32,304 nucleotides of DNA from a virus. The position numbers and the translations under genes are program-made. Below are positions 1 to 32,304 of this stretch, piece by piece; position 1 is the first letter of the stretch, and each line of letters begins with the position of its first letter. A model generated the notes under the pieces. It saw nothing but the letters and a program-made list of their open reading frames with translations. It ran no database searches and was not told the origin of the DNA. Location: positions 1 through 32,304 of IMG/VR virus record IMGVR_UViG_3300022074_000207. The stretch is one strand, 5' to 3'.

Positions 1-291
1 TGTGCGCGGCTTATATTTGTTGTAACGCTGCATTGTCTGCGCGATTGCCTTGGCTGGCTCCATGCCTTCTTGCTGTCCAATCATTGGCTGATACTTGTCC
101 AACCCAAGGATTAGATCGGCACCATCCTGAACCATGATTCCGCACCACGGCCTAGCAGCCATTGGCATCTTCACACCAAGGTGGCGACAGAACAGCTTGA
201 GAATGTACTCATCTTTGGTCTGGGTGGCACCTGATGCGCTGTCGTGCTTTGCGCCAAACTCTTTTCTGTAGTCTGGTATTTCCTGTGTCAT
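1..291 (-). CDS. Hypothetical phage protein, N-terminal part (cut by left edge)
   Basis: The frame is open for 97 codons from an ATG at 291 to the left edge, so only the N-terminus is present. AAGG lies six bases before the ATG, a usable ribosome site. The protein begins MTQEIPDYRKEFGAKHDS and has a short Cys-containing stretch (LFCRHLGVKMPM, then RPWCGIMV). I see no signal peptide, membrane segment or known motif, and I do not recognise the family. It is the first leftward gene after the divergent control region at 292-380 and faces the XRE regulator at 381. If the genome is circular, it would head the same leftward operon that ends at 29025. The frame is clear and the function unknown. Confidence 0.7.
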   Translation of the reverse strand, partial: MTQEIPDYRKEFGAKHDSASGATQTKDEYILKLFCRHLGVKMPMAARPWCGIMVQDGADLILGLDKYQPMIGQQEGMEPAKAIAQTMQRYNKYKPRT

Positions 292-380
292 AACATGCCT
301 TATCGTGTGTTATCGTGTCTTTCGTCAACACTAATTGCATACTGATTGACTATCTGTCAACAACAATGTAAGAAAAAAGA
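292..380. promoter_or_regulatory. Divergent promoter/operator region
   Basis: This is the gap between two genes that start back to back. It contains a tandem direct repeat, TTATCGTGTG then TTATCGTGTC (300-319), and two copies of GTCAACA (325-331 and 357-363). On the minus strand these copies read as -35-like TTGACG (328-323) and TTGACA (360-355). TTGACG is followed after 18 bases by GATAAG, a fair sigma-70-like match for the leftward gene. A rightward TTGACT (346-351) sits 17 bases before TAAGAA, which would give an almost leaderless message for the regulator at 381. The repeats are seen directly; their role as operators for the neighbouring XRE protein is inference. Confidence 0.5.
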
Positions 381-584
381 ATGACGTTATCTGAGTATTT
401 AAAATCAAAGAAGATCAGCCAAGCCAAGTTTGCTTACAGGTGTAACTTGTCACGTGCCACTATCTGCCGGATATTGGACGGCAGCAGGTATCCGTCGCCG
501 GAAACCATGCGGCGCATCTTTTTGGCTAGTGAGGGCGAGGTAAAGCCGAATGACTTCTTCACAGAAAAAATGTCACAAATGTAA
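381..584 (+). CDS. XRE/Cro-like helix-turn-helix regulator
   Basis: A 67-residue protein that is almost wholly one helix-turn-helix domain. The pattern LSEYLKSKKISQAKFAYRCN, then LSRATICRILDG, then PSPETMRRIF is the usual XRE/Cro order of scaffold helix, recognition pair and packing helix, at about residues 3-50. Proteins of this type bind operator DNA as dimers and act as phage switches or early-gene repressors. It starts next to the divergent repeat-bearing region, a natural place for autoregulation. Only a weak purine run precedes the ATG, and a candidate -10 lies so close that the message could be nearly leaderless. The zinc protein gene at 550 begins inside its 3' end. The fold is fairly sure; its target and whether it is lytic or lysogenic control are unknown. 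Confidence 0.8.
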   Translation: MTLSEYLKSKKISQAKFAYRCNLSRATICRILDGSRYPSPETMRRIFLASEGEVKPNDFFTEKMSQM

Positions 585-714
585 CGGCAGCGGATGGGTG
601 CGTGTGCCATCGTCTTTTGACTATGGTGATGTTGTGCCTGATATCTGTTGGCGGTGTGACGGCACGGGCAAGGCGCGTGAAAAGGACGGCCATGAGCAAG
701 ATGCAGCGAAATAA
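550..714 (+). CDS. DnaJ-type two-knuckle zinc-binding microprotein
   Basis: A 54-residue protein. Two knuckles of the form CxxCxGxG are plain: CHKCNGSG at residues 8-15 and CWRCDGTG at 33-40. This spacing is the classic DnaJ cysteine-rich knuckle pair, which binds one zinc ion and contacts protein or nucleic acid. There is no J-domain and no room for one. The ATG overlaps the end of the XRE gene by 35 bases in another frame, with AGG nine bases upstream. Its end overlaps the nuclease start at 692, so the three genes look translationally coupled. Phages often carry lone DnaJ-knuckle proteins of unknown role; here the company of a nuclease suggests a nucleic-acid job, which is inference. Confidence 0.72.
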   Translation: MTSSQKKCHKCNGSGWVRVPSSFDYGDVVPDICWRCDGTGKAREKDGHEQDAAK

Positions 715-1084
715 GGGCAGTGCTTTTGAACGCTGGTGCTGTAATGAAATCAAAGATCATCTTGGTTATGAAAACGTGCGGCGCAATCTTTCTCAATATC
801 AAGAGGCTGGCGGTGCCGATATCCTGATCCCGCACTGGTCGATAGAGTGTAAACGCTACGCTAAAGGCCCAGTGGGCGGCTCTGAGGGCATGTGGCGGCA
901 AGCTGTGGACTCTGGCACCATGCACAAGCTATCGCCTTGTCTGATCGTTAAATATGACAGGCAGGAGCCAACCTGTCGTCTCTTTCTCTCTAGCGTGAAT
1001 CCTGAGTTTAGCGGCAGTGAGGCAACCGTCATTGTAGACATGCCGACATGGTTCTATATCGTGCGCGAGGGCATTCCTTTCTAA
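692..1084 (+). CDS. PD-(D/E)XK nuclease, Holliday-junction-resolvase type
   Basis: A 130-residue small nuclease. The catalytic series of the archaeal-type Holliday junction resolvase (Hjc) and related PD-(D/E)XK enzymes is visible: E13 in AFERW, D43 in GGADILIP, then E52 and K54 in SIECKRY. A WRQAV segment follows, as in the family. The length fits a minimal PD-(D/E)XK fold. In phages such enzymes cut branched DNA during recombination or before packaging, using divalent metal ions. The start is the ATG at 692 because AAGGAC stands just before it; the open frame upstream belongs to the zinc protein in another frame. It is the last gene of the short rightward operon. A related but non-resolvase DNA nuclease cannot be excluded. 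Confidence 0.7.
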   Translation: MSKMQRNKGSAFERWCCNEIKDHLGYENVRRNLSQYQEAGGADILIPHWSIECKRYAKGPVGGSEGMWRQAVDSGTMHKLSPCLIVKYDRQEPTCRLFLSSVNPEFSGSEATVIVDMPTWFYIVREGIPF

Positions 1085-1437
1085 TCAACAGGCTTGGCAA
1101 CAGCTATCCAAACCTGTAAACAGGTAGAGGGGCGTGTCATTTAGCGGTGAGATGTTGGGTGGTTTATCTTGATCGCCACTCAATGTTTTTGGAAAACAAG
1201 CACGTCCCTTTTTCACACAAACGATGCTTTTATGACAGGGGCTTTACTGTCAACACGATCCATGATATTAAGAGTTTCTTAGCATAGCCGCGCAGCAAAC
1301 GGCAGCATTGCCTAGTAAGCAGGGCAATGCCTTCATGCTTTCCTTTTATTTATATAAAAAAAGGCATGGCTGAGTGCATCGCATAGCATTCATTGCCGCG
1401 CAGCATTGCTAGGCATTTCCTCCCTGTAGAAAACTAA
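1085..1437. other. Non-coding, repeat-rich interval between convergent operons
   Basis: I see no convincing gene here. The interval holds a 14-base palindrome, ACCTGT-AA-ACAGGT (1112-1125). It has a minus-strand TTGACA (1253-1248) within CTGTCAACA. An 11-base direct repeat GCCGCGCAGCA occurs at 1287-1297 and 1395-1405, each preceded by GCATAGC. An inverted pair, GCATTGCC (1305-1312) and GGCAATGC (1323-1330), is followed by an A+T-rich stretch around 1340-1360 flanked by ATGCCTT and AAGGCAT. Iterated short repeats beside an A+T-rich tract can mark a replication origin or regulator sites; which, if either, is unknown. Confidence 0.5.
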
Positions 1438-1464
1438 AGAGGGGCTTTCGCCCCTCTCTTTTTT
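1438..1464. terminator. Bidirectional intrinsic terminator
   Basis: AGAGGGGC and GCCCCTCT form an eight-base-pair, G+C-rich stem around a TTTC loop. Reading rightward it is followed by C and six T. Reading leftward the loop is GAAA (a stable GNRA type) and the stem is followed by TTAGTTTTC. It sits exactly where the rightward operon ending at 1084 and the leftward operon ending at 1463 meet. The stop codon of the leftward MqsA-like gene lies inside the rightward T-run. Confidence 0.85.
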
Positions 1465-1906
1465 AGTCTGCATCATTTCTGTTTTTATTCTTTACGATGC
1501 TGAGATCAACGCCAGCAGCAGCCAGCTTCAACAGCATTCGCCCTGATGGGCTAGGCCAGCTTGATCTGTTCTCCCATCTCTTCACAGTCGTATCGCCCAC
1601 TCCAAGATATCGTGCAAAGCTGACGGCACTTTTGAAGCCAAGGCTTTTTCTCAAGTCCTTGATCTGCTTTACGGTCATGCCATCCATTGCCACCATTGCC
1701 GCATCATGCTGCGCCTTGATGCCCTCAAAGGCAGAAAAATGCTCCTCGCAGTTCCGGCAGAAGATCATAGGCATCCAATACTTCACGCGATGCCAACCCT
1801 TCTTATGCACAAGCTCAACCTTTTCATGGTAGCGTCGAGTATTCTTACACATGCAACTTGGACAAAAAGGGATTTTAATAGGCACTTTCTCGTTTAGTTC
1901 AATCAT
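1463..1906 (-). CDS. MqsA/YgiT-like zinc-finger and HTH regulator
   Basis: A 147-residue, two-part DNA-binding protein. Residues 15-53 form a zinc site with CPSC (15-18) and CRNC (50-53), followed by an acidic linker. Residues about 77-125 are an XRE-like helix-turn-helix (KQIKDLRKSLGF, FARYLGVGDTTVKRWENR). This order matches MqsA/YgiT-type antitoxins, in which the N-terminus holds zinc and the C-terminus binds DNA; E. coli MqsA is of similar size. No MqsR-like toxin is adjacent, so I read it as an orphan regulator. The start chosen is the ATG at 1906 because the operon's AAAGGATCA leader lies just before it; a longer frame to 1954 would run through that leader. It is the last gene of the leftward operon and ends in the terminator. 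Confidence 0.72.
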   Translation of the reverse strand: MIELNEKVPIKIPFCPSCMCKNTRRYHEKVELVHKKGWHRVKYWMPMIFCRNCEEHFSAFEGIKAQHDAAMVAMDGMTVKQIKDLRKSLGFKSAVSFARYLGVGDTTVKRWENRSSWPSPSGRMLLKLAAAGVDLSIVKNKNRNDAD

Positions 1907-1925
1907 CTTTCTGATCCTTTCTCTT

Positions 1926-2126
1926 TTACTTTTTGCGCCATACACGCCAGCCAATCCTTGGCACTTTCCTCATGCTGACGCTGCGGCTGCCATGATACCA
2001 ACGTATGCAGTCTTTGAAGCGCAGTGCCTCAATGTCAGTATCGAAAAGCATAAACTGCCCCACTTGCATGTTTGCTGCTAACTCGCCTTGAGGTGTGCGC
2101 GGTCTGCCAAACGTTGTTACCTTCAT
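1926..2126 (-). CDS. Small basic hypothetical protein
   Basis: A 66-residue protein I cannot assign. The first half is mixed (a GRPRTP stretch, then GQFMLFDTDIEALRFKDCI). The C-terminus is strongly basic and aromatic (SMRKVPRIGWRVWRKK), which would suit nucleic-acid binding. The start at 2126 follows an AAAGGGTCA leader, a one-base variant of the operon's repeated ribosome site. The ATG overlaps the stop of the upstream gene by four bases (ATGA), so the two are probably translationally coupled. It is too short for an MqsR-type toxin and shows no such pattern, although it lies directly upstream of the MqsA-like gene. Confidence 0.6.
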   Translation of the reverse strand: MKVTTFGRPRTPQGELAANMQVGQFMLFDTDIEALRFKDCIRWYHGSRSVSMRKVPRIGWRVWRKK

Positions 2127-2329
2127 GTCTCTGACCCTTTCTCTGCCAGCATCTGTTGAGCCAAGCGCATTTGACCGCCGACAAAATGTTTCACACCCTC
2201 ATATGATCCACCAGCGCTGCCGGTGATGCCAAATATTCCGCAGCAAATGTTGATGATCTTTTGTGGGTCTTTATCAACCTTGCTGATTTCAGATTTCAAT
2301 TCTGCCATTTTGCTTTGTAGTTTGGTCAT
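2123..2329 (-). CDS. Hypothetical small protein with a Gly-rich C-terminal half
   Basis: A 68-residue protein of unknown family. The first third is a charged helix (KMAELKSEISKVDKD). The middle holds NICCGIFGITGSAGGS, which is mildly hydrophobic and Gly-rich but too short and broken for a sure membrane span. It starts one base inside the upstream stop (TAATG), after a perfect AGAAAGGATCAGAG leader. Its last residues, LAEKGSET, are themselves encoded by the next copy of that leader, as in the upstream gene. The frame and start are well supported by leader and overlaps; function is unknown. Confidence 0.6.
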   Translation of the reverse strand: MTKLQSKMAELKSEISKVDKDPQKIINICCGIFGITGSAGGSYEGVKHFVGGQMRLAQQMLAEKGSET

Positions 2330-2526
2330 TACTCTGATCCTTTCTCTGCTAGTAATTTGTCAAAGATGCGCCGTGACTCCAGTAGTAATGCCACTGGTTC
2401 TGGCACCTTTCTCTTGCCTGTCTCGTAGTAATAAACAGCTTGCAGGCTTACACCTATACGCTTTGACATTGCGTTCTGTGATATGCCTAGGCGCTGCCTT
2501 TCAGCTTTGAATTGTTCTGCTGTCAT
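2329..2526 (-). CDS. XRE-family helix-turn-helix protein
   Basis: A 65-residue protein dominated by one XRE helix-turn-helix: FKAERQRLGISQNAMSKRIG, then VSLQAVYYYETGKRKVPEPV, at residues about 6-45. This is the standard Cro/C1 pattern with the conserved turn and a YETGKR end. Such small proteins repress or activate nearby promoters. The start at 2526 follows AAAGGTATAGC, a diverged form of the operon's leader. A 64-base gap with a hairpin separates it from the upstream gene. It is one of two XRE-type proteins in the left part, the other being at 381 on the opposite strand. The pair could form a two-repressor switch, which is inference. Confidence 0.78.
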   Translation of the reverse strand: MTAEQFKAERQRLGISQNAMSKRIGVSLQAVYYYETGKRKVPEPVALLLESRRIFDKLLAEKGSE

Positions 2527-2549
2527 GCTATACCTTTCTAGCTAGTGAA

Positions 2550-2581
2550 GGCAGGGGGTTTGCTGATCCTTTCTCCCTGCC
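2550..2581 (-). other. Hairpin carrying an orphan AAAGGATCA leader in its loop
   Basis: GGCAGGG (2550-2556) pairs with CCCTGCC (2575-2581), a seven-base-pair stem. The loop contains minus-strand AGAAAGGATCAGC, the same ribosome-binding leader that starts neighbouring genes. No start codon follows it at normal spacing. It lies in the gap between the genes at 2329 and 2591. It may be a relic of a lost gene, a processing or attenuation hairpin, or a binding site; the sequence does not decide. Confidence 0.45.
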
Positions 2582-2590
2582 TTTTCTTTG

Positions 2591-2836
2591 TTAGATGATG
2601 CGGCACGGTATGCCCTGATACTGGCAATAACCAAAGATTTGATAGAGTTTATCCGGCATTTCCCAATCGTCGGAAATCTGCACGTTGACCCCCTCTTTCT
2701 CTATGTTAAGCCACACGACGTAATCTTTGCCGATTGCCCATGCCGCGCCTTCTTCTGACACTGCTGTTGCCTCGCCTAATACGTTGCCAATGTAGCTACA
2801 GGCAAAGCTATATTTGGCTAGATGTTTCGTGTTCAT
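2591..2836 (-). CDS. Hypothetical small protein
   Basis: An 81-residue protein with no motif I recognise. It is mixed alpha/beta by eye, with an aromatic middle (AAWAIGKDYVVWLNIEKEG) and two Cys near the end (FGYCQ, IPCRII). There is no signal peptide or membrane span. The start is firm because a perfect AGAAAGGATCAGAGAA leader directly precedes the ATG at 2836. It is separated from the upstream gene by 19 bases and followed by the orphan-leader hairpin. Confidence 0.6.
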   Translation of the reverse strand: MNTKHLAKYSFACSYIGNVLGEATAVSEEGAAWAIGKDYVVWLNIEKEGVNVQISDDWEMPDKLYQIFGYCQYQGIPCRII

Positions 2837-2855
2837 TTCTCTGATCCTTTCTGTG

Positions 2856-3059
2856 TCAGCACCAGTGATCGGTGCCTATTGTGATGGGGCCAATGCCCGC
2901 GCTGTGTGTCGTGTCGCGTTCCAGTAGATCGTTCCAGCGTTGCCGTGCCTCTGTCTCTGTCTCGCAGACTTCCCAATGGTCATAGAGATAGACACCCTCT
3001 GCCCATTGCTGGCACGGCTCACCAGTGCCGCGCCGTTCTGTGTAGAATAAAACCCACAT
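2856..3059 (-). CDS. Hypothetical small protein
   Basis: A 67-residue protein beginning MWVLFYTERRG. The core pattern (GVYLYDHWEVCETETEARQR, then WNDLLERDT) suggests a short beta-strand pair followed by a helix. I do not know the family. The start at 3059 is chosen because GGAGG stands ten bases upstream, inside the end of the preceding gene; the longer open frame to 3203 is only a shadow of that gene. One base separates it from the upstream stop. Its ribosome site is of the plain GGAGG kind, not the AAAGGATCA leader used by many neighbours. Confidence 0.55.
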   Translation of the reverse strand: MWVLFYTERRGTGEPCQQWAEGVYLYDHWEVCETETEARQRWNDLLERDTTHSAGIGPITIGTDHWC

Positions 3060-3060
3060 A

Positions 3061-3228
3061 TCAAGTAAACCTCCGCAACTCTTGGTCATACTCTGACAGT
3101 TCAAGTATGCGCATGGCCTCGCGCAGTTTCTCTGCCTCATCCTCTGTGGCAAGGCATGTGCTAAACTCGTACGCAACCCAGCGCATAAATTGCTTTGCTT
3201 CATTATGGCGCATTGTTTTGTCTATCAT
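3061..3228 (-). CDS. Hypothetical small helical protein
   Basis: A 55-residue protein, largely charged helix (AKQFMRWVAYEFSTCL, then TEDEAEKLREAMRILEL). No known motif. The ATG at 3228 shares one base with the stop of the upstream membrane protein (TGATG) and has GGGGGCA just before it, so translation is probably coupled. The open frame extends further upstream to 3297, but that part overlaps the membrane-protein gene and lacks a ribosome site, so the short form is preferred. Confidence 0.5.
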   Translation of the reverse strand: MIDKTMRHNEAKQFMRWVAYEFSTCLATEDEAEKLREAMRILELSEYDQELRRFT

Positions 3229-3380
3229 CACTGCCCCCTGATTAGGTCTAGGGGTGTGATGCAGTACGGGTGGCCCCAATCGTTTACCAGTGCGCACCCA
3301 CTGGCGACGTTGAGCAAAAGAAAGGCTATTAACATTCCAAAGCTGATAGCCATCAGTGCGCCAATTATTGCTTGTTTCAT
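3228..3380 (-). CDS. Single-span small membrane protein
   Basis: A 50-residue protein with one clear hydrophobic segment at residues about 4-24 (AIIGALMAISFGMLIAFLLL), preceded by MKQ and followed by NVASGCALVNDWG. It could be a membrane-anchored peptide or carry a cleaved signal; the VASGC sequence is a poor lipobox because the -3 residue is Ala. The start is supported by AGGGGGCA seven bases or less before the ATG at 3380. The stop overlaps the next start (TGATG). Small single-span proteins in early phage operons often inhibit host functions or superinfection; that is only a possibility here. Confidence 0.5.
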   Translation of the reverse strand: MKQAIIGALMAISFGMLIAFLLLNVASGCALVNDWGHPYCITPLDLIRGQ

Positions 3381-3389
3381 GATTGCCCC

Positions 3390-3605
3390 CTAGTAACTGA
3401 TGCCGACAATGCGTTGCTTGCCGCTTTTGGTTGTCTCAATATCAACGTCAACACTTCTGCCTTCCATACCAGCATGAATGATGTATGCGTCCGATATGTT
3501 GGCCTTGGTGCGTACCGCTTGCCCCGTTGTGAATGTGATCTCAAAGGCAGGGTTGCCCATGCTGGAATTGTTCAGCCGCTTAATAGTTTTGATTGTCTTT
3601 CTCAT
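3390..3605 (-). CDS. Hypothetical small protein
   Basis: A 71-residue basic protein (MRKTIKTIKRLNNSSMG, then a beta-rich run such as AFEITFTTGQAVRTKA). It looks like a small all-beta or alpha/beta protein; I cannot name a family. The start at 3605 directly follows the leader AAGAAAGGATCAGAAACA, one of the nine repeats of this operon, while the longer frame to 3671 reads through that leader and is unlikely. A 16-base gap separates it from the Gp88-like gene upstream. Confidence 0.58.
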   Translation of the reverse strand: MRKTIKTIKRLNNSSMGNPAFEITFTTGQAVRTKANISDAYIIHAGMEGRSVDVDIETTKSGKQRIVGISY

Positions 3606-3621
3606 TGTTTCTGATCCTTTC

Positions 3622-4389
3622 TTAATGGGTGATGAATACAACAGGCTTTGACGCCTGCCAGCACAAGCCACATGCGCCGCAATCTGGCGCTAGTGTCTCT
3701 TCACCCTTTGCAGCCAGCTTGCCGGTGGCCTTGCTGATTTGTGTAGGGCATTTAAAAGCCTGTTTCTCTGTGACAAGCGCAACAGCCCTATCATCATCAT
3801 ATGACAGCGCGGCAAACTTTTGGCTGTAACTGCCAGAGAAGCGTACAGCAAAGCGCATGCCGCATGCATTGCGTAGGGTAAGCAGTGATTGCCCTATAGC
3901 GCGTTCTTGGCTGTCCGTCGCGTCGGGTTGGTTGGCCGTGTATCCGTACACATGCAGCGCTGGAAACATGCCAAGCCATTTTGCCCATTGTGCGACGTAT
4001 GCAACGGAAAAGAAGTCACCCAATACATGCAGACGCACAAGAAAGCCTTTTGGGTGCTTGGCCTGATAGAAAGATAAATCAGCCTCTATCTGTTCAACTA
4101 ATGCGTCATCTGCCGCGTAGCGTGTAGCGTTCATCATGTTGTTACCATAGCAGTCACCCCAATGGATGCATGAACGGGGACAGGTGGCGCGTTCTTCTAG
4201 CGTCACGGTAAAGATAGGAAAGCCTGCCAGCTTGCCCTTGGTGACGCGCTTGCCTAGCTTGGTGTTGGTGCTTTTCTTCACCACCCTTTCGCTTGCGGCC
4301 ATACCATCGGCCACACTCTTAGCGCGTAGGTCATGATACACACTGCGGCCAGCCAATACGGCCATTTGTGTTTTTGTCATTTGTTGCAT
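3622..4389 (-). CDS. Gp88-like Cys-rich phage protein
   Basis: A 255-residue protein and the largest in this operon. An N-terminal Cys cluster, TCPRSCIHWGDCYG (C70, C74, C80), is followed by VRLHVLGDFFSVAYVAQW (an R..., GDF, Y...W pattern). A C-terminal cluster follows with C214 and then CGACGLCW (C237, C240, C243). This layout recalls the gene-product-88 family of phages, whose biochemical role is not established to my knowledge. The seven or more conserved-looking Cys suggest a bound metal, zinc or an iron-sulphur cluster. There is no CxxxCxxC radical-SAM motif. The start at 4389 has AGGATCAGC ten bases upstream; a second ATG at 4380 is possible. A 93-base gap with small hairpins precedes it. 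Confidence 0.6.
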   Translation of the reverse strand: MQQMTKTQMAVLAGRSVYHDLRAKSVADGMAASERVVKKSTNTKLGKRVTKGKLAGFPIFTVTLEERATCPRSCIHWGDCYGNNMMNATRYAADDALVEQIEADLSFYQAKHPKGFLVRLHVLGDFFSVAYVAQWAKWLGMFPALHVYGYTANQPDATDSQERAIGQSLLTLRNACGMRFAVRFSGSYSQKFAALSYDDDRAVALVTEKQAFKCPTQISKATGKLAAKGEETLAPDCGACGLCWQASKPVVFITH

Positions 4390-4482
4390 GATTGCTGATC
4401 CTTTTTGCTAGTGTCTGATGGGCCTCATCAGTGCCGGCATAACCGGCAGACATAGCGCGACGGCGCCGCGCCATGTTTCGGC

Positions 4483-4746
4483 CTAAAAGTTGACGCCTTG
4501 CAGCTTGGTGAATGTCTCGTTATCGGTATCAATCTTGTAAGTTGCGTGATGATCGAAAACGCCAAACTTGTTACGCTTGTAAACATAGACGTTACCAATC
4601 CAATCATCCCATGAAGGCTTGTGACCAAAGGCACGATATTGCCTGATAAACTTGTTCCGCATGTCGGTGAGCGTTTTGCTACGCTCGAGGATACGCATAC
4701 CGTCAAACTGTTGTTGCACGGGTGACTGTTTTGTCCAGTAGTACAT
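4483..4746 (-). CDS. Hypothetical protein
   Basis: An 87-residue protein rich in aromatic and basic residues (MYYWTKQSPVQQQFDGMR, later KPSWDDWIGNVYVYKRNKFG). It may be a compact alpha/beta protein; I do not recognise it. The start at 4746 is preferred over the ATG at 4752 because the AAAGGATCA leader is nine bases before the first and overlaps the second. Two bases separate it from the upstream stop, and the leader encodes the last residues of that upstream protein (EYKGS). It is the second gene of the leftward operon. Confidence 0.6.
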   Translation of the reverse strand: MYYWTKQSPVQQQFDGMRILERSKTLTDMRNKFIRQYRAFGHKPSWDDWIGNVYVYKRNKFGVFDHHATYKIDTDNETFTKLQGVNF

Positions 4747-4748
4747 AA

Positions 4749-4991
4749 TCATGATCCTTTGTATTCTACGAGATTGATAACAAGGCCAACGAGTGACCAG
4801 AAGAACGACACAAAGCCAACCGCTGCCAGCCCTATGCCAAGATAAAAGCCGATCTGGTCATGCGGTATCGTTTGCATGATTAGTGCGCCAGCAAGGCCAA
4901 TGCCAATGCTGGCAATGACAAGAATGGAAAAGACGATGGCCTGAAGCTTGGCAATGGTCTTAGGGTGTCTGTGAAAAACTGCGCGTTGCAT
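4749..4991 (-). CDS. Two-span small membrane protein, first gene of the leftward operon
   Basis: An 80-residue protein with two predicted membrane spans: residues about 17-39 (AIVFSILVIASIGIGLAGAL) and about 48-72 (FYLGIGLAAVGFVSFFWSLV). The loop between them is short and the N-terminus is basic (QRAVFHRHPKTIAK), which suggests an N-in, C-in hairpin. It is holin-sized, but its place at the head of an early-type operon far from the endolysin argues for another membrane role, such as superinfection exclusion or host-envelope interference; this is inference. The ATG at 4991 follows AAAGGATCAAACATT, a copy of the operon's leader. Confidence 0.62.
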   Translation of the reverse strand: MQRAVFHRHPKTIAKLQAIVFSILVIASIGIGLAGALIMQTIPHDQIGFYLGIGLAAVGFVSFFWSLVGLVINLVEYKGS

Positions 4992-5363
4992 AATGTTTGA
5001 TCCTTTGTTGATTGCTAGTGATATCCTTGCCTACCAATGGCAGGCTATGCTGTCAACAAGAAAAATGATATTTATGAAATATTCCTAGCAAAGCACAGCA
5101 AAGCATAAGCATTGCGGCATTTGTATAGACAGGCAATGGCACCGGATTGGAGTTGCGAATTGATGGGTTGTTGCGTTGGTTTCTCACATACAGCACGCAC
5201 AGCAAAGACATTGTCGCGCGGCATTGCCGGTGCAACAAAGACAGCGACGCATTGCAGCGTAGCAAGGCAGGGGGGGGTATAAATAAGATGCGTCACCCCC
5301 ACGATGCGCGGCACCTTTGTATGTACATTACTTGACCATCACCCACACACAGCCGGAGGAGAC
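4992..5363. promoter_or_regulatory. Divergent control region between leftward operon and late genes
   Basis: No convincing gene is present. For the leftward operon there is a minus-strand TTGACA (5056-5051) inside CTGTCAACAA, the same ten bases found at 354-363; its matching -10 is poor. For the rightward late genes there is a run of eight G (5270-5277) directly followed by TATAAAT (5278-5284), a good -10, but no consensus -35 at normal distance. GCATTGC occurs at 5109, 5221 and 5249, the same word repeated at 1305 and 1403. The small terminase ribosome site GGAGGAG lies at the right end. Confidence 0.5.
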
Positions 5364-5753
5364 ATGGCTAGGCTAACCCAGAGCAGGGCAGAAGCAGTTG
5401 CAGAGTTAGTGATGCAGGGTCACAGCCTTGTGAGTGCTTGCAAGGAGGCAAAGATCAGCAGGTCAGTGCTGTATAAGAAGATGGGCGAGGATGCTGAGTT
5501 AAGTAACCTTATAAGGACGGCGCAGCAGCAGAGTGCTGAGAAGGCGTTGGAAGATGTAGAGGTTATGTATCAGGATCAGCTTCATGGTAAGAAGAAGTAT
5601 GATCCTAATGTGTTAAGGGACTATGCGCTGCATGTTAGGTGGAAGGTAGGCAAGGTCATGCCTAATCAGTATGGTGATGCAAAGAACCGTGCTGGTGTAG
5701 AGGTATCGGATGGTACGGTGCGCATTGTTTGGGAAAGCGATGCAGCAAGTTAA
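5364..5753 (+). CDS. terS: Terminase small subunit
   Basis: A 129-residue protein. An N-terminal helix-turn-helix at residues about 5-45 (AEAVAELVMQGHSLVSACKE, then KISRSVLYKKMGED) is followed by a long helical middle (IRTAQQQSAEKALEDVEVMY) and a basic RWKVGK segment. This is the usual plan of small terminases, which recognise phage DNA at the packaging site and present it to the large subunit. The start at 5364 is fixed by GGAGGAGAC before the ATG; an open frame continues upstream but has no ribosome site. Its end overlaps the large-subunit start by 14 bases. It is the first gene of the rightward late block. Confidence 0.82.
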   Translation: MARLTQSRAEAVAELVMQGHSLVSACKEAKISRSVLYKKMGEDAELSNLIRTAQQQSAEKALEDVEVMYQDQLHGKKKYDPNVLRDYALHVRWKVGKVMPNQYGDAKNRAGVEVSDGTVRIVWESDAAS

Positions 5754-7029
5754 GATACCTTACAAGCCAAGAGAGTTACAGGCAGAGATGCACACCAGCG
5801 TAAAGCGTTGGAATGTGCTTGTGATGCACCGCCGGTTTGGAAAGACCGTGTGGGCAGTCAATCATTTGATAAAGTATGCGCTGACTTGTGAGCTACCAAG
5901 GCCACGGGTTGCGTTTGTTGCGCCTACGTTTACACAGGCCAAGCGTATTGCTTGGGACTATGTGAAGTATTATGCGTCTGTGATACCTGGCGTTAGTTTC
6001 AATGAGACTGAACTGCGTGTAGACTTTCCAAATGGTGGCAGGCTGATGCTTTTGTCTGCTGAGAATCCAGATAGCCTGCGTGGTATCTACCTTGATCTAT
6101 GCGTATTCGATGAATTTGGCATGCAAAATCCCAGGGTATGGGGGGAGGTTGTACGTCCTGCCCTGTCTGATAGGCAGGGTGCGGCTGTATTTCTAGGCAC
6201 CCCAGCAGGTCATAATCATTTTTTTGATCTATTGCAGCAGGCCAAGTCAGAGACAGAGAACGGTTCTGACCAGTGGTATCATAAGACTGTAAAGGCGTCT
6301 GAGAGCAATCTGGTAAAAGCAGAAGAGCTTGAAGCTGCGCAAGCGCAGATGACACCAGAGCAATATGAGCAAGAGTATGAGTGTTCTTTTACTGCGGCCA
6401 TTGTCGGAGCATACTATGCAAAGCTGCTGGTTGATGCAGATGATACTGGGCGAGTCACAAGAGTTCCTTACGATCCAGCTTATCCTGTGCATACCGCCTG
6501 GGATTTGGGTATAAATGACAGCACTGCGATCTGGTTTGCGCAGGTGTTTCGTGGTGGTGCGGTAAATATCATAGACTACTATGAAAGCTCTGGTGTTGGT
6601 CTTGACCACTACGCAGACATTCTCAAGCAAAAAGACTATCACTATGGTGACCATCTAGCGCCGCATGATATTGAGGTGCGGGAGTTAGGGTCTGGTAAAA
6701 GTCGTCTTGAGACGGCATACTCGCTTGGAATACGTTTTCGTGTTATACCGAAAATGAAAATTGCAGATGGTGTTAATGCAGCACGACTACTGATACCTAA
6801 ATGCTATTTTGATAAGGACAAGTGTAGAGATGGTCTGGAAATGCTCAGACAGTATCGCCAAGATTGGGATGATAGGCGCAAGGTTTTTCGCGACCATCCA
6901 CGCCATGATTACACATCACATTCAGCAGATGCGTTCCGCTATCTCGCGATTGGCCTTGAGAATCGTGCAAAAGTTGGCAGACCTTCGCAACAAACTGCGC
7001 TCAGTGAGTACAATCCTTTTCAGCTTTAG
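5740..7029 (+). CDS. terL: Terminase large subunit (packaging ATPase and nuclease)
   Basis: A 429-residue packaging motor. The ATPase half shows a deviant Walker A, HRRFGKT (residues 30-36, Lys35). A Walker B follows, LCVFDE (120-125, with Glu125 catalytic), and then a coupling-motif-like FLGTPAG. The nuclease half has the first catalytic Asp in TAWDLGINDST (Asp255) and a late one in HSADAFRYLA (Asp397), as in RNase H-like terminase nucleases. The protein pumps DNA into the prohead through the portal and cuts it. Length is within the usual range for compact podovirus-type terminases. The ATG at 5740 lies inside the small-subunit gene; the longer frame from 5710 is unlikely. Confidence 0.92.
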   Translation: MQQVKIPYKPRELQAEMHTSVKRWNVLVMHRRFGKTVWAVNHLIKYALTCELPRPRVAFVAPTFTQAKRIAWDYVKYYASVIPGVSFNETELRVDFPNGGRLMLLSAENPDSLRGIYLDLCVFDEFGMQNPRVWGEVVRPALSDRQGAAVFLGTPAGHNHFFDLLQQAKSETENGSDQWYHKTVKASESNLVKAEELEAAQAQMTPEQYEQEYECSFTAAIVGAYYAKLLVDADDTGRVTRVPYDPAYPVHTAWDLGINDSTAIWFAQVFRGGAVNIIDYYESSGVGLDHYADILKQKDYHYGDHLAPHDIEVRELGSGKSRLETAYSLGIRFRVIPKMKIADGVNAARLLIPKCYFDKDKCRDGLEMLRQYRQDWDDRRKVFRDHPRHDYTSHSADAFRYLAIGLENRAKVGRPSQQTALSEYNPFQL

Positions 7030-7038
7030 GAGAAAGTA

Positions 7039-7614
7039 ATGGCACCTGTTGTTAAAAAGACACTTAGGCCAGTGAGCAAAGTAGCAAAAACAGTTACCCA
7101 ACCAATTACAAAGGCAGTAGAAGAGGTTGCAAAAGCGCCTGCTGTTATTGTTGATATTGCTGAAGAGCCACTCAAGGCTGCAACAAAAGCTGTTGAGGTA
7201 GCTGCAAGTCCTGTGCTTGATGTAACAAAGACAGTGGTTGAGGCATCAAAAGATATCGTTGAGCCATTTGAGAAGCCCGTTAAAAAGGCTGTAAAAGGCA
7301 TAACAAAAGTTGCGGATGAGATATTTGAAGAGGCAGTTGAAAAGCCATTCAAAAAAGCTGCAAGCCTTGCCGAAGAAGCCTTTGAGGAAGTTATTGAAAA
7401 GCCAGTAAAAAAGGTTGCTACAGAAGTTGTAGACACAATTACGGGCATGGACAAAGAAGATCGTCGCGGCACAACGCCGATAGTCACACCAGAAGTAACG
7501 CCAGAGGTTGTTCCTGATGAGTCTGGTTTGCCGCGTGGCCGTAGACCCACCCGTTCAAAGAAACCTGGTGCTGCTGGCAGTCTTCTTGAGGGCGGCGGCG
7601 TTCTTTACGATTAG
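7039..7614 (+). CDS. Ala/Val/Lys-rich repetitive virion-region protein
   Basis: A 191-residue protein of unknown function between terminase and portal. Residues 1-140 are an almost uninterrupted amphipathic pattern rich in Ala, Val, Lys and Glu. The unit EKPxKKA recurs three times (FEKPVKKAVKG, VEKPFKKAASL, IEKPVKKVATE). Looser versions come earlier (TQPITKAVEEV, EEPLKAATKAVEV). The C-terminus has a basic patch (GRRPTRSKKPG) followed by a Gly-rich end, LLEGGGVLYD. The ribosome site AGGAGAAAGTA is clear. It may be a coiled or apolipoprotein-like helical structural protein; I cannot name it. Confidence 0.65.
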   Translation: MAPVVKKTLRPVSKVAKTVTQPITKAVEEVAKAPAVIVDIAEEPLKAATKAVEVAASPVLDVTKTVVEASKDIVEPFEKPVKKAVKGITKVADEIFEEAVEKPFKKAASLAEEAFEEVIEKPVKKVATEVVDTITGMDKEDRRGTTPIVTPEVTPEVVPDESGLPRGRRPTRSKKPGAAGSLLEGGGVLYD

Positions 7615-7623
7615 GAGTAGGCT

Positions 7624-7830
7624 ATGAGTTTTCTGACACCAAAGTTTCCAGCGCCACCACCACCGCCACCTGTCCCAGAAAAGCCGGACATAGGTAGGGC
7701 GCGTGTTATGTCAGAAGAGGCTGAGAGAGAAGAGCGTCAGCGTCGTAGAGGGCGTGGCTCAACAATTGTTGCTGGTGCGCTTGGTGAGACAACAAACGGC
7801 TCTGGCGGCACTCCAACATTGATGAGTTGA
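7624..7830 (+). CDS. Small proline-rich neck-region protein
   Basis: A 68-residue protein with a polyproline start (KFPAPPPPPPVPEKPD), a charged helix (EEAEREERQRRRGRGS) and a Gly/Thr-rich tail. From memory, small proteins of this look lie between terminase and portal in many phages; their role is unknown and they may be minor virion components. GGAGTAGGCT precedes the ATG at 7624. The gene ends two bases before the portal ATG at 7833. Confidence 0.6.
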   Translation: MSFLTPKFPAPPPPPPVPEKPDIGRARVMSEEAEREERQRRRGRGSTIVAGALGETTNGSGGTPTLMS

Positions 7831-7832
7831 AC

Positions 7833-9422
7833 ATGGCAAACGATGCAGCACCAATAATCAAAAGATACAACAGTCTTAAATACAAGCGAGACAATTGGGA
7901 TACGCATTACCAAGAGCTTGCTGACTATATGCTGCCTCGTAAGTCAGACGTAGTAAAAAAGCGTTCACGCGGCGAAAAGCGCATGGAGCTAATCTACGAC
8001 GGCACAGCACTACAATCTATCGACCTTATGGCGGCTTTTCTTCATGGCATGCTTACAAGCGGTGCCTCTCCTTGGTTTCACTTGGATGTCAAAGATGAAG
8101 CTCTAAATCGTGATGACGATGTGCGGGAGTGGTTGCAAGACACTAGCATGCGGATGATGCAGGCGTTTCAAAGATCAAACTTTGAGACAGAGGTGCATGA
8201 GGCGTATGTAGACCTAGTTGTATTTGGCACAGCTTGTATGTTCTGTGAGATGGACAAAGACAGGCTGCGGTTCAGCACCCGTCATATATCCGAATACTAT
8301 GTATCAGAAGATCAGTACGGCATGGTCAACACCGTGTATCGTCTGTACAAATCTAGCGCACAACAGGCAGTAGAGCGTTTTGGCTTTGATAATGTTGGCG
8401 ACTTTATTCGCAAGACATTTGAGAAGAAGCCTGATGATGAAGTAGAGATTCTTCACGCAGTATCGCCGCGTATTCAAAGAGATGTCACCAAGCCAGACAA
8501 TCTCAACATGCCTTTCATGTCTGTATATGTTTGTAAGAAGACAGAGATGATAATAAGTCAGGGCGGCTTTGAAGAGTTGCCATATGTAGTGCCGCGCTTC
8601 CTCAAGGCAACTGGTGAAGTGATGGGACGATCACCTGCAATGACGGCGTTGCCGGATGTTAAGATGATTAACTTGATGTCCAAAACCATCATTCAAGCTG
8701 CTCAGAAACAAATTGATCCTCCGCTTCTTGTTCCTGACGACGGGTTTCTCATGCCGATCCGTACCCAGCCAGGTGGTCTTAATTTCTTCCGTGCAGGCAC
8801 AAGGGAAACAATCACGCCTTTGAACACAGGCGCAAACATTCCTATTGGTCTTAGCATGGAAGAACAACGTCGCGCTGCCATACGGCAGGCTTTTTATGTA
8901 GATCAAATCCTTACCGCTGGCTCTGCGCAGATGACAGCTACAGAAGTTATACAGCGTCAGGAAGAGCGTATGCGTGTCATCGGGCCTGTTCTTGGCAGGC
9001 TGATGAACGAGTTGCTGCGCCCGTTGATTGACCGTGTGTTTGCTCTAATGCTGCGTGGAGATATGTTGGCAGTACCGCCAACTGCTTTACAGGGTATTGA
9101 TATTGATATCGAATATGTTTCACCACTGGCAAGAGCGCAGAAGTCTAGTGGTCTAAACAACACCATGAGAGCGCTTGAGATACTGTTGCCGCTATCAGAG
9201 GGCTTGCCTGTTGCAGATCATATTGATCCTGATGGCCTTGTGCGTCATGTCACAGATTCACTTGGTGTGCCGAAAGTTACATTGAAGTCCCAGCGTGAAG
9301 TTAATCAAATCCGTGAGCAACGTGCGCAAGCACAGCAAGAAGCACTGCAAAGACAGCAGGAGCAAGAGGACGTAGCCTCTACGGCACAAGCCGCACAGGC
9401 AGTAAGGATGGTTACTAAGTGA
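7833..9422 (+). CDS. Portal protein (head-to-tail connector)
   Basis: A 529-residue protein matching the T7 gp8/head-tail connector family in length and plan. It opens with a helical N-terminus (YNSLKYKRDNWDTHYQELAD), YMLPRKSD and IYDGTALQSIDLMAAFLHGM. The stem and wing region follow, and then TATEVIQRQEERMRVIGPVL, a hallmark late helix of these portals. The C-terminus is Gln/Ala-rich, as is common for the crown or barrel. Twelve copies form the ring through which DNA enters and to which the tail binds. The ATG at 7833 is preferred to a TTG at 7827; neither has a strong ribosome site, so coupling to the preceding gene is likely. Confidence 0.9.
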   Translation: MANDAAPIIKRYNSLKYKRDNWDTHYQELADYMLPRKSDVVKKRSRGEKRMELIYDGTALQSIDLMAAFLHGMLTSGASPWFHLDVKDEALNRDDDVREWLQDTSMRMMQAFQRSNFETEVHEAYVDLVVFGTACMFCEMDKDRLRFSTRHISEYYVSEDQYGMVNTVYRLYKSSAQQAVERFGFDNVGDFIRKTFEKKPDDEVEILHAVSPRIQRDVTKPDNLNMPFMSVYVCKKTEMIISQGGFEELPYVVPRFLKATGEVMGRSPAMTALPDVKMINLMSKTIIQAAQKQIDPPLLVPDDGFLMPIRTQPGGLNFFRAGTRETITPLNTGANIPIGLSMEEQRRAAIRQAFYVDQILTAGSAQMTATEVIQRQEERMRVIGPVLGRLMNELLRPLIDRVFALMLRGDMLAVPPTALQGIDIDIEYVSPLARAQKSSGLNNTMRALEILLPLSEGLPVADHIDPDGLVRHVTDSLGVPKVTLKSQREVNQIREQRAQAQQEALQRQQEQEDVASTAQAAQAVRMVTK

Positions 9423-9619
9423 AGGATATTGACCGGCTCAAGTTTATGTATCGCGAAACCTTTGATACAGAACACGGTGAAAAAGTATTACGAGACTTGG
9501 AGGCCCGCGCAAACTGGCGGGCTTCTAGTTATGTGGCAGGCGATGCTAATGCCACAGCATTTGAAGAGGGCAAACGTGCCGTTCTTCTACACATCCACAA
9601 CATGATGACTAAGGAGTAA
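9419..9619 (+). CDS. Bbp19-like phage protein
   Basis: A 66-residue protein with a GTG start overlapping the portal stop by four bases. The pattern FMYRETFDTEHGEKVLRDLE, then YVAGDANATAFEEGKRAVLL, matches the small Bbp19-like domain known from Bordetella phage BPP-1, in the same place between portal and scaffold. Its function is not established; the conserved position suggests head assembly. The assignment is from memory of the motif and the synteny. Confidence 0.75.
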   Translation: MKDIDRLKFMYRETFDTEHGEKVLRDLEARANWRASSYVAGDANATAFEEGKRAVLLHIHNMMTKE

Positions 9620-9621
9620 AT

Positions 9622-10464
9622 ATGTCAGAGGAAGCTATCGAACAGGTAGCCCAGCCAGAAGCAGTGCCAATGGAAACACCGGCAGATATTGCTCAAGGCG
9701 GGTCTGGTGACGATTTCTTATCAATGATACCAGAGGAAATTAGAGAACATCCAAGTCTGTCACCCATCAAAGATGTAAGTAATCTTGCAAGGTCGTATGT
9801 AAACGCGCAACGCTTGATTGGTGCAGACAAACTGCCACTGCCTGCAAACCCCACAGATGCAGACTTAGATAATATCTACAGCAAGTTGGGCAGACCAGAG
9901 AGTGCAGATGGCTATGAGATTGCACCAGATGGGGTAATAGTTACAGAGGACGTTGCAAAGTCCTATTCTGAGATGGCACATACGTTGCGTCTTACGCCAG
10001 ATCAAGCAAGCGGCATACTTGAATATTATAAGGGTATTGCATCAAGCGCCTCTGAAATGAGCATTGAGGCAGAAACACAACAGCGCAACTCTACGGAAAT
10101 GGCCTTGCGGCAAGAGTGGGGAGATGAGTTTGATGCGCGTCTGTCTGATGCAGGCAAGATTGCAAAGCAGTTTGGTGGCGCAGATTTGCTGGATATGCAA
10201 CTTGCTGACGGCACCAAGGTGGGCAATCACCCTGATTTTATCAAAGCCTTTTCTAAGATGGCAGAGTTTCGTTCCAACGTCACAAGTGAAGACACTGTTT
10301 CTGATGCTGCTGAAACAAGTTTGGCATCACGCCATTCTGCACAGCAAGAGATAGATGCCATCATGCGTGGCCCTGATTACACGAATAGAAAAGACCCCGT
10401 AGCTAGAGACAGAGCTATCAATAGAGTAGCTGAGTTGTACGAGGTATTGCATGGATCAGAGTGA
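9622..10464 (+). CDS. Scaffolding (capsid assembly) protein
   Basis: A 280-residue, strongly acidic protein directly upstream of the capsid gene, where scaffolds lie in T7-like genomes. It starts with a disordered acidic stretch. A pattern typical of these assembly proteins follows: LARSYVNAQRLIGADKLPLP, YSKLGRPESADGYEI and YKGIAS. The middle is helical (EMALRQEWGDEFDARLSDAG), and the C-terminus carries a charged helix suited to binding the capsid protein. Scaffold guides prohead assembly and leaves before packaging. AAGGAGTAAAT precedes the ATG. Its end overlaps the next gene by 14 bases. Confidence 0.85.
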   Translation: MSEEAIEQVAQPEAVPMETPADIAQGGSGDDFLSMIPEEIREHPSLSPIKDVSNLARSYVNAQRLIGADKLPLPANPTDADLDNIYSKLGRPESADGYEIAPDGVIVTEDVAKSYSEMAHTLRLTPDQASGILEYYKGIASSASEMSIEAETQQRNSTEMALRQEWGDEFDARLSDAGKIAKQFGGADLLDMQLADGTKVGNHPDFIKAFSKMAEFRSNVTSEDTVSDAAETSLASRHSAQQEIDAIMRGPDYTNRKDPVARDRAINRVAELYEVLHGSE

Positions 10465-10681
10465 GTTGTTACAAATACGTTTAGAGTGTTTACGTTACGC
10501 AATCGAATTTGGTAGTGCGCGTGACGTTTCGGAACCTCACCTACTTGCGGATAAATACTACGAGTGGGTGATGCAGGGTAGCGAGGAAGCTCGTCCTGCT
10601 GGCAGTCGGGAAGACGGCAGCGCCAAAAGCGCTAAAAAAGCTAGGAGCGTCCGAAAGGGTAGCGCACCGACATTAGTGTAA
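10451..10681 (+). CDS. Small head-region protein
   Basis: A 76-residue protein. The N-terminal half is helical (MDQSELLQIRLECLRYAIEF, then KYYEWVMQG). The C-terminal half is Lys/Ser/Ala-rich and probably disordered (SAKSAKKARSVRKGS). It overlaps the scaffold gene by 14 bases and ends 26 bases before the capsid gene. Similar short proteins stand before the capsid gene in related phages, from memory, without known function. The basic tail could touch packaged DNA or scaffold, which is inference. Confidence 0.65.
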   Translation: MDQSELLQIRLECLRYAIEFGSARDVSEPHLLADKYYEWVMQGSEEARPAGSREDGSAKSAKKARSVRKGSAPTLV

Positions 10682-10707
10682 ACGCAACCGTGTGAGAGGA
10701 GGACAGT

Positions 10708-11586
10708 ATGTCCCAAGGTATCACCACGGCGTTTGTACAACAGTATTCTGCCAACGTGCAGATGCTCTCCCAGCAGATGGGTTCTCGTCTGCGGGATGCG
10801 GTGCGCTTAGAAACTGTTGTAGGCAAGAACGCCTTTATTGACCAAATCGGTAGTGTGACTGCGCAACTGCGTAGCAGTCGTCATGCCGATACACCACAGA
10901 TCGACACACCGCACCAGCGGCGTCGTCTTTCGATTGCATCATACGAATTTGCCGACCTGATTGATGACCAGGATAAGGTGCGTATGTTGATCGACCCGAC
11001 ATCAAGCTACGCCATGGCTGCTGCCGCAGCGATGGGACGTGCTATGGATGATGTCGTCATTACTGCTGCACTTGGAACCGCCAGCACTGGCGAGACAGGT
11101 TCTGGTTCAGCAACTCTTGACGCCACCAACAATATGGTTGGCTCTTCATCGTCAAACGACGGTCTGACTATCGCAAAGCTCACTGAAGCCAAGCGTAAGA
11201 TGGACTTGAATGACGTTGATCCTTCAATCCCGCGCTACATTGCTGTAGGGCCAAAGCAGATTGAAGACCTGCTTGGCACAACACAGGTAACGTCATCGGA
11301 TTTCAATACTATCAAAGCGCTGGTTCAAGGTGACGTGGATACCTTCATGGGTTTCCAGTTCATCATGACAAACCGCTTGAGCATTGACTCCAATGATATT
11401 CGTTCCTGCTTTGCATGGGCTGAAGATGGGATCACTCTTGGTGTGGGCAAAGATGTCCAAGCCAGGATTGATGAGCGCAACGACAAAGGTTATGCGACTC
11501 AGGTTTACTACTGCATGGACATTGGTGCTGTGCGGATGGAAGAAGCCAAGGTTGTCAAAATCTTTTGTGATGAAACCCCAGACTAG
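10708..11586 (+). CDS. Major capsid protein
   Basis: A 292-residue protein after the scaffold with a strong ribosome site (GAGAGGAGGACAGT). Features fit an HK97-fold coat protein of the BPP-1/Bbp17 type: an N-terminal arm (FVQQYSANVQMLSQQMGSRL), a beta-rich E-loop-like region with many Thr, Gln and Arg, and a P-domain helix (AMAAAAAMGRAMDDVVITAA). A Gly/Ser-rich loop and a long A-domain follow, ending in MDIGAVRMEEAKVVKIFCD. It is shorter than T7 gp10. Several hundred copies build the head. A cement-like gene and then a strong hairpin follow, in line with the need for high, separately tuned expression. Confidence 0.88.
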   Translation: MSQGITTAFVQQYSANVQMLSQQMGSRLRDAVRLETVVGKNAFIDQIGSVTAQLRSSRHADTPQIDTPHQRRRLSIASYEFADLIDDQDKVRMLIDPTSSYAMAAAAAMGRAMDDVVITAALGTASTGETGSGSATLDATNNMVGSSSSNDGLTIAKLTEAKRKMDLNDVDPSIPRYIAVGPKQIEDLLGTTQVTSSDFNTIKALVQGDVDTFMGFQFIMTNRLSIDSNDIRSCFAWAEDGITLGVGKDVQARIDERNDKGYATQVYYCMDIGAVRMEEAKVVKIFCDETPD

Positions 11587-11599
11587 AGAGGAGTAGAAA

Positions 11600-12109
11600 A
11601 TGGCTAACGTAAATACAACTCTCGTGTCCAACCTACTGGCGCTGCCACAAGTGGCATCTCCGGCTAGGACTTTGCACGGCACAAAGCGCGTTGCAATGGG
11701 AACAATCGCACTGGCTGCTGGTGATCTTTCTGCCACAGATACAGTGATGCTTGCTCCTATACCTTCAAACGCAGGGATTGTGAGCATCAAACTCTTCAAT
11801 GATGATCTCGATTCTGGCACAACCAACACTTGCGATGTTGGCGTTTACTCAGAAAGCGACGGTACATTTACTGCGCTTGATGATGATGCCTACGCATCTG
11901 CAATCACAGACCTGCGCGGTGCCGTAGGCGGTGTTGGCACTGATGTCACATTTGAAGCGCGTAACATCAACCTACTTGGTCAACGAGTATGGGAAGATGC
12001 CGGTCAATCTTCAGACCCAGGTGGATACTTATTCATCGGTCTGCTGTTTGATGCAGCGGGTGATACCGCAGGCGATCTCTCATTTGTGATTGAGTATGTC
12101 GTAGACTAA
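11600..12109 (+). CDS. Probable head decoration/cement protein
   Basis: A 169-residue, beta-rich, acidic protein directly after the capsid gene, with GAGGAG before the ATG. The sequence alternates Val/Ile/Thr strands with Asp/Gly turns (GIVSIKLFNDDLDSGTTNT, GYLFIGLLFDAAGDTAGDLS), as expected of a jelly-roll or similar sandwich. In BPP-1 the gene beside the capsid gene (Bbp16) is a cement protein; this is the basis of the call and it is inference from position and composition. A minor tail or neck role is the alternative. Confidence 0.55.
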   Translation: MANVNTTLVSNLLALPQVASPARTLHGTKRVAMGTIALAAGDLSATDTVMLAPIPSNAGIVSIKLFNDDLDSGTTNTCDVGVYSESDGTFTALDDDAYASAITDLRGAVGGVGTDVTFEARNINLLGQRVWEDAGQSSDPGGYLFIGLLFDAAGDTAGDLSFVIEYVVD

Positions 12110-12112
12110 ACC

Positions 12113-12139
12113 AGAGGGGGGGCGGCATCGCCCCCTCTT
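12113..12139 (+). terminator. Strong hairpin after the capsid genes
   Basis: A G-rich left arm (A at 12115, then seven G, then CG) pairs with CGCCCCCTCT around a GCAT loop, about ten base pairs including one G-U. Only a short T pair follows, so termination may be partial. A leaky terminator or RNA-stabilising hairpin after the capsid gene would lower tail-gene expression relative to capsid, as the terminator after gene 10 does in T7. The structure is seen; the role is inferred. Confidence 0.6.
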
Positions 12140-12162
12140 ACTTGCAAAGGGGTGATACTGTA

Positions 12163-12759
12163 ATGCCTTCCGTGGTCGATATTTGTAACGAGGCGATGGA
12201 TTTGTTGGGCGCTGCAACTATCACCGCTCTAACAGAAAACTCCAAAGAAGCTAGATTGTGTAATCGCCGGTTTGAAACTGTGCGAGACTCAGTGCTTCGT
12301 GCGCATCCTTGGAACATTGCAATCACTCGCGCCGCTCTTGCAAAAGACTCTGATGCGCCAGCGTTTGGTTTTACCAGTCAGTTTACACTGCCCACAGACC
12401 CGTTTTGCCTTCGTGTGTTGTCGTTCTTCAACAGCAATGTTGATAGCGATGTTGCTGCATATGATACGCAGGTCATGTTTAAAGTTGAGGGGCGCAAGAT
12501 ACTAAGCGACGAGGAGACTTGCCAGATAGTGTATATAGCAAGGGTTGAAGACACAGAGTTGTTTGATTCACTCCTGTCTAGCTCTATCGCTCACAAGCTG
12601 GCGTCTGAAACTGCATATGCAATCACCGGCAGCACAACCGTCGCGCAATCTATGCAACAGCTTTACGAGTTTAGACTGCGTGAGGCCAGATCAATAGATG
12701 CGATGGAAGGCATGCCGGACAAAATTGTTGCCGATGATTTTGTGAATATAAGGTTCTAG
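12163..12759 (+). CDS. Tail tubular protein A (gatekeeper, T7 gp11-like)
   Basis: A 198-residue protein, nearly the length of T7 gp11. The pattern VDICNEAMDLLGAATITALT, then EARLCNRRFETVRDSVLRAH and PWNIAITRAALA, is the classic start of tail tubular protein A in podoviruses. It forms the ring that joins the portal to the nozzle and gates DNA. The ATG at 12163 is chosen because GGGG lies ten bases before it; an in-frame TTG at 12142 is less likely. It is followed after one base by tail tubular protein B. Confidence 0.88.
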   Translation: MPSVVDICNEAMDLLGAATITALTENSKEARLCNRRFETVRDSVLRAHPWNIAITRAALAKDSDAPAFGFTSQFTLPTDPFCLRVLSFFNSNVDSDVAAYDTQVMFKVEGRKILSDEETCQIVYIARVEDTELFDSLLSSSIAHKLASETAYAITGSTTVAQSMQQLYEFRLREARSIDAMEGMPDKIVADDFVNIRF

Positions 12760-12760
12760 G

Positions 12761-15178
12761 ATGGCCCGTGTTTCAACTATTGTCACAAATTTTCAAGCAG
12801 GTGAGTTTTCGCCACGCTTGGAAGGGCGCATAGATTTACAAAAATACACCTCTGGCGCACAAAAACTAGAGAACATGCTTATCTTTCCGCAGGGTGGCAT
12901 CACCCGTCGTCCAGGCACAAAGTTTGCTGGTCAGTCAAAAGATGGCGGCAAGGTGCGTTTGATTAACTTTGAGTTTAGTGACGAACAGGCATATGTGCTT
13001 GAGTTTGGTGCAAACTACATACGCTTCTTCAAAGATGGCGGCATACTGACTGAGGCAACCAAAACGATTACAGGTGCTACAGCGGCAAACCCCGTTGTCA
13101 TAACGTCAAACTCGCATGGCTTTAGCGACGGTGACAGAGTTTTTATTTCTGCTGTTGTTGGGATGGTTGAGCTTAATAACCGTGAGTTTACGGTAGCTAA
13201 TAAAACAACAAATACTTTTGAACTATCTGGCATTAACGGCAGTGCATTCACGGCATACAGCAGTGGCGGCACTGTTGGTAAGATAGTTGAGGTAACAACC
13301 ACATACACAGCCACACAAATCTTTGAACTTAACCATGTGCAGTCAGCAGATGTTTTGTTTTTGGCTCACAAAGATCATGAGCCTGCCAAGCTGACGCGAT
13401 TAACAACTACCAGTTTTAGTCTGGCTGACATCGACTTTATTGATGGCCCGTATGAAGATGAAAACTCAACAACCACAACCATTACATCTGATGCGAACAC
13501 TGGCACGGTGACACTTACAGCGTCTGCTGATTTGTTTGATGCGTCTAAAGATGTTGGCTCTATATTTAGATTCAGAGATGTGATTGAGGTATCTCACGCT
13601 GAGTGGTCTACAAGTGACACATACTCTCAGAATGACATCATTCATTTTAACGGCAACGTCTACAAAAAGACTGATGCTGGCAGCAACGAGCAAACTGGCG
13701 CACAAGCTCCAGTACATCTCTCTGGATCAGAAGTTTACGGCAATCACACTTGGCAGTATCAGCACAGCGGCACAGGCTTTGTTAAAATCACTGCCGTAAC
13801 AAATGCAACAACAGCAACGGCAGTTGTACAGAACAGCGGAACTAATAGTGTTATCAATGACTTAGTTCTTCCGGCAAACTCTACCGCAGGCACAACAAGA
13901 TGGTCACGCGGCGCATTTAGTATTCGTAATGGCTTTCCAAGAGCTATTGCGTTCTTTGAAGAGCGTTTGTTTTTTGCAGGCACTACAGCGCAGCCGCAAA
14001 CTATTTTTGGTTCAGTAACTGCTGATTTTGAAAACCACACACCTGGCACGGTTGATGACAACGCCATCAATGTGACGATTGCTTCAGACCAAGTGAATGT
14101 CATCAAGCACATGATACAGGGACGTTTTCTGCAAATCCTTACATCAAGTGCAGAGTTCACTATGTCCGGCGGTACAGGCACACAGCCGATCACGCCAACA
14201 AACGTAAATGTTCTGAGAGAAACTACTTTTGGATCATCAAATGTGCGTCCGATACGCGCTGGCTCTAGCACTATTTTGATACAGAAGGGCCAAGAGAAGG
14301 TCAAAGAAGTTACATTTGACTTGGATACTGATGGCCTTGTTGGGCGTGATTTGACAATCTTGGCAGAGCATCTGGCGCGTGGTGGCCTGACTGACATGAT
14401 CTGGCAGCAAGAGCCAGAGCTAATTCTATGGTTTGTGCGTACTGACGGTGTTTTAATTGGGCTGTCTTATGATCCACAAAACCAAACAACGGGGTGGCAT
14501 ACCCATCCGATTGGCAACAGTGGCGTTGTCGAAAGCATTACTGCAATACCTTCAGGTGAAGAAGATCAGGTTTACTTGTCGGTAAAGCGCACGGTTAACA
14601 GTGCAACAGTGCGCCACATTGTGTTCATGGAAAAGATTGAGTTTGGCAGCGATGTATCAGATGCGTTCTTTGTTGATTCTGGCCTGACATACGATAGCAG
14701 TGCAACAACGACCATCACTGGACTCAACCATCTTGAGGGGGAGACAGTGCAAATTCTTGCTGACGGTTCAGCGCATGCGAACAAAACTGTTTCAGGCGGT
14801 GCCATAACACTGGATCGCAGCGCCTCTACGGTGCATGTGGGCTACTCTTTTGACTCCAAGGTACAAACCCTGCGCTTAGAGGGTGGCGCTGATGACGGCG
14901 TCTCTCAGGGCAAAATAAAGCGCATCCATGGCGCAACAGTGCGTTTCCTAGATACGGTTGGCGCAGAGATTGGCCCAGATGAAAGCAATCTTGATCGTTT
15001 GCCGTTTCGCGATAGTTCGATGAATATGGATACAGCCATTCCGATGTTCGACGGCGACAAAGAGATATCCTTCCCGTCTGGCTATGACAATGATGCAAGA
15101 GTGTTTATCAGACAGTCTCAGCCCTTGCCGATGACGGTTCTGGCAGTAATGCGGAGGTCAAACACCTTTGATGCTTAA
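12761..15178 (+). CDS. Tail tubular protein B (nozzle, T7 gp12-like)
   Basis: An 805-residue beta-rich protein, the size of T7 gp12. The opening VSTIVTNFQAGEFSPRLEGR, followed by KLENMLIFPQGGITRRPGT, is the strong signature of podovirus nozzle proteins. Six copies form the tail tip, bind the fibres and open on infection. Residues about 280-325 hold an extra segment, TYSQNDIIHFNGNVYK with a following Gly/Gln turn, that resembles the small carbohydrate-binding fold seen in chitinases and in other phage tail proteins. An early Ig-like stretch occurs near residues 105-165. The ribosome site is weak and lies in the end of the upstream gene. Confidence 0.88.
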   Translation: MARVSTIVTNFQAGEFSPRLEGRIDLQKYTSGAQKLENMLIFPQGGITRRPGTKFAGQSKDGGKVRLINFEFSDEQAYVLEFGANYIRFFKDGGILTEATKTITGATAANPVVITSNSHGFSDGDRVFISAVVGMVELNNREFTVANKTTNTFELSGINGSAFTAYSSGGTVGKIVEVTTTYTATQIFELNHVQSADVLFLAHKDHEPAKLTRLTTTSFSLADIDFIDGPYEDENSTTTTITSDANTGTVTLTASADLFDASKDVGSIFRFRDVIEVSHAEWSTSDTYSQNDIIHFNGNVYKKTDAGSNEQTGAQAPVHLSGSEVYGNHTWQYQHSGTGFVKITAVTNATTATAVVQNSGTNSVINDLVLPANSTAGTTRWSRGAFSIRNGFPRAIAFFEERLFFAGTTAQPQTIFGSVTADFENHTPGTVDDNAINVTIASDQVNVIKHMIQGRFLQILTSSAEFTMSGGTGTQPITPTNVNVLRETTFGSSNVRPIRAGSSTILIQKGQEKVKEVTFDLDTDGLVGRDLTILAEHLARGGLTDMIWQQEPELILWFVRTDGVLIGLSYDPQNQTTGWHTHPIGNSGVVESITAIPSGEEDQVYLSVKRTVNSATVRHIVFMEKIEFGSDVSDAFFVDSGLTYDSSATTTITGLNHLEGETVQILADGSAHANKTVSGGAITLDRSASTVHVGYSFDSKVQTLRLEGGADDGVSQGKIKRIHGATVRFLDTVGAEIGPDESNLDRLPFRDSSMNMDTAIPMFDGDKEISFPSGYDNDARVFIRQSQPLPMTVLAVMRRSNTFDA

Positions 15179-15596
15179 ACTGCGGCCATTTCAGATTGAT
15201 GATGTATTCAGGGTGCAGCTTGACTACGAGTTTTCACATGAAAGCAGGCGTAGTTTGATTGAGCATCCCAACATTGATGCTTTCACACTTGAGGATGATG
15301 GCGAGATACTTGCTGTTGGTGGGGCGCACATCATGTGGACAGGTGTAGCAGAGGCGTGGGTTTTGGTATCGCCTAGCGGCAAGAAACACGGGCGTTTGTT
15401 TGCACGTTATGCAAAACGCAGATTTGAAGGTATGTTACAAGAGAATGCTATAACTAGAATGCAGGCCACCATTCATGTAACAGATGAGTCAGCTATGCGG
15501 TTTGTTGAGTGGCTTGGGTTTGAGAAAGAGGGCTTGATGCGTAAATACGGTGTAGATGGTGACGACTACATCAGAGTGGCGAGGGTTGCGTCATGA
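15171..15596 (+). CDS. GNAT-fold protein in the T7 gp13 position
   Basis: A 141-residue protein between nozzle and first core gene, exactly where T7 has gene 13. The pattern (KLRPFQIDDV start, EILAVGGAHIMW, EAWVLVSPSGKKHGRLF, then MQATIHVTDESAMRFVEWLG) is that of the GNAT acetyltransferase fold. The usual acetyl-CoA loop (R/QxxGxG/A) is replaced by PSGKKHGRLF, so activity is uncertain. T7 gp13 is an assembly factor and not a proven enzyme. It overlaps the nozzle gene by eight bases. The ATG at 15171 is used, although a TTG at 15168 is better spaced from GGAGG. Confidence 0.7.
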   Translation: MLKLRPFQIDDVFRVQLDYEFSHESRRSLIEHPNIDAFTLEDDGEILAVGGAHIMWTGVAEAWVLVSPSGKKHGRLFARYAKRRFEGMLQENAITRMQATIHVTDESAMRFVEWLGFEKEGLMRKYGVDGDDYIRVARVAS

Positions 15597-16120
15597 GTCC
15601 TACAGTAGCAGCAGCGGCGAGTGTCGCCCAAGGCGTTCTTGGCTTCAAGGGCAATCGTGCGCTAGCGCGTCAGGCAGAGCAACTTGGCGAATATCAAGCG
15701 GCAGTTACGGAAAATGAAGCAGTAGTTCTGGCGCGTCGGCGCACAGACCAAGAAATATCTGTAAGGCAACAGGCTGAGCGTTTGAAGGGTGTGCAAAGAG
15801 TTGCCACTGCAAAGTCTAGTGTACAAATGACCGGCAGTGCGTTGCAGTCGCTTGCTGACACATATTTCAGCACAGAGCGTGATGCGCAACGCATTCAATA
15901 TGCTGGGTCGCTTGAACAGACGATGGCGGCATCTCAAGCGGCTATGTCAAGAATAGAAGGCAAAAGTCGCAAGGCTGCTTTCAACATGCAGGCGGTAAGC
16001 AGTCTATTGTCAGCCGCCGGTGGGTATGCTTCTGCAAAACAACAGGATCAAATACTTGGTCAGCAAAACGCTGCTTTTGAATTAAGACAACAAGATTATG
16101 CGCGTCGGTTGAGGGAATAA
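15593..16120 (+). CDS. Internal virion protein (T7 gp14-like)
   Basis: A 175-residue, helical, Ala/Gln-rich protein at the gp14 position. It has an N-terminal mildly hydrophobic helix (TVAAAASVAQGVLGFKGNRA), a long charged coiled section, the family-like KSSVQMTGSALQSLADTYFS, and a final Ala-rich helix (SLLSAAGGYASAKQQDQIL). In T7, gp14 is ejected first and forms the outer-membrane part of the trans-envelope channel. The gene overlaps its neighbours at both ends (ATGA and TAATG), so the ejection genes are coupled. Confidence 0.75.
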   Translation: MSPTVAAAASVAQGVLGFKGNRALARQAEQLGEYQAAVTENEAVVLARRRTDQEISVRQQAERLKGVQRVATAKSSVQMTGSALQSLADTYFSTERDAQRIQYAGSLEQTMAASQAAMSRIEGKSRKAAFNMQAVSSLLSAAGGYASAKQQDQILGQQNAAFELRQQDYARRLRE

Positions 16121-18687
16121 TGCCAAAGATACCATTGTATAACCAAGGTGGGCCGTCTCCAGTTGAATTAGCTGCGGGGCGTCTTGGCGCTAGACCAAAT
16201 GAAGCTGCATTAGCTGCACCTGCAAGAGCGTTGACCCAATTAGGAGAGACTATTGGCAGAACGGGCAGAGGTTTTGCAGAAGGCGAAATGCGTGTCCAAC
16301 AAAGCAAGCTGCGCTTTGAAGAAGAGAAGGCAAGGATAGATTTCAACTTTCAAAAAGCAGAACAAGACCAAAGCGATAAGATTTTTCTTAAAAACTTAGA
16401 CAGAAACACTAGAGAGACGCTGTATCCAATGTTGCTTGAGGATACAAGTCCAAGTGCCAGTGTTGCCAAAGACAAGTTTTCAGGGGAAGGCGTAAAAATA
16501 CTTGATGATATAAGAGGACAAAATCTGCGACCAAGTCTTGAAGCAGCAGCATTGCAAACAGCAGAGAACTCCATCTTATCTTTTTCTCTGCAAGCACAAG
16601 AGAATGGTTTTAAAAGACAGCTCAAAGCACAAAACGATTCCGATAATGAATCACTTGAGATTGCTGCAAATCAATTGTCTCAATTTCCAGAAGGCAGCCC
16701 AGAGTATGATTTGGCTGTAAAAACAGCAGCAGATATTTTTGAGTCGGCCTCAAATGAAAACAGATCAGGCTCCCTTAAGTTTAATCAGCGCACGTTTGAT
16801 AATGAGGTGTTTATAAACAGCACTAATTTAAGCATTGCCAAGGCTGAAGGAGAAAACGATCTCGTTGCCTTAGATCAAATCCTTGCAGATGTGAAGGCAA
16901 ATAAAGGGCTAGGTGTAAGCAAGAAAACAGAAGCTGCAAGTGTTGTAAGAAGCACAAAAAAGCGTGTTCAACAGAACATTTTTGAAGGTGCTAGAGAAAC
17001 ATTGCTTGAAGCAGACCTTTCGTCTACTGAAGCATCACAAATTTCAGACCTTTTGGATGCAGGTGAGGATGTTGTTTTTGAAAGGGCAACAGGCTCTGAG
17101 ATTGAATTATCTATCAAAGATATGTCAGTTGCAGCGCGTTTGACTCTTAAAAATGATTTGTTAAAAGTTAACAAGGAAGCGCAACAAGGTTTGCGTGATG
17201 ATTATTCAGCAGATATCTCAGGTGACTTTGATGCTGGTGGTATTGAAGGCGCAGTTGCAAAGATAACCTCTCTTGCAAACGATCCAACTGTTGAGGATGA
17301 AGACCTTGAGGCAGCGGTGTTGTCTACAGCCAATGAGTTGTTGGCTCAAAGTCAGTCTGCCTTTGATGAGGGTGATTTTGACAATGCAGACTTACATGCT
17401 AACGCAGCACAACAATTGGTTGGTTCTGCTTTTGGAGACATTGTTGAATTGCGTCAGCGCACGGGCGCAGTTGGTACATCTGCAAACCGAATATTTGCAT
17501 CAGCAAGTGGACTAAAAGCAAAGGGCGTGGATGAGCGTGTCAAAGTTGCTTCAGCAGCCAATGCTGCTGCTTACATGGAAGCAGGAATTTATGACAACTT
17601 TGGTGCTGGCACGAAGCCAGAAATTGAAAAAGCCGCTCTTACATCAGTTTTATCAGGAAAAACTCTACCGGAACAGTTTCAAGTTTTAGCAAATAACAAT
17701 CTGACATTTGACAGATATCAAAAGTCTTTGTTAGGAGCGGCAAGCGAGGGTTTAAGTCCAACTTACAATGAAGAAACGGTCATCCAAGGACTTGAGGTGT
17801 ATAAAGTCGCCAAGGTTTTTGGCACTGCGGTGCTAAATAATCACACTGATGTGGACACTAGGGCGTTCTTTGAGTCTGTCATTGCATTAGAAGACACAGG
17901 TATTGAAACATCTGATGCCATAACGAAAGTAAATTTAGCAAGTCAAACAGGCATAGACGTAAATGCAAAGTATAGTCTTGTAAAAGATGCTGTTTTAAAC
18001 ATCGCAGACAAAAGTGTTACAAGTATTTTCGGGTTTGATTTTTCTGGTCAGCGTGTGGAAAACCGTGTGTATTTACACGAACAGATTGAGCAAGTTTCAA
18101 AAATTTACATCGGCATGGGAACCATGTCTGGGAAAGAGGCAATCGAAAAAGCCGCAGAAGATGTTTTTGCAAGTCACATAAACTTACGAGGACAACTTGT
18201 TCCAAAGTCGCCATTGTATCCCTCTGAAATAGAAAGAATGATTGATCTTGCTGCGGAAGATTTTATAGATCAAAACCCAACAAATGCTCGAGGTGCAGAA
18301 AGAGATATTGATGAAATATCATTATTCCCCGCACCAGGAAGAGTAGATGAATATTTTGTTTTAGAAAATGGTGTGCCTGTGAGCGGCGCAACTATAAATG
18401 CCTATACTTTACAAGACTTACAAGGATTGCTGGAACGCGATAAGGCTGCGGATGACGCAGTTCTCATCGAAGACTTTATAGAGGCAAGAGGGCTTACAGA
18501 GCCGCAACAAATTAGAGCAGAGATTCAACAGTTGAACAGAGAGGCGCGTAATTTAACTGGTGGAAACTTGAGTCGTATTAGACGCGAACAAGGCGATGCG
18601 GCTGCTACATCAGCAATTGCAGATCGAAACTCTAAAATGGCGCGTGTTGCAGAGTTAGAGGCTGTCTTGAAAGAAATGCAAGAGTAA
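16120..18687 (+). CDS. Internal virion/ejection protein (T7 gp15-like)
   Basis: An 855-residue protein, predominantly helical and rich in Ala, Asp, Glu and Gln, with no membrane spans or enzymatic motif visible. Size and place (between the gp14-like and the lysozyme-bearing gp16-like genes) fit gp15, which forms the periplasmic tube of the ejection machine. The N-terminus has PIPLYNQGG-like character (IPLYNQGGPSPVELAAG), often seen in such proteins. Its C-terminus ends in coiled-coil (RVAELEAVLKEMQE). The start overlaps the previous stop (TAATG) with GAGG just upstream. The call rests on order and composition more than on sequence motifs. Confidence 0.7.
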   Translation: MPKIPLYNQGGPSPVELAAGRLGARPNEAALAAPARALTQLGETIGRTGRGFAEGEMRVQQSKLRFEEEKARIDFNFQKAEQDQSDKIFLKNLDRNTRETLYPMLLEDTSPSASVAKDKFSGEGVKILDDIRGQNLRPSLEAAALQTAENSILSFSLQAQENGFKRQLKAQNDSDNESLEIAANQLSQFPEGSPEYDLAVKTAADIFESASNENRSGSLKFNQRTFDNEVFINSTNLSIAKAEGENDLVALDQILADVKANKGLGVSKKTEAASVVRSTKKRVQQNIFEGARETLLEADLSSTEASQISDLLDAGEDVVFERATGSEIELSIKDMSVAARLTLKNDLLKVNKEAQQGLRDDYSADISGDFDAGGIEGAVAKITSLANDPTVEDEDLEAAVLSTANELLAQSQSAFDEGDFDNADLHANAAQQLVGSAFGDIVELRQRTGAVGTSANRIFASASGLKAKGVDERVKVASAANAAAYMEAGIYDNFGAGTKPEIEKAALTSVLSGKTLPEQFQVLANNNLTFDRYQKSLLGAASEGLSPTYNEETVIQGLEVYKVAKVFGTAVLNNHTDVDTRAFFESVIALEDTGIETSDAITKVNLASQTGIDVNAKYSLVKDAVLNIADKSVTSIFGFDFSGQRVENRVYLHEQIEQVSKIYIGMGTMSGKEAIEKAAEDVFASHINLRGQLVPKSPLYPSEIERMIDLAAEDFIDQNPTNARGAERDIDEISLFPAPGRVDEYFVLENGVPVSGATINAYTLQDLQGLLERDKAADDAVLIEDFIEARGLTEPQQIRAEIQQLNREARNLTGGNLSRIRREQGDAAATSAIADRNSKMARVAELEAVLKEMQE

Positions 18688-18695
18688 CCGTTGTT

Positions 18696-21600
18696 ATGAA
18701 ATTGATTTACAACAATCCTGGAAACATTCGCCCTGGAGAGGATTTTGCAGGTGAAACTGATGAATTTTATACAGCGGCAGATGGCTCACAATATGTAATC
18801 TTTGATAGCCCAGAAATGGGTTTACGGGCTTTGTTTATTGATCTTAAGTCAAAAATAAAAGATTTTAATGGTAATATCGACCAGATTGTAAATAAATACG
18901 CACCGCCTGGTGATGATAATCCCACAAGTTCATATGCAAGTTTTGTTAAGGGACAGTTAGGAAAAGAAACTGTTTCTCAAGATGATTTGCCTGCATTAGT
19001 TTCTGCTTTTGTACGCTTTGAAAACAAAAAATCACTAGCAGATCAATATTTGACATCTAGTCTGCTACAAACTGCGGAGAAGTTATCAGCAGAAGATATG
19101 CCAAAAACGCATCGTCTTTCAGATGCTTTGTTGCAAATTCAGACCAGCGAGGGAGGAACGCTTACATCTTTCCCTCAACCGCCTGCCTTTTTTGGTGATT
19201 CAGCCCCCACAACATCAACGCCCCAGCCTAGTGTTGATCTCCCAATCATAACTGAACGTCAAGCGCAAGTTGCGCCGTCAACCGATGAAGGGCCAGACCT
19301 TCCGTTAATTACAGAACGTCAGAAACCAATCGTTTCAGAAACAGACGATGTTTCAAACCTTGCTTTAGAAAAACGAATGTTGCGTGAAAGGCAGCAACTT
19401 AACTTGCAACCAGAAGAGCTTAATCTTAGCAGGCCACTTATTGAGCAACGTCAAAATTCTCAGGTGCAAGCTGACGAAACTCAACTTAACTTGCCTTTGA
19501 TTGAAGAAAGAGTGCGCCCAGAGGCAGTTGAGGACCAAACTGAGTTAAGCCGCGCCTTGCTTGAAAGAGAAGAGGAAATAGAAGCAACATCTAACCAATC
19601 TGAAGAAACTCAAGATGCCTCAGAACAAGACGCTATTAGCAAATCAAGAATTGATCCAAATCAAATTCAGATACGCAGACCATTCAGCCTTCTTGAACAG
19701 CAAGAGGCTGAGCGTTTGTATGAAGAAGACAGGGCAAAAGTCACCTTTGGGCAGGCTGTAGATGCTGCTTTTGCAGAAGAAAACACCATGTCGTGGCTCT
19801 TCAGTGGGTTGCCAGACTATGAGCCTGACCCAGATTTCCGTTTGACGCCTGAAAATCTCGCAGAGCTTACAGAGGACATACCTGAAGACCGTCGCGGGTT
19901 CATAACTGAGGCAGTCAGCCTGCCACATGCGCAAAAACTGCGGGAAAGGGCGCTTGCATCTCTTAAAAATCAAGAGACTTTGACGAAATACGGCTGGGGC
20001 GGCGTTGGTTTGCAGGTTGCGGCTGCAACTTTAGATGTGCCAGCAATTGCTGCAACAGTTTTCACTGAAGGCGCTCTTGCGCCCCTGATTTGGGGTGGTA
20101 AGGCAACAAGATTGGCAAGGACATTCCGTGCTGCTGCATCAAGCGGTGCGTCTGCGGCGGCTATTGAGTCTTATTTGGTGTCTCAAAACGCTATGAAAGA
20201 CCCATACGACATTTTGTACGCTGCTGCCGGTGGTTTTGTGCTTGGCGGCGCTACAGATAGCGTGTTTGGCGCTATTTCACGCAAACGCTACCGTGATGCC
20301 GGTCTAAAAATTATGAATGATACCGATGAGGCGCAGGCCGCAGACGTAAATACAGCCATGATAGATCGCGGCATAGACACTGGCGTTAGCGCTGCGGAAA
20401 ACCCTGCCTCTAGGCCCATGCAGGACTTTGATATTCGTCGCGGCACTCAAGAATTGATTGATGAAACAGACGCAGAGCCTATGGCAGCGTTTGGCAAAAT
20501 CAGATTTGACATGGTGGGTCAGCTTAAAAGCAGCGGTATTGGACTTTCACGGCGCGTGGCATCATTTCTTGGTGAAGATGCTGTTGAGCCAGGTGAAATC
20601 ACTGCTGACTTGATAAAAACCGTTGGCACCAAGCGTGTCACAAACAAATTCTACAACACCTATGATCGCACATATAACGAATGGGCTAAAGCCAGCGGTA
20701 TTGGAATCCATAAAAGAACATTTGATTCAAGACGTTCAGAGTTTGGCAGGCTTGTTTCAGATGAAATAGAAGAGCCAGGATCATCAACCAATCCACACAT
20801 TATAGAAGCTGCAAACAATGTTCGCACTCTTTTTAGAGACATGCTGGGAGAGGCAAAGCGTTCTGGCGTAAAGGGCTTTGACAGCATACCAGAAAACCCT
20901 AAGTATTTCAGTCACTTGTGGGACGGGCATAGGTATCTTGAAGCAAAGAAAGACTTTGGTAAAAAGTTGCCAGAGCTTTTGAAGAAGTCATTGCTAACGG
21001 CCAATCGCACTCTTGAGGAAGATATGGCAGAAGCGATTGCCAACGGCATGGTTAAGAAAATTATCAAGCGTGAAATTGGCATGGACGCTGGGCTGGCAAG
21101 AATGTTCAGCACATCAAACAAAGAAGCGTTGCGTGACATTTTGTTAGAAGAAGAGATTGTTACAGAGGCGCAGGCAGACAGGATTATTGACCAACTAGAC
21201 TTTGATAGAGAGGGCGTTAGCCCTAGAGCCAGACGCAGGCTTGAGTTTGATCTTAGTGCTTCTGTAGAGCAAAACGGCAAAACCTTGCACATCAAAGACC
21301 TGATGGAAAGAGACACTGAAGCTGTTGTAAATGCCTATGTCAATCAAATGCAGGGCAGAATTGCCTTGGCTAAGAAGGGCATAGAATCAGACGCTGACTT
21401 TGAAAAAATAAAGAAAGACATTATAGCGGCGGGTGAAGAGCTAAATCTTGAGGATCAAGCGGCAAGAGACATTGAAAAATTAGATGTTTTGCATGCGCTG
21501 ATTTCAGGACGCACATCGCCTTTGATTGCTAATCCAAGTGCAAACGGCAATAGACTTATACGACTGTTAATGGACTACAGTTTTATCAGGGTTATGAATC

Positions 21601-22847
21601 AGGTTGGATTTGCTCAGATCGCTGAACTTGGAAACGCAGTATCTATTGATGGCACCACGGCTTTGTTGCGGGTTATCCCAGAGTGGAGAGCTATGGTTGC
21701 AAGAACCGCTAACGGAGAGCTTGAAGACAGAGTTTCGCGTGAGCTAGAGGCTTTTGTAGCTCCTGGTGTTGATAGAAACATCAATGCGGCACTCAACAAA
21801 TACAGCTATGAAGATATGTATGGTCTGGGCAAAGGTGACACTATCGACAAGGCTATCGGTGTGATGCAGCCCCTCAAGCGTCTTACTGCCGATATTTCGG
21901 GTCTAGCTGGTATTACCGCTCTGTTTGAGCGCACCGCAGCAAAGATTGCGGCGCAGTCTTTGGTTGACATTGCGTCTGGTGTCAAAAAATTGCGCATGAA
22001 ACGACCATTAGGAAAAAGCACTCTTGACCAAGACATAGCGAGGCGACTCAAGAGCTTTGGCTTAGATGAAGAAATGTGGCCGCGCGTTGTAGATCAAATT
22101 AAAAAACATACAATTACTGTGCCATCGATGTTTTCTCGTAGGCGCAAGCTCAAAGCCATTAATATGGACGCTTGGGACGATATAGATGCTAGAGATGCTT
22201 TGACCTATGGCATCGCAAGATGGACAAGGCAATCTATTCAACAGAATGATGTCGGAAATCTAAATATTCACATGACCAGCACCATGGGTAAGGTTTTGAC
22301 CCAGTTTAGAGCCTTTATGCTGGTGTCTTATTCTAAACAGTTTTTGCACAACATTCAGCGCCGTGACTTTGCTGCGTTTACATCAATGATGTGGTCGCTG
22401 TTTTACGGTGGCAACGCATACATTTTGCAGACTCATGTAAATGCTTTAGGAAGAGAAGACAAAAGAGAGTTTTTAGAAGAACGTCTATCAGTAACTGAGA
22501 TTGGAAAAGCTGCGTTTGTAAGAAGCTCTTGGGCGTCCTTTTTGCCAGGTGCCATAGACACTGCCATGTTTGTTGCTGGGCAAGACCCACTCTTTGGTTA
22601 CAAAAGATCAACAGGTCTTGCTTCTGATCTTATCACAGGCAATCCTGTGTTTGATTTATTAGATACCACACAAAGCGTTGTTCGCGGTGGATCACGCGCT
22701 TTATTTAACGAGGAGTATCAATGGTCGCGTGGTCAGCAACGTGCGTTGAACTCTTTATTGCCGTTTCAGAACGCTGTTGGCATCAAAAATGTTCTGAATA
22801 CAATGATGGATGGCTTGCCACAAAGCGCGAGAGTGACTGAACAGTGA
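18696..22847 (+). CDS. Large ejection protein with N-terminal lysozyme-like domain (T7 gp16-like)
   Basis: A 1383-residue protein. Residues about 1-140 (NNPGNIRPGEDFAG, GSQYVIFDSPEMGLRALF, NKYAPPGDDNPTSSYASFV) resemble a family of phage virion muralytic domains in the lysozyme superfamily. That fits gp16, whose N-terminus opens peptidoglycan during infection; the assignment of activity is inference. Residues about 180-298 are a Glu/Gln-rich linker with six loose repeats of LPLITERQ-like units. Residues about 430-530 are hydrophobic helices (GVGLQVAAATLDVPAIAATV, AAAGGFVLGGATDSVFGA) suited to inner-membrane insertion. The C-terminal 850 residues are helical. It follows the gp15-like gene by eight bases. 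Confidence 0.8.
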   Translation: MKLIYNNPGNIRPGEDFAGETDEFYTAADGSQYVIFDSPEMGLRALFIDLKSKIKDFNGNIDQIVNKYAPPGDDNPTSSYASFVKGQLGKETVSQDDLPALVSAFVRFENKKSLADQYLTSSLLQTAEKLSAEDMPKTHRLSDALLQIQTSEGGTLTSFPQPPAFFGDSAPTTSTPQPSVDLPIITERQAQVAPSTDEGPDLPLITERQKPIVSETDDVSNLALEKRMLRERQQLNLQPEELNLSRPLIEQRQNSQVQADETQLNLPLIEERVRPEAVEDQTELSRALLEREEEIEATSNQSEETQDASEQDAISKSRIDPNQIQIRRPFSLLEQQEAERLYEEDRAKVTFGQAVDAAFAEENTMSWLFSGLPDYEPDPDFRLTPENLAELTEDIPEDRRGFITEAVSLPHAQKLRERALASLKNQETLTKYGWGGVGLQVAAATLDVPAIAATVFTEGALAPLIWGGKATRLARTFRAAASSGASAAAIESYLVSQNAMKDPYDILYAAAGGFVLGGATDSVFGAISRKRYRDAGLKIMNDTDEAQAADVNTAMIDRGIDTGVSAAENPASRPMQDFDIRRGTQELIDETDAEPMAAFGKIRFDMVGQLKSSGIGLSRRVASFLGEDAVEPGEITADLIKTVGTKRVTNKFYNTYDRTYNEWAKASGIGIHKRTFDSRRSEFGRLVSDEIEEPGSSTNPHIIEAANNVRTLFRDMLGEAKRSGVKGFDSIPENPKYFSHLWDGHRYLEAKKDFGKKLPELLKKSLLTANRTLEEDMAEAIANGMVKKIIKREIGMDAGLARMFSTSNKEALRDILLEEEIVTEAQADRIIDQLDFDREGVSPRARRRLEFDLSASVEQNGKTLHIKDLMERDTEAVVNAYVNQMQGRIALAKKGIESDADFEKIKKDIIAAGEELNLEDQAARDIEKLDVLHALISGRTSPLIANPSANGNRLIRLLMDYSFIRVMNQVGFAQIAELGNAVSIDGTTALLRVIPEWRAMVARTANGELEDRVSRELEAFVAPGVDRNINAALNKYSYEDMYGLGKGDTIDKAIGVMQPLKRLTADISGLAGITALFERTAAKIAAQSLVDIASGVKKLRMKRPLGKSTLDQDIARRLKSFGLDEEMWPRVVDQIKKHTITVPSMFSRRRKLKAINMDAWDDIDARDALTYGIARWTRQSIQQNDVGNLNIHMTSTMGKVLTQFRAFMLVSYSKQFLHNIQRRDFAAFTSMMWSLFYGGNAYILQTHVNALGREDKREFLEERLSVTEIGKAAFVRSSWASFLPGAIDTAMFVAGQDPLFGYKRSTGLASDLITGNPVFDLLDTTQSVVRGGSRALFNEEYQWSRGQQRALNSLLPFQNAVGIKNVLNTMMDGLPQSARVTEQ

Positions 22848-22878
22848 AAATGCGGTATAAGGCATTAAGGAGTGACAA

Positions 22879-25344
22879 ATGACAGTCAGCAGCACCACAA
22901 CAAAGAACAGCTATAGTGGCAATGGCAGCACTTCTGCTTTTGCCTATGCGTTCAAAATATTCGATGATGATGATGTTACGGTTATTATCCGCACTGACTC
23001 GACGGGAACAGAAACCGTCAAGACCAAAACCACGCACTACACAGTGTCCGGTGTGGGTAACACAAGCGGCGGTAACATCACATTCACGTCTGGCAACATC
23101 CCAGCATCAGGCGAGACTGTTCTATTGCTGCGAAGCATGCCGCTTACGCAGGCTACAGACTACACTCCCAATGACCCCTTTCCCGCCGCAACGCACGAAG
23201 ACGCGCTAGACAGGCTCACGTTTATCTCTCAAGACGTTCAAGAAGAGATTGATCGCTCTATCAAACTGTCTCGCGCCAATACTATGACTAGCACAGAGTT
23301 TACGGTGCCAGCGGCAACCCGTGCGAACAAAATCTTTGCTTTTGATAGCAGCGGAGAGCTTGCGGTTACGCAAGAGATTGGCACATTTACGGGTGATTTT
23401 GCTGCAAGCACAGCATACAACGTGCGTGATCTGGTCAAAGATACCAGCACCAACAACATTTTCATCGTAAATGAAGCGCACACTAGCTCTGGTTCGCAGC
23501 CGCTTACCACCAATGCAAACAGTGCCAAGTATGACCTGATTGTTGATGCTGCTTCTGCGACGACAAGCGCATCTGCGGCGGCGTCATCAGCCACAGCGGC
23601 GGCGTCAAGTGCTTCAACGGCCAGTACGCAGGCTTCAAATGCAAGTTCTAGCGCCTCGACGGCAAGTACACAGGCATCAAATGCCTCGACATCTGCCTCA
23701 ACGGCGTCAACTCAGGCATCAAATGCGAGTTCTTCTGCCACGGCGGCGGCAAGTTCTGCTACAGCGGCGGCTAGTTCAGCCACATCTGCTGCCAGTTCAG
23801 CCGCATCGTTAACGACAGGCATTTCATCAGGAAATGTGCTTGCGGCTGGATCAGGTATAGCTGACGACGATTTTATCCGTGTAAACGGCACAAGCATGGA
23901 AGGCCGGTCTGCATCAGAGGTGCTGTCTGACATTGGTGCAGCACCGGCTGCCGGTAGTTCAAACATCGTCACGACTGGCGCACTGAACAGCGGTAGCATC
24001 ACCAGCGGATTTGGAACAATTGACACTGGTTCCAGTAATATTACTACAACTGGCGTTGGTTCGTTTGGGTCACTGGATATCAGTGGTGACATAGACGTAG
24101 ACGGAACCACCAACCTAGATGCTGTAGACATCGACGGTGCCGTTGATATGGCGTCTACATTACAGGTAGATGGCTCTATTACATCTTCTGATGGTATGAC
24201 AATCACAACTGCCGACAACAATGCACAGCTTACACTGAAGTCAACAGATGCTGATGGTGGGCGTGGTCCAGAATTGTTGCTGACAAGAGATTCATCTTCA
24301 CCCGCTGACGGTGATGCTATTGGCTTTATTAGTTGGACATCCGATAATGATGCTGGTGCAAGTCACGCATTTTGTGGAATTGAGGTGCTTGCAACAGATG
24401 TCAGCGATGGTTCTGAAGATGCAACATGGCAACTTTTTACACAAGTTGGCGGCACATCTAGGTCACGCTTTTCCGCAGCCCCAAGCGAAACTGTTTTTAA
24501 TGAAGACAGCATTGACCTCGACTTCCGTGTTGAGAGCAACGGCAACGCCAACATGCTGTTTGTAGACGCGGGTAATGATAGATTGCTGGTAGGTACGACC
24601 ACTTTTGATACAGCAAATGTTGGTCACGCTTTTACTGCTGCTGGATTTGCACATCACACCAGAGATGCCAATCAAGTTTTGATACTGAACCGCAAGACAG
24701 ATGACGGCGATATTTTAGAAATTCGTCGGGATGACACCGCTGTGGGAAGTATTGGGTCGAAGGGCGGTGACCTGACAATCGGCACTGGGGTTATTGGCGT
24801 CAGATTTGAGGACAGTAACAACGCTATTGTACCGTTCGATACCGGAACGCTGGGCAGTAGTGACAACGATATTGACTTAGGAAAGTCATCTGTTCGCTGG
24901 AATGACCTGTATCTTGGCGGCAACCTGTACATCGGCGGCACTGGCAGTGCAAATGCGCTTTCGGATTACGAAGAAGGCACGTTCTCAGCGGTTTTAGATA
25001 ATGTCTCAGTAGGATACGGCGCAAGAAGTGGAAAATATACAAAAATTGGAAATACCGTTTTTGCTCATTTAGAAATCGCAACTACAAGCCTAGATACCAC
25101 CGATGGTTCGGCTTATCAGATTGGTGGATTGCCTTTCACCGCAGATGGTGGCGGCGTGTTGTTTACTTATGACTCAGAAAACAGCACCGGCCTTACACAA
25201 AAATCAACACTACTAGGCGCACGAATGAATAGTGGGTTGTCATCTGTGCGGCTTTCACGAGACGGCTCTGATTATCAATACAACAGCGGCACACAAAGTG
25301 CGGGTTCAATTGTTTGCACACTTCAGTATTTCACAAGTCAATAA
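22879..25344 (+). CDS. Tail fibre protein with T7-type N-terminus
   Basis: An 821-residue fibre. Residues about 1-135 match the T7 gp17 N-terminal domain that attaches fibres to the tail (SGNGSTSAFAYAFKIFDDDD, VLLLRSMPLTQATDYTPNDP, ALDRLTFISQDVQEEIDRSI). Residues about 226-311 are almost only Ser, Ala and Thr with recurring STQASNASS units, likely a flexible or coiled shaft. A beta-rich shaft follows (GSITSGFGTIDTGSSNITTT, then DIDVDGTTNLDAVDIDGAVD). The C-terminal part (RWNDLYLGGNLYIGG, SDYEEGTFSAVL, KYTKIGNTVFAHLEI) is of a kind common in marine phage fibres and probably includes the receptor-binding tip. TTAAGGAGTGACAA precedes the ATG. Confidence 0.88.
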   Translation: MTVSSTTTKNSYSGNGSTSAFAYAFKIFDDDDVTVIIRTDSTGTETVKTKTTHYTVSGVGNTSGGNITFTSGNIPASGETVLLLRSMPLTQATDYTPNDPFPAATHEDALDRLTFISQDVQEEIDRSIKLSRANTMTSTEFTVPAATRANKIFAFDSSGELAVTQEIGTFTGDFAASTAYNVRDLVKDTSTNNIFIVNEAHTSSGSQPLTTNANSAKYDLIVDAASATTSASAAASSATAAASSASTASTQASNASSSASTASTQASNASTSASTASTQASNASSSATAAASSATAAASSATSAASSAASLTTGISSGNVLAAGSGIADDDFIRVNGTSMEGRSASEVLSDIGAAPAAGSSNIVTTGALNSGSITSGFGTIDTGSSNITTTGVGSFGSLDISGDIDVDGTTNLDAVDIDGAVDMASTLQVDGSITSSDGMTITTADNNAQLTLKSTDADGGRGPELLLTRDSSSPADGDAIGFISWTSDNDAGASHAFCGIEVLATDVSDGSEDATWQLFTQVGGTSRSRFSAAPSETVFNEDSIDLDFRVESNGNANMLFVDAGNDRLLVGTTTFDTANVGHAFTAAGFAHHTRDANQVLILNRKTDDGDILEIRRDDTAVGSIGSKGGDLTIGTGVIGVRFEDSNNAIVPFDTGTLGSSDNDIDLGKSSVRWNDLYLGGNLYIGGTGSANALSDYEEGTFSAVLDNVSVGYGARSGKYTKIGNTVFAHLEIATTSLDTTDGSAYQIGGLPFTADGGGVLFTYDSENSTGLTQKSTLLGARMNSGLSSVRLSRDGSDYQYNSGTQSAGSIVCTLQYFTSQ
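23556..23815 (+). repeat. Degenerate Ser/Ala/Thr-coding repeats in the fibre gene
   Basis: Units such as CAGGCATCAAATGC, GCGGCGGCGTCA and GCCTCGACG recur in tandem with changes, always in frame. They encode STQASN(A/S)S(S/T)S and ATAAASS units. Such repeats can expand or contract by slippage and alter shaft length. They are coding and lack the constant repeats and unique spacers of a CRISPR array. Confidence 0.75.
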
Positions 25345-25389
25345 CCCCATCGGAGATGCGGGTCGGACAGTCCAGCCAAAGGAGATAAA

Positions 25390-25668
25390 ATGGCAACGCT
25401 TACAGAAACAACAGAACAAGATAAAATCGAGGTGATTAACGGCACCAATGTTCAGGTGCGAACCGCAACGGTCATTAAGCGTGACGGCGTTGAGATTAGC
25501 CGCAGCTTTCACCGGCATGTGTTGCACCCTAGCACAAAAGCAAGCGGTTCGTGGGCCGACACAGACATCAGCGGCGAAAGCGCAGAGGTGCAAGCCATCT
25601 GTAATGCCGTGTGGAGCGACAGTGTAAAGACAGCTTTCCAGACTGCGATGGATGCGGAGAGTGTCTAA
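25390..25668 (+). CDS. Small protein after tail fibre
   Basis: A 92-residue protein with AAAGGAGATAAA before the ATG. The pattern DKIEVINGTNVQVRTATVIK, RDGVEISRSFHRHVLHP and AEVQAICNAVWSDSVKTAF is, from memory, frequent directly downstream of fibre genes in marine phages. Its role is not known; a fibre accessory or minor virion protein is possible. The N-terminal half looks beta-rich and the C-terminal half helical. It begins a series of short, overlapping genes that includes the lysis cassette. Confidence 0.65.
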   Translation: MATLTETTEQDKIEVINGTNVQVRTATVIKRDGVEISRSFHRHVLHPSTKASGSWADTDISGESAEVQAICNAVWSDSVKTAFQTAMDAESV

Positions 25669-25831
25669 GCCCACCGCCGCATCTGTCCAAGCACAGATTG
25701 ACACTCATGAGGCTGTGTGCGCTGAGCGCTGGAAGGAAACCATCCTGCGAATTAAGCGCATCGAACACATTATGATTGGCACTGCTGGCACCACTATCGT
25801 TTTGCTTTTGGGGCTGATTGTAAATGGATGA
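25652..25831 (+). CDS. XhlA-like small protein with C-terminal membrane span
   Basis: A 59-residue protein. A charged helix with CAERWKETILRIKRIEHIM is followed by one membrane span (GTAGTTIVLLLGLIVNG) at the C-terminus. This is the layout of XhlA-like haemolysin/holin-accessory proteins, which sit on the inner membrane and help holin-endolysin lysis. The ATG at 25652 overlaps the preceding gene by 17 bases; a GTG at 25661 (56 residues) is an alternative but would be too close to its GGAG. It overlaps the next start by four bases. Confidence 0.62.
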   Translation: MRRVSKPTAASVQAQIDTHEAVCAERWKETILRIKRIEHIMIGTAGTTIVLLLGLIVNG

Positions 25832-26016
25832 TCCATGTCTTTCTTTTGTATGTATTTGTTGGCCTTGGCGAGGAGCGTAGGCTCGTTAGTAATGATATGT
25901 ATTTTCGCAGTGTTGATGACTGCGTGTACTTTGCACAACGACTGCACAAGCAAGGACAGAAGATCACATCTTACTGTTTGCCAGCAATGGTAGACAAAGA
26001 AACAAAGGTTTACTGA
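25828..26016 (+). CDS. Small protein with N-terminal hydrophobic segment
   Basis: A 62-residue protein. The first residues (MIHVFLLYVFVGLG) are hydrophobic but short, a possible signal anchor. The rest is polar, with DMYFRSVDDCVYFAQRLHKQ and SYCLP providing two Cys that could form a disulphide outside the cytoplasm. Similar proteins occur next to lysis genes in marine phages, from memory. The ATG overlaps the upstream stop (ATGA) and the stop overlaps the next ATG (TGATG). Function unknown. Confidence 0.58.
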   Translation: MIHVFLLYVFVGLGEERRLVSNDMYFRSVDDCVYFAQRLHKQGQKITSYCLPAMVDKETKVY

Positions 26017-26462
26017 TGTTAGCAGAACTTGCCGCAGCTAATGCAGCCTTTGCAATTATTAAGCAAACCGTCCAGAACGGCGGTGAAATAGCCCGTGCAG
26101 GAAAAGCAATCGGGGACTTCCTATCTGCGAAGGAAGACCTCATGCGCGAGGGCAATAAAAAACGCGCACGTGGTGTCGGCGGTAACGACCTTGAAGAGTT
26201 CATGGCTCTTGAGCAAATACGTGAAAAAGAGAATGAATTAAAGCAGTTAATGATTTTATCTGGTCGTCCTGGCTTGTGGCGAGACTATCAAAAGTTTTGT
26301 GAAGAAGCGGCAGATGGCAGAGCAAAAGCGCGTCACAGAGCAATCAGGCGTCGTAAGAAAAATCTAGAAACATTTGGCAATGCTGCTGTTGTATTCATCA
26401 TTTTTGGTGGTATTGCAGGCTTGGTGTATTGGGGCTTGTGGATGAAAGGCATCATCAAATGA
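26016..26462 (+). CDS. Hypothetical protein with C-terminal membrane span
   Basis: A 148-residue protein. It starts with AELAAANAAFAIIKQTVQNG and GGEIARAGKAIGDFLSAKED. A charged helical middle follows (LEEFMALEQIREKENELKQL) and a very basic RHRAIRRRKKN. One membrane span is at residues about 123-144 (AVVFIIFGGIAGLVYWGLWM). The C-tail topology and basic flank suggest the bulk stays in the cytoplasm. From memory the family is widespread in marine phages without known function. Its place between exported and holin-like proteins suggests a part in lysis. It overlaps the next gene by four bases. Confidence 0.6.
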   Translation: MLAELAAANAAFAIIKQTVQNGGEIARAGKAIGDFLSAKEDLMREGNKKRARGVGGNDLEEFMALEQIREKENELKQLMILSGRPGLWRDYQKFCEEAADGRAKARHRAIRRRKKNLETFGNAAVVFIIFGGIAGLVYWGLWMKGIIK

Positions 26463-26734
26463 AGCTGCTTTTTCTTCCCCTTCTTCTGGCTTCCTCTCAA
26501 GCTCTAGCACAGGCGGCAAACGATCTGACGGTATGCAGACTTACCAAGTGCATGAAGATCGACAAAGACACAACGGCCTGTGTGTATCGTGGCGCACATA
26601 ACACTCAGGAAACGCTAATGTTTGAGCGTTATGAGTTTCGCCCAAAAGAGTATCTTTGCCAGTGGCAGATAGACCAGCCACCACCACCCAACATCTATGA
26701 CACTTTGAAGGCCATCAAGGAGAGCCAAGAATGA
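26459..26734 (+). CDS. Exported Cys-containing small protein
   Basis: A 91-residue protein with a clear signal peptide: MKLLFLPLLLASSQALAQA, with probable cleavage after AQA near residue 19. The mature part has four Cys (26, 31, 41, 67), likely two disulphides, and a proline-rich stretch (DQPPPPNIYD) near the end. It should act in the periplasm. The lysis context makes a spanin-like or periplasmic accessory role possible, but there is no lipobox and no long coiled coil. The ATG at 26459 overlaps the upstream stop (ATGA); the longer frame from 26429 would hide the signal peptide. Confidence 0.62.
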   Translation: MKLLFLPLLLASSQALAQAANDLTVCRLTKCMKIDKDTTACVYRGAHNTQETLMFERYEFRPKEYLCQWQIDQPPPPNIYDTLKAIKESQE

Positions 26735-26940
26735 CAGTAGAAGATGTGGCAAGAAAGATGCTTGAGCTTAAAATACTGCCACGCTTTTGCATCCTAGTGA
26801 TGACAGGCGTTTACATACGTTGCATCGAATGGGCGCTTTCTCAGCCTGACTTGACAACGCAACAGGCCAGCTTGATTAGTGTCGTTACAGGCGCAATGAC
26901 CGGCTCTCTGGCAGTCTGGCTCAATTCGGAGAAAAGCTAA
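26731..26940 (+). CDS. Holin candidate, two-span
   Basis: A 69-residue protein with two membrane spans: residues about 15-33 (ILPRFCILVMTGVYIRCIEW) and about 46-63 (SLISVVTGAMTGSLAVWL), joined by a short polar loop (SQPDLTTQQ). Size and topology fit a class II holin, which makes holes in the inner membrane to release endolysin. The final residues NSEKS are polar. It overlaps the exported protein gene by four bases and lies upstream of a second holin candidate. Confidence 0.62.
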   Translation: MTVEDVARKMLELKILPRFCILVMTGVYIRCIEWALSQPDLTTQQASLISVVTGAMTGSLAVWLNSEKS

Positions 26941-26969
26941 TGTGGGATATGCACGACAGGACAAAGTAA

Positions 26970-27347
26970 ATGATACAAGCGTTGATACCAGCGATAGCAG
27001 AGTTGGCTGGCGGCTGGCTCAAGGGCAAAGCAGATGAGAAGGCTGCGCAGTCACGGGTCAAAGTTGCCAAGGCAGAGGCTGAAGCAGAGGTGATGAAGGT
27101 CGCGGCCACTCATGAGGCTGGCTGGGAAAAGATCATGGCAGAGGCCAGCAAAGATAGCTGGAAAGACGAAGCCTGGACGATTTTGTTTATAGCTATCATA
27201 GGCATGTGCTTCATACCGCCCTTGCAGCCCTATGTTGAACGTGGGTTTGCCGCGTTAGAAACTACCCCTGATTGGTTTCAATGGGCGATGTATGCTAGTA
27301 TTGCTGCATCATTCGGTCTGAGGGGTTTGAAAGGGCTGAAAAAGTGA
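26970..27347 (+). CDS. Holin candidate, gene-transfer-agent 3TM-like
   Basis: A 125-residue protein. A short hydrophobic start (IQALIPAIAELAGGWLKG) precedes a charged helix (SRVKVAKAEAEAEVMKVAAT). Then comes SWKDEAWTILFIAIIGMCF with a membrane span at about 69-90, a linker with FQWAMY, and a last span ending in SFGLRGLKGLKK. This is the layout of holins of the type found in gene transfer agents and many phages. With the 69-residue protein before it, it could form a holin pair or holin and antiholin. A 29-base gap precedes the ATG, with GGACAAAGTAA as ribosome site. Confidence 0.65.
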   Translation: MIQALIPAIAELAGGWLKGKADEKAAQSRVKVAKAEAEAEVMKVAATHEAGWEKIMAEASKDSWKDEAWTILFIAIIGMCFIPPLQPYVERGFAALETTPDWFQWAMYASIAASFGLRGLKGLKK

Positions 27348-27478
27348 GCTTGTATAGAAACATTCACGCCAAGCGTAAAAGAATCAAAGCTGGCAGTCGT
27401 GAGAAAATGCGTAAGGTTGGGCAAAAAGGTGCGCCAACAAAGAAAAACTTTCAACAAGCTAAAAAGAAAAGACGATGA
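27344..27478 (+). CDS. Tiny basic phage protein (MSLYRNIHAKRKRI type)
   Basis: A 44-residue protein with a GTG start overlapping the upstream stop by four bases and AAGGG before it. It begins SLYRNIHAKRKRIKAGS and continues MRKVGQKGAPTKKNF. More than a third of its residues are Lys or Arg. From memory this is one of the commonest tiny proteins of marine phages; no function is known. It is probably disordered and could bind nucleic acid or acidic protein. Confidence 0.7.
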   Translation: MSLYRNIHAKRKRIKAGSREKMRKVGQKGAPTKKNFQQAKKKRR

Positions 27479-27657
27479 CACGCAAGTTTCCCAAAGTGCC
27501 AAAGACCAAGGGCGGTGTGCCTAAGAAATATGTGCGTGGTGCAAAGAACCCTAAGAAGCGTGAAGAAGAGATCAAGCGCACACGGCGTCTTTACAAACAA
27601 GGCAAACTCACCAAAGCTATGATGGATCGCATCAGCAGGGAGAGGAGTCGCGGATGA
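27475..27657 (+). CDS. Small basic phage protein
   Basis: A 60-residue protein. The motif KTKGGVPKKYVRGAKNPKKR, then EEEIKRTRRLYKQGKLTKAM and MDRISRERS, is a widespread small domain of unknown function in marine viruses, from memory. It is Lys/Arg-rich with a predicted helix in the second half. It overlaps its neighbours by four bases on both sides (ATGA), so it is made as part of a coupled series. Confidence 0.68.
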   Translation: MTRKFPKVPKTKGGVPKKYVRGAKNPKKREEEIKRTRRLYKQGKLTKAMMDRISRERSRG

Positions 27658-27887
27658 GCAAGTCAGCCGTCGTTGATAAATATTCCAAGTCTTCTGGCAT
27701 ATCCAAGTCCACACTCAGCAAGGTGTACTCCAGAGGGTTGGGTGCCTACTATTCACAAGGCTCCAGACCCAAGGTTTCTGCGCATCAGTGGGCGGCTGGC
27801 CGTGTTCGGAGTTTTGCTACGGGCAAGGGTGGTGCGCGTAAGGCAGATGCCGACTTGTTGCGTAAGAAGAAAGGCAAGAAAGCATGA
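27654..27887 (+). CDS. Small basic phage protein with helix-turn-helix-like core
   Basis: A 77-residue protein. VVDKYSKSSGISKSTLSKVY suggests a short helix-turn-helix-like pair. It is followed by SRPKVSAHQWAAGRVRSF and GKGGARKADADLL, a pattern repeated in many marine viral small proteins, and a terminal Lys tract (RKKKGKKA). The function is unknown; DNA binding is plausible from charge and the helix pair. It is coupled by four-base overlaps on both sides. Confidence 0.66.
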   Translation: MSKSAVVDKYSKSSGISKSTLSKVYSRGLGAYYSQGSRPKVSAHQWAAGRVRSFATGKGGARKADADLLRKKKGKKA

Positions 27888-28018
27888 TGAAGAAAGCCAC
27901 AAAGGCAAAGGTGAAGACCGTTGCAAAGAAGTTGCGCGGTGCATCTAAGGCACATGCAGGACAAGCCAAGATGCTTGAGTCTTTGTTGAAAAAGCCAAAG
28001 CGTAAAAGGAGAACATGA
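27884..28018 (+). CDS. Tiny Lys-rich phage protein
   Basis: A 44-residue protein (MMKKATKAKVKTVAKKL, then GASKAHAGQAKMLESLLKKP, ending KRKRRT). It would form one or two strongly cationic amphipathic helices, like a histone tail or antimicrobial peptide. The series AKKL...ASKAHAGQAK recurs in related phages, from memory. It has two adjacent ATG codons (27884 and 27887); the first has the better-placed AGG. No function is known. Confidence 0.65.
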   Translation: MMKKATKAKVKTVAKKLRGASKAHAGQAKMLESLLKKPKRKRRT

Positions 28019-28149
28019 TGCCTGGTAAGAAACTATCTCCCAAGCAGAAGAAACTGGCACGGGTTGCTGCGCCAAGGAACAAGATCACGGGCGCTGACTT
28101 TGCCAAGCTGCGCGGCAACAATGGAAAGAAGAAGAAAGCAAAGGCATGA
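28018..28149 (+). CDS. Tiny Lys-rich phage protein (MPGKKLSPKQKK type)
   Basis: A 43-residue protein: MPGKKLSPKQKKLARVAAP, then RNKITGADFAKLRG and a Lys run. The KITGADF segment is conserved in look-alikes remembered from many phages. GGAG lies six bases before the ATG at 28018; an ATG at 28015 would add one Met and is too close to the ribosome site. The stop overlaps the endolysin start. Function unknown. Confidence 0.65.
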   Translation: MPGKKLSPKQKKLARVAAPRNKITGADFAKLRGNNGKKKKAKA

Positions 28150-28595
28150 ATAAGGATCAGTTACGAGAAGAAATAGCTGAAGACGAGGGCTGTAAATACG
28201 AGGTGTACTTAGATCATCTTGGCCTACCCACGTTCGGAATCGGCGCTCTGGTGAAGGAAGGTGATCCAGAATATGGTCAGCCTGTGGGTACACCTGTAGA
28301 TGAAGAGCGTGTGCGTCAGAGGTTCAACTTGGACATTGCAGTTACCATAGAGGACTGCAAAATTCTTTTTGATGGGTTCGATGACTATCCTGAAGACTGT
28401 CAAAAAATATTGGCAAATATGATGTTTAACATGGGCAGACCGCGCTTATCTAAATTTATTGGAATGAAATCAGCTATTTACGCCAAGGACTGGAATCGGG
28501 CCGCAGACGAGATGGTCGATTCGAGGTGGTATACGCAAGTCACAAATCGCGCAGATAGACTCGTGCAGCGCATGAGAGCATTGGCAGATGGCTAA
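28146..28595 (+). CDS. Endolysin, T4-lysozyme-type muramidase (GH24)
   Basis: A 149-residue lysozyme that cuts the N-acetylmuramic acid to N-acetylglucosamine bond of peptidoglycan. The catalytic triad spacing of T4 lysozyme is exact: Glu14 (in IAEDEG), Asp23 (in VYLDHLG) and Thr29 (in LPTFGIG). A C-terminal lobe follows, with LANMMFNMGRPRLSKF and RWYTQVTNRADRLVQRMRAL. There is no signal peptide, so release should need a holin; two candidates lie about 1 kb upstream. Its place among tiny basic genes and not directly behind a holin is unusual. It overlaps both neighbouring genes. Confidence 0.92.
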   Translation: MNKDQLREEIAEDEGCKYEVYLDHLGLPTFGIGALVKEGDPEYGQPVGTPVDEERVRQRFNLDIAVTIEDCKILFDGFDDYPEDCQKILANMMFNMGRPRLSKFIGMKSAIYAKDWNRAADEMVDSRWYTQVTNRADRLVQRMRALADG

Positions 28596-28896
28596 GACTC
28601 CCGCATGGCAGCGTAAAGAAGGTCAAAACCCTAAAGGCGGCTTGAACGCCAAGGGCAGGGCTTCTGCTAGGCGGCAAGGTATGAATCTCAAACCACCTGT
28701 GAAGAGTGGGGATAACCCACGCAGAGCAAGTTTTCTTGCTAGGATGGGCAACGCAAGGGGGCCAGAGCGTAAAGATGGCAAACCAACGCGCTTACTACTT
28801 TCACTCCGCGCATGGGGTGCAAGCAGCAAGGCTGACGCAAGGAAGAAGGCGGCAGCAATCTCCAAACGTAACAAAGCCAAGAAGGGAAAAGCATAA
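28588..28896 (+). CDS. Basic phage protein of unknown function
   Basis: A 102-residue protein with the pattern AWQRKEGQNPKGGLNAKGRA, then GDNPRRASFLARMGNARGP and TRLLLSLRAWGASSKADAR. From memory this is a well-conserved small domain of unknown function in phages (listed, I believe, as DUF6321). It is rich in Lys, Arg, Gly and Ala, with a Lys-rich end. It overlaps the endolysin by eight bases and the next gene by one. Confidence 0.7.
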   Translation: MAKTPAWQRKEGQNPKGGLNAKGRASARRQGMNLKPPVKSGDNPRRASFLARMGNARGPERKDGKPTRLLLSLRAWGASSKADARKKAAAISKRNKAKKGKA

Positions 28897-29024
28897 TGCC
28901 GATGGGAAAAGGGACATATGGATCGACGCGAGGGCGTCCACCAAAGTCAGCAAAGATGAAAAAACAGGCAGCTACGGCGATTTCTATGAAGAAGGCAAAG
29001 AAGAAGCCAAAGAATAAGATGTAA
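28896..29024 (+). CDS. Tiny basic protein with AT-hook-like RGRPPK
   Basis: A 42-residue protein, last gene of the rightward block. It contains STRGRPPKSAKMKK; RGRP flanked by basic residues is the core of the AT-hook, which lies in the minor groove of A+T-rich DNA. The rest is Lys/Ala-rich. The ATG shares a base with the upstream stop (TAATG). Its stop codon is immediately followed, with no gap, by the stop codon of the leftward gene at 29025. DNA binding is inferred from the motif only. Confidence 0.6.
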   Translation: MPMGKGTYGSTRGRPPKSAKMKKQAATAISMKKAKKKPKNKM

Positions 29025-29153
29025 TTACTTGAAGCTATTGATGTAGCATTCGTAGCAAATATCCTCGCCAGAGGCGAGTGACACCCATGTATCATGGATA
29101 TAGTCACAAGCCTTCTGACATCGGGCGCAGTTAAACGGACTCCTCCTCTTCAT
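29025..29153 (-). CDS. Small zinc-ribbon-like protein
   Basis: A 42-residue protein. The pattern NCARCQKACDY and then, some 20 residues on, DICYECYINSF gives two CxxC pairs and an extra Cys, as in treble-clef or zinc-ribbon peptides. Such phage proteins often bind host proteins or nucleic acids. The ATG at 29153 is 22 bases inside the upstream gene in another frame, with only a weak AGAAGA before it, so translation would depend on coupling. It is the last gene of the right-hand leftward operon. The Cys spacing argues strongly that the frame is real. Confidence 0.6.
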   Translation of the reverse strand: MKRRSPFNCARCQKACDYIHDTWVSLASGEDICYECYINSFK

Positions 29154-29331
29154 GGTCTTCTGTTTGCTGCGCTTCTTCATTTCTCTTCATCTCCATACCA
29201 ACAGCTAAACAGTTGAGTGCAAGCTGTAGCATTTCTGTTGATTGCATTTGTTTCACGTGAATCGTGCCGTCGATGCTGACAGCCACGCCATCATTAGCTC
29301 TAGGTATTATCAGGAACTGTGGCTGATCCAT
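29131..29331 (-). CDS. Small acidic hypothetical protein
   Basis: A 66-residue protein: QFLIIPRANDGVAVSIDGTI looks like two beta strands, QSTEMLQLALNCLAVGMEMK a helix, and the tail is a run of acids (EDHEEEESV). I do not recognise it. It starts at 29331, 32 bases inside the excisionase-like gene, with AGGA six bases before the ATG. Highly acidic tails in small phage proteins can mimic DNA; that is speculation here. Confidence 0.58.
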   Translation of the reverse strand: MDQPQFLIIPRANDGVAVSIDGTIHVKQMQSTEMLQLALNCLAVGMEMKRNEEAQQTEDHEEEESV

Positions 29332-29515
29332 CTGCGATCCTCTCTATCTCTGTTGCAGTGATGTACCACCTACCCTCAAACTGGTATCCTTTGATAACAC
29401 CCTTTTTAAGCAGGCTACGCAGGTGTTGTACCTTGGAGCGCTTGTCGGTACCAAAAAGTATCAGAGACGCCTCACGGGGGCTTAGAATGGCGCTAGAAGG
29501 GGATATCTGGGTCAT
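29300..29515 (-). CDS. Excisionase/MerR-type small DNA-binding protein
   Basis: A 71-residue protein with LSPREASLILFGTDKRSKVQ, then HLRSLLKKGVIKGYQFEGRW, then YITATEIERIA. This is the winged-helix plan of excisionase-type proteins: helix-turn-helix, then a two-strand wing (GYQFEGRWYI), then a last helix. Such proteins bend DNA at attachment sites or regulate promoters. No integrase is in the window, so the excisionase role is unproved. The ATG at 29515 overlaps the SSB-tail gene by 23 bases. Confidence 0.68.
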   Translation of the reverse strand: MTQISPSSAILSPREASLILFGTDKRSKVQHLRSLLKKGVIKGYQFEGRWYITATEIERIADGSATVPDNT

Positions 29516-29840
29516 CGTCCTCTGCCTTTGGCTGTGGTGCCGCATATTTATGGCTGATAGCGTTACCGATAGGCTTCATAGCTGGCTGTGAAATGCCGTC
29601 AGAGATGCTGTCCTCGCCCTCGTATTCGGTAACTCGTGAGATGCGAATAGAGATAGTGCCATCCTCGTTGGCGAACAGGGACACTTGATGTCGCTGGCCT
29701 TCTCTGAAATGCAAATCGGCAGGAACCTTTTGCTCCGCTGAATAAGGTTGCCAGTTACCGTTGCTATACTGTGCCTTGCTCTTTCCCTCCACGTTGGGAA
29801 ACAGCTTGATGTAAGTCATTGTGTCATAGCGTCTAGCCAT
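29493..29840 (-). CDS. Protein with SSB-type acidic C-terminal tip
   Basis: A 115-residue protein. The last residues, EDDDPDIPF, are a textbook single-stranded-DNA-binding-protein tail: acidic residues then Ile-Pro-Phe. In host SSB this tip docks repair and replication proteins. A disordered, proline-rich linker (QPAMKPIGNA, AAPQPKAE) leads to it. The N-terminal part (YIKLFPNVEGKSKAQ, HFREGQRHQVSLFANEDG, TISIRISRV) is beta-rich and could be an OB-like fold, though not a standard bacterial SSB sequence. The start at 29840 overlaps the recombination gene by eight bases. It is probably a phage SSB, or else a protein that mimics the tail to recruit host enzymes. Confidence 0.65.
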   Translation of the reverse strand: MARRYDTMTYIKLFPNVEGKSKAQYSNGNWQPYSAEQKVPADLHFREGQRHQVSLFANEDGTISIRISRVTEYEGEDSISDGISQPAMKPIGNAISHKYAAPQPKAEDDDPDIPF

Positions 29841-30453
29841 TCTTTTTGAACTCCTTGTTTCTAGCTTGGCATTTTGCCTTGATGTCTTGATAAATCTCAG
29901 GGAAGTCTTTGTTAGCAAGCTCCATATATTTCTTTGTGAAGTCTGCTTGCATCCACTGATCTAATTGCTTCTTGTCAAAATCTGGCAGAAAGTCTGCTGC
30001 TTGTTGTTGAAGCTCTATCAAACTAGCGGGTGGTTCTTTGGCCGGTGGTAAGCTGGCAATGGCCTGTTCCTTTCTGCCTACACCATCCATCTCGTTAGCT
30101 GACGCATACTCGCCGCCAGCTAGACCAAGCGATGCCAAGGCACGACCAATGGCAGATGTCTCACAGTTTTCTAAGGCTGATGTCTTGTTGACGTTGCCCT
30201 GTCCTCTGATCTCCTCTGCCATGCCGGAACCGATTACAGCGCCGTCCATGTTGGTGATCTTGGCTTTGACGACAACGCGCTGGCCGTCGTCTACCAGTAT
30301 GTGTGTGTCTACGCCAAAGTCAGTGCCATGCACCTGACGAAACGCTTCCATCCGATGCACGACCTGGGTGTATTTCTTGCCGCCTTTCTGCGTTACGCCA
30401 TGACTGGTGTTCAACTCAGCGACTAGGGCCATTGTTGGTTTTAGGTCAGTCAT
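29833..30453 (-). CDS. Probable ssDNA annealing/recombination protein
   Basis: A 206-residue protein. The core reads VVHRMEAFRQVHGTDFGVDT, then VVVKAKITNMDGAVIGSGMA and EEIRGQGNVNKTSALENCET, then SAIGRALASLGLAGGEYASA. The motif ALENxETSAIGRALASLG is remembered from phage proteins of the single-strand-annealing type or linked to them, but I cannot name the exact family. The overlap with an SSB-tail protein supports a recombination role. The C-terminal third is charged and helical. The start at 30453 has GGGGGAAAAG before it. A replication-accessory role is the alternative. Confidence 0.5.
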   Translation of the reverse strand: MTDLKPTMALVAELNTSHGVTQKGGKKYTQVVHRMEAFRQVHGTDFGVDTHILVDDGQRVVVKAKITNMDGAVIGSGMAEEIRGQGNVNKTSALENCETSAIGRALASLGLAGGEYASANEMDGVGRKEQAIASLPPAKEPPASLIELQQQAADFLPDFDKKQLDQWMQADFTKKYMELANKDFPEIYQDIKAKCQARNKEFKKNG

Positions 30454-30658
30454 TCTTTTCCCCCTGTTCGATGCCAAGTTTATCAGAGATCAGGTGTACA
30501 AACAGCGCCAAACTCTTCTCCATATTTGCTATCTTGTCGTTGTTTTCATACACAGACTTTTGCAAGTGATCGACACGCACAAACAACTCGTTGATGCTGT
30601 CTTGCATGTCGTGTGGTGTGACGTGCGGCGTGTAGGTGTCATCTGGTTCATATTTCAT
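30446..30658 (-). CDS. Small coiled-coil hypothetical protein
   Basis: A 70-residue acidic protein. Residues about 18-60 form a heptad-like helix (INELFVRVDHLQKSVYENND, KIANMEKSLALFVHLISDKL), likely a coiled-coil dimer. I do not recognise the family. The ATG at 30658 is chosen because GGAGG lies five bases before it; an ATG at 30670 has no ribosome site. It overlaps neighbours by 11 and 8 bases. Confidence 0.6.
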   Translation of the reverse strand: MKYEPDDTYTPHVTPHDMQDSINELFVRVDHLQKSVYENNDKIANMEKSLALFVHLISDKLGIEQGEKND

Positions 30659-30944
30659 TGTTGCCTCCAAAATGATTTCTCAGGGCTTTTACATGACGAT
30701 CAAGATAAGCGTGAACTTCAACCAACCTATAAAAGTTCCTTGGCTTTTTGCTGTTTCCAGGCTGCTTTATGGCCGGAAAGTTTTTGTCTTTCGCAAGCAT
30801 TCTTGAGATGGTGCGCTGGCTAATTTTGGCCCTGCCCATGTCATGCAGCGCATCAGCTAACTCTGACTGAGTGCAAATGCCAAGTTCCCTTCTCTCCTGT
30901 TTAGTCAAAGCAGCACAAGCAACATAAATTTTTTCATCATCCAT
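30648..30944 (-). CDS. Helix-turn-helix DNA-binding protein
   Basis: A 98-residue protein with a helix-turn-helix at residues about 24-55: CTQSELADALHDMGRAKISQ, then RTISRMLAKDKNFPA. An N-terminal helix (KIYVACAALTKQERREL) precedes it. The C-terminal part (NFYRLVEVHAYLDRHVKALR) is helical and could dimerise. It probably regulates early transcription or initiates replication at phage sites; the sequence does not choose. The ATG overlaps the preceding gene by eight bases, with GGGAG upstream. Confidence 0.65.
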   Translation of the reverse strand: MDDEKIYVACAALTKQERRELGICTQSELADALHDMGRAKISQRTISRMLAKDKNFPAIKQPGNSKKPRNFYRLVEVHAYLDRHVKALRNHFGGNNEI

Positions 30945-31533
30945 TGTTTTCTCCCTTGATTAGCTTTTCAGCCCTTTTTGCAAACTCACGCTGCGCCTTG
31001 GCATGCCTTCTGTGCCTCTCATGTTCAGGTATATCACCCCATTCGGCACCGCCCCTCACGTAGCCAGCGCCTAACATGTCACGCTCTCGCATGATTTGTA
31101 TTTCTAGGGCTGACTTACCCTCGTACTGTTGACGACGATTGTTGTCGGCATCTTCTCTTGAGATGTAATCCTCTTCATATAGAGCCGCTGGAATAAGCCA
31201 TATCTGGCCCTTTGGCTTCATGCAGTTTTGCCCAGACTTGTAAAAGGACTTGCCAGACAGACCATACTCAGCGTCTTCATGCTCCACGACGATCCTGCCG
31301 CGATCAGTGATGGCTTCAATCTCGTAATGCTCTGGTGGGTACATCTCACTGTGTGACGCTGTCTTGAGAACAACCACCTTGTCACCGACTTGAGGTGGGT
31401 TTTCAGCGTAGTATGCTTTGGTCATTTCCATGTCTTTATACTTGTGACGGAAAGCATGACCATGTCCAAACTGACCCCGATATGTGTCTTGGCTTGCATT
31501 CGGTGTGCTTGGCTTGTCTTTGTCGTCAAACAT
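30937..31533 (-). CDS. Hypothetical protein with SH3/KOW-like stretch
   Basis: A 198-residue protein beginning MFDDKDKPSTPNASQD. Residues about 45-80 (PPQVGDKVVVLKTASHSE, then YEIEAITDRGRIVVEHED) look like a small SH3- or KOW-like beta barrel of the kind that binds RNA or protein. The rest is charged helix, including RQQYEGKSALEIQIMRERD and a basic C-terminus (AKAQREFAKRAEKLIKGE). I cannot name it. The start at 31533 follows GGGAGAAAGCA; an extension to 31614 would lie in the upstream gene. Confidence 0.58.
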   Translation of the reverse strand: MFDDKDKPSTPNASQDTYRGQFGHGHAFRHKYKDMEMTKAYYAENPPQVGDKVVVLKTASHSEMYPPEHYEIEAITDRGRIVVEHEDAEYGLSGKSFYKSGQNCMKPKGQIWLIPAALYEEDYISREDADNNRRQQYEGKSALEIQIMRERDMLGAGYVRGGAEWGDIPEHERHRRHAKAQREFAKRAEKLIKGENNG

Positions 31534-31858
31534 TGCTTTCTCCCTTGTAAAACTCCTTGTGCCACATGACCATTTGACTGCGGCCTGATCTAGCCTTGCG
31601 GCGAGTGCCATCAACGATGATGATGCCTTTCTCTTTCAGCGGCTTGAAACGTGGCGTGATGCTGTTATAAGCATGTCGGGGCAGGGCATTGCAGACATCA
31701 TCAGCAATCGCACCTGTCTCACGAGACTCCCAGATTGCATCGGCTACTATGCTTTCCATGGCGGTAGCGTCGATGCTTTCTGCGGCGTCGTGGCTAGTGG
31801 CGGGGTCATCCCTGCGCACTAGCTTGTAGGTTGGAGTGTCAAACAAATCAGACATCAT
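31526..31858 (-). CDS. Phage winged-helix DNA-binding protein
   Basis: A 110-residue protein. DDPATSHDAAESIDATAM, then ADAIWESRETGAIADDVCNA, SITPRFKPLKEKGIIIVDGT and RRKARSGRSQMVMW is the common phage winged-helix protein pattern: three helices, with PRFxxLxxxGII as recognition helix and wing. The family is widespread in phage early regions; DNA binding is presumed and the target is unknown. Two ATG codons (31858, 31855) are possible; GGGGAG stands upstream of both. It overlaps the preceding gene by 11 bases. Confidence 0.7.
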   Translation of the reverse strand: MMSDLFDTPTYKLVRRDDPATSHDAAESIDATAMESIVADAIWESRETGAIADDVCNALPRHAYNSITPRFKPLKEKGIIIVDGTRRKARSGRSQMVMWHKEFYKGESNV

Positions 31859-32090
31859 CTTTGATCTCCCCAAACTTACGCTCATACGCACCGCGCATCT
31901 TGACGTAGTAGTCGATCGCATCGCGGTATCTACGCAGATCATCTGTTGAAATATTGCCCTCCTTTGGTTGCATCAAAGCGTAATGGATGTGTTCTGCCGA
32001 TCCGACAAGATCAAACTCAGCCATCTTGATTCCAGCCATAAGTTCTTCTTTTGTGAAACTAATGCTCACAGGGTTTGCTTTACGTGCCAT
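31848..32090 (-). CDS. Hypothetical small protein
   Basis: An 80-residue protein, helical and mixed-charge (SISFTKEELMAGIKMAEFDL, later STDDLRRYRDAIDYYVKMRG). I do not recognise a family. The ATG at 32090 directly follows GGAGGTTTTA and shares a base with the upstream stop (TAATG). The longer open frame to 32234 is a shadow of the upstream gene and is rejected. Confidence 0.62.
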   Translation of the reverse strand: MARKANPVSISFTKEELMAGIKMAEFDLVGSAEHIHYALMQPKEGNISTDDLRRYRDAIDYYVKMRGAYERKFGEIKDDV

Positions 32091-32304
32091 TAAAACCTCC
32101 ATAGTTGATTGGCTACATCTATAATTCCTGGGCCATGTCGCCGTGCAATCTCGTTGAAATCTGGCACTACTCTGTTTGCCAGTTCCTTCCATGACCCTCG
32201 CGCATCCTTCAAAAGATTTTGACTGACGCGCCATGATTGCACAGCATCTGCATATGCTCTGTCCAAAGCCTCTGGCTTGAGTTGGTCACAGTTGTCGGCG
32301 TCGG
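32090..32304 (-). CDS. Hypothetical phage protein, C-terminal part (cut by right edge)
   Basis: The frame is open from the right edge to a TAA at 32092-32090, giving 71 whole codons of the C-terminus. It reads as normal protein: QLKPEALDRAYADAVQSWRV, SQNLLKDARGSWKELANRVV, then FNEIARRHGPGIIDVANQLW. It is helical and I do not recognise it. The stop overlaps the next start by one base. If the genome is circular, this could be the far end of the gene cut at position 1, but a direct join is out of frame. Confidence 0.62.
   Translation of the reverse strand, partial: DADNCDQLKPEALDRAYADAVQSWRVSQNLLKDARGSWKELANRVVPDFNEIARRHGPGIIDVANQLWRF

Follow-up and report, generated by a model that had tools for sequence, protein, structure and literature searches.

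The DNA analysed here, referred to throughout as the window, comes from IMG/VR, where it is a linear viral contig 32,304 bases long. Its structural genes are of the T7/P22-like podovirus type, as judged by profile matches, and its gene order resembles that of the pelagiphages HTVC034P and Greip; no isolate phage near-identical to the window was found. Between positions 27344 and 29024 lie seven small ORFs rich in Lys and Arg, here named a to g, which surround a lysozyme gene just as a first-pass annotation of the sequence had described (Table 1). The lysozyme, noted there as an endolysin among the basic genes, does lie between e and f and matches the Phage_lysozyme family above its cutoff (28.4 bits versus 22.3). 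The overlaps of one to eight bases that had been reported are also found (8 nt for lys/f, 1 nt for f/g and 4 nt for the remaining ones). The cassette proteins have net charges of +14 to +24 and pI values of 10.8–12.0, and one copy of each of the seven sums to a net charge of +119. All seven carry at least +0.2 charge per residue, compared to none of the 23 other small plausible genes of the window, and when the window's ORFs of 35 aa or more are ranked by basicity, the top five all belong to the cassette.

Table 1. Positions of the cassette genes and of two further genes discussed in the text (window coordinates).
Feature	Start	End	Strand	Description
hol, possible holin	26970	27347	+	125 aa; conserved upstream anchor of the cassette
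gene a	27344	27478	+	44 aa, net +17, GTG start; phrog_16028
gene b	27475	27657	+	60 aa, net +18; phrog_38321
gene c	27654	27887	+	77 aa, net +16; DUF5824 (PF19141)
gene d	27884	28018	+	44 aa, net +16; conserved in lineage
gene e	28018	28149	+	43 aa from second ATG, net +14; 44 aa from start 28015
endolysin (phage lysozyme), lys	28146	28595	+	149 aa, net -8; PF00959
gene f	28588	28896	+	102 aa, net +24; DUF6321 (PF19846), phrog_4689
gene g	28896	29024	+	42 aa, net +14; RGRPPK string
scaffold-like gene	9622	10464	+	280 aa, net -25; between portal and MCP

ORFs that are short, overlapping and Lys-rich might have been over-called, or might be functionless low-complexity by-products. Comparison with wild relatives showed purifying selection on all seven, with pN/pS values of 0.21 (a), 0.15 (b), 0.16 (c), 0.31 (d), 0.16 (e), 0.19 (f) and 0.11 (g, from four comparisons only). 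These values, together with Pfam and PHROG families that score above cutoff and relatives numbering in the hundreds, refute this explanation for a, b, c and f; constraint was weakest for d and comparisons were fewest for g. For the cassette as a whole we give it next to no credence.

The genes differ in how far they can be assigned to families. Gene f belongs to DUF6321 (67.9 bits versus a cutoff of 28.5); 495 phage records were matched, and a single IMG/VR scan returned at least 592 DUF6321 relatives. Gene c matches DUF5824 (50.9 bits versus a cutoff of 25) over profile positions 62–123 of 127 only, and the HMM for its family, built from short ORFs only, gave 0 matches in shuffled proteins. 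Gene a matches its PHROG family with E=2.6e-18, shows the family string NIHAKRKRIxAGSGEKMRK and matched 99 phage records by tblastn. As a and f match separate parts of the 141-aa family phrog_11180, they must be fused in some phages, and such fusions were found directly in loci L229, L230, L236 and L245. The PHROG match of gene b was weak (E=4.6e-7); 400 relatives were present among 430 IMG/VR pattern matches, and none among isolate phages. Gene d had no match in Pfam, PHROG or isolate phages. It showed a borderline likeness (E=0.05) to a module of a 731-aa protein in the T4-like locus L198, and at this E value we do not claim that it is a module of that protein. Gene e had no PHROG match and has relatives in pelagiphages HTVC034P and HTVC106P, while the PHROG match of g was very weak. 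Upstream, hol matches phrog_2524 (E=5e-28) and, below the cutoff of 24.8, GTA_holin_3TM (17 bits); its pN/pS is 0.10. A scan of genome contigs gave 23 matches, almost every one of them on a contig from a MAG or a single cell that could itself be viral.

The small proteins had been said to have no function. This still holds for the family names, and neither DUF5824 nor DUF6321 is mentioned in the open literature searched; on the other hand, two of the seven do belong to these named Pfam families. Annotation labels that would make some of the relatives ribonucleotide reductase, RecA or MCP fusions look like mislabels, because the ORFs concerned are a 49-aa member of the a family (S-B28), an 83-aa f (Greip) and a 238-aa protein with DUF5824 (CRP-823).

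Two structural suggestions in the first-pass annotation did not hold up. Gene g shares the string RGRPPK with AT-hook proteins, but its AT_hook (PF02178) score of 14.8 bits is under the cutoff of 17.4, and the core is not conserved in the family, with GRP kept in 13 of 33 g relatives. The helix-turn-helix-like pair in gene c had no Pfam HTH match and no convincing PDB match; a Cox-like PHROG match was weak (E=0.46), and all matches of its AlphaFold2 model to the PDB had E>1. That model (pLDDT 85.4) has three predicted helices. The model of f (pLDDT 90.8) is, like that of c, mostly helical, and neither fold had a credible relative among the solved structures in the PDB. Because both models are confident, f and c are likely to be folded domains and not plain cationic tails.

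To see how the genes are arranged elsewhere, we surveyed their neighbourhoods across marine phages. In the window's lineage (400 loci, which include many overlapping pieces of the same contigs) the order is hol-(a)-b-c-(d)-(e)-lys-f-g, where the bracketed genes are freely lost. The genes travel as a set only in part: b is almost always accompanied by c, and lys by f, but a, d, e and g are present in some loci and absent from others. In this lineage the cassette sits at the lysis end of the operon and not in the head module. Other phages place the same families differently. In the T7-like pelagiphage HTVC022P, g-a-f lie between the scaffold and MCP genes, with the annotated lysozymes elsewhere and far off. 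In P-SCSP1u a g-like ORF, f and a lie between the MCP and tail tube genes. The Zobellviridae phage MEP401 has four basic ORFs including f that adjoin TerL, in HTVC034P the peptidase gene is followed by a group of basic ORFs that includes f and e (~300 bp apart), and CRP-823 has a DUF5824 protein between portal and MCP. The families thus reshuffle as neighbours over hundreds of marine viral loci, in keeping with the recurrence in marine phages stated in the first-pass annotation, and the idea that they share a role is supported.

The linkage extends to ORFs whose individual matches are poor. The tblastn matches of g in T7-like phages were each weak (E 0.2–4), and 25 of 28 lay within ~450 bp of independently found matches to a; 17 of these 25 come from P-SCSP1 isolates that are near-identical to one another, so that about seven lineages are represented. 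Across six phages, small ORFs with at least +0.2 charge per residue made up 24 of the 30 small ORFs near f or a, compared to 7 of 156 elsewhere. When members of the a and f families were set aside, the proportion near f or a was 15 of 21 (p=3e-12, a figure to be taken loosely because the clusters were delimited by eye).

These arrangements bear directly on the suggestion that the peptides give cationic help in lysis, permeabilising membranes together with the holin and endolysin. The position of the cassette in the window's lineage, with a holin-like gene on one side, the endolysin on the other, and lys and f nearly always adjacent, would fit such a role. It is not supported by HTVC022P, because there g-a-f belong to the head module, at a distance from the annotated lysozymes. 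In addition, f of MEP401 adjoins TerL, the T4-like homologues are encoded between terminase genes, and on inspection the peptides have no obvious hydrophobic face of the kind found in membrane-active peptides. We therefore regard a lysis role as very improbable.

What do the homologues in T4-like phages look like? In Kyanoviridae, DUF6321 forms the C-terminal module of Lys-rich proteins of 387–880 aa, encoded between TerS and TerL or directly before TerL. Within a few residues before DUF6321, the motif [LIVMF]x(x)E was present in 59 of 63 distinct T4-like proteins, compared to a background of 14% at random positions in the same DUF6321 proteins. The Glu lay exactly 4 residues before the DUF6321 Trp in 52 of the 63, and the next residue was mostly G, A or S. 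Two further recurring modules had the same boundary (62 of 63 and 48 of 55; background 20%), and a third (SLxDWF) had it in only 17 of 43 within the search window used. This motif resembles the site of the T4 prohead protease gp21, which cleaves after L/I-X-E (PMC9026906). The MCPs of two such cyanophages contain LLTE/A and ILTE/T, and T4 gp23 contains SFLTE/A. At many module sites the hydrophobic residue is one position further out than in the T4 consensus, and [LIV]xE also occurs inside the DUF6321 module (GLNEKG) and elsewhere in the same proteins. From the pattern of these motifs, we infer that the T4-like DUF6321 proteins would be cleaved at the module boundaries.

The modules related to a and c follow a similar arrangement. 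An a module occurs after MLDE/G in a 608-aa protein of a T4-like-type locus (L228), and in Melnitz-3 a c domain follows QLDE in a protein whose N-terminal domain is a cytidylyltransferase; both the a and the c module matches disappear in locally shuffled proteins. The a+f fusions of L236 and L245 have LEE/A between a and f, and the a+f fusions and cytidylyltransferases of T4-like loci have at their start a leader resembling MKTYQEFIAE/A. The protease-like site at the module boundary, seen in 59 of 63 T4-like relatives for DUF6321, is absent from the window's free ORFs, which start directly at the module and have no N-terminal capsid-targeting leader. No large protein was found to contain a module related to b, d, e or g.

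Published virion proteomics places some of these larger proteins in particles. S-CREM2 ORF137 (490 aa), in which we found DUF6321 at 40.8 bits, was detected in CsCl-purified virions with 4 unique peptides (PMC10665884, Table 3); as these cover only 4.1% of the protein, its DUF6321 part may have escaped detection. ORF160 of the same phage, detected with 7 peptides (PMC10665884), has the sister modules and an N-terminus that matches a major-head-protein profile. In S-SCSM1, ORF29 (517 aa, DUF6321 at 79.5 bits) and ORF93 (69 aa, DUF3008) are both labelled 'virion protein' in the sequence record. According to the S-SCSM1 paper, MS identified 45 proteins in the virions (PMC9602691), and the label presumably reflects this detection. 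Proteins of the cytidylyltransferase type, to which c is joined in Melnitz-3, were likewise found in the virions of S-SM1, S-CREM2 and S-SCSM1 (PMC3037559, PMC10665884, PMC9602691). As both papers acknowledge, proteins that are not part of the virion can persist in CsCl preparations (PMC10665884, PMC9602691). We found no published virion proteomics for the phage of the window or for phages closely related to it, and the P-SSP7 and P-SCSP1u papers contain none for these ORFs.

Taken together, the head-module linkage, the modules bounded by protease-like sites and the virion proteomics of relatives favour one of the four roles proposed in the first-pass annotation, that of packaged or DNA-associated proteins, over host nucleoid takeover, RNA binding and help in lysis. 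We consider it reasonably probable that the cassette encodes basic, DNA-associated peptides internal to the virion, comparable to the T4 internal proteins. Support is direct for the family of f and fair for a and c; for b, d, e and g it comes from position, and as these four were not seen as modules in large proteins, their case is one of linkage and charge only. The window's own peptides, known here from their genes, would accordingly be expected in its virion, and by analogy with T4 they may bind and neutralise DNA and be ejected with it.

How might such peptides reach the head? They would be synthesized late, being encoded where the structural/lysis operon ends, and would enter the prohead, probably via the acidic scaffold. 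There they would stay associated with the packaged DNA, neutralising part of its charge, and they would probably exit the head together with the DNA at infection. By simple arithmetic from the summed charge, ~55 copies of each peptide would offset roughly one in ten phosphates in a genome of 33 kb. In T4-like marine phages, larger proteins incorporate relatives of a, c and f, and virions have been found to contain some of these proteins; the prohead protease would release the f module (and others) from such fusions as the head matures. Podoviruses that have no prohead protease encode the same modules as separate ORFs. Six podoviruses with these genes have an acidic scaffold (-10 to -25), and in the window the scaffold-like gene, which matches phrog_3742 with E=8e-44, is a possible acidic partner in the prohead. 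That the window's phage itself has no head protease is provisional, because this gene also matches a PHROG labelled 'protease' (phrog_458, E=1.7e-13). The lysis-side position of the cassette is no contradiction to packaging, since the T4 genes ipII and ipIII adjoin that phage's own lysozyme gene (T4 gene e).

The same head linkage could instead reflect a role in assembly. On the model of T4 gp67 and gp68, and of part of the role of IPIII, the peptides would bind the acidic scaffold, shape or nucleate the prohead, and then leave or be degraded before or during packaging. The location between scaffold and MCP in T7-like phages, the acidity of the scaffolds (-10 to -60) and the protease sites that bound the modules are all consistent with this; moreover, loss of IPIII gives head defects (PMC9026906), and the T4 core protein gp68 has a very basic C-terminal tail. 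However, DUF6321-bearing proteins are found in mature virions (PMC10665884, and S-SCSM1 by its record label), scaffold fragments mostly exit the head, and the gene sets vary freely among close relatives, which is unusual for essential factors. We therefore think a pure assembly role rather unlikely.

The free variation in gene content recalls the T-even internal proteins, described as a diverse defence set (PMC3012670), in both its high turnover and its modularity. The peptides might thus be effectors of host takeover or blockers of defence that act on the nucleoid, on RNA or on restriction enzymes, and that are either made during infection or injected like T4 IPI. The confidently predicted folds of c and f, which argue that these are not mere poly-lysine, also fit this explanation. 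Placement in a late operon or head module does not suit an early intracellular role unless the proteins are injected, and no similarity to known anti-defence proteins was found in the general family and sequence searches made here. Such a function appears quite unlikely.

If the peptides are indeed packaged with the DNA, a broader picture can be drawn, which we offer tentatively as possible but somewhat doubtful. Unrelated aquatic dsDNA phages would share a pool of exchangeable, protamine-like basic head peptides of 40–100 aa, which T4-like phages would cut as beads from a polyprotein and podoviruses would make from free overlapping ORFs, and which would condense the genome and be injected with it. 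DUF6321 is very common, occurring in ~500 deposited phage genomes in addition to the relatives, at least 592, in the viral contig scan, and linking it and its neighbours to the head offers a role, open to test, for some of the abundant small marine phage proteins that still lack an explanation. Both tryptic proteomics and gene callers can miss Lys-rich proteins of 40 aa, one example being the g-like ORF of P-SCSP1u, which lacks an annotation. Current descriptions of what podovirus heads contain may therefore be incomplete.

How do the cassette proteins compare with systems already described? For DUF5824 and DUF6321, which c and f match above the curated cutoffs, the comparison is with families of unknown function. 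The DUF3008 protein of S-SCSM1 (ORF93) is likewise a small Lys-rich marine phage ORF, but belongs to a different family and is less basic (+7 in 69 aa). One parallel is with the T4 internal proteins IPI, IPII and IPIII and with Alt, together with their maturation by gp21. The T4 proteins are small and packed with the DNA, at ~1000 copies whose lysines contact the phosphates (PMC3012670), and a prohead-protease-like site after Glu is present on T4-like relatives of the cassette. In contrast, the T4 internal proteins, at +2 to +9, are much less basic and have a targeting leader at the N-terminus, whereas the window's peptides are free, leaderless and more basic ORFs, and no sequence relationship between the two was found. 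A relationship by sequence does exist with the cyanomyovirus proteins of T4-GC119 (phrog_727, phrog_3477 and phrog_10346). These differ from f, a free protein of 102 aa, in being multi-module proteins of 387–880 aa that contain protease-like sites and come from phages possessing gp21. Gene f is nevertheless homologous to them over their C-terminal DUF6321, and two members of this group have been detected in virions.

Two short genes lie 5' of the holin-like gene in the window and are probably the remainder of the lysis cassette (see table). A Cys-rich ORF is convergent with the 42-aa gene g and abuts its end. An unannotated g-like ORF was also found in the podovirus P-SCSP1u, and the remaining P-SCSP1 isolates gave similar matches.

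Gene b is flanked on both sides by divergent DUF5824-type genes, in the order c-b-c, at four relatives' loci (L269, L287, L324 and L296), which reflects either a local duplication or a second family member. Two more basic families, KAGNYTKP...GGGYR and SLxxWxxQKWRTKSGK..., adjoin DUF6321; they are separate ORFs in HTVC034P and MEP401 and a single fusion in Hodr. Pfam returned no matches at E 0.01 for the four ORFs scanned from both families (two from HTVC034P, one from MEP401 and the Hodr fusion).

Members of the cassette gene families appear to be mislabelled in the public record as RecA-like protein (L003, 3876-4127), ribonucleotide reductase A subunit (L002, 3986-4135) and major capsid protein (MCP; L001, 3545-4261). 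A contig of 188 kb from the isolated bacterium Nonlabens xiamenensis (L435) also carries a DUF6321-like gene, located within its initial 7.5 kb; the contig is possibly a large phage or prophage.

Coordinates of neighbouring and related features
Feature	Locus	Position	Strand	Remarks
Proline-rich, secreted-looking protein	window	within 26429-26940		hydrophobic N-terminus from about 26460
69-aa protein	window	within 26429-26940		membrane-bound by appearance
51-aa Cys-rich basic ORF	window	29025-29180	-	CxxC...CYEC, zinc-finger-like
g-like 24-aa ORF, P-SCSP1u	L410	about 11462-11536		MMPYGKGTYGSKVGRPPKKKKKKK; 3' of MCP gene
KAGNYTKP/SLxxWxxQKWRTKSGK families	L411	8551-8981	-	
KAGNYTKP/SLxxWxxQKWRTKSGK families	L005	5306-5723		
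KAGNYTKP/SLxxWxxQKWRTKSGK families	L004	6985-7383		
ORF160, S-CREM2 virion protein	L173	24343-25236		N-terminal stretch GATGFTGAAAPEGPVAGYDP
ORF97, S-SCSM1 virion protein	L416	33122-33307		N-terminal stretch GAGGFTGSSAAEGPTAGYDP

The N-terminal stretches of two virion proteins of T4-like cyanophages, ORF160 and ORF97, resemble the region just past the predicted MCP cleavage site. This stretch may be a shared head-binding or targeting element.
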